This document shows, one piece after another, positions 1-64,000 of a stretch of DNA of 64,000 nt. How positions within the stretch are numbered: position 1 is the first letter of the stretch; each line of letters opens with the position of its first letter. Location of the stretch: the NCBI GenBank assembly GCA_015832175.1, contig WJXW01000005.1, positions 1,178,001 to 1,242,000 on the forward strand. The letters are read 5' to 3'. The DNA comes from Paraphaeosphaeria minitans. Lineage: Eukaryota > Ascomycota > Dothideomycetes > Pleosporales > Didymosphaeriaceae. The notes below the pieces were generated by a model, which ran no database searches, was not told where the DNA came from, and worked only from the letters and a program-made list of their open reading frames with translations. The translations under genes were made by a program, and so were the position numbers.

Positions 1-3000
1 AGTAGGGCCTCTTTGCCACGCTTATAAATAAAGAGGATAACGCGACACCCTTTAATGCTCTAAATAAAGACTAAGAAGAAATATTCTTAACTTTACTCTA
101 GGATATTACTTAGATACTTATAATAACGCTTCTTTGCATAGTAAGATCTCTACCCCCCTATAATATAGTGGGGCTAGGCCTTACTAAAAATAGCAGGACT
201 CTCCCTTTAGAACTAGTAGAGTACGCTGCTATTTTTAATAAAACTAAAGTATTTAGCCTTCTACTATACTAGGGCACGTTAGACTACTATATTTACCTAA
301 GGCGAACTCTAAGCGGCTCCCTTCTAAAACTACTTTAGGGCCTACTATATAGTATATCTAAAGATTAGCTAGTAGAACTCTAGCGCTAACTTATAAAACT
401 TATAGATAAAGGCTAGATATAAGCTAGCTCCTCTTTAGTAAGTGCTCTAGTCCTTCTAGCCCTAAAGCGTAGGGGGAAATAGCGCCTATATATTAACTAT
501 TAGGAGATTAATATAATTTCTAAGCTATATTAGTACCCCCTTCTACTTATTAAAAAGACACTACGCACTCTCTCCTAGACTACTTAGTTTATAAAAGTAG
601 ATATCTACACTACTTTCTATAAGCTATAAGTTATAGAAGAGGAAGAACACTATACTATATTTTATACTTAGTTTAGCCTTTTTAAGTAGTTAGTAGTTTT
701 ATTTAGACTAACTAGGGCACCTACTATATTCTAGCGCTATATTAATAGCGCTCTAAAAAATACCCTAGGTAATATATATATAGCTTACTTAGATAATGTC
801 CTTATCTATATAATAGGGCCCCTACGCTAACACTAGGACTATATATAATAAGTACTAGGACTTTTATAGAAAGCTAGACTATATATAGACTTAGGGAAAT
901 GTAAATTTGCGATAATAGAGGTTAGGTATCTAAAGTATTTTATTATAGTAGGTAAGGCTATTCGCCCTAATCTAGTAAAGATATAAGTAATTAATTAATA
1001 GGACGCCCCCTCTATAGTATATATAGTCTACTACTTTATTAGCTTTGCTAACTTCTATTATAACTTTCTTCCTTAATTCTTTAAGTAGGCCGCACCCCTA
1101 TATACCCTTACTAAGAAAGGGGTCCTATTTTAATAAGGCCCTAGGGAATAAGAGGCCTTTTAGGCCCTAAAGGATATATTTGTACAGGGCCCTATCCTAG
1201 CGCTCTAGGACCTAGAGCGCGACACGCTAGTAGAGGCGGACTACTTAGGTAGCGCTACTAGGGCCTACCTCTCCTAACATATTAAGGGGATTTAGTATTT
1301 TATAGCCTACTACTTTACGGCCCTAACACTAGCCTAGTAGAATTACACTATTTACAACAAATAGCTGCTTATAATTATATAGGCCCTATAAGTATAGAGA
1401 CTAGAACTAATAGGAGTAGCGCGCCCTTTTAAGATTCTAATAAACTATAAGAACCTTAAATACTTTATAAAAATCTAAGAATTAAGTAAGCGCTAGCACT
1501 AGTAATTAGAGTTACTTTTTACCTTTTACTTCTACCTCTACTACTAGCCTAGATCCTAGGTAGCTAGACTAAACGCACTAAGCTAGCGTAAGTAAGATAT
1601 AGTCTAGTAAATAAAAATAAACGCCCTACTAATAGTGCCTAGGACTATTTAGGCTACTTTAGTATAGACGCGATCTTTAATAGTGCTAGTAAAGGCCTAG
1701 ATTTTTACTAATACGTATTTATAGGCACTCTAAAACGTAGCTATAGTAGAGTCTCCCTCTTACTATATTAGGCTTAAGGCAGTGAGCTGCGGCAACTATA
1801 TAATTTTTATAATAGCTGCTACCTCCTAATAAATTAGGAACTACCTAATTAGTGTATATAGATTCCTCTTATAGTAAGGAGTCCTTTAGGTCCTAGCTTA
1901 GGAACCTTTTACTACCGCTATTATATAGCGCGTATATAAGTCTCTAGTTGTAGGCTATTTTAGGAAGAATTCTATGTTTAAGATTATTTACTGGGACTAC
2001 TACTAAGATAATATATTTAAAGATATTACCTAATTTATACATAATTACTACTGCGTAGGAGCGTATGTAGACTAGTAGAAGTAGTAAAGTCTTCTATAGC
2101 CACTTCTAATTATAAACTAGTACTAGGCGTAACTCTTAATAGATTTTATAGTAGACTTTCCCTAGACCTCTACAACAGTACTGTAATACCTACTTATAAT
2201 TACTAATAGGCTATTAAAGTATGTATAACTAGAAGCTATAACTTTTATAATAGTAGAGCACTATATAGCCTACTTCTATAATATATAGTAGTAGTTTTAT
2301 AGCTTCCCTACCTTACTAATTACAGACAGAGGCTTAGACTAGCTAAGGAAGTTCTAGACTACACTATATAAATTAATTAGAATAAAACAACTTCTTTCTA
2401 TAGTATACTATCCCTAGACTAACAGCGGTATAGAGAGGGTAAACTAGAAAATACTCTTATTCCTTTCCATTATAGTTAACTTTAAATAAACAGACTAGCT
2501 AGACTACTTTCTAGCCTACTAGCTTATGTTAAATAATAGATTATCTACTACTATAGGCCTAAGTCTAAACCTTCTACTAAATAGATATTATATTAATCTC
2601 TTTAAGAGAATCCCCTTACTAGTAGAGTCTAGCTACACCCCTACTAGAAGAGTAAAGCACTTTCTAGACTACTTTAAAAGAAGAATAGCTTTAGTCTAGA
2701 CTACTATTATATATAGATAGCAGCGCACTATAAAGGCTATAAACTACACCTACTCACCTATAGAGTAATTCTAAGTTAAAGATAAGATATAGTTCTTACT
2801 ATATAACGTAAAAACTAACTAGCTAAAGAAGAAACTTAACTAGCTTAAAGTTAAGTATACTATAATAGCTATACTATTTCTGCTTATAGTAACACTAGAC
2901 TTATCTAGTAATCTCTATAAGACTGTCTACGTTAACCTTCTTAAGTAAGCGGTAGACGATCCCCTACCTAGTTAGACTTAGGCTAACGCCTAGCTAGGCC

Positions 3001-3260
3001 TAGCCTTAGAGCTAGAAGAAGCAGACCTAAACTTATATAAATAGAAAGTAGAGGAGGTCCTACGCATTAAGAACGCCTAGGATAAATAATAATAGGCGCT
3101 AGTAAAGTAAACTAGGTAGGTATTATTAACTTAGGTACTAGTTAAAAATATTATAAACACTATAGCTCTAGACTACTTTAAGGCCGCCTAGGGGGACTAT
3201 AGGCATAATAATAGTCCTATCTAGCCTATAGGGAAGAAAACATAAACATTATAAGGAAAG
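1..3260 (+). pseudogene. Element A pol: RT, RNase H, integrase, chromodomain (inactivated)
   Basis: Remnant of the polyprotein that copies and integrates element A. Reading through TAA/TAG stops, the RT palm is at about 480-1000 with the box TRAPTIF (family TNAPATF) and the catalytic site at 786-797 reading YLDN where active enzymes have YLDD. RNase H follows near 1220-1500. The integrase core starts near 2130: the first Asp (2142-2144, in DFIVDF), the second Asp (2325-2327, in TDRG) and the Glu (2433-2435, in GIERVN) are all still coded. A chromodomain-like stretch (ALVK-TG, then PTWVP-like) lies near 3095-3205. Stops occur throughout, nearly all TAG or TAA at expected Gln/Trp positions, so no active protein can be made. 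The domain order is seen directly; family membership rests on known chromovirus architecture. Confidence 0.85.
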
Positions 3261-3401
3261 CTATAATAGGTATTTAAGAATTTATTCTCTTACTAACCTA
3301 GTAGAGGCGCTATCTATCTAAAAACTACTAAAGGCTATTAGCCCTAGGGTTATAATGCCTAAAGTAGCACTAGAGTAACACTAAATAAGAATAAAAGGGG
3401 G
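1..3401 (+). mobile_element. Element A: Ty3/gypsy chromovirus, RIP-degraded, 5' part outside window
   Basis: A decayed LTR retrotransposon whose pol order is reverse transcriptase, RNase H, integrase, chromodomain, which places it in the Ty3/gypsy chromoviruses. Gag and the 5' LTR lie before the window. The right limit is set at the purine tract AAAAGGGGGC (3393-3402). No second copy of this element is visible in the window, so its LTR cannot be defined by comparison. Confidence 0.85.
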
Positions 3402-3402
3402 C
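3393..3402 (+). other. Polypurine tract of element A
   Basis: AAAAGGGGGC directly before TATAATAAC, which could be a RIP-altered TG-starting LTR. In LTR retrotransposons this tract primes plus-strand DNA synthesis just upstream of the 3' LTR. The position after the chromodomain fits. Confidence 0.45.
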
Positions 3403-3720
3403 TATAATAACTATATTACTCTTTATATTAGTGGTAGCAGTAGCTAGGAGGGTGTACTAAGCTAGCCCTAAATAAAGGCTTAGGCGGAGTTACTCTATAA
3501 GGCTCTTAATATAAGTTAAAAAGTATACGCTATTAAGCTAGGGCTACTAGAAAAGTAAGGTAGCGTTAGCTAAGAGCTGTCTTAAGTTACGCTATAATAG
3601 TAGTAAGTAGATTAGTAGTTTATACTTAGGTCTAGGTTATTTTATCTAGGCGCTAGCCTATACTCTCCTTAGATTACTAGATGTGATTTTTTATATTATT
3701 TATTTACCCTACTATATTAT
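3403..3720 (+). repeat. Possible 3' LTR of element A (end not defined)
   Basis: The sequence after the purine tract of element A should be its 3' LTR. There is no second copy in the window to fix the right end, so the limit is a guess based on usual LTR lengths. From 3721 to about 4098 I see only RIP-altered sequence without recognisable coding. Confidence 0.25.
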
Positions 3721-4101
3721 TAGCTAACGCTACTAGATTCTAATTATAGTTACTACTACACTAGGCTAGAGTTATCTAGAGTAAAGGTGCTACTAGGGCT
3801 ATATTTATACTAGGGAGGGTAACGTCTATTCTATTACCACGCTAAAGTAAGGGCACAGTAGGAGAACCTAGCTTCTAGATTAGGCTAGAGTTCTTAAGCG
3901 CCAAGTTTAGGTACCACTTATACTACTAGGCTAAGTAGTAGAACTCTACTATAAAGGTAGGCAGCGTCCTAGTTATAGGCTTCTAGGGGTTAGTGCTATA
4001 CGTTCTAGGATTATAGATATATAAATTACTATTAACCTAGCCTCGCTTTACGTATTTAATCTAGAGGCGTAAAGCCCGCCTTACGCCTAGGTTATTAGTA
4101 A

Positions 4102-4965
4102 AGGGGGTAGAATTATACTAGTAGGTAGCCTTAGTGTAATAGTAGGCGCTATAAGAGTGGCCCTAAAATAGTTAATAGCTATATAAATATTAATAATAGT
4201 CTAGAATGTAAGACTATAGACTTACTCTACGCGCCTAAGCTGCCTTAGGCGCTTAATGCATTTAATATATATAAGGCCTATATTAGGATTAGCTAGGTTT
4301 TTATTTAAGCTATCCCTTTAAAGGACTACGCTTTTAGTAACGCAGAGCCGCTATAGGTAGAGGTAATAGAGTTAGGGCGATTAGCTAGTACGCGCCTTTT
4401 AGAAGTTATAAAGGGGTAAAGGTAATTACTACTATTAGGCTACTGCGTAGGTATATTAAGGCTCTAGAGAATCTCTTCTACTTTAGTGTTATTAATCTCC
4501 TCCTTAGTATATATATAGCTAGGCTTAGTAAAGCGCTAGTTTAGGTCTAAAGGGTTATTACTACTACTACTACTACTAGGACTAAAGATATCTACTAAGG
4601 CGGCGCTACCTTAGAGGCTATTATTAATAATATTAATATTAGCCGCAGCCGTAAATAGAACACTAAAAAAGAGGGCTAAAAGGCTAATAAGAGTATAGGG
4701 GCGTATAGCGTAGAAATAGAAGGGGGACTAGATTAGGGCTAAAAAAATGTAAGAATAGAGGTAGTTACAAATAGTTAAGGAAGTTAGAATAGGCGTAAGT
4801 TAGGGTTAGTATAAAAAAGAGAGAGTAGAGAAAGGAAGAAGAAAAGTAGAGTAATATAGATATAAAGAGACAATAATAGCGACGCACTACTAACGTAATA
4901 GACATATAATAATTATATTAGAAAGGGTAGGAGCGCTGTCCTATTACCTTATAATAATAAGGTGA
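4102..4965 (+). pseudogene. Unrecognised RIP-closed reading frame, about 288 codons
   Basis: One frame stays readable from 4102 to a TGA at 4963-4965 if TAA and TAG are taken as former Gln or Trp codons. It has two early cysteines, a middle part rich in Leu around a CTA repeat, and a basic C-terminal part rich in Lys, Arg and Gln. I do not recognise a family. It lies between element A and the solo LTR C1 and could be part of an unidentified element. The steady frame and the lack of internal TGA argue for former coding; nothing shows what it did. Confidence 0.3.
4555..4579. repeat. (CTA)n microsatellite
   Basis: A run of TTA and CTA triplets, with about six CTA units, inside the unrecognised frame, where it would code for a Leu run. 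Confidence 0.6.
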
Positions 4966-5176
4966 ATAAATAAACTACCTAATAAAGACTCTCGCCTTAA
5001 AACCGCCTTAGGACTGCCTCTATACCACAAGGGAACCCTTGCTAAAATAACAATAAGTTCCTAATAAAAGAATAATGCCTATAACACTACTACCTTACTA
5101 TAGCACGATACTTCTAAGATCTCTAAGGCTTACCTTATAACTATAAGACGTTTTAAACTAAGTAAGGTCTAGGGTA

Positions 5177-5368
5177 TATAATAGGCTAGGGCTATGCCCT
5201 AGCCTTTAGAAGGATCTTAAGGAAAGGAACTACCCTAAAAAAGTAGACCTACTAAGGAAAACTCTTCTTATAAGCGGCACACCCCCCTATAGAGACTTAA
5301 TACCTAGAATTTATCTTTTATATTTAGCACTTACAGTTCTGTTCACTCTCTAAGACTAGCCTATAACA
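5177..5368 (-). repeat. Solo LTR of family C (C1), 192 bp
   Basis: Reverse complement of the LTR at 15477-15668, with exactly the same length (192 bp). On the minus strand it runs from a former TG (TATTATAGG end) to a CA-type end. It sits directly against the truncated 5' end of B1 (homology to B2 resumes at about 5373). No matching 5-bp duplications are visible at its edges, so later rearrangement is likely. Confidence 0.75.
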
Positions 5369-5405
5369 CCTTAATATAAGTACTTTACAAACTCCTACCT
5401 CTTCT

Positions 5406-6330
5406 ATGGCTTTAGGTGCTGCTAAGATTACTTCTATAAAGGATAGTAGTAAGGTGCATAAACCTAATCTCTACTTTAGCAAACAATCTTAAACTAACAT
5501 CTAGATTCTCTAGTTAGACCTCTACTTCTTTAACTTAGATAAACTCCTTAAAGATAAGAAAAAGGTTATCTTTATAGTAATATATATGCGAGGAGATACA
5601 GGATTATAGATCTATCTTTACCTTAAAAAGTACCTAGGAATAGACTACAATAATAATAATAATAATTACGTAAACAAACACGCTAATATAGTTAATATTA
5701 TTAAGAATTATAACAATTTTAAGAAATGCCTTAAATAACTTTTTAAAATTGCCAATAAGGACTCTATTATAAAGGTAAAGATTTAGACTATAACTTAGAA
5801 ATAATTAGTAGCTAAGTATATAGCTAAGTTTTGCAAATACGCTGTGCAGCTTAACTAGGACAATAAGTCTCTTTAGGATATAGATAAATAAGGACTTAAA
5901 TAGAAACTACGTAAGGAACTCTTATATAGTAGTATACGAATTACTAACCTTAAGGAACTATACAAAGAAACTATTAGAATTAATAGAGAATAGTTTTTAC
6001 TATAATAAGAGCTCTATTAAAACCCTAGGGCAATAAGTTTTAGATAACTAGTAAAAGTAGTTTATAAGAACCCTATTAGAATTGTCTAAAAGTAATAGCT
6101 AAGGAACTACTAAAAATATAAACTAATAGAAGATGTCTAGTTTAACTATATAGGCAAAGGAAAAAGAGAAAGGATAGGCTCTAAGTAGCCTAATAAACGC
6201 GTCTCTAATAGAAGTTAACAACTAATAACTAAGACCTATAAATGCTTTACATGTAGCAAACTAGGCTACATAGCTAGGAACTGTAGATTAAAGAACAAAG
6301 TCTATTAAACTAAGTTAAATATACTAACTA
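5406..6330 (+). pseudogene. B1 gag (capsid and nucleocapsid), inactivated
   Basis: Structural protein that would package element RNA. An ATG at 5406-5408 opens a frame reading MALGAAKIT and so on, interrupted only by TAA/TAG at Gln/Trp positions. The capsid region includes a segment with a repeated Asn run near 5650-5670. The nucleocapsid zinc knuckle is at 6241-6290, reading CFTC then GYIARNC: the C-x2-C-x4-H-x4-C pattern with the His changed to Tyr, a C-to-T type RIP change. In B2 the same ATG position reads ACA. Gag is followed directly by the protease-pol part. Confidence 0.85.
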
Positions 6331-9300
6331 TTAAGGACTAAGACCCTAATAAGGAATAAGAAGTTATTATAATACTATTTAGTTACTAACGCGTTATACT
6401 AGAGTAAAGTAAGTAATTAGATTTATTTAACTTACAACTATACAAAGATCTAGAAGATAACTCTAACGTATACTATAACGTAGAAGACGTAGAAGAGATA
6501 CTAAGATCTCCTACTCCTTACCTATAAAGTAGGTAGGAAGAAGATAACCCTATATTACCTAAGTATAAACTAAATGTTTAGGACTATATAGAACCCTACT
6601 AGGCACTAAAAGGAATACAACCCTATAAAAACAAGAAGTTAGACTACGTACTAAAGTACTATCTAGACTACTAAAATCCTATATACTAATTCTATATATA
6701 GACGCATTGCGAAGAACTAATATATGTATAATATAAGGGGAAAAAAAAGGAGAATAAGAAATAACCTAAAAGGTAAATGCGCTGTAGATAAATATAAATA
6801 GACTGCCCTATTATAGCTTATAATAAACACCTTTAGGATAAATAATAAGTAAAATACTTTCCCTACCTTACGCTAAAGGGTAATAAATGCTGTATTATAC
6901 TTATTAATAGAGACTATATATAACTATACTAGTACACGTGTCTAAACTAGGACTATAAATACTACTATATAGCTAAATATTTAGACAGCTTTGTAAACTG
7001 CCCTACGTAAAAAGTAATAATAGAACTACTAATTTAACTAGTATATAGGAATAGTGAAGACTATAGGAGGAAAAACAGTATAATATCCTTATAAAAGGAA
7101 GAAGACGATTTACATAAACTATATACTTAAGAATAATAACAGAAGCGGATACTTAGAAACGCATACTAGGCACTAGAACTTAACTATAACCTATATAAAT
7201 AGATGTCTTTTTTAGGTCTAAACTTAGATAAGAAAACGCCTTTATTAAATTAAATACTATAGTAAGCATAGTATTAGTTAAGCTACTAGTATAGCTTAAA
7301 AGAATATAGGCTTAAGCTCTTATAGACTTAGGAGTAGAAAAGAACTTTATATTTTACTAGACAGTAAGATAAGCAGGACTTATAATGTTAGAGAAAGAAG
7401 TACCCTATATTATCTATGTCGCGAATAGATCCCTAATGCCTAAAACACCTTAGATATACTAAGAGGTTACTACTATAATAATAGTCTAAGGACATAGAGA
7501 GGAACTTACCTTAGATATTTTACTAGGATCTAAGTACCAGTTAGTTTTAGAATTACCTTAGTTAATAATACACAACCTGTAGATTAACTAGGGTATAAAG
7601 AAAATATTATTTAAACACTATAATTATATATTATAAGTAAAGCCTACGTATTAACTAAAAATAATAGTAGATAAGGGAGTTATTAATAATATTATACCGC
7701 AATAGACAGTTAAAAAATAGCAACACACCTTAGTAGACGCTAGTAGGAACTACTAGATTAAAAAGTGTAAGAAGAAGGACAATAGTATACCCTTTACCTT
7801 ACTAAGAGAGTATAGGAAATAGACATATATGTTTATAGAAAAAGAAGGAAAAGTAAACCTACCTAAACATTAACCCTAGGATCTTATAATAGACCTAGAA
7901 GAAAGGAAGACGCCACCCTTTAGACTACTATATAGTAAGATAGGAGACGAACTCCTTAAGGAACGTAATTTTATTAAAATAAATCTTAAGAAAGGATATA
8001 TATAACTATTAAAGTTACTAGTAGTAAGCGCTTTTATGTTTATTAAGAAAAAGGATAGATTAGATAGACTATACGTTAACTACTAATAACTTAACAACAT
8101 AATAATAAAAAACTAATATCTACTACTAAATATTATAGAGTTACGAGAATAACTATCTTAAGCTAAGAGATTTACAATAATAGATCTAAGAGATAGTTAC
8201 CACCTTATACGAATTAAGAAAGGTGAAGAATAGAAAACAGTGTTTTAATCACGCTATAGACTATTTAAATATAAGGTTATGCCTTTTAGACTTACAAACG
8301 CACTAGCAGCTTTTATAGCACTTATTAATAATATACTCTGCAAATATCTAGACATATTTGTTATTACGTATATAGACAATATCCTTGTTTTTTCTAAAAA
8401 CAAATTAGACTACACTAAGCACGTATAAATAGTACTAGAAGCACTAGATAAAGTATGCCTTCGTATTAAACTTAAGAAATGCAAGTTTAACGTTAAATAA
8501 CTTAAATTCCTAGGACATATTATTACTATAAAAGGAATTAAGATAGTACTAAGTAAAGTTAAATGTATTAAGAACTGGCTAATACTTAAGATAGCTAAGA
8601 ATATCTAAAAATTCTTAGGATTCTATAGATTTAACTAATAATTTATCTAAAATTACGTAAAGGTTATAATACTCTTAATAAATCTTATAAAGAAAGATGT
8701 ACCCTTTAAATAGATAAATAAGTGTGGAATATTATTCTAACTTCTTAAGATAGTATATATTATAGAACCTATTCTTATTTATTTTAGAAGCGATAAACTA
8801 CTGCGCTTTAAAATAGACACTAGCGATCTTACGCTAGGCGCCTACGCTAAATAAAAACGTAATAGTAAATAGCACCTAATTACCTATTACTTATACAAAT
8901 TTAATAACGCTAAAACATAATACAACGTACACAATAAAGAAGTCTACACTATTATTAAAGCCTTAAAGCACTAGAGGATTTACGCGCTTAGTTACTTAAC
9001 GCTAGAAATCTATATAGATTATAAAAACCTTCTAAGGTTCACGCTAACAAAAGAACTTACGCTATAATAATAAAGATAGTTATAGACTACTAGGTAGTAT
9101 AAGTTTAAAATTATCTATATAGCTAGAAAAGAAAATAGTAGAGTAGACGCTCTTAGCTAACAAAGTAATCTAGTAGAAGAGAAGGTAAAAACCTTCTCTA
9201 TAATTCTTCGCAAAGTTAAAGATAAATCTCTAGAACTAATAGTAGAACTAAATTAACTTTTAGTAATTAACTAAGAAGTTCTAGAATATTTATAGACTAA

Positions 9301-10560
9301 GATTATCTAATAATACCACAATAACCCTATATACAGACACCTAGGTATTACAAAAATAATAGAACTTATCTAAAGGAATTACACCTTTAAAGGAATTAAG
9401 GAAGCTGTAATAACTTATATTTGCAAATGTGTAGAATGCTAGAGAAATGAACATAGTATATATCTTAAATATAGAGAGATGTAAGTAATTAGAATACTAA
9501 CAGCACTATAGGAAGATATTACTATAGATTTTGTTACAGGAATTCTAAACTCTAAGGATCCAATAACAGGAATTAAATACAATAGTATACTAGTAGTAGT
9601 TTACTAACTAACTAAGTATATTAAGCTTATTCTATATCTTAAAAGAGTAATAGCAAAGGAACTCGCTTTTCTTATCCTAGACTAACTAATTAGACATCAC
9701 AGAATCCTAAAAACAATTATTAGTAATAGAGATAAGCTCTTTACGTTAAATTACTAGACAACGCTTATAGCCCTACTTAGAACGTAACAAAAGCTATTAA
9801 TAGCTTACTATCTATAAATAGATGGATAGACAGAACGTACGAACTAAACTATAGAAACGTACCTACGTATCTACTGTAATAGTTAGAAGAATAACTAGGT
9901 TTTATTACTACTTATAGCACAGTTAGCCTATAATAACAAAGTATTAGTGGTATTAGGACATACACTATTCTATGTAAACTATAGAAGACACCTACATCTC
10001 TTTAATTAATAATTTCCTACGATAATTAAAGCAAAAGAAGCTATAGATATAGTAGAAAATATAAAGAAAATACACTAATAACTCTAAGAAAATCTTAAGA
10101 AAGCTTAGTAGTAATTAATTTCTTACTAAAATTAAAAATATAAGACAGCACCTTAGCTAAAGAAGGACGATAAAGCATATTTACTTATAAAGAACCTTTA
10201 AACTTAAAAGAAAAAACACAAGAAACTAGATTATATTAAAGTTAGACTATTTTATATTTCTAAGCAAATATTACTCGTAAACAATAAGTTAGAACTACTG
10301 CTAGATGCAAAGATATACCTAGTATTCCACGTATTACTACTAGAACTAGTAGACCCTAATACACTAGTTAGAACCGCCTTCTACCACAGAATAGAAGAAG
10401 AGAATAAATTTAAAGTTAAAAGAATTCTAGAATATAATTAGTAAGTTAAAACGTATCTTATTAAGTGGAAAGGTTACCTACATAGCAAAAACACTTAGGA
10501 ACTAGAGAACTATCTAGGAAACTATTAACAAAAGATTAGAGAATTTTATTAATAACCTAT
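6331..10560 (+). pseudogene. B1 pol: protease, RT, RNase H, integrase, chromodomain (inactivated)
   Basis: The aspartic protease site is near 7311-7360, reading ALIDLGVEKNF where the family has DSG or DTG. The RT palm spans about 7900-8650, with LTNALAAF and the catalytic box at 8369-8380 reading YIDN for YLDD. RNase H is about 8760-9170. The integrase HHCC zinc site lies at about 9333-9440; the core has its first Asp at 9527-9529, the second changed to Asn (9725-9727, SNRD for SDRD) and the Glu kept at 9833-9835. A chromodomain lies at about 10411-10535 (YLIKWKGY, then NT-ELENYL), which in active elements directs integration to marked chromatin. There are many TAA/TAG stops. Two catalytic Asp-to-Asn changes alone would kill the enzyme. 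Confidence 0.88.
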
Positions 10561-10575
10561 ATAGTATAATAATAT

Positions 10576-11196
10576 TTATACCTAAGATAGTAAAGGCACT
10601 AGATTATTCTAGAATTCTAATAGGAAATCCTTAAAAGCGCTCTATATTGTAGAGGATAAGAAAGGACCTAAAGGAGTCTTGTTAACTACTAGATTAATAG
10701 CCTTATAAGATTTAGCCTTTTTAATATTCTTCTCTTTAACTACTATCGCATCTTTAGTACACTTATCTAGTAAGTCTATTTACTAACATAACTAATTATT
10801 GCGTGTATGTGTAACTTGTAATTTCTCTAATACCTCTTTATAGGCCTTAAACGCAGCCTTCTGTGTTTCTCTTAACTTTTTTATTTACAAACGTAACTTC
10901 TCTTTCTTTATAAGTAAACACTTAAACTTAGACTCTAAAACACGTATATTATAATGTTAACCTTAATAAACACATTCCCCACATTTTTTGGACTAAACGT
11001 GAACCTTATAGATATAGTTATATTTTATACACGTTAAGCATTTCTTAACTATAACTTTACTAAAGGAGTTAATAAAATTAGTTAGGTAATAGTAATAGGT
11101 GGTGCTAGACTTAGAAAGTTGTTTAGGTATAATATAAGTAAGCTAACGCTACTTATAACGCAGGATAAGCTCTAGTTATAACTAGATATAAAACAT
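10576..11196 (-). pseudogene. Antisense gene of B1: Zn(II)2Cys6-like cluster plus coiled coil
   Basis: On the strand opposite to pol, an ATG at 11196 opens a frame of about 206 codons ending at TAA 10576-10578 (an earlier in-frame TAG at 10582-10584 aligns with one in B2). After about 52 residues come C53-L-T-C56, a Tyr at 63, C72-G-E-C75 and a Tyr at 82. If Tyr63 and Tyr82 (TAT) were Cys (TGT) before RIP, the pattern is C-x2-C-x6-C-x8-C-x2-C-x6-C, which fits fungal Zn(II)2Cys6 binuclear clusters. Residues about 85-150 are rich in Lys, Glu and Leu and look like a coiled coil. The frame ends close to the chromodomain of pol and starts close to the 3' LTR. The architecture recalls a small DNA-binding regulator; the function is inference. 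The frame is now closed by several TAA/TAG codons. Confidence 0.7.
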
Positions 11197-11227
11197 AGTT
11201 ACATAATTTAAGGACAAATCCTAGTAA

Positions 11228-11239
11228 GGAGGGAGATAA
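11228..11239 (+). other. Polypurine tract of B1
   Basis: GGAGGGAGATAA ends exactly where the 3' LTR starts. The same tract is seen reversed at 18711-18722 next to the B3 LTR, and in related form (GGGAGGGGATAA) before the LTRs of B2 and B4. Confidence 0.7.
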
Positions 11240-11650
11240 TATTAAGATCTAAAGGCTAGGCCTCTTAGGATCTTTATATGTATCTATATTTATTATTTAA
11301 GTGGCATAGCATAAAAGGTTATGTAACCTAATTAGTGTGATTAGGGCGCTAAGATAACTAATTAGACTAAGCACTTAATATACTAAGTAACTAATTAGTG
11401 CTTAATTAGTTAAATTAGAGCGATTAGTCTACTAATCGCTTAAAGTATATAGGAACGCGAGGATAGGCTCTCTATACTTATGTTTAATCTATTTATTAAT
11501 CTATCGTTTAGATTCTAGCAGACTAAATTGTTAACTTGTTACACTTCGCAAGATACTAGTGTATTAATAAGACCTTCTACCTTCTGTAAGTACTCCTGCC
11601 TAAGAACTAACCTTAACCCTTTAGGACTAGCTACCCTCTTGGATTTGACA
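11240..11650 (+). repeat. 3' LTR of B1, 411 bp (U3 type a)
   Basis: Starts TATTAAGATCT (former TGTTAAG) and ends GGATTTGACA. The length equals the B2 LTRs. The right half (from about TATATAGGAACGCG) is shared with the B2 and B4 LTRs, while the left half (U3) matches only the inverted B3 LTR at 18299-18710. Confidence 0.88.
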
Positions 11651-12538
11651 ATATACTATAAAAAAGAATACTAGTCTACTAACTATCTACTAAGGAATAC
11701 CTAGCGAGCTAGAAAGTAATATATGTTATTATACACTAACTTCTATAAATATAAACCCTCTGCTATAGATATATAAGTATATATCCTTAACTTTAAAGAA
11801 GAGCTAGAGGATAAAGACTATTACATAAAAGAAGAGGAAGATAAACAAGACTAATAGAGTAATAAAAAAAAGTATAGAAGGCTACCTTATACTTTACTTC
11901 TACTATATACCTTTATTATATAACTAAGGGACATCCTTCTATACCTATTTACTAAGACCTAGCGCTAAGCATTATATTACTTAACACCCTACTTTCTGTT
12001 TACGCATAGAATATATACCTAGAAAGAGCCTTATTATATAATATAACTCTACTACTGTGTAAAGGGGTAGGGTAAGAACTAAGTAGGCTAGCTATTACTG
12101 CCTATTTGCATAAGAGTAGGTGTAAATAAAACCTCTACTGTATAGTAATACTGCACCTACCTTATAACCTATTCTAATAGGGGAAGGCTAACTATATAGA
12201 TAGAAAAGAATAGGAAAGGGAAGCGTATAATAGACATAAGCTATTGTATAAAAGAAAAGTTGCTAGTGTTTATATAGTTTATTATATAAATAGCACTAAG
12301 TAAAATAGGGGCCTACCTACCTATAGGGACCTATATAAGGACCCACTACTTAGGTTAGCGCTAAGAGGCAGAGACTTTATAAGGCCCTACCTACCTATAA
12401 GGACCTACATAAGGATCCACTGCTTAGGTTAGCGCTAAGAGGCAGAGACTTTATAAAGTCCTTAGTGCTCCTTTGTACGATAGACTAGACGTAATTAGTT
12501 AAACCTACTTCTCACCCTTTGCACGATAGTATACTATC
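11651..12538 (+). mobile_element. J3: 3' fragment of family J with partial LTR
   Basis: Matches J1 from about 26570 to its right LTR. It starts inside the zinc-knuckle coding part right after the B1 LTR and ends inside its own LTR (LTR start 12267), which carries two copies of the 74-bp tandem unit. The end at about 12538 is abrupt: AGTATACTAT occurs on both sides of the join to B4, so a microhomology-type rearrangement is likely. Confidence 0.75.
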
Positions 12539-12545
12539 TAGTATA

Positions 12546-12807
12546 CTATTTTATACGCCTCTAATATTTATACCTCTAACTTCTTCTTTTTAGACACTAA
12601 CTATAAGAACTTATTTTAAGTAATAGCTACGTTACCCTTTAGTCTTTATTTCTAACACTTACTACACTTCCCTAAGCTAATATAGACCTTACATATATAA
12701 AAATACGCCTTATAGAAAGACTCCTTAAATACTATAATAGCACTGTAATTCTTAATAGTAAAAATAAAGTTGTAATAACACTTTGTACTATTATAATTAG
12801 TAGGCAT
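12546..12807 (-). pseudogene. Antisense zinc-cluster gene of B4, 3'-truncated
   Basis: ATG at 12807, N-terminus MPTNYNSTK as in B2 (MPANYNSIK). It keeps Cys at residues 39, 48 and 51, where B2 keeps 29 and 48. Taken together the two copies show the full C-x2-C-x6-C-x8-C-x2-C core, with Cys lost to Tyr at different places in each copy. The frame is cut at the J3/B4 join after about 87 codons. Confidence 0.65.
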
Positions 12808-12844
12808 AATTCTTTAGAATAAAGAATAGGAAGGGAGGGGATAA

Positions 12845-13256
12845 TGTTACGAACTAGATAGTAATATAGGAGTTAGGCGCTTATAAAGGTATAGTAAAGC
12901 GACAACAGGGTTACAGATGTAATAAAGAAACGCCAAAAGGCTTAGATTAGATTACGTAATACGCTTAGCTACTTAGGAGCCCTAAGTAGCTAAGTAAGTT
13001 ATGTAATACACTTAGTTACTTAGGAGCACTAAGCAGTAGAGCAGCCTTAGTATATAGAAACGCGAGAATAAGCTTCTTATACTTATATTTAATCTATTTA
13101 TTAATCTATTATTTAGATTCTAGTAGACTAAATTGTTAACTTATTACACTTAGTTAAAATACTAATATATTAATAAGACCTTCCACTATCTATAAGTAAT
13201 CCTACCTAAGAACCAACCTTAACCCTTTAGGACTAGCTACCCTCTTAGATTTAACA
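12845..13256 (+). repeat. 3' LTR of B4, 412 bp (U3 type b)
   Basis: Starts TGTTACGAACTAG and ends AGATTTAACA. It is preceded by the purine tract GGGAGGGGATAA and is collinear with the B2 LTRs. Confidence 0.88.
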
Positions 13257-13474
13257 TATTATTACTTTTACTAGAGATCGAATTTTAAATTATATAATAA
13301 GTAGAAACAAAGCGTATATATTTATAAAGAGTTCCATAATCTAGTCTAAGCTATTCTACAGGAAGAAAGGAGGTAGTAAACTCCCTTATAACTTTAAAAA
13401 ATACGTCGCATAATTAAACTAGTAATAACTAAATATAGACACGTCGCACGACTAAGAAAGATAATAATAATAAC

Positions 13475-15000
13475 ATGGCCTTAAAACTAGGAGACTTCCT
13501 AGAGGAACTACAACCTAAGGATATTATATAACAATTAATACTACCTCCTTAGTAAGAAGATAAAGTAATATAGCTTTAATAAGTAAAGGAAGTAATAAAT
13601 ATTAAGGCTATTACTTTAAGAGGAGAGATCGCATAAAAGTACTAGGTAGATAGAGTAAATCTACACAGCCACTTACCCCCTTCTCTAAAATAGCTAAACA
13701 CTTATATAGTATATATAATTACGTAATATCGCGTAAGTAGCCTTAAAGGTAAAGAGGTAATCTCTTCTTTTGCTAAAAATTTTAATAACTAAAAGGAGAG
13801 AACCTTTAATAAAATTAGTTATATAGTAAAAAGAGAGCTTATTGCTTTTCTTATAAAAGAAGGCTTTGTCACTACTAATATTATAATAAAGGACACCTAT
13901 ATAAAGAAACTCTTTAGACTGTTACAGCTTAACTATAAGCTATAGACCTTTTATATAATAACGCTATAACTGTAACCTAAACCGCTTCGCACGATTATAA
14001 TAATATAACCTACACTATCTATAGGTAATACATATATACATAGAGCACAGTTGGGGCCTATCCCTTTACATATAAGGACAGAGACACTATATATAGAGCC
14101 ACACTAGTAGTAGTAGCCTAAAACCTAGACTACTCTTGCCTAACAAACCATATTATATAAAGAGGCTAGACACTTCCACTCTAGAGGTAGATTAACCTTT
14201 AGACTAAAAGAAAAGGATAACTTTAGAAGTTTAAGCTCTTACATAAAGTAGAAATACTTTATATACTATAAAGAAAAATACTACTTTACTAACTATCTAC
14301 TAAGGGATACCTAGTAAGCTAGAAAGTAATACATATTATTGTACGCTAACTTCTATAAATATAAACCCTCTACTATAGATATATAAGTATACATCCTTAA
14401 CTTTAAAGGAGAGCTAGAGGAAGAAGACTATTACATAAAAAAGAAGAAAGATAAATAAGACTAATAGAGTAATAAAGAAGAAGCACAGAAAGCTACCTTA
14501 TACTTTACTTCTACTACCTACCTTTATTACACAACTAGCAAAGACATCTAATATAGTAAAGATAATAAGAATACAGAGGAACCTACATAACTATTTACTC
14601 TAGCTAGTTAGTATTATATAAAGTACTAAAGAGAACTCTAGGACATAGGCGCTATATAAGTGTCTATAGTAGAAAAGGACTAGCTCACTACCTACTTACA
14701 CAAAAGCCTAACTACTAAAATAGACTAGTTACTAGGATCTACTAATATTAGCTTTAGGGAAGCTAGGAGACATCCTTTTATACCTATTTACTAAGACCTA
14801 GCGCTAAGCATCGCATTACTTAACACCTTACCTTCTATTTACGTATAAAGTATATGCCTAGAAAGAGCTTTATTATGTAATACAGCTCTACTACTATGTA
14901 AGAGAGTAGGGTAAGAACTAAGTAGGTTAGCTATTACTACCTATTTATATAAGAGTAGGTGTAAATAAAATCTCTACTATATAGTAATACTACACCTACC
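13475..15000 (+). pseudogene. J2 gag-like protein, internally deleted
   Basis: ATG at 13475 starts MALKLGDFLEEL, the same N-terminus as J1. The frame continues through TAA/TAG stops. The middle is deleted, and the zinc-knuckle part follows near 14270 (Lys-Tyr-Phe-x-x-Tyr-Lys-Glu). The extra part near 14535-14780 reads as an ordinary soluble segment and would be part of the longer parent protein. I infer gag because of position, N-terminal ATG and knuckle; the family is uncertain. Confidence 0.5.
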
Positions 15001-15105
15001 TTACAACCTGTTCTAATAGGGGAAGGCTAACTATATAGATAAAGAAAAATAGAAAAAGGAGGCATATAATAGACATCGGCTATTACACAAAAGAAAAGTT
15101 ACTAG

Positions 15106-15343
15106 TGTCTATATAGTAGATTATATAAGTAGCACTAAGTAAAGTAGGGCCCTACCTACCTATAGGGGCCCGCACAATGACCTACTACTTAGGGTAGCGC
15201 TAAGAGGTAGAGACTTTATAAGGTCCTTAGTGCCCTTTTATATAATAGACAAGACGTAATTAATTAAATCTACTTTTTACCCTTTGCACGATAGTATACT
15301 ATTAACCCTTAGATGCTTAATTATAGATTAAGCCAAACCTATA
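15106..15343 (+). repeat. Right LTR of J2, 238 bp
   Basis: Starts TGTCTATATAG and ends near AAACCTATA. It is 74 bp shorter than the J1 LTRs because it has one copy of a 74-bp unit that J1 and J3 have twice. Confidence 0.8.
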
Positions 15344-15476
15344 CTAGTAGTAATTAAGTTCTATAGGTATTCTACTAACTTAGTAATATTTAAGGTATTT
15401 ATAAAGGGTTATTTTAGACTTTATTACATTTCTCTATTCCTTTAAACAACTCTTTTCTAGAAGATCTAGAATTCAA

Positions 15477-15668
15477 TATTATAGGCTAGCCTTAGAGAGT
15501 AAATAGAACTATAAGTGCTAAATGTAAAGGATAAATTCTAGATATTAAGTCTCTATAGGGGGTGTGCCGTTTATAAGAAGAGTTTTCCTTAGTAGGTCTA
15601 CTTCTTTTAGGACGGTTCCTTTCCTCAAGATCTTTCTAAAGACTAGGGCATAGCCCCAGCCCATTACA
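15477..15668. repeat. Left LTR of C2, 192 bp
   Basis: TATTATAGGC at the left and CCATTACA at the right. Same length as solo LTR C1. Confidence 0.75.
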
Positions 15669-15751
15669 ATCTATAAGGTAAGTTATTTCTTTTCTATTTT
15701 TTAGCCTTTTTCTTTCTAACTATTTCTTAGTTCTTTTAAGCCCTAGGAGTT

Positions 15752-16363
15752 AAAAATTAATATATCTAGGCCCTTAAAGACAGCGCTTTTATATACCTAC
15801 GCGTTATTATTAAGTGCTAGTATATTAACTATACTTAGTCTAGTTATGTCTACTTTTTTAAGCTAACTAGTAAAGTTTTTACTTATAAAAAGTGCTACGT
15901 TTATAAGCTTACTAGTTTTACTAGCTAAGTAAGGTTTTTCTTTTTAAGTCTTTTTTATAGCCTTTATTATTAATTTATATTATAGATCTAGTGTACTCTA
16001 ACTATTAAATAGCGTAAGGACTATACTAATAAAATTCTTATTAGTAGCGCCTACCTCCTCTAAAAAGATAAAAATAAGAGTAGTAAGTAGTAGTTAGTAT
16101 TAATATTATAGCTAGGCGCTTTCTATACATTAGTTAAAGACGCTATTATTACCCTTTATAACACTTTTAAGTAGTAGACTTAGGTTACTACCTTAGCGTC
16201 TATACTACCTAAACTTTTTACCCTACTTATTTACACTACCAAAGGTGTTAAAGCTACTATTACGTTTATTAAGCTACTTTTTAAAAAAGTATAAGAGCTA
16301 TACGCTACTTTCTTTTTAGCTTTTATAAGTTCTATTCCTATTTTATCTGCTAGGCGTAGCTAA
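15752..16363 (+). pseudogene. C2 internal ORF remnant with Cys residues
   Basis: A single frame from about 15752 to TAA 16361-16363, closed only by TAA/TAG. The N-terminal third contains Lys-Cys near 15812-15817 and Tyr-Lys-Lys-Cys-Tyr-Val-Tyr-Lys further on, where Tyr may replace Cys as elsewhere in this window. The rest has Ala, Leu, Lys and Gln-rich stretches that could be helical. It resembles in style the antisense genes of elements B and E, but I cannot align it with them. Former coding is likely; function unknown. Confidence 0.4.
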
Positions 16364-16983
16364 TATTAAGGTAGAAAAAACTATATTACACTCTATTATT
16401 ACTACTACTAGTATCTAAGAGTAAGAATAAGGATCTTCCTGCTAATAAACTAATAGATAAAGCTATAAAGGCAGCTCTCATAGGCGTATAGTTTATAATT
16501 ATTTCTATAGCTATTTTTATACAGCTGTGTAACTAGTTAGGGTTTAAGGAGTTATAAAAGGCGTAGGAGTAGTATTCTATCTCTATAATATATAGTTAGT
16601 TATCTAGCTATGTGTTTTAAATCTACCCTACTCTCTTATTTCTTCTATTCTATTATATAATTCTTATTTTACTATTCGCAACACCTACTTTACCTATTTA
16701 ACATTATTATCTATCCTCTCCTTTAGCCTTAATTAGTAACAACTAATTAGTTTTCGAAGAGGATAATTTATAAGATGTTATAATAGAAGCCTACTAGGAG
16801 TTTTCTATTATGCCTTTAGTGTAGTTTTATAAACACTTCCTACCTGTCTAGAGCTAATATTTTATTTTAAAGCTTTTATAGTTTCTATATCTACTAAAAG
16901 TAGCCCTTCTATTACACTAGATATTTTACTTTCTAATTTTAGTGGGGCCACTTCTCTTTATAAATATCTATAATAGTGTACTC

Positions 16984-17126
16984 TGTTATAGGGTAGCCTT
17001 AGAGGGTAAATAGAACTATAAGTGCCAAATATAAAGGATAAATTCTAGATATTAAGTCTCTATAGGGGGGGGTGTCACTTATAAGAAGAGTTTTCTTTAG
17101 TAGGTCTACTTCTTTAGGGTAGTTCC
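16984..17126. repeat. Right LTR of C2, truncated
   Basis: Starts TGTTATAGGG and is collinear with 15477 onward until TTCCT, where TGTAACAGG, the likely start of element D, takes over. Confidence 0.65.
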
Positions 17127-17364
17127 TGTAACAGGTAGATCACGATATTGTTGTGGTGTTGTAGTATCTAGCGCCAAGGCCTTATAGAGGGTCTGTGCGC
17201 TAAGTAAGCTAGCTACGTAAAATCTACACTGCGCATTAACTCCACACAAGACAAGTATTATTCTATTAATATTACTAGAGTTATTCTTTTACTGTCCTTC
17301 TTAGTGTAAAGTAAGTACTATTGCCTATAACTAGACCTTATATAATAATACTTTATCTACAACA
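17127..17364 (+). repeat. Possible 5' LTR of element D
   Basis: Starts TGTAACAGG and could end at CTACAACA. It is clearly less TpA-rich than its surroundings. There is no second copy to confirm the limits. Confidence 0.35.
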
Positions 17365-17499
17365 GTCTAAGGATAGCTTCTAGAGTTATATAAGCTACTA
17401 GTAGGGGGTAGACTTTACCTAAAGCCCCTAAAGGCAGCGAAGACCCTTTTACTTAGTATATAGGAGGAGAGCTAGTAACGCGTAACTTAAGCCTACTTT

Positions 17500-18298
17500 T
17501 AATACTTAAGTAGCGTATCTTAGTTATTAAAAAGAAGCGTAATAAGCTTTACACTATATATTAACTTTATACTTTAGAAGACAAAATCTCCTAACTTAAA
17601 AGTATAAGCTAAACCCCTAGCGTAGCAGCTACTACTAAGAACATTAAAATCCTATCTACTAATATATATAAGCGGGACGCGTCTATAGCGTATATAGTAA
17701 TATATATTAAGCGTGCGCTTTAACCTAAGGACCCTACTAAATATAGAGGTAAGAACTTTAAAGAGCATCGCGAATTCTTCTATTCCTATAAAGTAGCCTT
17801 TCGCCTTTTACTATAAGAATTTGTGTAGGATAGAGATAAAGTTATCTAGGTAATATAGTACTTTGTAGGCAACCTAAAAGAACTATAGTATATACACTAT
17901 AAGCGCACCTTTAAAGCTAAGAAAGAAATACTTACCTAGAAGTACTTTAAGTAGTATATACTTAACTTACTTTTAGACCTAGTAAATTATAGCCTAGAAG
18001 TAGCTATAGGGCATGCTTAGGCAATATAGTAAAAAGACTAAACTATTTACTCTTTTATAACTTACTTTAATATCTTTAAAGATTAACTTATACCTTACAC
18101 TAAGGAGTAAAGTGTACAGTACCTCTTCTCTAAGCTTAAACCTAAGCTATAGAAGGCTATTACTAACTACTATTAGGTGCCTATAACTAGGAAAGACCTT
18201 ATCACTTTAGGTTCTACGCTTAAGCGAAACCTACGCCGCGCACTTATAACATAAGAGTTAAGCCCACGTTATATATTAAAGAAATCTAAGGATACTAT
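17500..18298 (+). pseudogene. Element D gag (perhaps the gag of F), interrupted
   Basis: From about 17740 one frame reads KDPTKYRGKNFKEHREFF and continues for nearly 190 codons, with TAA/TAG at Gln/Trp positions and Trp-Asp-rich segments. This is the usual style of the central capsid part of fungal gypsy gag. It is cut at 18298 by the B3 LTR. The next gypsy coding on the same strand and in the right order is F pol at 30125, so D and F may be one element separated by B3 and E1; that link is inference. Confidence 0.6.
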
Positions 18299-18710
18299 TA
18301 TTAAATCCAGAAGGGTAACTAGTCCTAAAGGGTTAAGGTTGGTTCTTGGGCAGGAGTACTTACAGAAGGTAGAAGGTCTTATTAATATGTTAGTATCTTA
18401 ACAAAGTGTAATAAGTTAACAATTTGGTCTACTAGAATCTAAACAATAGATTAATAAACAGATTAAATATAAGTATAGAGAGCCTATCCTTACGTTCCTA
18501 TATACTTTAAGTAATTAGTGGACTAATTACTCTAATTAAACTAATTAAGTACTAATTAGTTACTTAGTATATTAAGTGCTTAGTCTAATTAGTTATCTTA
18601 GCGCTCTAACTACACTAATTAGGTTATATAACCTTCTATACTGTGCCACTTAAATAACAAATGTAGATACATATAAAAATCCTAAGAGGCCTAGCCTTTA
18701 GATATTAATA
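18299..18710 (-). repeat. 3' LTR of B3, 412 bp (U3 type a)
   Basis: Reverse complement of the B1 LTR, followed on the plus strand by TTATCTCCCTCC, the reversed purine tract. Confidence 0.88.
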
Positions 18711-18753
18711 TTATCTCCCTCCTTATTAGGATTTATCCTTAAATTATATAACT

Positions 18754-19098
18754 ATGTCTTATGCCTAGTTATAACTAGAGCTTACCCTACGTTATAAGTA
18801 GTGTTAGCTTTACTTATATTATACCTAAATAACCTTCTAAGTCTAGCACTACCTATTACTATTACCTAACTAATTTTATTAACTCCTTTAGCAAAGTTAT
18901 AGTTAAGAAATACTTAACGTGTATAAAATATAACTATGTTTACAAGATTTACGTTTAGTCTAGAAAATATAGGGAATGTGTTTATTAACGTTAACGTTAT
19001 AATATACCCATTTTAGAGTCTAAGTTTAAGTATTTATTAGTAGAGAAAGAGAAATTATGTATGCAGATAAAAAAGTTAAGAGAAATATAGAAAGCTAT
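18754..19098 (+). pseudogene. Antisense zinc-cluster gene of B3, truncated
   Basis: On the plus strand, hence antisense to B3. ATG at 18754-18756 matches the ATG of the B1 antisense gene, and the frame has the same order of motifs, with one extra T causing a shift before the cluster. The first Cys of the cluster reads Tyr here (TAC at 18911-18913), the second is Cys, and the last Cys of the second pair is kept. It is followed by a Lys/Glu-rich stretch and cut by E1. Confidence 0.6.
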
Positions 19099-19310
19099 TA
19101 TTAGGAGTTAGGTATAAGCAATGTAGCTTTAGCTTTAAATGTAAAACAATAGTGGATTATATAGTAGAATATAGGATAGAGGATAGACGAATCGCTGCCG
19201 GATTACTCTATTAGCGATAGAACTATATAGCCTTAGATTAGGTAATCTCCACCTGCATCTGGCTAGCCCTTACTATTCTAGAGCCTAGCCAAGTACCTAG
19301 GGTTCTAACA
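19099..19310 (-). repeat. 3' LTR of E1, 212 bp
   Basis: On the minus strand it starts TGTTAGAACC and ends CTCCTAATA. The adjoining plus-strand TTATCCCCCTTTAA (19311-19324) is the reversed purine tract. Confidence 0.9.
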
Positions 19311-19910
19311 TTATCCCCCTTTAAAGGATCTCTTGTCCTAAGAGTAAAGTATTTAGTAAGTCCCTTTACTATTTATTACTATTAGTCTTTTATTAGCACT
19401 AACTAGCTCTACTAGTACCTAGTAGTTAGCGTAGGCCCTTAACTGTCCCTACTTCTTAAACTTGGCAGTAAGCCTAATATTAGAGGATCTAGAGTGTTCT
19501 ACTATTTCTAAAATAGCTTAATTATAGATAATAAGGAGGATTACGTTCTAGTTTATTCCTATTTATACTATTTTGTTCTAAATAGTGCCTAAATTATTAT
19601 AATAGATTTATGCGGCACTTCCGCGCTCCTTATATTAGATTATAACTATTTCCGCCTAAGTAAGGTAAGATGTTGCTATCTACGCTAGTGTGGCACGTAA
19701 CTACGCTAGTAACTAGCGTCTTAGCGGTAGGGTAGTTATCCTATTACCTAGGGCTCTTAGACCTATTCTCTACTCATATTTTCTTATAGTAAGTAACATT
19801 ATGCGGCCCTTAGATTAGTGCATTCTAGCGCAACTTAGTACTAACTATACTAAAGAGTTGTATATTGTATCTTTTTAGTATATATTTAACACTTTTTGTA
19901 CATCTTTAAT

Positions 19911-19996
19911 AATAATTAACACTAATTAGCACTAATAGGCAATAATTAGCATTAGTTAGCACTAATTAGCACAAATTAGTACTAATTATCGCAAAT
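19911..19996. repeat. AATTAGCACT-type minisatellite
   Basis: About eight imperfect copies of a 10-bp unit (AATTAGCACT and variants) just upstream of the start of the E1 antisense gene. The same array is at about 55048-55135 in E2. Single related units recur in intron 1 and exon 2 of the antisense gene. Confidence 0.65.
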
Positions 19997-20243
19997 TGTA
20001 ATAGCTCTACCTAAGAAGCGCTCTCTTTGCGACTATTGTATTAATGCGATTAAGACTAATAGACTTTATACTAAAATACTATATATTAGATGCATTAGAA
20101 TTATAGCAGAGCGTAGTGTTCTAGAATTAGACACTATATGCGTAAGAGATCTAAATAATAACAAATAGGAATTATTACAATTTAAAGGTTACCACTATAA
20201 AGAGTGTAGTAATTATTTAGATAACGATACCTTATACTTTATA

Positions 20244-20308
20244 GTAAGTTACTTTCTAGCGTTATTTAGCGCTATTTAGCACTATTAGGTACTAATAGGC
20301 GCATATAG
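20244..20308 (+). other. Intron 1 of the E1 antisense gene (65 nt)
   Basis: GTAAGT donor, TACTAAT branch-like site at 20290-20296, acceptor ATATAG. Phase 0. The length and position are the same in E2 (55381-55445). Confidence 0.6.
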
Positions 20309-20930
20309 CCTCTATTTAAGGTACTTAGGCTCCTTAAGACCCTTAAAGTCTATCTTAGGTCTATCTTAAGAATAGACGTCTAAGCCTTAGTCGCGGCGTC
20401 TAAGGAAGCTAATACTACAGCCTAAGTGTCCTATAAAGCTACTAAAAAGGAATATAAAGTCTAGTGTAAGGACTTAAAGTACATTACAGCTCTAGCTAAT
20501 CTTACTAAAGCCTAATTATAACTTATAGCTAAACCTATCGCCCTTTTATTATAGAATAAGGAGAACGCGCTCCTTAAGGTGTAAAAGCTAAAGATAAAGG
20601 CTAATAAGAGAGTAATAGCTATAGCTATACGTATTATAGTAGAGCTAAATAAGTATAGGTACTATTTAGTATAATTTAGCACAAATTAGCGCTAATTAGT
20701 ATATAGGAACTTATGTAGGTACACTAAAAAGTTCTAGGCCTATAATAGGGCCTTTATGCTTAAAGATAAGTGCGCTAACTTTAGTATACTTTTATATAGT
20801 TATTCTCGCTCTAGAAAGGCGCTTAAGGCTAAGACTTATTATATTAAGCGCGAAATAGAGTTAGAAAATAAGGCAATCTCCCTATATAAGGCTAAAGCTC
20901 TAGAATAGATACACTATAGTACTATTTAGA

Positions 20931-21009
20931 GTAAGTTAGCAGTAACTAGCGTAATAGGTTCCTAGCTATCCTTACGCGACTATCCTAACTAGCCTTAATA
21001 TCTTTTTAG
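20931..21009 (+). other. Intron 2 of the E1 antisense gene (79 nt)
   Basis: GTAAGT donor, CCTAACT branch-like site, acceptor TTTTTAG. Phase 1, and joining restores the downstream frame. E2 has GCAAGT at the donor and the same length (56068-56146). Confidence 0.6.
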
Positions 21010-21959
21010 TAGAAACTACTACAGCTAACGCTAAAGCCTAACTAGAAGCCGCTTATAGGGACGCTAAAGTTATATCTATGCTAGCTATTCCTACTTTAGC
21101 GCGTTATAGCGTAAGGAGGCGTAACCTAGACTTATCTACTATTTCTAAACCCCTAGCGGACTTCCTACCTATTAATAGTACTAATATAGAGAAGTTAGCG
21201 TACTTTAATTACTGTTTTATAACTTCTTTCTATACTAAGGGCCTAGCCACTTAAAGCAGCTCTAATAAGAGTTATTAGAATTAATTATTTAAATAAAGAC
21301 GTAATATAGCACTACACAGTCTAAATAGATATAATATAGCACAGTATAGTATAAATTAGCGTAAATAGGAATATAATAGCAGAATTTAGCGATAATAGTA
21401 ATAATCTAGCGTTAGTTCATTTTAAATAGCACATTTGCCTAGCTTTTTAGGCTATTACCTACAAATAGGCGACATTTTAACATAGGTTCCTATTTTAGTC
21501 AGTTATTAACCCTGTTTTAGGCAATAAGAGGCTTTCTGCCTTATAATAATATAATTTAATCTAGATTATGCCAAATTGTATTAATATGTACTAGATTATA
21601 CTAGAATCGCAATATTACTAATATTATCCTTATCCTTTGCTAATTTTAAAGGGTGTCGCATATACTAATTAGTATTCCTATACCTATTAAAACACTCTAC
21701 CTAACTAGCTAACTATCCACTAAACTTCCTATAGGAGACACGTGGGGTTTTTAAAAGGATAAAAGGGTCTATAGTATCTAATTATAAGTTAATATTTGTA
21801 TATCGTACTAAATTAGGACATTTTATGCTAGGTAGGTCTAACTTAAACTAACATTTTTGTATAAGTTTTTAGCGTTTGCTAGTTTTCCCCTTTAAGGGAG
21901 GTTACCTACAACCTCTCTTCTTTGCCTCTAGAAGTGTAGTTATTAACCTTCTTAAGAAT

Positions 21960-24487
21960 ATCTTAAGCTTTTTCTAGAACTCTTTAAGCGCATTTCCGCT
22001 AATTAATATAGTAGGTTTCTAAGAGTTTTCTTCTAGATTATATTTACTCTATTTAATAAGGTATTCCTATTATCTTAACTTATTTTGTTATCTATTAACA
22101 ATATAGTCTACTTTATACACATTATTACTATATTAGCGCAATGTGTCTTTAATTAGTAGTTATTAGTAGGGTAGTTTCCTACGTAGTTCGTATAGTTTTA
22201 GTAGGGAAGGATAGAACACTAGATAAACTTTACCTAATTTAGATAGGTTTACTTAGTAGGCTGTGGGTAGAGAGCTAATACACTTATCTACTACTCTAGG
22301 GCCTAGGAATTTCTAGTCTATTTTCTTATTTAGTTGTATAGACTTTAGATTCCTACTTAAAACCTATACTTTATTACCTTTATTAAGTTGTAAAGGGGTT
22401 CTCTTCTTATTAGAGATAGATTTTTAGTACTTCTATACTACCTACAGCTTCTTTCTTACATTTACGCGTATTTCTATTAATCTTAACGCTATTTAGTAGC
22501 CCTTTAGGCTTTCCCCGCCACCTAGCAGCATATTAGGCTAAGTTAGGTTAGAGGGATTATATCTAAAGCACACTTAGTATAGTGTGTACCCTATTACTAA
22601 ATGTTTACTATTATTATACGTATATTCTACTAGTGAGATCTATATTACCTAATTGTCTTACTCTAGGGAGTAGAAGATTCGCAAGTATTATTCTAGTGTT
22701 TAGTTCTAGCGTTCTATTTGCCTATTAGTCTAAGAATGAAAAGCTAAGGTCAAAACCCTCCTTAAATTTAGGTAATAATAGAAAGTATTCTAGTGTTTTA
22801 CTTTTATTACTGGTCCTTTGTCTAAGAGAATACTCTCTAGATTACTATAAAGTCTAATAACCTTATAAATCTAAGCCTAAGCTAGGTTAGTGCCATCCTA
22901 ATCTATCTAGGCTAGTACATAATAAGTTATCTTAGAAAATTAATTAACAATTACTAAGATAGCGTTATATGTTAGTCCTAAGAAGCGACTTAGGGGTAGA
23001 TTAGTAATAAAGTCTATTATCACGTGCTGCTATAGATAATCTAGGATAGAAAGCTACTATAAAAGACTATAAGGCTTATGTCTTTTATAGGTTGCCTATT
23101 AGCACTGCTTATAGTTATAAATATAGTTAGTAACCTCTTTATTTATACTAGTCTAATAAAACTTCTATTAAACGCGCTTAAGTGTCTAAGTTACACTAAA
23201 ATGTCTTAAGAGAGGGCTATTATAGCAGCTCTTAATAGCTTTTATACACTTTAAGGGAAACTTAAGCCACACTAGGCTAGTTAGTCCTAAGCTACAGCCA
23301 CTTAGACTAGATTACGCTAACTTGTTAACCTCATTATCTAATAAGTTTAAATCTTTAGATTTAATAGCCTCTTAGTCCTTTAGGGAGAGGTAGTTACTAA
23401 GACTACCTTTATTTAACCTCTTAAAGTAATAGGTATCTCTATAGGGCCTATTGCCCTATCTTATCTAACTTCTAGAGGGGTTAGTCTCTTAATAGGGCTT
23501 ATTACCCTATCCTATCTAGTTCCTAGAATAGGTAGATATAGTAGAGACTAGAGCGTATTCGCTTTACCTTTCTAATAATAGATTATCTAAAGGCTTAACA
23601 AAGGCTTTATTATTCTTCTACTTAGTATCCTAGGTGCTAAGCATGTAGTCTAGGCGCCTTAATAGGCTGTCTACTAGATTTATTAATCCTACCCTATAAG
23701 TTATAACAAAGTTATACTTACTTAGGGTAAGGTATAACTAGATGTAATATAATATAAGCGTCTTAGTCTCTATAAACTATTAAAGGTTATAATAATCTAT
23801 TAAGACCTTAAAGTATTAACTTTAAAGGTATTAACGCTGGTGTTTAACTAACTTAATAATAGCGAGGAGTTCCTTATTATAAGTATTATAGTAGTACTGC
23901 GTAGTACTTAATTTCCTTAAGAAGAAGTTAATTAGTTGCTATAAGCCTAGCTTATTATCTTTAGGCACAAGTTGGCTATAAATAGCACTAATTACTCTAC
24001 CTAAGGCGTTAGTCTTAAGACGTGTCTATTGTCTATACTTAAAGTGCACTAGTATAGGCACTTTAAAGAATACGTCTTTTAACGTCTAGAAAGCTTTAGT
24101 GCCTTCTAGCCTAATATCTAAGGCTATACTCTCCTCCCTTTGCATTACTAGCCCTTGCCTAGCGCTATCTAGCGCTTTCTTAGTTAAACTAGTAAGAGGT
24201 AGCGCTATTTAGGAGAAATTAGCAATAAACTATTTATAATAGCTTATAAAGCTAATAAAGACGTGTATATTACGTATATAGATTAGTTTTGGTCATAATT
24301 GTATCGCATTAACCTAATCTAGGTTAATTATAAGCCCTTCTAGAGAAATAACAAACCTAAGGTACTCTATAGTAGTAGTGTGCTATTTACACTTCTTTAG
24401 ATTAATAAAGAGCTTTGCTTAGCGCAGCCTCTCTAGAATCTCCCTTATATAGGCCTTATGTTCTTTTAGTGTATTAGAGAAGATTAA
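21960..24487 (-). pseudogene. E1 pol, 3' part: RT end, RNase H, integrase, chromodomain
   Basis: Minus-strand continuation of pol after J1. The RT thumb (NTLKEHKAYIREIL-like) lies next to 24480 and RNase H at about 23600-24000. The integrase HHCC region is at about 23060-23200; the core opens with IIDFITNLPLSR, its first Asp at 23012-23014. The integrase C-terminal domain lies near 22200-22420 (KFLGPRVV) and a chromodomain at about 21960-22110 (YLIKWSKY-like, then NSWEPT-like). Stops are TAA/TAG throughout. Downstream on this strand is the 3' region that carries the antisense gene. Confidence 0.82.
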
Positions 24488-24799
24488 TGTCCGTACAGTT
24501 TATCGTACAAATAGCACTGAGTGAAATAGGGGCCTGCCTACCTATAGGGACCCGCACAAGGACCCACTACTTAGGTCAGCGCTAAGAGGCAGAGACTTTA
24601 TAAGGCCTTGCCTACCTATAAGGACCTGCACAAGGACCCCCTACTTAGGTTAGCGCTAAGAGGCAGAGACTTTATAAAGCCCTTAGTGCCCCTTTGTACG
24701 ATAGACCAGACGTAATTAATTGAACCTACTTCTCACCCTTTGCACAATAGTATACTATTAACCCTCAAATGCTTAATTATAGATTAAGCCAAACTAACA
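24488..24799 (+). repeat. Left LTR of J1, 312 bp
   Basis: TGTCCGTACAG to CAAACTAACA. It contains two tandem copies of a 74-bp unit that starts at about 24531 and 24604. Confidence 0.9.
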
Positions 24800-25099
24800 C
24801 TAATTAGTGGTTAATTCTAAATTAACTACAAACTAGCAAGGTCTAAAGACAGAGCGCCCTATAAGCTGGATACGCAGGCTCTATATTATTACCTTTACTA
24901 GAGATTAAATTTCAGATTATACAATAAGCAGAAACAAAGCGCACACATCTATAAAGAGTTACACGATCTAGTCTAAGCTATTCTATAGAAAAGAAAGGAG
25001 ATAGTGAGCACATTCACAACCCTAAAAAACACGTCGCACAATTAAACCAGCAACAACCAAACGCAGACACGTCGCACAACCAAGAAAGACAATAATAAC

Positions 25100-26900
25100 A
25101 TGGCCTTAAGACTAGGAGACTTCTTAGAAGAACTATAACCTAAGGACGTTACGTAATAATTAATACTGCCTCCTTAGCAAAAAGACAAAGCCAAAGCAAT
25201 ATAGCTTTAATAAGTGGAGGAATTAATAAACATTAAGGCTATTACCTTAAGAGGAGAGATCGCACGAAAGTACTAGGTGGATAGAGTAGATTTACACAGC
25301 CACCTACCCCCTTCTCTAAAATAGCTAAACACTTATATAGTATACATAATTGCGCAATATCGCGCGAGCAGCCTTAAAAGTAAAGAGGTAATCTCTTCTT
25401 TTACTAAAGATTTTAACAACTAGAAGGAGAGAACCTTTAATAAGATTAGTTGTGTAGTAAGAAGAGAGCTTATTACTTTTCTTACAAAAGAAGGCTTTAT
25501 CGCTACTAATTCTATAATAAAAAACACCTATATAAAGAAACTCTTTAAACTGTTATAGCTTAACTATAAGCTACAGACCCTTTACACAATAACTCTACAA
25601 CTGTAACCTAAACTACTTCGCACAATTCTAATAATATAACCTACACTATCTATAGGCAATGCATATACACATAGAGCACAGCTGGGGCCTATCCCTATAT
25701 ATACGAGAACAGAGACACTATATATAGAGCCACACTAGTAGCAGTAGCCTAAAATCTAGACTACTTTTGCCCGACAAACCACATTGTATAAAGAGACTAG
25801 ACACTCCTAGTCTCCTTAATAACTAGGAGATTATACTTATATCTAGCCAGACAAGATCATTCTCTTTTAGAAGGCTTAGAGTAAAGAGAATAACTACACT
25901 AGTAGGCCGTACAACATCCTAGTAGACAAGGTAAAAGTCTTTAGAGAACTATACTATAGGCTAGGTATACTATAGGACTAGTATATAAACATCTTCCTAG
26001 GAATCCTTTCTAATCATGCGAGTACCTACTACTTATACAATATTAGACTAGGACTTCTATAGGATAAATTATATAATAGACTAAACAGGCACTTTAACAC
26101 TAGTGTTAATTATAATTAGTACTAGATAGACTAGACCACTCTTACCTTTAAACACTATAAAAGGGATAATCTAGCTACTACATCGCATAAGGCCCTAGAA
26201 GTAATAATTAATAAGCTTACCTTAGCCTAAAGGGCTCTTGGACAAGGCTTTAGTAGTAAACTATAACTACACACCACTATTATACAAGCATGCCGCGGCC
26301 ATCTTAACCTTAAATAAGCTATGTTTAACCCTAAAAACATAGTAGAAGGCTTACTTAGTAACCTTCGTGCGTTACTCTAAGTTACTAAAAATAGGAAGAA
26401 GTTACAGTTCCTCTAAGACAGTAAAGAGGTGTACTACACTAATTAACAATACAACAATCCTAATTACACAAGAGGATCTAGCCCCTCTAGAGGTAGATTA
26501 ACCTTTAGACTAAAAGGAAGAGGTAACTTTAGAAGTTTAAGCTCTCGCACGAAGTAGAAATACTTTATGTGCTATAAAGAAGGATACTAGTCTACTAACT
26601 ATCTACTAAGGGATACCTAGTAAGCTAGAAGGCAATACATATTGTTGTACGCTAACTTCTATAAACATAAACCCTCTGCTATAGATGTACAAGTATACAT
26701 CCTTAACTTTAAAGGAGAGCTAGAGGAAGAAGACTATCGCACAAAGGAGGAGGAAGATAAATAAGACTAATAGAGTAATAAAGAAGAAGCACAGAAGGCT
26801 ACCTTATACCTCACTTCTACTACATACCTTTATTACACGACTAGGAGCGATCCTTCTATACCTGCTTACTAAGACCTAGCGCTAAGCATCGCATTACTTA
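25100..26900 (+). pseudogene. J1 gag-like protein (inactivated)
   Basis: ATG at 25100 begins MALRLGDFLEEL. One frame continues for about 590 codons through TAA/TAG stops. The N-terminal 230 residues look like a soluble helical domain. A second part (about 25850-26460) follows, then a basic segment rich in Arg and Gly (SPSRGRLTFRLKGRGNFRS) and a knuckle-like site reading YFMCYKEGY (about 26560-26600) where Cys-x2-Cys and a later Cys/His would be expected. The C-terminal part is acidic (GELEEEDY). This layout (capsid, basic linker, knuckle, tail) is typical of gag. The family is uncertain, gypsy or copia. Confidence 0.55.
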
Positions 26901-27067
26901 ACACCCCACCTTCTGTTTACGCCCAGAACACATGCCTAGAAAGAGCCTTATCGCGCAATGCGACTCTACTACCGTGCGAAGGGGTAGGGTAAGAACTAAG
27001 CAGAGAAGGATAGGAAAGGGAAAGCGTACGATAGACATGAGCCATCGCACAAAAGAAAAGTTGCCAG

Positions 27068-27379
27068 TGTCTATACAGTTTATCGTACAAATAGCACTAA
27101 GTAAAATAGGGGCCTGCCTACCTATAGGGACCCGCACAAGGACCCACTACTTAGGTCAGCGCTAAGAGGCAGAGACTTTATAAGGCCTTACCTACCTATA
27201 AAGACCTACATAAGGACCCCCTGCTTAGGTCAGCGCTAAGAGGCAGAGACTTCATAAAGCCCTCAGTGCCCCTTTGTACGATAGACCAGACGTAATTAAT
27301 TAAACCTACTTCTCACCCTTTGCACAATAGTATACTATCAACCCTCAAATGCTTAATTGCAGATTGAGCCAAACTAATA
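27068..27379 (+). repeat. Right LTR of J1, 312 bp
   Basis: TGTCTATACAG to CAAACTAATA. Collinear with the left LTR over the full length, with two copies of the 74-bp unit. Confidence 0.9.
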
Positions 27380-28560
27380 ATTAATATGTTATCTAGGTAT
27401 ATAATATAGGTGATATTAATTAGGCCAGTTAGTATCTAGGTAATTAGGCCCTAGAACTAGGCTAGTGTATTACTAAGGCTAAAGGGCATTATAGTATCCT
27501 TAAAATAGCTATATCTTATACAGAAAGTAGTTTTCTACTTATCTCCTTCTATAATATAAACTTAATTATACGCTTCTTTTAAATTAAGGTTTATAAATGT
27601 CTTGGCTTATTTTAGTTAGTTTAGAGATTTAGTAATTAGTAGGAGAGTTCTACGATTTTTAATTATAATTTTATTAAGACTTTAATAATCTATATATAGG
27701 CGTAAGGTGTTATTTTTCTTTTTTGTAAAGAGCATAGGGGCACTAGCTAGGGATTTTAAATAGCAAATCTACCCTCTAGCTAAATACTTCTTAACGTACT
27801 TCCTTAATGTCTCTAACTTAACTACAAAGAGGTTATATATAGGGTAATACAGAGGTACGCCACCTTCTACTAAATTAATCTGCAAATTGTGGTTAGTATA
27901 AGCAATAAGGTCCTTATAGTCCTTATTTAAGGCTACATCTATAAGATTAGAGTAATAGGATAGTATCTCTACTATTCTATTCCTATCTACGCTAAATAGT
28001 GCTAGTATATCTATATTAGATACTATGCACGTATACATAGAGATATAAGGGTCTTATATAGTATAATTAAACTACTTAGCGTCTTCTACTATAATTTTTT
28101 AGTAGACTAGTACTTCTTTAGTGTCGCGTCTCTAAAATAGTACACGTTAGGTTACGACGTTTACCTTTAGGTTCACTTAATTAAACTAAGGTAAACCTAA
28201 AAAAATATTATAACCTATAAGGTTAGTAACTACATAGGGTACCTTCTATTATTACTTTCGCCTACGTAAGTCCTTAAGTTCTATTAATAGCACTATTGTG
28301 CTATAAACCTTAATATTAGACCTATTTACTACCTAGGCGGGCAACCCTATTAATAGTTTAATATTAACTTTTTACTCTTTCGCCTTTTGTAGTAAAAGAA
28401 GGTTTAATGCTAAGCTAAAGTAGAATTTACTAAGGCGTTAATAGTATCCTTTTTAACTCTAGCTAAGAGAATAAGCATTCCCCTTAGCTAGATATAAAGC
28501 TAGTTAGAAGGAGATTTTAACTATCTTACTTCTAGAACTTTATTAAGGTGCCTTACAACT
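27380..28560 (-). pseudogene. E1 pol, 5' part: protease and RT
   Basis: Minus strand. A stretch of 89 codons without a stop (27769-28038) covers the RT N-terminus and reads, for example, PLYYPIYNLFVVKLETLRKY and KYLARG, the usual gypsy entry to the fingers domain. The catalytic box at 27388-27399 reads YLDN. Protease would lie at about 28050-28560, but I cannot point to its active site with confidence. J1 separates this part from the rest of pol. Confidence 0.8.
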
Positions 28561-28599
28561 ATTAATATATAAGTAGTAAGGGTAGCTACTACTCTTTCT

Positions 28600-29800
28600 G
28601 TCCTCTACCTTTTCCCGCACCCTGTTCCCTAATATATATAGACTAGGCATCTTAGATTCTAGGTACAGCTAGCTTATTTAGAGTAGGGTAATTAGGTTTT
28701 AAGTAGCCTAGCTTTTTGTAATACTAGTAAAAAGTGTTAGTTACTAGTAGTCTAGTGCTAAATAGCGCTAACTTAAGACTTTTAGTGCTATTACCCTACT
28801 TTCTTAGTTTCTTAACTACCTTTTAGGGTTTTTTATCCCCTTTAGAATCTAGTTACTCTAGGCGTTAATGTTCTACACCCTTTAAGTATAGGTTAGGAGC
28901 TAAAGATCCTTAATTTAGCTTATCTATCTAATAAATAATTAAAGCCTAAAGTTTAATATTTATAACTATAACTTAAAGCCCTAAAGGGATTACTTATAGC
29001 TACTATTAGATAGAAGGTAGAAGTAATTCTATATATTCTAGCTTTTATTATTTAAGGTTTATTATTTCTAGCTCCTTCTAGTAACTTTATAGATAATTTA
29101 ACAGCTCTAATAGGCTCTAATTTAGTCTCTATTAGCATCTCTTAAGCTAATTATACGGTAACTAGCGCCTTTTTTTAAAAAATCCTAAAGCTTCTAGCAT
29201 CTTGTCCCTTAGGTTAGCCTAAGTAGGTAACTAGTTAGGGTCTGTTAATAACTAGACTTAAACTTTAGTTCTCTATACTATATAGTAGATATCTAATATA
29301 TACTAGAGAGCGTAGGTAACTTTAAGGTCCTTATCTACAAAGTAGTCCTTTAAGGACTAGAAATAGAGCTTATAGTTATCTCTCTAATAATTAAACTCCT
29401 ATTAGTCCCTTTAGGTAAATTTATGCAGCTGCTTTTACAAAAGTTATAATAAAGATACTTTAGAGGGATTCTGCGTTTTAGTAGAATTTCTTATAGGCTT
29501 ATATAGGGCTTAAGTGTCTTCTGCCTCCTATTATTATTTTATCTAGTTAATTCTATTAAGTTTAGCTATATTCCTTCTCTTTTTAAGCTATTATTTAGCT
29601 TTCTTAAGCTATTTAAAAATAGTGCTAGAAGAATTATTTTTAATATCTAGAGGTGCCCTAACTTAGCCCTCTCTAGCGCGTCTAGGCGCAGACTAACCCT
29701 AATATATAGGAAGAGGAGTACACTAGTCCTCTAGCTTACTTAGTATAGGAGATAGGCTTAAATATAAGAATTCCCCTCCTATAGGCTCCTAAGTATCCTA
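28600..29800 (-). pseudogene. E1 gag with knuckle remnant
   Basis: Minus strand. A zinc-knuckle remnant at about 28684-28748 reads YYKKLGYLKPNY, where C-x2-C-x4-H-x4-C would have Cys and His at the Tyr positions; all four ligands have been changed in the RIP direction (TG to TA, CA to TA). Upstream lies a long, stop-rich capsid region without clear landmarks. The start codon was not determined. Confidence 0.6.
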
Positions 29801-29912
29801 GTATTAGATGTAAGAGCGCGTAGACCGCAAAGTGTTTACTATTATAGCCTAGTTATTATAAGTAGAAGCCTTTTAAAACTAAACTGCTTATATATATAGT
29901 AAGTAATTTTAA

Positions 29913-30124
29913 TATTAGGAGTTAGGCATGAGCAATGTAGCTTCAGCTTTAGATATAAAACAATAGTGGATTATATAGTAGGATATAGGATAGAGGATAG
30001 ACAAATCGCTGCCAGATTACTCTATTAGCGATAGAACTATATAGCCTTGGATTAGGTGATCTCCACCTGTATCCGGCTGGCCCTTACTATCCTAGAGCCC
30101 AGCCAGGTACCCAGGGTTCTAACA
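29913..30124 (-). repeat. 5' LTR of E1, 212 bp
   Basis: Same length as the left LTR and ends on GGTTCTAACA, followed by GCTAT. It is less RIP-changed than the left one (for example CCGGCTGGCCC). Confidence 0.9.
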
Positions 30125-31383
30125 GCTATACTATAGCTTTAATATAGCTTATTACTATAAAGGACTTTAAAGATAACATAAAGTATACTAGCTTAGACTT
30201 ATTTCTTCTAAGGGTCTTATAGATAACTAGTATAAGCTTAGAGTACCTAGCGCATATTAATAAAGTGCGTATAGCGTAGGTACTACGTATTCCTAACGCA
30301 TTACGCGAATATAGTAACATATTTAATAAAAAAGCAGCGTCTACCCTACTAAATTTTAAAGAGTCTAATTATGCTATCCTTATTATAGAGAAAAAGGAAC
30401 CTCCTTATAGACTACTCTATAGGCTCTTAGAGTAGGAGCTTAAGGTACTTTAGGAGTATCTAGAAGATGTCTTAAATGGGGGATAGATTAGGTATAGCAC
30501 TAGCCTAGCTAGAGCACTAATTCTATTTATCCCTAAAAAAAATAGCACATTGCAGCTTTACGTAGATTATTAGGGCCTTAACGTAATTACTATTAAGGAT
30601 TGTTACCTATTACCTTTAGTTAGAGAGACGCTTAACCGCCTATTAGGCGTATACTACTATACAACCCTTAATCTTTATAACGCCTACTACAGAATTTAGA
30701 TCTAGATAGAAAATAAGTAAAAAACTATATTCTAAACTCGCTACAGCCACTTTAAATACTTAGTAATACTATTTAGCTTAACTAATGCCCCTACGAGCTT
30801 CTAGGCATATATTAATAAGGCACTAGCACTACACCTAGATTATATATACATTATATACCTAGATAACATACTTATTTATACCTATAATAAGAATCTTACG
30901 TTTTATTAGTGCGCTATCTACACTGTGCTTAAATTACTGCGTAAGGCTAAACTTTTTATTAATTTAACTAAGTGCACATTTGCCTTAGGCGAAGTCTACT
31001 TCTTTAGTTTTATTATAACTAAGCAAGGAATCCGCGCTAATCCTATATATATAGTAACTATTACAGAATAGCTATAGCTAACTAGCATCTAAGAGCTCTA
31101 GTTATTTCTAGGCTTTGTAAACTTTTATAGGCGATTTATTAAGGTATATATGTAAGAAACTGCTCCTCTCTTAGACCTACTTAAGAAGAACTAAGTGTTC
31201 TAATAGTTAGTAGAAGCTAATAATACTTTTAAAATACTTAAAACGCGCTTCTTAAGTGCGTCTATCCTACGCTACTTTAACCCTACGCTGCTAATCTAAT
31301 TAGAGACTAACGTATTTACTTTTATAATATATAGTATTCTTTAGCAGCTATTTAAGGACTAGAAGTGGCACCTAGTCACTTTT
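30125..31383 (+). pseudogene. Element F pol, part 1: RT to start of RNase H
   Basis: A Ty3/gypsy pol fragment. From about 30190 the frame reads through a linker (IPNALREYSNIFNKK) into RT: KEPPYRLLYRL, LFIPKKNSTLQLYVDY, LTNAPTSF and the catalytic box at 30856-30867 reading YLDN. The RNase H start (WHLVTFY) is cut by element G at the target duplication CTTTT. The reading resumes after G at 51486, in RNase H. Stops are TAA/TAG. Confidence 0.82.
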
Positions 31384-31808
31384 TATAAAGAGGAGGTAGA
31401 GGCTAGAGGATAAAGGGTAACCTTCTAGACCTTCTAGTACCTTCTCTTCCCTAGTACTAGTTACCTAGAATAGTAGAGACTAGAGTAATAGAGGGTAGAT
31501 CGAACGTAGTTAAATAGAGCAATAAAACCTTAGGTATAGGCTTAGAATTACTATCTAGGATAGAGAGTACACGTAGAAGGTAACTCTCCTTATATACATA
31601 CAGTAGAGATTCTCGAGTATTCTACTTAGTAATTCTCTACTATCTATAACGTTACCTATGACGTCACCTATGACGTCACCTTATGACGTCACCTATAACG
31701 TTACCTAGTATCCATAGGGCTATAACGTCATTATGACGTTATTATAGAAAGTTCTAGAATATAGAAAAGGTAACTCTAGGAACCTTTAAAGGTTACCTAT
31801 TCCTTACA
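31384..31808 (-). repeat. 3' LTR of G, 425 bp
   Basis: Minus strand from TGTAAGGAATAGG to CTCTTTATA (TGTAAAGAGG reversed in the other copy). The flanking CACCCCCTTAA (31809-31819) is the reversed purine tract. Confidence 0.92.
31651..31740. promoter_or_regulatory. Array of CRE-type sites (TGACGTCA) in the G 3' LTR
   Basis: Perfect palindromes TGACGTCA at 31659-31666, 31671-31678 and 31684-31691, spaced 12-13 bp, with changed versions (TAACGTTA, TAACGTCA, TGACGTTA) around them, in all about seven units. TGACGTCA is the known target of ATF/CREB-type bZIP factors. The array lies about 120 bp into the LTR on the element strand, a usual place for U3 enhancers. Stress-linked control is inference. 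Confidence 0.65.
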
Positions 31809-31849
31809 CACCCCCTTAACCTTTAATAGGTTTCTAGGGTAATAAATAT

Positions 31850-34816
31850 CCCTTTTTTAAATATTATAGGGATTAAACAATTTCTTTAAGCTAGTCCCTT
31901 TAAAACAATTTAGAGGACTTTTTAGCCTTATTCTTTCTTTAGGTTTTGTTTAAACCTATAGCTTTATAAAAAGCTTCTAGTTTAGGCTTACTTATAGCCT
32001 TTGTGGGAATATCTGCTAGAAGAATACTAGTATTAATATAAACTAGTTTAATCTTGTTCTCTAGCACGTTTTGTCTTAGGAAGTGATAGGAAATATCTAT
32101 ATGCTTAGTTCTAGTATAGTAAATAGGGTTTTTAGCTAGATCTAAAGTAGATTAGCTATTACTTTCTATAGTGCTTAAGGATTTAAAATTATAATACTCC
32201 TTTAAAGGTAGGAAACTAAATAGTTCCTTTATAAAAGTATTTAGGTATAAAGACTCTTTAGTAGCTTCTTTTAAAGCCATATATTCAGCTTCTGCGCTAC
32301 TTAGGGCAACAGTTTTCTGTAGTTTTAATAGCCAGGATATGGCTACTCTATTACTAGAGGTATCTAGTAGAAATAGGTTGCCTATAGTAGATTTTCTAGA
32401 GTCTAAATCACCCCCCGAATCTGAATCACTAACCCCTATTAAGTCTAGGAATTTAGATTGGTTTAGAGCTAAATCTAGTTTATAATCTTGTGTTTTAACT
32501 AGATAACTCTATAAATAGTCTAGATATTTATAGTGTTCTAGACTAGGATTTGCCATAAACCTTGCTAAATAATTTATATAAAAGGCTAGGTCTGGCCGAG
32601 AATAGATAGTTAGATAGATTAGACTACCTATCTCTTATTAGTATAAACTAGTTAATTCTAGATTAGGTTCTTCTAGATTTTTCACTAGTTTTAGCCCTAT
32701 AGGTAGGGGTAGATCTTTTGGTTTATTCCCCTCCTTATTATACTTTGTAAGTATTTTCTTTATAAAGGATTATTGGGAAATTTTAATTATATTTAGTTCC
32801 CTATTTCTTATAATTTCTACACCTAGGAATTCTTTTATCTCTCCTAAATTAGAGACTTCTAGGGTAGATGAAATAGTTAGTTCCTTATATAGGCTATTAA
32901 CTAGGTCTATAGTTTTGGCGAATACTAGTATATCGTCCACATGTGTAGCCAATATAATAGGCTTTTCTTGGTGAACAAAGATAGAATTTTCACTTACTAG
33001 GTTTTTAAAACCTAGTTTTACTAGTATATTTGTAAGGTGAATTTGCCATTGCCTAGCAGCCTGTCTTAAGCCATATAGTGCCTTATTTAGTTTTAGAGAC
33101 ACTTAGTTATAGTTTTGGCTTTTAATTATAGAACTAACTAGATCTTTGTCTAGTTTTGTAGGGCTATTTTCTAGGGTAAAGCTTTCTAGACCTTGAGGTA
33201 AATCTAGATAGACTTCTTCCTCTAGATAGGCGTTAGGAAAAGCCTGCTTTATATCCTATGTATAAATTTCCCAGTTTAAACTAGAAAATAGGATAATAGA
33301 AGCCTTATAAGACTAGGTTTAGAGGTAGTAGCAAAGGTTTCTTTATAATTAATTCTATACTTTTGTAGGAATCCTTTAGCTACGTATCTAGCCTTGTATT
33401 TGTTTATAGAGCCGTCTAGGTGATATTTCCTAGTTAAAACCTATCTACCCTTAATAATTAGTTTATTAGGTTTAATAACTAGGTCCTAAGTTTTGTTTTG
33501 TATTAGATTTTCTACCTCTAATTTTATAGCTTTTAGGTAGAAATCTTTATTGGGATTAGTTAGAACTTCTTTATAGTTCTTTGGCTCTTCTGTACTAGTA
33601 ACTAGTATATTTTCTTCTACTAGTTCTTTATACAGGTTTTTCCAACTTATATTAGTAGTTTTAGGAATTGGTTCTTTATTCCTATTTATAACTACTTTAG
33701 GGCTAGAGTCTTGTTAAGCCTTAGGAATATTATTTTCCTTATTAGGCTCTATTTCTCTACTAGGCTCTATAGGCTCTAGTTTATTATAGATCTCTATTAT
33801 TCTTTCCTAATTATTTGGCTTATAGAAGTAGCCTTCTAGTACCTTACAATCTCTAGCATATACTATTTTATTTTTACTAGGATTAAATAACTGGTACTGG
33901 TTAGAGTTATAACCTATTAGATAGTAGGGAGTAGCCCTAGCCTCTAGTTTCTTAATAAGACTACTAGGCTCTTTATAATAAGTTAGGGAACCCCAAATCT
34001 TTAGGTTTTCTATATTAGGTACTTTATTATACCTTTGGAAGAATAGTGTTTTATGGCCTATAGAACTATTAGGAGTTCTATTATATAGGTAGACTACAGT
34101 TAATAGAGCTTCTCCCCATATAACTTTAGGAAGATTAGATTAGATTAATAAGGCTCTAACTTTATTTAATAGTAGCCTATTTATTATTTCTGCAGCTCCA
34201 TTTTGCTCAGGTGTATAGGGGCTAGAAAAACGAACTATAATACCTTTTTCTTCTAGGTATCTTGTAAGATTTTTAGATATAAATTTGTTATCTAGTTGTA
34301 GGGCTTTAACCTTAGAAGAACTCTGTAGTTCTACTTTAGTTATAAATTGTCTTATAGCCTCTACAATATTTTCTCCACTCTTTAGGAGAGTTACTTCTAG
34401 AAACTTTATAAAACTATCTCTAAAAGTAATAAAGTATTTCTTCTTTTTTAGAGTTTAAGGATTTATAGGTCCCCCTATATCTATATGTACTAGGTCCAAG
34501 TAATTATCTACTTTAGTAGAAGGTTCTTTATTAACCTTTTTAGTTAACTTGGCCTAAATACAAATAGGACAGGAATCTAGACTAGTTCTAGAGTTATCTA
34601 GATCTTTTTTGTCTAGTTTAATACCTTAAGCGGATTCTTTAAGGGCTAATAGGGCTTTATTATTAATATACCCTAGTCTATTATGCCATAGTTCCACAGG
34701 GTTGTTATTAATAACTATTTTCTCTGTAGAATTAACCCCTTCTTCTCTAGGATTAATTTTCCTAGGAGATAAGGTATTTAGTATTTTACTAGAGGTGTTA
34801 AAGTCTGTTTTAGAAC
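31850..34816 (-). pseudogene. G pol: integrase, RT, RNase H
   Basis: Minus strand. The integrase triad is intact: Asp in VHIDI (34479-34481), Asp in LDN (34290-34292), Glu in QNGAAE (34188-34190). After it comes WGSLTYY and the usual C-terminal segment. RT is about 32600-33420, with a 110-codon stop-free stretch (32770-33102) holding NKALYGLRQAARQW and the catalytic HVDDILVF (DD at 32934-32939), the copia YVDD site. RNase H is about 31900-32560 and includes an ALSSAEAEY-like stretch with Ala/Glu near 32290. Few TAA/TAG stops interrupt it, for example just before 33102. The order integrase before RT is diagnostic of Ty1/copia. Confidence 0.85.
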
Positions 34817-36467
34817 TTATAGCTTTAAGACTGTAATACCTTCTTTATATTCTCCTTTTATAAGGATATTTCTACTAGAGGATATAACCTCACAGCCTAA
34901 TCTAGTAAAATTTAGATTTAGACCTCTTTCTGTAAGTCTATTTAGGCTTATAAGGTTAACACCTAGTTCTAGCACAAATAAAACCTTACTTAAGGTTACT
35001 TTCTTACTTGTTTTAGTAAATAGGAGTTCTATATTTCTAACTCCTTTTGCTACTATAGAGCTATTAGAATTTCCCCATTTAATAGAGGTATCTGTAGGTT
35101 CTAAAGTAGTAAATAACTCTTTTATATCACAAGTATGTATAGTTGCGCCAGAATCTAGTATAAAGTCTATTTCTTTAAACTTATTTTTAGGTTTTTTAGT
35201 AGTAAGAATAGTCTCTCCATCTTTTTCTTTTAAAAGAGTATTATTACTACTTTCTTTATTAAACTTTCCCTTTCTAGCCTTATAGTTTTTAGGCTTTTTA
35301 TTAGGGAATTTAACCCACCAATTAGACTCTATATATCCCTCTTTACTACAGTAGGAACAAAGGTCTTTTTTACTATTTCCTCTAGTAGGCATAGACATTT
35401 CTATGTCTTCTTTATCTTCTCTAAAGTTATTATTATTTACTCTAGGAAATAAATTACTATTAGTAGAGCCTTTTCTTATAGAACTTAGTCTCCTAGATTC
35501 GTCGAGGAGCTGGCTTACTATAGAATCTAAATCTAGGTCTTCTTCCTTTTTATTATTTATCCTAATAGATTGAGTAATAACTGCAATAATATACTTATAA
35601 AATCCCTACTATTTAGATTGTTTAGAAGTAGGGCTACTAGGAATTTTTTAGGAAGATTAATAGACTTGGCCTCTAGGTTATTTACTAGCCTCTTAAAGCT
35701 ATTAACATAGCTTTCTAGATTATTTTTATGGCTAGTTAAAGTAGTGTTAATAAGGTTTTTACTTCGTATAAGTTCACTACTAAATCCCTTTGGCTTATAA
35801 AGTTCTTTTAACTTATTCTAAAGTATATAGAGATTTGTTATAAACCTAGTTTATACTAGAGGGCTATCTTCTAAGGAAAGTTTTAAAATACTAGTAGCTT
35901 TAGAAGCTTTTTCCTGTAGAACGGCTTGTTGTTCTAGAGTTAGGTCTTGAATATTACTAGACATAACCTCTAGACAACCCTCTTTAATAAGGTAGGCCTC
36001 TATTCTAATAGACTAAATTTCGTAGTTCTTAGAATCACTTAACTTAGGGATTTTAAATAGAGAGTCTCCTATTTTATCTAGTCTTATTATATATAGACTA
36101 GTAGGGTAAGTACTTCTCTAACTTCTAGATCTTAATAAGATTCTAGGTTAAAATAGGGATTTAATTGCCTTATACTTCTTAATTTGGAAGTTATAGGTCT
36201 TATAGGGGTTTAATTGCCTTATACTTCTTAATTTAGAAGTTATAGGTCTTATAGGTTTCTAGATTAAATCTTTTTTAGGTATCTAGAATTAAACCTAAAA
36301 TGCCTTCTTCTCCTTAATCCTTAGGAGATCTAGGTCTTTTGTCTAGAGATATATAACTTTTCTCTAAACAACCCCTTAATAATCTTCTACTAGATAGAAA
36401 GCCTATAATAATAGGTCTTATAACTTCTAGAGAATAATCCCTAAGTTCCCTTTTTACCTTTTATAAA
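34817..36467 (-). pseudogene. G gag and protease
   Basis: Minus strand. The capsid part from about 36000 down to 35420 has an internal ATG at 35964 (MSSNIQDLTLEQQ) and copia-type segments (NLINTTLTSHKNNLESYV). A 193-codon stop-free stretch (34817-35398) holds a knuckle LCSYCSKEGY with the His position changed to Tyr, then FILDSGATIHTC, an intact Ty1/copia protease motif (about 35140-35165), and a pre-integrase segment (VNLISLNRL). The N-terminus is separated from its leader by H and B2. Confidence 0.82.
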
Positions 36468-36472
36468 GATAA

Positions 36473-36667
36473 TGTTGAAGTAAAACACTCACTTCCGTGA
36501 TTCTTTCTGGATCCACTAATTCATATCACAGGATTCTTGCCAAGAGGCTCGTTTCTTTTGTATATAGTCTGCCCTTTTGGCATCCTTTCCTACAATTAGC
36601 TCTTTGTATTCTTTACAACTCTGCTCCTAAATATCCTATAATAGTTTGAGCCCTTTTTACTACAACA
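36473..36667 (+). repeat. 5' LTR of H, 195 bp
   Basis: TGTTGAAGTAAAACAC to TACTACAACA. It is little changed by RIP compared with the 3' copy. Confidence 0.92.
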
Positions 36668-36681
36668 GTTATGAGCCTAGC
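36668..36681 (+). other. Primer binding site of H
   Basis: GTTATGAGCCTAGC directly after the 5' LTR. The other copia element, G, has the similar GGTTATAAGCCCAGCC at the same place (51045-51060, minus strand), which supports a shared tRNA primer. Confidence 0.55.
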
Positions 36682-36859
36682 GCTTAGAACGTAGGACGAT
36701 TCTCCCTACCTACTTAGCAACGCTTAAATTATTATATAACACTCTATTTAGAACCTCTCTACGATACAACCCCTCTATTTCTAATTATAAAAATTATTAA
36801 AATAGTAGAAGTATAGCTTGTTAATCGCGCTAGCTAGTCCTACTAGTTTGTCCAGCTTT

Positions 36860-39800
36860 AATTCTAAGTAAACTTAAAAGGAATCTAGAACTAAATTAAC
36901 CTAAAGGCGATTAACGCTCTAGTAATTAATCACGTAAAGCCAGAACAACCTCTACTCCTACAGAAACTATCACTAATTACAAATACAGCCTCTATAGCGA
37001 GTATTTAATTATACAAAGCAGAGCTTACTAAGTATAAAATAGATAAGAAAAGCTTTCCTTTATAAATAGCAGAATATAGAGTAGCAGTTTTAAACTAGCA
37101 AGCAGACTATACTAAGATACAGAATTTCTAGACTTAGGTAAATACTACAGTATCGCCTAATCTGCTTACTCCTGCCATAATTACTCTAGTTAATACACGC
37201 TAAACTACGCTTTAGTCCCTAATTTAACTCTTAAAGGAAGATCTCGCACTAAATAAAAGAGCTACACAGAATAATGTTTAAGCTTTATACTACGCTTATT
37301 TTAAGAAGGCTAAGTAGGTAAGACAAAGTCCTAAGATCTAGTTTAAAGAGTGGCAGCTCCTCTATTAAAAAGCGAAAACCTACTTAATTAGCGAAATTAG
37401 TAGACTGCTTACTACCTAAGATTTCCTAGATATAATCGCCGCGCGTATAGCACTAGATTAGGCCTAATTAATAAACTAAAAGCTAATCTAGAATAAGACG
37501 CTAGGACGGAATTAGATCACGCTAGATAATCTAGGGAAGGTATTTTCGGCGCTTATCCAGAAGCATTTAATCTAATCTAGTTCTAATAAAACAAGTAGGG
37601 TATTCGCTACTTTTAATAGATTATCAAAACAATCTACTAACTCTAATAGTTCTAGTTCGTCTAATTAGACAAAGAAACAACCAAACTGTCCCTATAAGCC
37701 CTATACTTATAGGTAGAAACTAATAGAGTGCTGAAAACTTCAAACCACAATAGCTAGATTACCCTAGGATAGAACATCGTTATTTAATCTCACTAATAAA
37801 GAAAAATTAGAGATTCTTAATTAACTTAAGCAGCCTAAGTGGTTAAACCTTTATAATGCGATCACAAAGGCAGAATAGAATAAGAAATAATCCTCTACTA
37901 AGACTATTAAGTATCCTAGTAGTATTACTACTACTCTACTAAACCTATTTAATCTGCCTACAGACAATAGAGTATTAGGTGTCTACTCTACTCTACATTC
38001 TAACGCTTATCCTCTATTAGAATATACAATACTAGATAGTGCTATAGCAGTTCACCTAGTTAATAATCGCAAAAGACTTATTCCTGGGATGTTTCAATCA
38101 TTAAATAAGAGTGTAGAGGCAGGTACACAAAGCCTCCTAATCTTAGGAATTAGTAATAGACTAATTAAGAACGCTTTATATAGGAAAAATAGGAGATTTA
38201 TAAAAGATCTACTGCTCTAAGGAGTAAGAGTAGTAGAAGGCTTTTATATAAATATTATATTAGAAGCTCTTTTAAAGAAAGCAAAGATTTAGTACTTTAG
38301 TTTAGATTACACTCTTAGAATTAGAAGTCTAGAATAAAGCGTTATCTTAGTAGACCTAAGATGCGAGCATAACTTTACTTTCCTATAATATAAGCTAATC
38401 CACTCTTATCTAATTGTTATAAGTGTGACTATTAAAGGATTATTCTAGGTTAATATTAAGAGATTAGATTCTAAGGACCTCTAGCACCTTTAAGTAGGGT
38501 ATATAGGAAGTAGAGCCCTATAAGCTCTAGTAACTATAGCCTAAGGTGTAAAAATTACTAGAATGTTAAGAAAGGATTGTGAGCACTATGCTACTACACA
38601 CGTAACCTAGGTAATCTCTAGAAGACCTAGAGAATAATTACCTAGGCTATTTCACTTATTATCCTAGGATCTATTTAATATGCCTACTACTTAAAATAGA
38701 GAAAACTAGGTTTTGCTAATTAAAGAAGATTTTAGTAAGAAACTTTACATTTTTAATCTTAGAACAAAGACACTTTTTAAGATAATAAGAGTGTAGCAGG
38801 ATTTCTTAGCTCTTATTAATACAAAATACGAGCTTTAAATTACAAAAATCTACTAGGACAATAATACAGTAACACTTCTATAGAGAGGGAAATCCTAGTA
38901 CGAATTTTAGGCTAATTAGGAAGGAATAACAATTAGCAGACTACTGCCCTATACGTATAAGCCTAATAGCGCTGCAGAAAGAGCAGGCCAGGAGCTTATA
39001 ATAAAAGTAATTAAAATGCGAATAAGCGTAAATCTACTATTAAATCTCTAGCCTAAAATTATATAAGTGGCATGCTAGCTCTAAGGAATAATTCCTAGTC
39101 TAGTATTAGGCTATTAATTACCTAATAAAACGTTAGATGCTTAGTTTAGACAATATTTTCGTTATTTTGAACTAGTAAAAACACAACATAGGACAGCTAA
39201 TCTTTGTCTAAACTAGAGTGCTGTCTACGCCTATAGCTACTAAGCTTACCCTTTGGATTAGGAGCGTGCAGCTAGGCGAGACAGAAGAGGATTTAAAGTG
39301 AATTCTAGGAGCTATATTAGATACCTAGTAGACTATAAAGCTTCTAATATCTACTAAATATAGATTCCCTAGCTTAATTAGGTAATCACCACACAAAATG
39401 TAAGGTTTAATAAGTTCTTGTTCTATAAAGGATTAGAGGAACAATCTATTCTAAAGATAGAAGTGTTAAAAATAGTAGAAAGCCTCTAAGAAGGAGAGCT
39501 AAATAATCTAAAAGAAGCGTATAAAAACGCGCTTAATATTTTTCCTAAAACAAACGAGTATATAAGAACCGCTACTAGACCTATAGGTGACCTTTAGGTA
39601 ATTAAAAGCAAAGCAGGCTAGCTAAGTAATTAGGAACCTAAAGTACCTACTACTAAGTAAGCTATAGGCTTAGCTAGCTAGTAGCTAAGAATTCGCTTAA
39701 GTAGGAAAGAAAGCACAGGACTTGTAACCCCTAATTAGACACTAGAGCTAGGTAATCTTAGGGGTAATCTATTAAGCGATTAAGAGATATCTAGCAGCCA

Positions 39801-41850
39801 CTAGAACACCACTAGAAGAGCTGGCCCACTAGAATCTAGGGATTTAATACCCTATTTATTAGTAGAAACTAATTAGGTTGCTAATTGACCTAGCGCAGAT
39901 AACTTAATTACGCTAGACAAAGTAGATAACCCACTAGCGCGCTAAAAGCGAAGGCAGATCTATCTAGAGGCAAGTAGAATAAGTAGGCGAAATTGTAGTA
40001 AAGCACTAGAAATTAACTAACTAATAAATTGCTATCTGCTATTGCGAAGATTAAGGAAGCAAAATAATTAGGACAATTAGCTAGGGGGTGGGTAGAAGCT
40101 AGGTGCTTATACACTAATTACTAATTATCTTTAAAGTAATCTTAATATAATATTAGAGCACACATTTATACTAGGAGAAGCAGAGGCCTAGTCTAAGCAA
40201 GAAGAATATATTACACTAAATATAATAGTACTCGCTTCTATACTTAGAAAGGCGCCTAGAGCGTCTTATACAGCTTAGACTCACAGAGACGAGCTTACAC
40301 TAAAGCCAATCCTATAGAAACACCTTTATAATTATCTATATAAGAAGCTATTCCTCCTTACCACTTATAAGGAGATCTCGACTTTGCAAGATAAAGGTAC
40401 CTAGATAGAGATTAAATAATTAGAGGTGTTAGAGCAACTGCTCCCTTTAAAATAGGTCTTTACCTATAAGTTTAATTAAAATAAATACTTTAAAAAGTGT
40501 AAAGCTTAAATTGTTATAAAAGGAGATTTTTAGAAAAAGAATACTTTCCACTCCACCTATACTGCTACTCTAGCAGTAAGATCTTTTTAATTAGCTGTAG
40601 CTCTAGCAGCAGAATTCGATCTAGAAATCTTATAATTTAATATAGTAGGAGCATTTCTAAATACTCTTATTACAGCTGCCAATCTAGTAACTTATAAATT
40701 ACCTAATAGTTTTAAAAAGCCAGGAAAGTGTGTAAGATTAAATTAAGCTTTGTATGGCTTAAGAGATTCACTACTTCTTTAGTATAAAGAATTTACGGGA
40801 TTACTTTAATCTTATAGACTCTTAGCTTCGCTAGAAGAGCTATGCCTTTTCTTTAACAGTAATTAAAGTATTATTATTCTATTTTATATTAACGATATTC
40901 TTCTTCTCTATAACAAGAGTAAAGAGAAAGAAGCCCTAGATTTTTAGAAAAAGATTACAAACAAATACAAGATTAAATTAAAAGGACTAGTAGAGTGGTT
41001 CCTAGGTGTTTAAGTAATTAAGGACAGAGAAGTAAGATTAATTTCTCTAGTCTATAATACCTACATTAATAAGATTACGAAAAAGTTTAACCTTTTAAAC
41101 TCTGGGAGCTTCCCTCCTACACCTCTATTAGTAGAAGATCTTGTTCTAAGTATAGGAGAAGCCACTCCTTAACAAATAAAGCTCTTTTAAGAAGAGGTGG
41201 GATTGGCTCTCTATATAGTGATTATACTACGCCTAGATATAGCCTTTACAGTGTTAAAGCTATTACACTTTCTAACAAATCTAAGCAAAGAACACTTTGC
41301 TACTATTAATTATGTGATCCTTTACCTCTATTAAACTAAATAGTAGGCTATAGTCTTTAGTGGCTATAATGGACCTAATCTACTAATATGTAGAGATGCC
41401 TCTTTTGCTAATAATTTAATATCACGGCGATCTTCCTATAGATATATTATCCTATTATTTAGAGGAGCTATCCTATAGAAAGCAGCTTAACAGAATACAA
41501 TTACTACTTTAATAATAGAAGCAGAGCTTCTAGCGCTTAAACATATAAGTAAAGAAGCTATAGTAATTAAGAAATTCTTTACTAAGCTTACTCTAGATCT
41601 AGGACTTTTATAGAAGGTCTATTATAACAATCTTTAAACTATTTGTTTAGTAATTAGAAAGAACAAAAGAATTACTACTTAACTGCGCTATATAGATATT
41701 TAGAATATATAGTTGTGGCAAGAGCATGCAAAAGGATTGTTTTAAGTGGAATATCTTCTAACTAGCGAAATGCTAGCAGATAGCCTTATAAAGGCTCTCA
41801 CTTATTAGCAGTTTAATAGATTTAAAAGGATATTAAATCTGTAAGATGCG
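36860..41850 (+). pseudogene. H gag-pol polyprotein (inactivated)
   Basis: A single frame reads through many TAA/TAG codons. The gag part runs to about 37760, ending in a Ser-rich linker and a knuckle remnant (CPYKPYTY and a later Cys). The protease site at about 38032-38058 reads LDSAIAVHL, close to the copia LDSGA-xx-H motif. The integrase core is about 38600-39130: the second Asp in WDNNT-like (38857-38859) and the Glu in SAAERAG (38977-38979). RT is about 40450-41130, with ALYGLRDSPLLWYKEF-like and the catalytic box YIND (40885-40896) for YVDD. RNase H is about 41330-41820, with TTLIIEAELLALKH-like. Order and motifs are those of Ty1/copia. Confidence 0.82.
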
Positions 41851-43529
41851 AGCATAATAATTATAGAATAAGAGTAGGTAAGTAGAGAAATAATCTATTA
41901 ACTATTTAGAATTATTAATTTAGAGCTAAGAAATAAGAAAAGAAAAAAAAAGAAAAAAAAAATTAGAAGGAGAATAGGAATTAGAAAAAGAGGAGATTAA
42001 AGAGCTTATTTATAAGTATATAGACCCTCTTCCTTCTCTACTTAATCGTAGGGGTGCGAGAATCTCCCCTACAATTAGTAGTAGAAGATTCTCCCTATTC
42101 TCCTCCTCTCCTCCTCTCTGCAGTAAGTAATTCCTTACCCTATTTACCTCCTTTACCTCTCCTTTAATTAGTAGTAGGTAATAGCTTACCCTAGCTTCCC
42201 CTCCTTTAATTAGCAGAAGGAGAAGCACTTACCTAGCCTCTACCCTACTTTAGAGCTAATAGGCCGCTTATCTAGCTATTTTAATTAAGGTATTAGCTGC
42301 GACCGCGCTGCTCCTTAATAAGTAGAGTAAAAGGGCAATTACCCTATCCTCTACTAAGGATTAGCTAAGAAAGAAAAAGTAGGATAGTAACTATGTGCTA
42401 AGCTTACTCCTCCTAACTACTAGTAGGAAGAGGAGCTTATAAAGCTACTTTAACCCTTTTACGCAGCTTAGTAATTAGCCTTTCCTATAAAAAGTATTAG
42501 CTAAACCTAAAAAGAATCTTAAATTAAAAGCTTATATTAGCACCTTCTAATAGTTAATAGTAGATAAAATTTATAGCTAGAGTCTAAATATATAGCTAGC
42601 TACAGAAATAATTAGCAAAATTAGCTAAAGTAATAAGACAACCCTATATATAGCAGTGTAAAAGTAGGTAAAGTAGGTATAGCAGCGCCTACCTAAGCTT
42701 AAAGCGTTATTATAGCAGCGTCTATTACTTTTTCCTGCTAGAGCTCCCTTTAAGTAGTCTAAGCAGCTTACTTATCTAAGAGCACTAAGCGATCGCTAGG
42801 GGCCTAGAGCTAGGATAGGAGGAACTAGTAGAGTAGGAGGAGTAGAAGGATTTTAGTAAAAGGATTAGGAGCTTTATTTAGTAGCTTTTACAGCCTTTAC
42901 TATATGTGCTTTAGCTAAGTTATTAAATATCTAAAAGAGTTAGTAAAGCTCTAAATAACAGAAAGAGCGTAAGACAATAATTAGAAGAAGATAATTTACT
43001 ATAAAGTAGTAGGATTTAAAGGCTTAAACTAGTAGGCTTAAATTAGATAAGAGGTTAAAGCGTTAAAAGTAAAGGATTAAAGAGAGAAGATTAAGCGCTA
43101 GCAAAGGGCTTATATACTCTACCACCTATCTAATTATTAAGCGCTGAATGCGCTCCCTTTTTACTACTTATTTCTCTTACTACTACTCCTTCCTAATTAA
43201 AACGCGCCTACCTATTGTACTTACTAGCTAGTAAGAGCGGGGAAATTACCTTACAGTTAATAGGAAGTAAGCAAAAAAAGTAGCAAAATAGAAGTGTTTA
43301 CGCTCTAGGCCTTTATACTATGCTTATAAGCTCCTAACCTACTAGAAAAAGAGATTCTAGACACAATTTATAATAGGATTTGTAATTTAAAAGATAAACA
43401 GCAATTGTTTTGCTATCACAATAAATAGGGGGTAATAGAATCGCTGTTCTTAAGATTAGGAAAGATTTAGACGATTATAGATTACTTCTTAGAATAGGTG
43501 ATCCGCTTTAAGCGATTACCTAGGGGGTG
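41851..43529 (+). other. Long 3' region of H, content unexplained
   Basis: About 1.7 kb between RNase H and the 3' LTR, much longer than a usual copia 3' leader. It holds an A-rich tract (41936-41972), CT-rich runs (42090-42120), and on the plus strand, at about 42980-43100, a basic stretch reading DLKA-TSRLKLDKRLKR and so on that looks coding. I do not recognise a domain. It ends in the purine tract TAGGGGGTG (43521-43529). Confidence 0.45.
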
Positions 43530-43724
43530 TGTTAAAGTAAAACACTCACTTCTGTGATTCTTTCTAGATCCACTAATTCATATTATAGGATTCTTGCTAA
43601 GAGGCTCGTTTCTTTTGTATATAGTCTACCTTTTTAGTATCCTTTCCTACAATTAGCTCTTTATATTCTTTACAACTCTGCTCCTGAATATCCTGTGATA
43701 GTTCGAGCCCTTTTTACCACAATA
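43530..43724 (+). repeat. 3' LTR of H, 195 bp
   Basis: TGTTAAAGTAAAACAC to CCACAATA, collinear with the 5' LTR, followed by GATAA. G sequence resumes for only about 70 bp (43725-43794) before B2. Confidence 0.92.
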
Positions 43725-43799
43725 GATAACCTTTTCTATCTCTTAATAATAGAGACTAGCCCTAGGTTTTTTAGGAAAAAATGCCCTCCTAGGCGTAAA

Positions 43800-44210
43800 T
43801 GTTACGTACCAGATAACAACGTGGGACTTAGGCGCTTATAAAGGTGTGATGAAGCGACGACAGGGTTATAAACATAACAAAGAGACGCTCAGTAACTTAG
43901 ATTAGGTTACGTAATATACTTAGTTACTTAGCGGCACTAAGTAGTAGAGTAGGTCACATAAAGTGCTTAGTTACTTAGTAGCACTAAGCAGTAGAGTAGC
44001 CTTAGTATATAGGAATGTAAGGATAGGCTCTCTATACTCGTGTTTAATCTGTTTATTAATCTATCGTTTAGATTCTAGCAGACCAAATTATTAACTTATT
44101 ACACTTTATAAAATACTATTATATTAATAAGACCTTCCACCTTCTATAAGTACTCCTGCCTAAGAACTAACCTTAACCCTTTAGAACTAGCTACCCTTTT
44201 AGATTTAACA
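43800..44210 (+). repeat. 5' LTR of B2, 411 bp (U3 type b)
   Basis: TGTTACGTACC to AGATTTAACA. It is less TpA-rich than its internal region, for example CGTGGGACTTAGGCGC. Confidence 0.93.
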
Positions 44211-45200
44211 TCTTAAACACCTTTAACATAAGTACTTTATAAATTCCTACCTCTTCTACAGCTTTAGGTGCCGCTAAGATTACTCCTATAAAAGATAGTA
44301 GTAAGGCGCATAAACCTAATCTCTACTTTAGTGAACAATTTTAAACTAACGTCTAGATTCTCTAGTTAGACCTCTACTTCTTTAACTTAGATAAACCCCT
44401 TAAAGACAAAAAAAAAGTTATCTTTGTAGTAATATACATGTAAGGAGATGTAGGATTATAGATCTATTTCTACCTTAAAAAGTACCTAGGAATAGACCAC
44501 AATAATAATAACAATAATTACGTAAATAAGCACGCTAATATAGTTAATATTATTAAGGATTATAATAACTTTAAAAAATATCTTAAATAACTTTTTAGGA
44601 TCGCTAACAAGGACTCTATTATAAAAGCAAAAATTTAGACTATAACTTAGAAATAATTAGTAGCTAAGTATATAGCTAAGTTTCGCAGATACGCTGTGCA
44701 ACTTAACTAGGATAATAAATCTCTTTAGGATATGTATAAATAAGGACTTAAATAGAAACTACGTAAGAAACTTCTATATAGTAGTGCGCTAATCACTAAC
44801 TTTAAAGAACTATATAAAGAAACTATTAGGATTAATAGAGAGTGGTTTTTATTATAACAGGAACTCTACTAAAACCCTAGGGCGATAAGCTTTAGACAAC
44901 CAGTAAAAATAGTTTATAAGAACCCTATTAAAATTGTCTAAAAGCAACAGCTAAAGAACTACTAGAAATACAAACTAATAGAAGACGTCTAGTTTAACTA
45001 CTTAGGCAAAGGAAAAGGAGGAAGAATAGGCCCTAAGTAGCCTAACAAACGCGTCTCTAATAGAAGTTAATAACTAATAACTAAGACCTATAAATGCTTT
45101 ACATATAGCAAACTAGGCCATATAGCTAGGAACTGTAGATTAAAGAACAAAGTCTATTAAACTAAGTTAAATATACTAACTATTAAGGACTAAGAACCTA
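44211..45200 (+). pseudogene. B2 gag (inactivated)
   Basis: Collinear with B1 gag. The start region reads ACA where B1 has ATG (about 44256). The knuckle at 45092-45143 reads CFTYSKLGHIARNC: here the His is kept and the second Cys is Tyr, the reverse of B1, so the two copies together show an intact C-x2-C-x4-H-x4-C ancestor. It is followed without a gap by protease and RT. Confidence 0.82.
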
Positions 45201-48200
45201 ATAAAGAATAAAAAGTTATTATAACGCTATTTAGTTACTAACGCGTTACACTAAAGTAAAGTAAGTGATTAGATTTACCTAACTTATAATTATATAAAGA
45301 TCTAAAAGACAACTCTAACATATACCACAACGTAAAAGACGTAGAAGAGATACTAAAATCTCCTACTCCTCACCTATAAAATAGGCAGGAAGAAGACAAC
45401 CCTATATTACCTAAGTATAAACTAAATGTTTAGAACTACATAGAACCCTACTAGGCACTAAAAGGAATGTAACCCTATAAAAATAAGAAGTTAGACTACG
45501 TACTAAAGTACTACCTAGACTACTAAAATCCTACACACTAATTCTATATATAGACACATTACGAAGAACCAATATACACACAACACAAGATAGAGAAAAA
45601 GGAGAATAAGAAACAACCTAAAAGGAAACTACACTATAGATAGATATAGATAGACTACCCTATCGCAGCTTATAACAAACACCTCTAGAATAAATAATAA
45701 GTAAAATACTTTCCTTACCTCACGCTAAAGGGCAACGAATACTATAATATACTTATTAATAAAGACTATATACAACTATACTAGTACACGTGTCTAAACT
45801 AAGACTGCAAATACTACTATATAGCTAAACGTTTAGACAGCTTTATAAACTGCCCTATATAAGAAGTAATAATAGAACTACTAATTTAACTAGTACACAG
45901 AAATAGTAAAGACCGCAGGAGGAAAAACAGAAGAATATCCTTACAAAAAGAAGAAGAAGATAATCTACACAAGCTATATACTTAAGAATAATAATAGAAG
46001 TAGATGCTTAGAAACGCATACTAGGCACTAGAACTTAACTACAACCTATATAAACAGATATCTTTTTTAGGCCTAAACTTAGACAAGAAAACGCCTTTAT
46101 TAAATTAAATACTATAGTAAGCATAGTATTAGTTAAGCTACTAGTATAGCTTAAAGGAATACAGGCTTAAGCTCTTATAAACTTAAAAGTAGAAAGGAAC
46201 TTTATATCTTATTAAATAGCAAGATAAGTAGGACTTATAATATTAGAGAAAGAAGTACCCTATATTATCTATATTGCGAATAGATCCCTAATGCCTAAGA
46301 CACCTTAAATATACTAGAAGGTCACTACTATAATAATAGTTTAAAGATATAGAGAGGAACTTACCTTAGATATCTTACTAGAATCTAAGTATAAGTTAGT
46401 TTTAGGATTACCTTAGTTAATAATACATAACCTGTAGATTAACTAAGGTATAAAAAAAATATCATTTAAACGCTGCAATTATATATTATAAGCAAAGCCT
46501 ACGCATTAACTAAAAATAATAGTAGATAAGGGAGTTATTAACAACATAATACCGCGATAGATAGTTAAAAAACAAAAGCACACCTTAGTAGACGCTGGCA
46601 GGAACTACCAGGTTAAGAAGCGCGAGAAGGAGGACAATAGCACACCCCTCACCTTACTAAGAGAGTACAGGAAATAGACATATATATTTACAGAAAAGAA
46701 AGGAAAAGCAAACCTACCTAAATATTAACCCTAGGATCTTATAATAGACCTAGAAGAAGGAAAGACGCCACCCTTTAGACCACTATATAGTAAAATAGGA
46801 AAAGAACTCCTTAAAGAACGTAATTTTATTAAGATAAACCTTAAGAAAGGATATATATAACTATTAAAGTTACTAGTAGTAAGCCCTTTTATATTTATTA
46901 AGAAAAAGGATAGATTAGACAGACTATGTATTAACTACTAATAACTTAACAACATAATAATAAAGAACTAATATCTACTACTAAATATTACAGAGTTACA
47001 AGATTAACTATCTTAAGCTAAGATATTTATAATAATAGATCTAAGAGACAGTTACTACCTTATACAAGTTAAGAAAGGTGAAGAATAGAAAATAGTGTTT
47101 TAATTACGCTACAGACTATTTAAGTACAAGATTATACTATTTAGACTTATAAATGCACCTGCAGCTTTTATGGCACTTATTAACAACGTACTCTATAAAC
47201 ATCTAAATATATTTGTTATTACGTATATAGACAATATCCTCGTCTTTTCTAAAAATAAATTAGACTACACTAAGCACGTATAAATAGTACTAAAAGCACT
47301 AGACAAAGCATACCTTCGCATTAAACTTAAGAAATATAAGTTTAACGTTAAATAACTTAAATTCCTAGGACATATTATTACTACAGAAGGAATTAAAATA
47401 GCACTAAGTAAAGTTAAATGTATTAAGAACTAGCTAATACTAAAAATAGCTAAGAACATCTAAGAATTCTTAGGATTCTATAGATTTAACTAATAATTCA
47501 TCTAAAATTACGTAAAGGTTACAATACCTTTAATAAATCTTATAAAGAAGGACGTACCCTTTAAATAAATAGATAAGTGCAGAATGTCATTTTAACTCCT
47601 TAAGACAGCATATATTATAGAACCTATCCTTATTTATTTTAGAAGCGATAAACTACTACGCTTTAAAATAGACGCTAGCGATCTTACGCTAGGCGCCTAC
47701 GCTAAATAAAAACATAATAGCAAATAGCACCTAATTGCCTATTACTTATGCAAATTCAATAACGCTGAAACATAATATAACATACACGACAAAGAACTCT
47801 ACGCTATTATTAAAGCCTTAAAGCACTAGAAGATCTATGCGCTTAGTTACTTAACGCTAGAAATCTATATAAATTATAAAAACTTTCTAAGGTTCACAAT
47901 AATAAAAGAACTTACGCTATAACAACAAAGATAGTTATAAACTATAGGGCAGTATAAGTTTAAAATTATCTATATAGCTAGAAAAGAAAATAGCAGAGCA
48001 GACGCTCTTAGCTAATAAAGTAATCTAGTAGGAGAAAAAGTAAAAATCTTTTCTGTAATCCTTTGCAAAGCTAAAGATAGATCTCTAGAGCTAATAGTAA
48101 AACTAAATTAACTTTTAGTAATTAACTAAGAAGTTCTAGAACATCTACAGACCAAGATTATCTAATAATACTATAATAACCCTATGTACAGACACCTAGG

Positions 48201-49410
48201 TATTACAAAAACAATAGAACTTATCTAAAGAAAGTACACCTTTAAAAGAATTAAGGAAGCTATAATAACTTATATCCGCAAATATATAAAATACTAGAGA
48301 AATAAACACAGTATATATCTTAAATATAGAGAAATGTAAGCAATTAAAATACTAACAGCACTATAGGAAGATATTGCTATGAATTTTATTATAGGAATTC
48401 TAAACTCTAAGAATGTAATAATAGGAATTAAATACAATAGTATACTAGTAGTAGTCTACTAACTAACTAAGTATGTTGAGCTTATTCTATGTCTTAAAAG
48501 AATAATAGCAAAGAAACTCGCTTTTCGTATTCTAAACTAACTAATTAGACACTACAGAATCTTAAAAATAATTATTAGCGATAGAGACAAGCTCTTTACG
48601 TTGAATTATTAAATAACACTTATAGCCCTACTTAGAACGAAACAAAAGCTATTAACAGCTTACTATCTATAAATAGACAGACAGATAGAACGTACGAACC
48701 AAACTATAGAAATGTACCTACGCATCTACTATAATAGTTAGAAGAATAACTAAGTTTTATTACTACCTATAGCACAGTTAGCCTATAATAACAAAGTATT
48801 AGCAGTATTAGGATATACACTATTCTATATAAACCACAGAAGACACCTATATCTCTTTAATTAACAATTTCCTACGACGATTAAAGCAAAAGAAGCTATA
48901 GATATAGCAGAAAATATAAAGAAAATACACTAATAACTCTAAAAGAATCTTAAGAAAGCTTAGTAGTAATTAATTTTATACTAAAACTAAAAATAAAAAA
49001 TGGCACCTTAGCTAAAGAAAGGGGATAAAATATATCTACTTATAAAGAACCTTTAAACTTAGAAGAAGAAACACAAGAAACTAGATTATATTAAGGTTAG
49101 ACTATTTTACATTTCTAAGCAAATATTACTAGTAAACTATAAGTTAGAACTACCGCCAGATATAAAGATACACTTAGTATTCCACGTATCACTACTAGAA
49201 CTAGCAGACCCTAATATACTAGTTAAAACCACCTTCTACCACTAGACTAAGGAAGAAAACAAATTTAAGGTTAAAAGAATTCTAGAGTATAATTAGTATA
49301 ACAACGTGTACCTTATTAAGTAGAAAGGTTACCCACACAGCAAAAACACTTAGGAACTAAAGAACTACCTAGGAAACTGTTAATAAAATATTAAAGAATT
49401 CTATTAATAG
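45201..49410 (+). pseudogene. B2 pol: protease, RT, RNase H, integrase, chromodomain
   Basis: Collinear with B1 pol. The RT box at 47224-47235 reads YIDN. The first integrase Asp is changed to Asn (48382-48384, MNF for IDF), the second is kept (48590-48592, in SDRD) and the Glu is kept near 48690. So the two copies have lost different catalytic residues of the same enzyme. The chromodomain is at about 49269-49390. There are many TAA/TAG stops. Confidence 0.85.
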
Positions 49411-49416
49411 ACTTAC

Positions 49417-49935
49417 CTAAGACAGTAACGCTAAAGAATTATTCTAGAACTCTAGAGGCAGGTTGTCTATTGTAGACTATATAAACGTGCTAAGTTTAGC
49501 TAAACTAGTAGGCTAAGTAGAATAGGCTAGGTCCTCCTCTAACTCTAACTCTATTAGCGCAGCACTTTTTACTGCGATAACTTTACTAGTACGCTTTTTG
49601 TTCTACGCTAATTATTTTAATAACTAATTCTCTTTTATATACGCTACGCGTAGGGCTTTAAACGCTATATCTTATTTTTTTTACACCTCTAATATTTGCG
49701 CCTCTAATTTCTTCTTTTTAGTAATTAACCGCAAGAACTTGTTTCTAGTAATAGCTATATTATATTTTAAGTCTTGTTTCTAATACTTACTACACTTCCC
49801 TAAGCTAACATAGACTTTGTAAACATAGGAATGTAACTTATAGAAAGAGCACTTTAACACTATAACTACTCTATAGTTTTTAATAGTAGAGATAAGGCCG
49901 TAATAACGCTTTATAGAATTATAGTTAGCAGGCAT
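49417..49935 (-). pseudogene. Antisense gene of B2: Zn(II)2Cys6-like cluster plus coiled coil
   Basis: Opposite to pol: ATG at 49935 (MPANYNSIKRYY), about 172 codons to a TAG at 49417-49419 that aligns with one in B1. C29 and C48 remain. Positions 32, 39, 51 and 58 are Tyr at exactly the spacing C-x2-C-x6-C-x8-C-x2-C-x6-C, and the B4 copy keeps Cys at 39, 48 and 51. Residues about 65-125 (ITKKKKLEAQILEV and on) are Lys/Glu/Leu/Gln-rich and look like a coiled coil. The tail is acidic (IELELEEDL). It differs strongly from the B1 antisense protein in sequence but not in layout. DNA-binding regulator is inference from the motif. Confidence 0.7.
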
Positions 49936-49956
49936 AATTCTTCAGGACGAAGAATA

Positions 49957-49972
49957 GAAAGGGAGGGGATAA
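49957..49972 (+). other. Polypurine tract of B2
   Basis: GAAAGGGAGGGGATAA next to the 3' LTR start. Confidence 0.75.
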
Positions 49973-50383
49973 TATTACGTACTAGATAATAACATAGGAC
50001 TTAGGCGCTTATAAAGGTGTAATAAAGTAACAATAGGGTTATAAACATAATAAAGAGACGCTAAGTAACTTAGATTAGGTTACGTAATATGCTTAGTTAC
50101 TTAGCGGCACTAAGTAGTAGAGTAGGTTATATAAAGTGCTTAGTTACTTAGTAGCACTAAGCAGCAGAGTAGCCTTAGTATATAGGAACGCAAGAATAGG
50201 CTCTCTATACTCGTGTTTAATCTGTTTATTAATCTATCGTTTAGATTCTAGTAGACTAAATTGTTAACTTATTACACTTCACAAGATACTATTATATTAA
50301 CAAGACCTTCTACCTTCTGTAAGTACTCCTGCCTAAGAACCAACCTTAACCCTTTAGGACTAGCTACCCTCTTGGATTTAATA
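49973..50383 (+). repeat. 3' LTR of B2, 411 bp
   Basis: TATTACGTACTAG to GGATTTAATA, followed by GTAAA. Same length as the 5' LTR. Confidence 0.93.
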
Positions 50384-50388
50384 GTAAA

Positions 50389-51060
50389 TAGGTTCTACTT
50401 TTTAGCGGTAAAACTAGCTTAGGCTAGGCTCTACTAGATTTCCCTTATCTAGAAGAGGCTATATAGTAGAGACTATCCTAGGTAACTGTTTTTTACGCAG
50501 TTTCTAGAATAATTTAATTCTACTACTACCTTCCTAACACTAGTTAAACGCCCTAGTTTTGTATACGTTTAGTTCTAGGAGAAATTATTCTTGCATAGAC
50601 TTTACTCCTAGTTCACCTTATTACTCCTCTATTACTAGAGGTAAGGCAGGTAGGGACGGCTAGGATAGAACCTTAGAGAATACTAGCCTAACTTATAAAG
50701 TAATAGGCCTATTCTCTTTACCCTTTACTAGATAGATAACTATAACTAGGCAAACTAGGCTAGGCTAGAACGTTTATATAAGCCTCCTAACTCTATATCT
50801 CCTAGAGAGGTAGGAAATAGTTCTTTCTATTAAAGTATATTTCTAGAGAGATATAGTCTCTAGAATTTTATCCTAGTAAGGAATTAAACTAAAGGTTATA
50901 TAACCTAAATAGTTTCCTTCTAGAAATGCCCTCTTTCCTTATAGGGTTAAAAGTTACCCTTTATAGGAAACTCTATAGTAGTTTAAACTAATAGGTAAAT
51001 GCCTAAATAGTACTACTAATAGACTATTACGTAGTAGAAGGCTAGGCTGGGCTTATAACC
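50389..51060 (-). other. G 5' leader region
   Basis: About 670 bp of G between its 5' LTR and the B2 insertion. No clear coding. The 16 bases next to the LTR (51045-51060; minus strand GGTTATAAGCCCAGCC) are the likely primer binding site. Confidence 0.6.
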
Positions 51061-51485
51061 TGTAAAGAGGAGGTAGAGGCTAGAGGATAAAGGGTAACCT
51101 TCTAGACCTTCTAGTACCTTCTCTCCCCTAGTACTAGTTACCTAGAATAGTAGAGACTAGAGTAATAGAGGGTAGATCGAACGTAGTTAAATAGAGCAAT
51201 AAAACCTTAGGTATAGGCTTAGAATTGCTATCTAGGATAGAGAGTATACGTAGAAGGTAACTCTCCTTATATACATATAGTAGAGATTCTAGAGTATTCT
51301 ACTTAGTAATTCTCTACTATCTATGACGTTACCTATGACGTCACCTATGACGTCACCTTATGACGTTACCTATAACGTTACCTAGTATCTATAGGGCTAT
51401 AACGTCATTATGACGTTATTATAGAAAGTTCTAGAATATAGAAAAGGTAACTCTAGGAACCTTTAAAGGTTACCTATTCCTTACA
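51061..51485 (-). repeat. 5' LTR of G, 425 bp
   Basis: Same length as the left copy. It holds the CRE-type array too: TGACGTCA at 51336-51343 and 51348-51355, with TGACGTTA at 51324-51331 and 51361-51368. Confidence 0.92.
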
Positions 51486-53535
51486 CTTTTGTGTTAAGAA
51501 AACTTTAAGCAGTAGAGCTAAATTATAAGGTATATAACCTTAAGCTCCTTACTATTATCTACTACTTTAAGTAATAGAGACATTATCTAGATAGTACACA
51601 GCACATAATTTAAGTGCTAAGTAACTATAATAACTTACGCAGCATGCGCGCTGTATAGAAACTAAACCTATGATAAGTATAATAGGTAATGTATCTAGTA
51701 GCTTTTAATTTTAAAGTAGAACACCACCTAGGGAAAACAAACCTAGTAGATAAACTATTAAGAAGAGTAGATTACGCATAAGAGAACCTATTACTAACCT
51801 ATTTATTGCCTACCCTATAGAACAAAATACTGCAAAGGACTAAGTATAGTAGAGTAAGCAGATCTATAAATAAGCTAAGCTTATTAGGCGTATGTAAGAC
51901 GCATATTACTAACATTTACAGAGCTATAAGGGTCCTTACTACTAGTGCTATAGTATATACACTATACGTACTACGCTTATTAGCTAGAGTATTAGTTAGT
52001 AGTAAACTTATAACAAAAGAGTCTAACCTTATTACTAAAATTTTAGCAGTTTTAGTAAAGGAACGCCTTTACTATTAAGCGTATTACTAGCTTAAGGCGT
52101 AAAAGAAGCACTTAAAGTAGTAGTAAGGCGTAAGTATAGCGCCTTAATAAAATAAAAGTCCTAATGTATAATAGTAGATTATACATTCTAGATAAACTAG
52201 TAATTAGGTAAGAGATTTTATTCTAGCACTATAACACGTATATAACAGGCCACTTTAGTGTACGTAGAACACTTAAGGCTATTAAGAGGACTTACTATTA
52301 GCCTCTTATAGGTTAAGATATTTAGAAGTACGTAAGAACTTATACTATTTACTAAAGGAGTAAAGCTCTAAGGTATAGTAAGTATAGCTAGCTATCACCT
52401 CTTCTAACGCTAAAGGATATCTTTAAGGAAGTCTTACTAGACTTTATAACTAAATTCCTACTAGTAAAGAATTAAGGTAGCTGCGCTTTTAATATAATTT
52501 TTATAATTATATGCCGCTTCTCTAAGATAGCTATCTATATCCTTACATAGAAAACATAGAATACAAAAGAATTTATAGAAGCCTACTTCTAAGAGGTTAT
52601 CTTAAAGTTTAGTATTTAGAAAGGTATTATATCTAATAGGGGCTCTACCTTTACCTCTGCTTTTTGGGCAGAAAGATACTACTAACTATAAGTAAAGCAC
52701 AGGCTTAGCACTACTTTCTACCCTTAAATAGATAGGCAAATAGAGCGCTAGAATTAAATACTTAAATAATACCTTTACATGTTTATTACACCTCTATAAA
52801 CAAACTAGATTAAACTGCTCCTAATAGCTTCATTTATATACAACAACTCTATCTATAATTTAATAAAAATAACGCCTTTCTATATAGTATATATAAGCAC
52901 CCTATCCTTACTACGCCTACTGTAGACAGTAGGCTAGAGGGGGAGCTACTAGATGTAGTTAAGAGAGTAAAACATATACACAGTGCACATACATTACTTA
53001 TAGAGCACCTATACTTAGTATAAGAGTATTAGAGCTAGTACTATAATAAGAAGCATAAGTAAAAGTTATTCTAGAGAGGCGACTTAGCCCTACTTAGCAT
53101 AAAGAATATACATATATCTTAATAACTAAGTAAAAAGCTATTAGGAAAATTTATTAGGCCCTTCTAAGTGTAGGATATAGTTAGAACGTAGGTATACTAC
53201 CTACTCCTCCTACTACACTATTGTATTTATAATATATTTTATATTTTCCTTTTTAAATAATAGAAACTAAGGCTAGGAGTGGAAGATATTAACACCTAGC
53301 TACTAGAGGTTATACTTAAAAAAGGAAAAGCCTAAGAAGTAGAAGAAATCCTAGCTAAGCGAATAAAAAAGAGGTAAAAGTAATACCTACTCCGCTAGAA
53401 AGGCTATAATAAGACTTAGAACACCTAGATTCTAGAGTTAAGCTTTAAAGATATAAATAATCTAGTCTAAACTTTTAAAAGAAAAAGAGCTGCGTATGTA
53501 AAGAAGAGGCAAAGAATATAATAAGAGTATATAGA
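51486..53535 (+). pseudogene. Element F pol, part 2: RNase H, integrase, chromodomain-like end
   Basis: Continues F after G: RNase H (AVELNYKVYNLKLLTII) at about 51490-51800. The integrase HHCC region is at about 52215-52330. The core starts near 52438 (DFITKFL), the second Asp reads Asn (about 52630, ISNRG), and the Glu is kept near 52743. The C-terminal segment is near 53080-53170 (KLLGKFIRPF-like). A chromodomain-like end lies at about 53375-53450 (YLLR-KGYNKT). Closed by TAA/TAG. Confidence 0.78.
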
Positions 53536-53594
53536 ATGTAGATATAACGTATATTATTATAGAGCACTATAGCTTAAGGAGCACTTATAGCTTA

Positions 53595-54216
53595 TTAAAG
53601 GTATTTACCTAAGGCCTATAGGCTAGCTTTTAAGAAGTAATCTAACTAAACTGTACGCTACTTACGCCCCTACTACTTATTATTTTTATTATTCTTACTA
53701 TCCTTACTATCCTTACTATCTTTACCTACTACACCTCTAGTAGTAACCTCCTCTTTACTCTCTTTGTTACTATTATCTAAGTTGCCCTTATTATAGTAAG
53801 AAGCAGACGCTAATTTAACCTAAAATAAATTATTAGTATATATTTTAAGTGTAGGAAAGGTGCAAACTTACTATCTACTATATAAAAGGAATAACTACTT
53901 TAAGAGTATTAGTAATTTAACACTACTTTACTAGAATTAAGCCTAGATACTAAGGGCTAGTAGTAGGCACCTAGGTCGCTACACCTATAGGTATACTAAC
54001 ATAAGCTATAACACGCTAGTAGTTAGCTAGCTCTAAGTTAAATTACTTTTAGTAATAAGCTAGCTTTAGGCCTACTACCTTTATACGCTTATCTATCTTA
54101 CGCTACCCACCTAGGGTCTCTATAACTATAATATAGTAGTAGTTATAAAGGGCGTATAGGTAATTAAGGCGCTTATTTATTACCTTTAGCACCTGTAAGT
54201 ATTAGCTAAAGCGCAT
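53595..54216 (-). pseudogene. Antisense two-exon gene of F (5' end lost to E2)
   Basis: Opposite to F pol, between its end and the E2 insertion. Exon 53872-54216 (115 codons from an in-frame ATG, possibly not the true start), intron 53820-53871, exon 53595-53819 ending at TAA (a second TAA follows, so the end is uncertain). The intron is 52 nt: GTAAGT donor, TACTAAT branch-like site, TTTTAG acceptor, phase 0. The second exon has a Lys/Asp/Ser repeat (DSK units) and then a basic part. No Cys cluster is seen; if there was one it lay upstream of 54228. Family not recognised. All inner stops are TAA/TAG. Confidence 0.55.
53694..53729. repeat. 9-bp tandem repeat CTTACTATC
   Basis: Three perfect copies (53694-53720) and a changed fourth. 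On the minus strand it codes for Asp-Ser-Lys units of the F antisense gene and keeps the frame. Confidence 0.7.
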
Positions 54217-54228
54217 ATATAATATGTA

Positions 54229-54447
54229 TGTTAGGAGTTAGGCACGAGTAATGTAGCTTTAGCTTTAGATGTGAAACAATGGTGGATTGTATAGTAGAAT
54301 ATAGGATAGAGGATAGAGGATAGATAAATCGCTGCTAGATTACTTTGTTAGTAATAGAACTATATAGCCTTAGATTAAGTAATCTCCACCTGCATCTAGC
54401 TAGCCCTTACTATTCTAGAGCCTAGCTAGGTATCTAGAGTTCTAATA
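54229..54447 (-). repeat. 3' LTR of E2, 219 bp
   Basis: Plus strand TGTTAGGAG to TTCTAATA, followed by the reversed purine tract TTATCCCCC. Confidence 0.88.
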
Positions 54448-55137
54448 TTATCCCCCTTTAAAGGATCTCTTGTCCTAAGAGTAAAGTATTTAGTAAGTCC
54501 CTTTACTATTTATTGCTATTAGTTCTTTATTAGCACTAACTAGCTCTACTAGCACCTAGTAGTTAGTATAGGCCTTTAACTATCTTTACTTCTTAAACTT
54601 AGTAGTAAGCCTAATATTAGAGGATTTAAAAGGTTCTACTGTTTCTAAGATAGCTTAATTATAGATAATAAGGAGGATTACGTCCTAGTTTATTCCTATT
54701 TATACTATTTTATTCTAGATAATACCTAAATTGTTATAATAAATTTATGCGGCGCTTAGGCGCCCCTTATATTAGATTATAATTATTTCCGCCTAAGTAA
54801 AGTAAGATATTACTATCCACGCTAGTGTAGCACGTGACTACACTAGTAACTAGCGTCTTAGCGGTAGGGTGGTTATCCTATTACCTAGGGCTCTTAGACC
54901 TATTCTCTACTCATATTTTCTTGTAGTAAGTAATATTATGCGGCCTTTAGATTAGCGTATTCTGGCGCAACTTGGCACTAACTATACTAAAGAGTCGCAC
55001 GTTGTACCTTTTTAGTATATATTTAACACTTTTTGTACATCTTTAATAATAATTAACACTAATTAGCACTAACAGGCAGTAATTAGTATTAGTTAGCACT
55101 TATTAGTATAAATTAGTACTAATTATTATAAATTATA

Positions 55138-56391
55138 ATAGCTCTACCTAAGAAGCGCTCTTTTCGCGACTATTATATTAATGCGATTAAGACTAATAGA
55201 CTTTGTACTAAAATACTATATATTAAATGTATTAGAATTATAGTAGAGCGTAGTGTTCTAGAATTAGACACTATATGCGTAATAGACCTAAATAATAATG
55301 AATAGGAATTGTTGCAATTTAAAAGTTACTACTATAAAGAGTATAGTAATTATTTAAATAAGGGCACTTTATGCTTCGCAGTAAGTTACTTTCTAGCGTT
55401 ATTTAGCGCTATTTAGCACTATTAAGTACTAATAGGCGTATATAGCCTCTATTTAAGATACTTAGGCTCCTTAAGACCTTTAAAGTCTATCTTAGGTCTA
55501 TCCTAGGAATAGATGTCTAAGCCTTAGTTACAGCGTCTAAGGAAGCTAATACTACAGCCTAAGTGTCCTATAAAGCTGCTAAAGAGGAATATAAAGTCTA
55601 GTATAAGGACCTAAAGTATATTACAGCTCTAGCTAATCTTGCTAAAGGCTAATTGCGACTTATAGCTAAACCTATCGCCTTTTTATTATAGAATAAAGAG
55701 AACGCGCTCCTTAAGGTATAGAAGCTAAAGATAGAGGCTAATAAAAAGGTAATAGCTATAGCTGCACATATTATAGTAAAGCTAAATAAGTATAAGTACT
55801 ATTTAGTACAATTTAGTACAAATTAGCGCTAATTAGTATATAGGGACTTATGTAGGTACACTAAGAAGTTCTAGGCCTATAATAGGGCCTTTATGCTTAA
55901 AGATAAGTGCGCTAACTTTAGTATACTTTTATATAGTTATTCTCGCTCTAGAAAGGCGCTTAAAACTAAGACTTATCGCATTAAGCGCGAAATAGAGTTA
56001 AAAGATAAAGTAATCTCCCTATATAAAACTAAGGCTCTAGTATAAATATACTATAGTACTATTTAGAGCAAGTTAGCACTAACTAGCGTAATAAGTTCCT
56101 AGCTATCCTTACGCAACTGTCCTAACTAGCCTTAATATCTTTTTAGTAGAAACTACCGTAGCTAACGCTAAAGCCTAACTAGAAGCCGCTTATAGGGACG
56201 CTAAGGTTATGTCTACACTAGCTACTTTTACTTTAGCGTATTATAGCGTAAGGAGGCGCAACCTAGACTTATCTACTATTTCTAAGCCCCTAGCGGACTT
56301 CCTACCTATTAATAGTACTAATATAGAGAAGTTGGCGTACTTTAATTACCGTTTTATAACTTCTTTCTATACTAAAGGACTAGCGACTTAA
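55138..56391 (+). pseudogene. Antisense three-exon gene of E2
   Basis: Exon 1 55138-55380, intron 55381-55445, exon 2 55446-56067, intron 56068-56146, exon 3 56147-56391: lengths 243, 65, 622, 79 and 245, each identical to E1. The start reads ATA in both copies. Intron 1 keeps GTAAGT; intron 2 has GCAAGT. The last exon holds the 60-codon open stretch starting MSTLATFTLAYYSV and ending KGLAT. At one exon 2 site E1 has TAA where E2 still has CAA (GTA CAA TTT), direct proof that a stop was a Gln codon. Cys10 and Cys13 of E1 are Arg and Tyr here, while Cys23 and Cys79 are kept here and lost in E1. Role unknown; see the E1 entry. Confidence 0.7.
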
Positions 56392-57059
56392 AGTAGCTCT
56401 AACAAGAGTTATTAGAATTAATTATTTAAATAAGGACGTAATACAGCACTACACAGCCTAAATGAGTATAATATAGTAGAGTATAGTATAAATTAGCGTA
56501 AATAGGAACATAATAGCAGAATTTAGCAACAATAGTAATAATCTAGCGTTAGTTAATTTTAAATAGCATATTTGCCCAGCTTTTTAGGCTATTACCCACA
56601 AATGGGTAACATTTTAACATAAGTTCCTATTTTAGTCAGTTATTAACCCTATTTTAGGCAATAAGAGGCTTTCTGCCTCACAATAATATAATTTAATCTA
56701 GATTATGCTAAATTGTACTAATATGTACTAGATTGTGCTAGAATCGCAATATTACTAATATTATCCTTGTCCTTTACTAATTTTAAAGGGTGTTATATAT
56801 ACTAATTAGTATTCCTGTACCTATTAAAACACCCTACCTAACTAGCTAACTATCCACTAAACTCCCTGTGGGAGACACGTGGGGTTTTTAAAAGGATAAA
56901 AGGGTCTATAGTATTTAATTATAAGTTAATGTTCGCATATTATACTAAATTAGGACATTTTGTGCTAGGTAGGTAGGTCTAACTTAAACTAATATTTTTG
57001 TATAGGTTCTTAGCGTTCGCTAGTTTTCCCCTTTAAGGGAGGTTGCCTATAACCTCTCT

Positions 57060-57640
57060 TCTTTGTCTTTAGAAGTGTAGTTATTAACCTTCTTAAGGAT
57101 ATTTTAAGCTTTTTCTAGAACTCTTTAAGCGCATTTCTACTAATTAATATAGTAGGTTCCTAAGAGTTTTCTTCTAGATTATATCTACTCTATTTAATAA
57201 GGTATTCCTATTATCCTAACTTATTTTATTATCTATTAACAATATAGTCTACTTTATATATATTATTGCTATATTAGCGTAATGTGTCTTTAATTAGCAG
57301 TTATTAGTAGGGTAGTTTCCTACGCAGTTTGTATAGTTCTAGTAAGGAAGGATAGAATACTAGATAAACCTTACCTAATTTAGGTAGGTTTACTTAGTAG
57401 GCTGTAGGTAGAGAGCTAATACACTTATCTACTACTCTAGGGCCTAGGAATTTCTAGTCTATCTTCTTATTTAGTCGTGCAGACTTTAGATTCCTACTTA
57501 AAACCTATACCTTGTTACCTTTGTTAAGTTGCAAAGGGGTTCTCTTCTTATTAGAGATAGATTTTTGGTACTTCTGTACTACCTACAGCTTCTTTCTTAC
57601 ATTTGCGCATATTTCCATTAATCTTAACGCCGGTGGTCTA
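57060..57640 (-). pseudogene. E2 integrase C-terminus and chromodomain remnant
   Basis: Minus strand, matches E1 21960-22490: integrase C-terminal domain and chromodomain. At 57630 it is fused to gag-region sequence of E. The last part on the plus strand (about 57631-57730) is markedly GC-richer (GATGGCGCCGACTTGGG) than the equal stretch of E1, so it escaped RIP. A plus-strand open stretch there is only a by-product of low stop density. Confidence 0.7.
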
Positions 57641-58798
57641 GTGCCAGATGGCGCCGACTTGGGACTCTTAGTGCCATTACCCCGCTTTCTTAGTCTCTTA
57701 ACTACCTTTCGGGGTTTTTCGTCCCCCCTAGAATCTAGTTACTCTAGGCGTTAATGTTCCACACCCTTTAAGTATAAGTTAGGAGCTAAGGATCCTTAAT
57801 TTAGCTTATCTATCTAATAAATAATTAAAGCCTAAAGTTTAACATCTATAACTATAACTTAGAGCCCTAAAAGGATTGCTTATAGCTACTATTAGATAGA
57901 AAGTAGGAGTAATCCTATATATTCTAGCTTTTATTATTTAAGGTTTATTATTCCTAGCTCCTCCTAGTAACTTTGTAGATAATTTAATAGCTCTAATAGG
58001 CTCTAATTTAGTCTTTATTAGTATCTTTTAAGCTAATTATATACTAACTAGCGCCTTTCTTTAAGAAATTCTAAAGCTTCTAGTATCTTATCTTTTAGGT
58101 TAGCCTAAGTAAGTAACTAGTTAAGGTCTATTAATAACTAGGCTTAAACTTTAGTTCTCTATACTATATAGTAGACATCTAATATATACTAGAGGGCGTA
58201 GGTAACTTTAAAGTCCTTATCTATAAAGTAGTCCTTTAAGGACTAGAAATAGAGCTTATAGTTATTTCTCTAATAATTAAACTCTTATTAGTCCTTTTAA
58301 GTATATTTATGCGGCTACTTTTATAAAGATTATAATAAAGATACTTTAGGGGGATCTTATATCTTAGTAAGATCTTTTATAGGCTTATATAGGGCTTAAG
58401 TGTCTCTTACTTTCTATTATTATCTTATCTAGGTAATTTTATTAAGTTTAGCTATATTCTTTCTCTTTTTAAGCTATTATTTAGCTTTCTTAAGCTATTT
58501 AAGGATAGTGCTAGAAGAATTATCTTTAATATTTAAAGTTGTCCTAACTTAGCTCTCTCTAGCGCGTTTAGGTGTAGACTAACCTTAATATATAAGAAGA
58601 AGAGTATACTAGTCCTCTAGCTTACTTAGTATAAGAGATAGGCTTAAATATAAAAATTCCTCTCCTATAGGCTCCTAAGTGTCCTAGTATTAGGTATAAG
58701 AGCGTGTAGACTGTAAAATGTCTACTATTATAGTCTAGTTATTATAAGTAGAAGCCTTTTAAAACTAAACTACTTGTATATATAGTAAGTAATTTAAA
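57641..58798 (-). pseudogene. E2 gag remnant without knuckle
   Basis: Minus strand, collinear with about 28755-29912 of E1. The deletion removed the zinc knuckle (E1 28684-28748). What is left is the capsid region, closed by TAA/TAG, and the leader. Confidence 0.6.
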
Positions 58799-59017
58799 TA
58801 TTAGAAGTTAGGTACAAGTAATGTAGCTTTAGCTTTAGATATAAAATAATAGTGGATTGTATAGTAGGATGTAGGATAGAGGATAGAGGATAGACAAATC
58901 ACTACTAGATTACTCTGTTAGCGATAAAACTATATAGCCTTAGATTAGGTGATCTCCACCTGCATCCAGCTAGCCCTTACCATCCCAGAGCCCAGCCAGG
59001 TATCCAGGGTTCTGACA
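58799..59017 (-). repeat. 5' LTR of E2, 219 bp
   Basis: Plus strand TATTAGAAG to GGTTCTGACA. The right part is little changed (CATCCCAGAGCCCAGCCAGG). Confidence 0.88.
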
Positions 59018-59679
59018 CCTACTCTATAGGGAGCGCTCTGTAGAAAGCGCTCTATAGAGAGTAGTTACGTGACTACTCTATAGAGAGCACTCTACCGCTC
59101 TATAAGGAGTAATTACGTAATTTCTTTATTTAGGGCGTAGTTAGCGTATAACCTATATTAGGCCCCTACTATATGCCCTCCTAAGTATAAAACCAGTAGT
59201 AAGCCATCGTTAGAGTCTCAGATCCTAATAAAGAATAAATTAGGATAAAGTCCCTTTTATCGCTTATAATCTAACTATCTTAGAAATAGTAGGACCTTTT
59301 AGGCCTACTAGCTTTAGGTTCGTCGCTAAGTTTAAGAAGTAGAGATAGTTAGAGGCCTACGCTATCTACTAAACACTAGTAGGGCTAGTTTATACTAATA
59401 GCGGCCTAATAATAGTAGAAGGCATAGAAACTTACTAAATACTTTACTCTTAGGGCGAGAGGTCCCTTAAAGGGGGATAATATTAGAACTCTAAGTACCT
59501 AGCTAGATCCTAGTATAGAAATAACTAGCTAGATATAGGTAGAGATTACCTAACCTCTAGATATATAATCCCATCGCGAATAGAGCGATCTGGCAGCAAT
59601 TCGTCTATTCTACTACCTAATCTATCCTTATTCCATAGCTAAAGCCAAAGCTACATTGCTTGTACCTAACTCCTAATAA
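59018..59679 (+). mobile_element. E3: 3' end of an E-family element
   Basis: Plus-oriented: about 460 bp of 3' region, the purine tract AAAGGGGGATAA (59469-59480) and a 199-bp LTR. The 250 bp before the LTR match the same place in E1 and E2; further left it diverges. The left end is a cluster of inverted repeats against the E2 LTR. Confidence 0.75.
59481..59679 (+). repeat. 3' LTR of E3, 199 bp
   Basis: TATTAGAACTCTAAG to CTCCTAATA, the E-family LTR in plus orientation with small internal differences. Confidence 0.82.
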
Positions 59680-59960
59680 CTTATATTATTTATTTATCCT
59701 CTAAGGTTAGCCTATAATAATTTATATTTAAATAAAAAGCTTTAGTAGAAGCTTCTAGTTTTAAATGTATAGTTTATAGGTGTTGCTTAGCAATGTTAGT
59801 AGGTAATAAAATCGTCCTACCCTATAGTAAGAAAAAGTAATAAATTTAATATAATACGCTTAATACTTCATAAGCTAAATTGCTAAAGATAATACTTTTA
59901 TAAATTTATAAGGAGTAGAAGTTAAGCTTCTACTGCTAAACTTATATATCTAGGGCTAGA
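59680..59960. other. AT-rich end of the repeat block
   Basis: TpA-rich DNA without recognisable coding or LTR. Base composition changes at about 59950-59980 to balanced GC, and the dense TpA pattern stops. Confidence 0.6.
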
Positions 59961-61308
59961 AGATAATCCGAAGGACCTAATGGGCCCGACGTCAAAGCAA
60001 ACAGAACGAGGGTATCTACTAGGGCGTAGCCCATAACACTTACATCTGCGTAACCATTCACAAGAAAGAGATCTTGCAAGCCGTCCACGTTAAGGATAAA
60101 TGTGTGTTCGAGTATTTCTGCAGAAGTCGGTCAAGCGAGCCTGCGAACGCAGCCATCAGACTTATGCATAGAGGCATCTTAGCACTTTTGGATTAAATCA
60201 TGTAGTGCTGCTGTGGGCGCTTGGATGGGCGCTGCTTAGGGTCAAGGATTGCGCTCTGATACTTTACTGAAGTTTTGAGAAGTATATAGTCCAGCATAGC
60301 AAGGTTGCGAAGGAACCAAGTCAGTGCTGTGCCGCGGAGTGAAATCGTTACCTCAGGTACGGTGGAGCGTCGCTGCCAGCTTTACCTAGAACTTGGCGTT
60401 GCTTGTGCACTAAGGTCACGTGATGCTTTTTCCCAGCGAGTTAACCTACCGCCAGAGATCAACATCCTCTGGAAATGTTCACGCTGATGGGCCTAAATGG
60501 CTGCCAGGATCCAGGTATCTGTGTGGCTGCATTCACGTGATTCGATCTTGTGCATGCATGAATTCATGCTCCTGGTCGTGCCTATGGACAGTGTACCACG
60601 TGCCGACAACGGCATGCTGGAGGAGTGGTCCGAGAGAAGAAGTCTATGACCTCGTACAATGCATCTAGCAGAAGCGCGTTACAAAGATTCCGCAACAAGG
60701 CGTGGTGAATTTTGGTTCTTGCCAGGGCCAGGCGTGCTCATGCTGCAGCTCGCGAAGTCTTCCCTAATGAGCACTGTCCTCTTCTAAACAATGCGCAATT
60801 ATTAATGCATCTGATTAGATGGCTCGTTTTAGCACTTATGCAACTTCCCCCCCCTGCGCTAGACCCATGTGAATGAACATCAACAAAGAACAGCTGCGAT
60901 TCCATTACTCACACCGTTCAGAGTTTCTCAACCTTGGATTGACAGGCAAACATCCACCGTAAAATTGCCGCGTCGACAGAAACTCAATTGCACAACAGCC
61001 CGTGCATACATGCTTCCAGCGCATGGCCCGAACCCTTGACACGAAACTTGATTCGCATGCTCGCAGGGCACTGCAAACACAACCAGATCCCAAGCCAGAA
61101 GGTCATATCCTCCGTAGTCCTCCGCTTACAGCTTAGCGCACCTCATGCATTTGATATCAACTTGTCATCTCGTACACCAACAATTACCGCTGCAAGAGTC
61201 TAACGTTTTTTCCGGCATTGGAATTCGGTACTGCCCGACGCCGAATGTCGCCGGTTCCCAACCACCACGAGGTGCCTCTTGCGGGAAATGGGATGCTGAA
61301 AGCCGGAC
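59961..61308. other. Balanced-GC flank, no gene supported
   Basis: Ordinary composition, no RIP pattern. Only short open stretches (up to about 82 codons) on overlapping frames, with no motif, no clear intron chain and no long open frame. It could hold untranslated or intergenic sequence, or decayed genes. Confidence 0.5.
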
Positions 61309-61677
61309 TTAGCACGGACTATTTAGTGTCCTTAACTCCTATCTCCGCTGTTAATGCTTCCTCTTTATAATAGAAAAGAGAGATAGAAATATAAAGTTTC
61401 GCTAAAAGCATGTTATATTAAAACACTAAACCATTTCTTCTTACTACGTTAATATTAGTAGTAATGTAAGCAAATATCTATACTAGAGCTTAATAGTAAT
61501 ATTTAATATTAACTTTACATGTATTAATATTAACTTAGTTTTAATATTTCAGTACTAATAAGAGTAAATTACCAAAAATGGTAGGCTTACCAAGATTATA
61601 TACTGTTGATAGTAGATTCTGGTTTCTAAAGCTTCAAAAATAGACTGTATTAGCTATGATTCCTACTCCCGTGCTAA
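61309..61677. mobile_element. AT-rich island with 9-bp inverted ends (possible MITE)
   Basis: A 369-bp AT-rich stretch inside balanced-GC DNA. TTAGCACGG (61309-61317) and its exact reverse complement CCGTGCTAA (61669-61677) lie right at its borders. Inside, TTAATATTAACTT-like units occur twice near 61505-61545. There is no clear target duplication. It may be a small non-autonomous DNA transposon; nine matching bases could still be chance. Confidence 0.35.
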
Positions 61678-62774
61678 CCTAGAGGGAACTTGACATGGCA
61701 AGGACAATTTGCAAGCTGCCACATGTTCACGCACGTTGGATGCTTATTAGTGTTGTGATCTCGTGGCACAATCCCCCAGAGTGCCATGCGTACCAGGGGC
61801 GTGGAAGCGTGCTGCCAGATGATTATCCGCCATGCCTGTACACGCGGCTTCTTTCCACATTTCACCACGGCTTCTCTCCATATTCCACGATGCTGACGAG
61901 ACGATTCCGTTCGTAGACAGACGACCTGGTCCGTCGAGCTCCCACTCTCACTCCGACCCCGACCCCGACCCAGCTGCACGTTAACGATCCGCACGCGAAG
62001 CACGCGATCTGGTCCTGAGCTAGGAGATGGACGGTCGAGCAGCAAGCAAGTGACAATCGGACCTCCATGGGGTCCATGAGCCTCCGGTCCGCTACCCGCG
62101 ATCCAGCAGTCAAGGGATGTCGGTGCAATTACTCCGTGGAGGACTAAGCGCGGCCCGTCAAAGGAAGCGCTCGAGTCGTGAAGGATGTCGGGAATGCCAC
62201 AGGAGCTGCTTAATGGGAACGCTCGCCGTCTTCTCATCATGGACCATCGTGCAACGTGCTCTAGAACACCGTTTGCCAAAACGCCACGAGCGTGTTCGGG
62301 CCGTCTTTGAGATTGGAGGCAAGTGCAAGCGAAGCGCGACGAACCGTTTCCAGGTGGGAAGAGAGGTCGCTCGAACGATGCGGCTCGGAGAGCCAGTTGC
62401 GCCTGGGTAGGAAGAAGCAAAGGAAAAGGCACGAATCAGCCGCAAGACAAGCTTACGAGGCTGCGCTGGCCTGTCCCTGTAGCCCGTCACGCACAGTCTT
62501 TCCATGCGCCCCCCGCATCCTGGGCTTCGTGCAGGCCTGCCCGCGATTACTTAGAGACCTGCCGTCAACCACTACCGGCTTCGTGCCGTGGCAGTGCATG
62601 CCTTGTGCCTTGTGCCTTGATGCCATCATGCTAGATACCCGTCCCATACCCAGCAGATTCACATGTCAAGACTCAGCCCGGCGCTGCACCTCGGGACAAG
62701 ACCTCTGTCTCGATAGAGCCCCGATTGCCGAACAGCCCTGCGAGGTCGTACCCCTTCCGCTGCGGAACGTGCCA
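61678..62774. other. GC-rich stretch with overlapping open frames, no gene supported
   Basis: Long open stretches occur on both strands at once (252 codons minus at 61674-62432, 221 codons plus from 62292), as expected from GC-rich DNA. None shows a domain, and their amino acid make-up is Arg/Pro/Ser/Cys-rich and random-looking. A short CCGACC repeat lies at about 61954-61972. Confidence 0.45.
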
Positions 62775-63564
62775 TCACAGCCTTCTGCGCATGCTTCTCG
62801 TACCTCGCAAATCAGACCTGGCTGTTTCGCGCAAGCGACCAAAGATCTTCGCGGTCGGGTGACGCATACACCCTCCCAGGAGGTTCGGGTGTCTAGCGCG
62901 ACTGGCTTTTCTCTTGTACAAGACCACTGGAAGACCATATCCCCCCGGGCACGCTAGGCACCCGAACCTGGGAGGTTGTACTGTAACGTCGTCTGCATGG
63001 CCAATTGTACCATTTCTAATCACTGTTCCAGGCATATCGTCATAATCAGGCCGGATTGACGAGTGAACGCTGAACCCTGGGTCTCCGTAATTTCCACGCC
63101 AATGGTAGCACGTCGCACCCGTGGGGCTCCAGCAGAAGTCGGGTGCACTTGGCGCCGTTGGTGATGTTGTGGCTTGTTGGGGTGAGAATTGTGCACCCAG
63201 ATGATTATTATAGGTGTTCAGTGCACACCCCTCAAGTCCTTCCACGCGTATCGCGTACAGGAAGGTGGAAGTGTTAGCTCTGCATATGATGATGCGTATC
63301 CGCTGCACTAAATTTGCCTAAAGTCTGGATGGCCATTGAGTGATGCACTTGGTGGATTTGCGGAGGCGGTCGTGTGCAGCTGCCCTTGTTCAGAATAGGC
63401 ATGTTGATATTCGCGAGAATGTCGACAACGCGCCGAAGCGTCTGCCCTGCGCCCGATTGTGAACAAGGAGATAGAGCGTCCAGTATGCGCTGGCTAGGTT
63501 GGGCGCCGAACAGCGTAATGCGGTTAATTTCCAGAGGGCTAGTATATGAAATTGGAAGGTACAC
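62775..63564 (-). CDS. Possible fragment of an unknown gene (two overlapping frames)
   Basis: Two minus-strand open stretches overlap: 63274-63564 (96 codons from ATG) and 62775-63308 (177 codons). The first, with MYLPISYTSPLEINR and LDALSPCSQSGAGQTLRR, and the middle of the second, with FCWSPTGATCYHWRGN and IRPDYDDMPG, look more protein-like than the frames around them. A GCTAAC branch-like site at about 63272-63277 suggests an intron could join them, but I find no good donor. Family unknown. This may also be chance or a decayed gene. Confidence 0.2.
62872..62975. repeat. Imperfect inverted repeat / hairpin
   Basis: CCTCCCAGG-AGG-TTCGGGTGTCTAGCG (62872-62898) pairs with CGCTAGGCACCCGAACC TGGGAGG (62952-62975), 24 bases with one 3-base bulge and one G-T type mismatch, around a 53-nt loop that holds the palindrome TCTTGTACAAGA. 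Confidence 0.6.
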
Positions 63565-63780
63565 GTAGCATGGCGAACAAGGCCACCTTCTAGCGGGTTA
63601 TTATTGGCGCTTGGCTGTACTCGCGGTCCTGATGACCTCTACAACACCAAAGCCGTCTGCAGAGTAGTAGTATACAACATGGTTTGCCGACCAAACTAGT
63701 GGGCAAAACCGGAACGCTTTTCCTTCGGCAAGAGTCCGCCCTGGGTATATACCAATAAAGTGAAACATTATCTAAGCGAT

Positions 63781-63933
63781 TTATTCATGTAGCGTGATGA
63801 GGCCGCTGGAGGTAAACGTAAGAGTCCGCTGATCCGGACCGATGGCCTCGAGCTGACCGGTCAGATCTTCCATGGCCCTGCACTCGATTTTGGCCTGGGG
63901 TTTCTTTGACCTCGGTGGGCGCTCGGTCCGAGA
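63781..63933 (-). CDS. Possible last exon of an unknown gene
   Basis: Minus strand: 50 codons ending in TAA at 63781-63783, with a natural-looking sequence (SKKPQAKIECRAMEDL, then GQLEAIGPDQRTLTFTSS, ending LITLHE). Just upstream on that strand is TTCCTCCTTCGACTAG, a pyrimidine-rich stretch ending in TAG, a plausible splice acceptor, so this would be a 3'-terminal exon whose gene continues past the window. No family recognised. Low confidence, since it is short. Confidence 0.3.
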   Translation of the reverse strand, partial: SRTERPPRSKKPQAKIECRAMEDLTGQLEAIGPDQRTLTFTSSGLITLHE

Positions 63934-64000
63934 CTAGTCGAAGGAGGAAGAACTTGGCTCGGCATTTTCAGGGAGAAATACAGTGCGTCGCCACATTCGT

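Follow-up and report, generated by a model that had tools for sequence, protein, structure and literature searches.

Results

An LTR retrotransposon family in Paraphaeosphaeria minitans

The window analyzed here is a 64,000-nt stretch of P. minitans contig WJXW01000005.1, and it holds two copies, E1 and E2, of one LTR retrotransposon family (Table 1). In E1, RT-RNase H lies ahead of the integrase between LTRs, the arrangement of Ty3/gypsy elements, and the two LTRs are 91.6% identical to each other. Four of the five computed broken pieces of E1 were submitted to the domain search and two of these four matched; PF17917 was found in the profile search of broken pieces with an E value of 1.7e-13. 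The chromodomain candidate covered the full PF00385 model but, at 20.0 bits, stayed under the Pfam cut-off of 25.1, in a stop-ridden 64-aa sub-piece that was picked by eye, and a 350-aa piece around it gave no match at E <= 0.01. A genome scan returned 40 matches (40 of 43 candidates scored, E1 and the fragment L043 counted), 28 of them full length, so the initial annotation, which spoke of conservation in two copies, had undercounted the family. Frame-breaking indels in the antisense gene described below were looked for, and 24 of the 28 full-length copies aligned to E1 without a gap.

All 28 full-length copies were RIPped. The TpA/ApT ratio was 2.1 in the E1 stretch vs 1.0 in L043, a lightly mutated fragment, and the (CpA+TpG)/(ApC+GpT) ratio was 0.25 vs 1.3. 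Among 39 copies, 431 columns contained transitions only vs 71 that contained a transversion. The family thus shows depletion of CpA/TpG, an excess of TpA, and transitions among copies, as RIP-mutated repeats do.

Table 1. Positions of the element, its domains, the antisense gene, and the 10-nt register within the window
Feature	Position	Strand	Remarks
E1, Ty3/gypsy chromovirus-type LTR retrotransposon with nested insert	19096..30124	-	LTRs, RNase H, H2C2 integrase, weak chromodomain matches
3' LTR of E1	19096..19310	-	215 nt
Tail block, single 10.00-nt register, 172 periods	19881..21600		Fourier peak, composition by column
5' flank of antisense gene, decamer array	19881..20000	+	
Antisense gene, exon 1, 81 codons, Cys-rich	20001..20243	+	
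Intron 1, 65 nt, decamer array containing TACTAAT and TATAG	20244..20308	+	
Exon 2a, 114 codons + 2 nt, predicted helical (low confidence)	20309..20652	+	
Intron M, 54 nt, decamer array	20653..20706	+	
Exon 2b	20707..20930	+	register best in third-position class
Intron 2, 79 nt	20931..21009	+	lag-10 self-match 0.30, no array
Exon 3, stop codon included	21010..21254	+	
Chromodomain PF00385, candidate	21968..22117	-	E 0.00067, below Pfam cut-off
Integrase zinc-binding domain PF17921 (H2C2)	23096..23242	-	E 3.1e-06
RNase H domain PF17919	23804..24100	-	E 3e-15 on broken piece, X at stops
Nested insert from another element, in E1	24489..27379		missing in three other copies
5' LTR of E1	29910..30124	-	215 nt
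E2	54228..59017	-	without the part corresponding to E1 22490-28746
Antisense gene in E2	55138..56391	+	91.9% identity to E1, gapless

A putative four-exon gene antisense to the element

On the strand opposite to E1, between the chromodomain candidate and the 3' LTR, the sequence supports a spliced protein-coding gene. This location had been given in the initial annotation and is supported, although the chromodomain match that marks one side of it is weak. The three exons of 369 codons proposed there do join in one frame in E1 (20001-20243, 20309-20930, and 21010-21254), but a further intron, intron M, makes the gene one of four exons and 351 codons. The length of intron M is a multiple of 3, and its removal preserves the frame and eliminates three stops. 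The introns of 65 and 79 nt were borne out for E1 with their donors, branch-like sites, and acceptors, and the exon and intron lengths of E2 equal those of E1, as its gapless alignment shows.

The splice sites were compared across the copies. Intron 1 had the donor GTAAGT in 32 of 33 copies and the acceptor ATATAG in 34 of 34, and the public P. minitans gene model P0001 uses the identical junction. The donors of intron M were GTATAG (22 copies), GTATAA (10), and ATATAG (1; n = 33); the branch-like motif GCGCTAATTAG was present in 31 of 33 copies, as was the acceptor AG. At the intron 2 donor, 25 of the 33 copies read GTAAGT, 7 read GCAAGT, and a single one reads GCACGT (GC donors in 8/33 altogether), and E2 itself has GCAAGT, so the description of both donors as GTAAGT applies to E1 but not to E2. 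The stop codon of exon 3 was TAA in 31/31 copies. The putative start codon position reads ATA in all 31 covering copies, ATG being the presumed start. Exon 1 contains an in-frame TAG that even lightly mutated L043 shares, and TAG or TAA stands there in 34 of 34 covering copies; a 27-nt intron ending at this TAG was rejected because of its shortness. The proposal that introns survive in an antisense gene since the RNA of the element carries them reversed is sound, and the copies retain their introns.

Evidence for coding in the antisense frame

The three-exon join in E1 contains 15 inner stops, and the other two plus-strand frames contain 37 and 67 stops in all. Across the copies, 10 codons of the three-exon frame (the terminal one included) are stops in every copy, compared with 15-39 in the other five frames; with these 10 remaining, stop counts were judged too weak to serve as the sole argument for coding. 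The four-exon gene has 11-13 inner stops per full copy (28 copies), comprising 6 TAA and 6 TAG in E1 and 5 TAA and 6 TAG in E2. Inner stops are therefore TAA or TAG only, as annotated, and the absence of TGA is uninformative because RIP converts TGA to TAA. The site at which E2 keeps CAA where E1 has TAA falls inside intron M and so says nothing about coding.

The lightly mutated fragment was more informative. Exon 2a of L043 is open across 114 codons, with 8 stops in each of the other plus frames and 1, 10, and 4 in the minus frames, and the frequencies of G at codon positions 1, 2, and 3 in L043 are 0.39, 0.10, and 0.31. The excess of third-position changes expected of a coding frame was found between L063 and L043, where position 3 accounted for 18 of the 31 differences (p 0.004), in a comparison that covers 38 codons of two fragments. 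The antisense frame exceeds chance, and we read it as coding because the L043 frame is open, its composition is coding-like, third-position changes are in excess, and a 10-nt register, presented below, supports it exon by exon (exon 1 weakly).

A search of the antisense protein against 5.8 billion proteins, which reached only proteins that share exact words and have a similar length, found two P. minitans gene models, P0001 at the L043 locus and P0002 at the L063 locus, and no relative beyond P. minitans. One protein query that gave no matches could not reach P0001, whose length is too different. A scan of viral contigs with P0001 and a PDB sequence search with the antisense protein gave no match, and in Pfam nothing exceeded the cut-off, the weak hits being PF13012 (E 0.059) and PF20335 (E 0.16). 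TRP28 (PF04195) gave no match at E <= 5 with queries that were mostly degraded. These searches ran on degraded sequence with X in place of stops, which reduced their sensitivity. The predicted structure of P0001 is all-helical and poor (pLDDT 46). The suggestion of a captured cargo gene found no backing, since the protein searches revealed neither a host nor a foreign relative.

A single-phase 10-nt register in the tail block

The tail block carries a register of exactly 10.00 nt. On a grid of 9.0-11.5, the Fourier peak at 10.00 had a power of 16.25 vs a median of 0.65, the composition-by-column z was 46.6, and period 10 was the strongest of 13 periods tested (none a multiple of 3) in the 64 kb. 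Nucleosomal DNA usually has a period of about 10.2 nt, and the value found here is shorter. Three segments, the 5' flank, intron 1, and intron M, carry the register almost perfectly and in one phase, and their decamer arrays end at the exon borders. The lag-10 self-match was 0.67 in the 5' flank, 0.59 in intron M, and 0.27-0.28 in the exons. For exon 2a alone, Fourier power was highest at 10.74 instead of 10.00, and in exon 1 the register is weak, with phase 1 rather than 0 as its best phase.

The purine/pyrimidine (37.0) and A/T-G/C (35.0) components of the tail are about equal. A/T-rich and G/C-rich steps alternate, with WW maxima at register 4.4-4.7 and SS maxima at 9.0-9.7 (of 10) in introns, exons, and flank alike; this is the antiphase of about 10 bp known from rotational nucleosome positioning, and it is nearly automatic for any 10-nt alternation. 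The register profile approaches dyad symmetry (0.66-0.74), but comparison with reordered columns gave no significance (p 0.07-0.15).

The register concentrates at silent codon positions

When synonymous codons were permuted with the protein held fixed, the register had a z of 6.6 in E1 and 6.0 in E2; for L043 exon 2a it was 6.0 with the introns of L043 as reference and 4.6 with the E1 arrays. RIP is not the cause of the register, because the lightly mutated L043 exon 2a carries it. A template-free exon test gave z 8.1 at period 10, and seven other periods stayed between -0.9 and 0.4; in 94 control blocks, period 10 had a mean of -0.06 (sd 0.98, max 2.4) and other periods reached up to 3.7. The gene exons of E2 gave a register z of 8.0.

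Site classes were then scored with the 5' flank array alone as template. Third codon positions scored 0.101 (z 6.2), first positions 0.012 (z 0.7), and second positions 0.025 (z 1.6); introns 1 and M scored 0.22-0.25, and intron 2 (0.13) and the 3' flank (0.11) lay barely above third positions. In four of four exons the best register class was the third position of the gene model, though this class shifts from exon to exon (2, 2, 0, 1). The frame of each exon is therefore independently backed.

These results bear on the view that there is no gene at all and that the frame arose by chance across RIPped, repeat-rich noncoding DNA. The 11-13 stops of every full copy, the exon 1 TAG shared by L043, the missing ATG in 31 copies, the lack of a homolog found in other species, and a minus-strand frame of L043 exon 2a with just a single stop would all fit such a view. 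It does not account for the open L043 frame with its coding composition, for the third-position excess, for a third-position register that follows a changing frame through four exons, or for arrays that halt at exon borders, and we consider it very unlikely.

The register extends weakly into gag-pol

Gag-pol, on the strand opposite to the antisense gene, carries a weak register. In blocks from three other copies, 17 of 17 were positive at period 10 (1.1 to 7.7), and at one block position in the three copies period 11 slightly exceeded period 10. Two of eight blocks had p 0.2-0.3, the phase jumps along gag-pol, and third positions led in three of five blocks. At the gag end there was an A/T vs G/C signal only (6.8; purine/pyrimidine 1.0). 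The nested insert, an internal control, had a period-10 z of 0.6 (purine/pyrimidine alone 2.7), and z was 1.5 in the 3' LTR, 2.3 in the 5' LTR, and 2.4 in 19311-19880. Outside E, 221 overlapping windows gave a period-10 mean z of 0.01 and a maximum of 5.5.

The register might be a relic, the tail having formerly been a decamer tandem array from which the antisense gene was born. The one-phase, near-perfect arrays of the 5' flank, intron 1, and intron M, a decamer that includes motifs resembling branch and acceptor sites, and the scores of intron 2 and the 3' flank, which exceed third positions as little as neutral decay would have it, agree with this origin. However, the lag-10 self-match of the exons is at background, and gag-pol, whose family is old and whose origin in such an array is excluded, carries a weaker register too; mainly for the latter reason array decay is ranked behind and appears unlikely.

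A register read on single-stranded nucleic acid was also considered, as the 10-nt footprint of a coat protein on the element RNA, a situation akin to the paramyxovirus rule of six. A period of exactly 10.00 in a single phase over 1.7 kb, its presence element-wide, and a tail purine/pyrimidine component as strong as that of A/T-G/C are what a coat would leave, yet the phase jumps within gag-pol, the low values of the LTRs and of 19311-19880, and the gag end, with A/T vs G/C alone, are not, and this reading seems unlikely.

Finally, a mutational bias of helical period, through nucleosome-dependent mutation or RIP targeting, could have produced the register without selection. Polymorphism and divergence are described as tracking nucleosomes (PMC4081404), and helical periodicity is reported in the homology sensing of RIP (PMC4858203). 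Against such a bias, the register is present in lightly mutated L043, it is missing on average from the window outside E and from the nested insert, and no other RIPped family in the window has it; moreover, the tail holds one phase, and linkers would reset that of nucleosomes. We give this explanation little probability.

Discussion

We lean toward an explanation that combines a four-exon antisense gene in a Ty3/gypsy chromovirus-type element with a 10-nt constraint on the DNA that acts through uniform bending on chromatin state. The gene product would probably be a nuclear protein whose N-terminus is Cys-rich and zinc-binding-like and much of whose length is helical, and it may act on the expression or chromatin of E itself. 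A second constraint would lie on the DNA of the whole element, most strongly in the tail, and alternate A/T-rich and G/C-rich steps each 10 nt; the 5' flank, intron 1, and intron M show this alternation most, and exons show it chiefly at third positions, where the code is free. Uniform bending of this kind could fix nucleosomes rotationally or bind an oligomeric protein once per turn, and it might set the chromatin state for expression of the antisense gene, perhaps of the element. The ten-base rhythm may thus be a DNA-bending or chromatin-packing signal laid over genes. The sequence itself shows the structure of the gene, the register, its place at third positions, and its alternation of A/T with G/C; we infer that the antisense gene is expressed and spliced, that its protein has such a role, and that nucleosomes are the readers of the register. 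A more far-reaching version, which we hold only tentatively, is that a 10-nt-phased DNA code runs through the whole retrotransposon and both of its coding strands, with the synonymous codons of gag-pol and of the antisense gene chosen for one phased bending track; its readers might be nucleosomes or the Cys-rich helical protein encoded antisense.

Plant retrotransposons and retroviruses are already known to have antisense genes next to the 3' LTR. Retroviral HBZ is spliced, and no sequence relation between it and the E antisense gene is expected. HBZ and other retroviral antisense genes, as described in PMC11963269, exemplify an antisense retroelement gene for a nuclear regulator, a role that the E counterpart may share. 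According to the same source, plant Retand/Tat elements have antisense ORFs (TRP28) between pol and the 3' LTR, the position of the antisense ORF in E, and about half of them contain tandem repeat arrays; a DNA-binding regulatory role has been proposed (PMC11963269). Retand is a plant non-chromovirus lineage, whereas E has a weak chromodomain match, which speaks against the Tat lineage. Furthermore, unlike Retand as presented there, the E antisense gene lacks a TRP28 match and has arrays in register with third codon positions, and it is multi-exon, whereas the available text of PMC11963269 mentions no introns for Retand. In the portion of the literature searched on this point, we found no report of an antisense gene in a fungal chromovirus.

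Decamer repeats of the TATAAACGCC type form strong nucleosomes, and the periodic An/Tn clusters (PATCs) of Caenorhabditis elegans have a period of about 10 bp. The former are linked to nucleosome formation in a reference title in PMC8530345; they share with E a 10-bp unit that is half A/T and half G/C, but they are short selected repeats, whereas the E register spans a mobile element with genes. PATCs occur as periodic A/T stretches within introns, in genes that have to be expressed in spite of silencing (PMC7725773); they are described there as noncoding, whereas the alternation of E occupies introns, flank, and synonymous sites too, and the full copies of E are RIPped. In two yeasts, genome-wide evidence was given for mechanical DNA information layered over coding sequence (PMC4896621). 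That effect is genome-wide, whereas in E it concerns one family and one phase held for 172 periods, with z 46.6 in 1.7 kb.

More striking than the antisense gene itself is a phase-exact register that overlaps genes on opposite strands, chiefly at silent positions. Because it concentrates at third positions, such a structural register can expose reading frames in RIP-ruined DNA. If nucleosomes read the register, E would be an extreme instance, found in nature, of one sequence carrying both a genetic and a mechanical code, and its compactness would suit it to asking whether selection shapes DNA mechanics. If a protein of the element reads it, this would add a novel means by which mobile elements mark their own DNA.

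Structure of the antisense gene and its element

The genome that holds the window comprises 47.45 Mb in 30 contigs. In the window, heavy mutation of repeats (RIP) extended as far as about 59.5 kb (TpA/ApT 1.92). E1, a minus-strand chromovirus-type retrotransposon, contained a stretch that was absent from three other copies of E and was therefore taken as a nested insert; these three copies do have sequence missing in E2, the second copy in the window. The ends of the nested element were repeated at 94.5%, and related pieces were located at 12-15 kb of the window. Pfam matches were obtained in two of four scanned broken minus-strand E1 pieces (RNase H plus a weak RT end; zinc-binding domain of the integrase), and a sub-piece of a third one matched a chromodomain below Pfam's cut-off. 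Plant Retand elements are described, in the relevant passages of PMC11963269, with antisense ORFs and tandem arrays between pol and the 3' LTR. E has a similar layout, but it was not classed as a Retand member because the TRP28 domain is absent and a chromodomain matches weakly.

Coordinates of the features in the window and on contigs (C) of this genome (G000)
Feature	Location	Strand	Remark
E1 LTR, start	29910-30124	minus	215 nt
E1 LTR, end	19096-19310	minus	215 nt
Gag end	29101-29909
Nested insert in E1	24489-27379
Repeated ends of nested element	24488-24797, 27068-27377		310 nt
Chromodomain match	21968-22117	minus
Tail	19881-21600
5' flank array	19881-20000
Exon 1 TAG	20166-20168	plus
Exon 2a	20309-20652	plus
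Intron M	20653-20706	plus	54 nt
L043, tail fragment	C1:3342707-3343269		563 nt
PMIN02_009699	C1:3342659-3343084
L063, exon 1 match	C2:1569505-1569678
L063, diverged exon 1 copy	C2:1569505-1570113		L063 4506-5114
Two antisense-gene copies (L009)	C3:724160-727655		2.2 kb apart
Further array-pattern matches	C3:795632, C6:797673

The three-exon frame that the initial annotation had placed opposite E1 was present. Its exon 2 kept the proposed frame but was not a single exon, as a further intron (intron M) lies inside it; the donor of this intron is GTAT in 32/33 copies, its branch-like site CTAAT and its acceptor AG (31/33). Intron M contains a cluster of three stops, and its length means that the frame is kept across it. 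With intron M removed, the mean number of stops, including the terminal one, fell from 15.5 to 12.9 (22 ungapped copies with both ends present), and the four-exon frame of 351 codons had 11-13 inner stops per copy (28 full copies). The proposed start was ATA in 31/31 copies, and the last donor was GC in 8/33. Exon 1 has repeated Cys, with one C-x2-C pair and then more Cys in L063, suggesting a zinc-binding role; the exon-2 part was predicted, with low confidence, to be helical. On contig C3, two full copies of the gene lay in the same orientation, the LTR of the second directly after the tail of the first.

Fragments of the gene elsewhere in the genome and evidence for coding

L043, a fragment with light mutation and normal-GC surroundings, retains intron 1 and ends within the decamer array of intron M. 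Among 527 compared positions, it had bases seen in 0/39 E copies at 39 sites (23 C versus T, 15 G versus A, 1 other), and CpA and TpG were still present (index 1.3 versus 0.25 in E1). The NCBI model at this locus, hypothetical protein PMIN02_009699 [Paraphaeosphaeria minitans], departs from the L043 reading only by a 15-residue gap and in its initial residues. L063, a second and older fragment (annotated PMIN06_000949, P0002), holds a diverged exon 1 copy, not RIPped and in normal-GC DNA, that turns into unrelated sequence short of the exon 1 end.

In L043, exon 2a was open for 114 codons, with 8 stops in each other plus frame and 1, 10 and 4 in the minus frames; since one of the minus frames also shows just a single stop, an open frame does not by itself prove coding. 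Codon positions in L043 differed from each other in coding fashion. The third-position excess, whose lack the initial annotation would have held against coding, was found between L063 and L043: over 38 codons, third positions held 18 of the 31 differences (p 0.004 against one third), and 10 codons had only a silent change versus 12 otherwise (the stop-bearing one included). The exon 1 TAG was also present in L043 and was TAG in 31 and TAA in 3 of the 34 covering copies, with a sense codon in L063; the public gene model sidesteps it, using that TAG as the acceptor of a splice from flanking DNA. Either the E lineage had a nonsense codon when spreading, or exon 1 is spliced differently.

A ten-nucleotide register in the tail

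Decamer arrays (approximately TTTGGCGCTA, as in the lightly mutated copy) occupied the 5' flank, intron 1 and intron M in one common phase. Lag-10 self-match was 0.59-0.67 in the arrays; exons gave 0.27-0.28 and intron 2 gave 0.30. The array pattern matched 71 times across the genome (reversed control, 0), nearly always, by eye, at E copies; the two matches beyond the listed copies are probably E fragments. The Fourier peak of the tail was 10.00 (power 16.25, median 0.65, grid 9.0-11.5) and that of E2 10.00 (power 15.12), and period 10 in the E tails was the strongest periodic signal in the whole window among 13 periods, none a multiple of three. Of the ten possible phases, phase 0 scored highest in all three introns, in the 3' flank and in every exon but exon 1, which favored phase 1. 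Besides the 10.00 register, exon 2a alone had its Fourier maximum at 10.74 nt, close to the 10.5-10.8 nt that correspond to one helical repeat in coiled coils.

The register lies mainly at silent codon positions

With the protein fixed by synonymous codon permutation, the exons matched the array phase at z 6.6 (E1) and 6.0 (E2), which are copies of one sequence and hence not independent; the nine remaining phase shifts gave z -4.2 to 2.7, the last at the neighboring phase. A template-free test gave z 8.1 and 8.0 at period 10 and at most 1.1 at seven other periods. The 94 control blocks, taken from elsewhere in the window, had a mean of -0.06 at period 10 (sd 0.98, max 2.4, 1/94 with p <0.01) and reached 3.7 at other periods. 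When only the 5' flank array served for scoring, the register was 0.012, 0.025 and 0.101 at codon positions 1, 2 and 3, 0.22-0.25 in introns 1 and M, 0.13 in intron 2 and 0.11 in the 3' flank; a reference made up of flank plus introns gave z 2.5, 1.8 and 7.8 for the three positions. The best register-carrying class was the model's third position in 4/4 exons, weakly in exon 1 (z 1.9 versus 1.4 and 0.2). The register thus gives the frame of the antisense gene independently.

RIP was rejected as the maker of the register, because the register was present in L043 (exon 2a, synonymous permutation, z 6.0 with the L043 introns as template and 4.6 with the E1 arrays) and visible in purine/pyrimidine terms, which RIP leaves unchanged (z 5.0 in E1, 4.4 in L043).

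The register across the element

At period 10, gag-pol had a mean z of 2.83 (29 overlapping windows), versus 0.01 outside E (221 windows, max 5.5). Within E1, z was 2.7-6.7 in six gag-pol blocks and 0.6 in the nested insert (purine/pyrimidine component 2.7); the stretch 19311-19880 scored 2.4 and the two LTRs scored 1.5 and 2.3. The gag end had the strongest gag-pol register and, unlike the tail, carried it in A/T versus G/C (z 6.8) and not in purine/pyrimidine terms (z 1.0). In three other copies, period 10 was positive in 17/17 gag-pol blocks (1.1-7.7), although in block 2551-3400 of each copy period 11 gave 1.8-2.0 versus 1.1-1.7. Phase differed from block to block. Template-free synonymous permutation in gag-pol gave p 0.038, 0.000, 0.022, 0.054, 0.006, 0.304, 0.224 and 0.002; with a template at best phase, p was <=0.05 in 8/12 overlapping blocks, and third positions were ahead in 3/5 blocks. 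The register is element-wide but uneven.

In the tail, introns 1 and M ranked above intron 2, the 3' flank and third positions, which were about equal, with hardly any register at first and second positions. This order is what selection acting on a property of the DNA would produce. Neutral decay of an old array would yield the same order in the tail, but cannot account for the register in gag-pol.

Possible meaning of the register

A/T dinucleotides peaked at register 4.4-4.7 and G/C dinucleotides at register 9.0-9.7, alike in introns, exons and the 3' flank. The column profile resembled its own reverse complement (0.66-0.74) more than shuffled bases did (p 0.012-0.028), but the resemblance was not significant against reordered columns (p 0.074-0.150) and so does not establish strand symmetry. 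In nucleosomal DNA, the minor groove faces the histones at A/T and the major groove at G/C (PMC8530345). Such a code laid over coding sequence is argued for yeasts in PMC4896621, and in C. elegans, intronic clusters of periodic A/T shield transgenes from silencing (PMC7725773). Full-text searches of an open-licence library, judged from their listings, brought up no description of a 10-nt register that runs through the synonymous sites of a whole element. The register may interplay with RIP, since RIP senses homology with a helical periodicity of 11-12 bp, 10 in one setting, by the relevant part of PMC4858203. In the favored account, the phasing of the element DNA would serve bending and would be strongest near the antisense gene. 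This phase may fix the rotational setting of nucleosomes, or may offer an oligomeric protein one contact at each turn of the helix, a role for which the antisense protein is a candidate.
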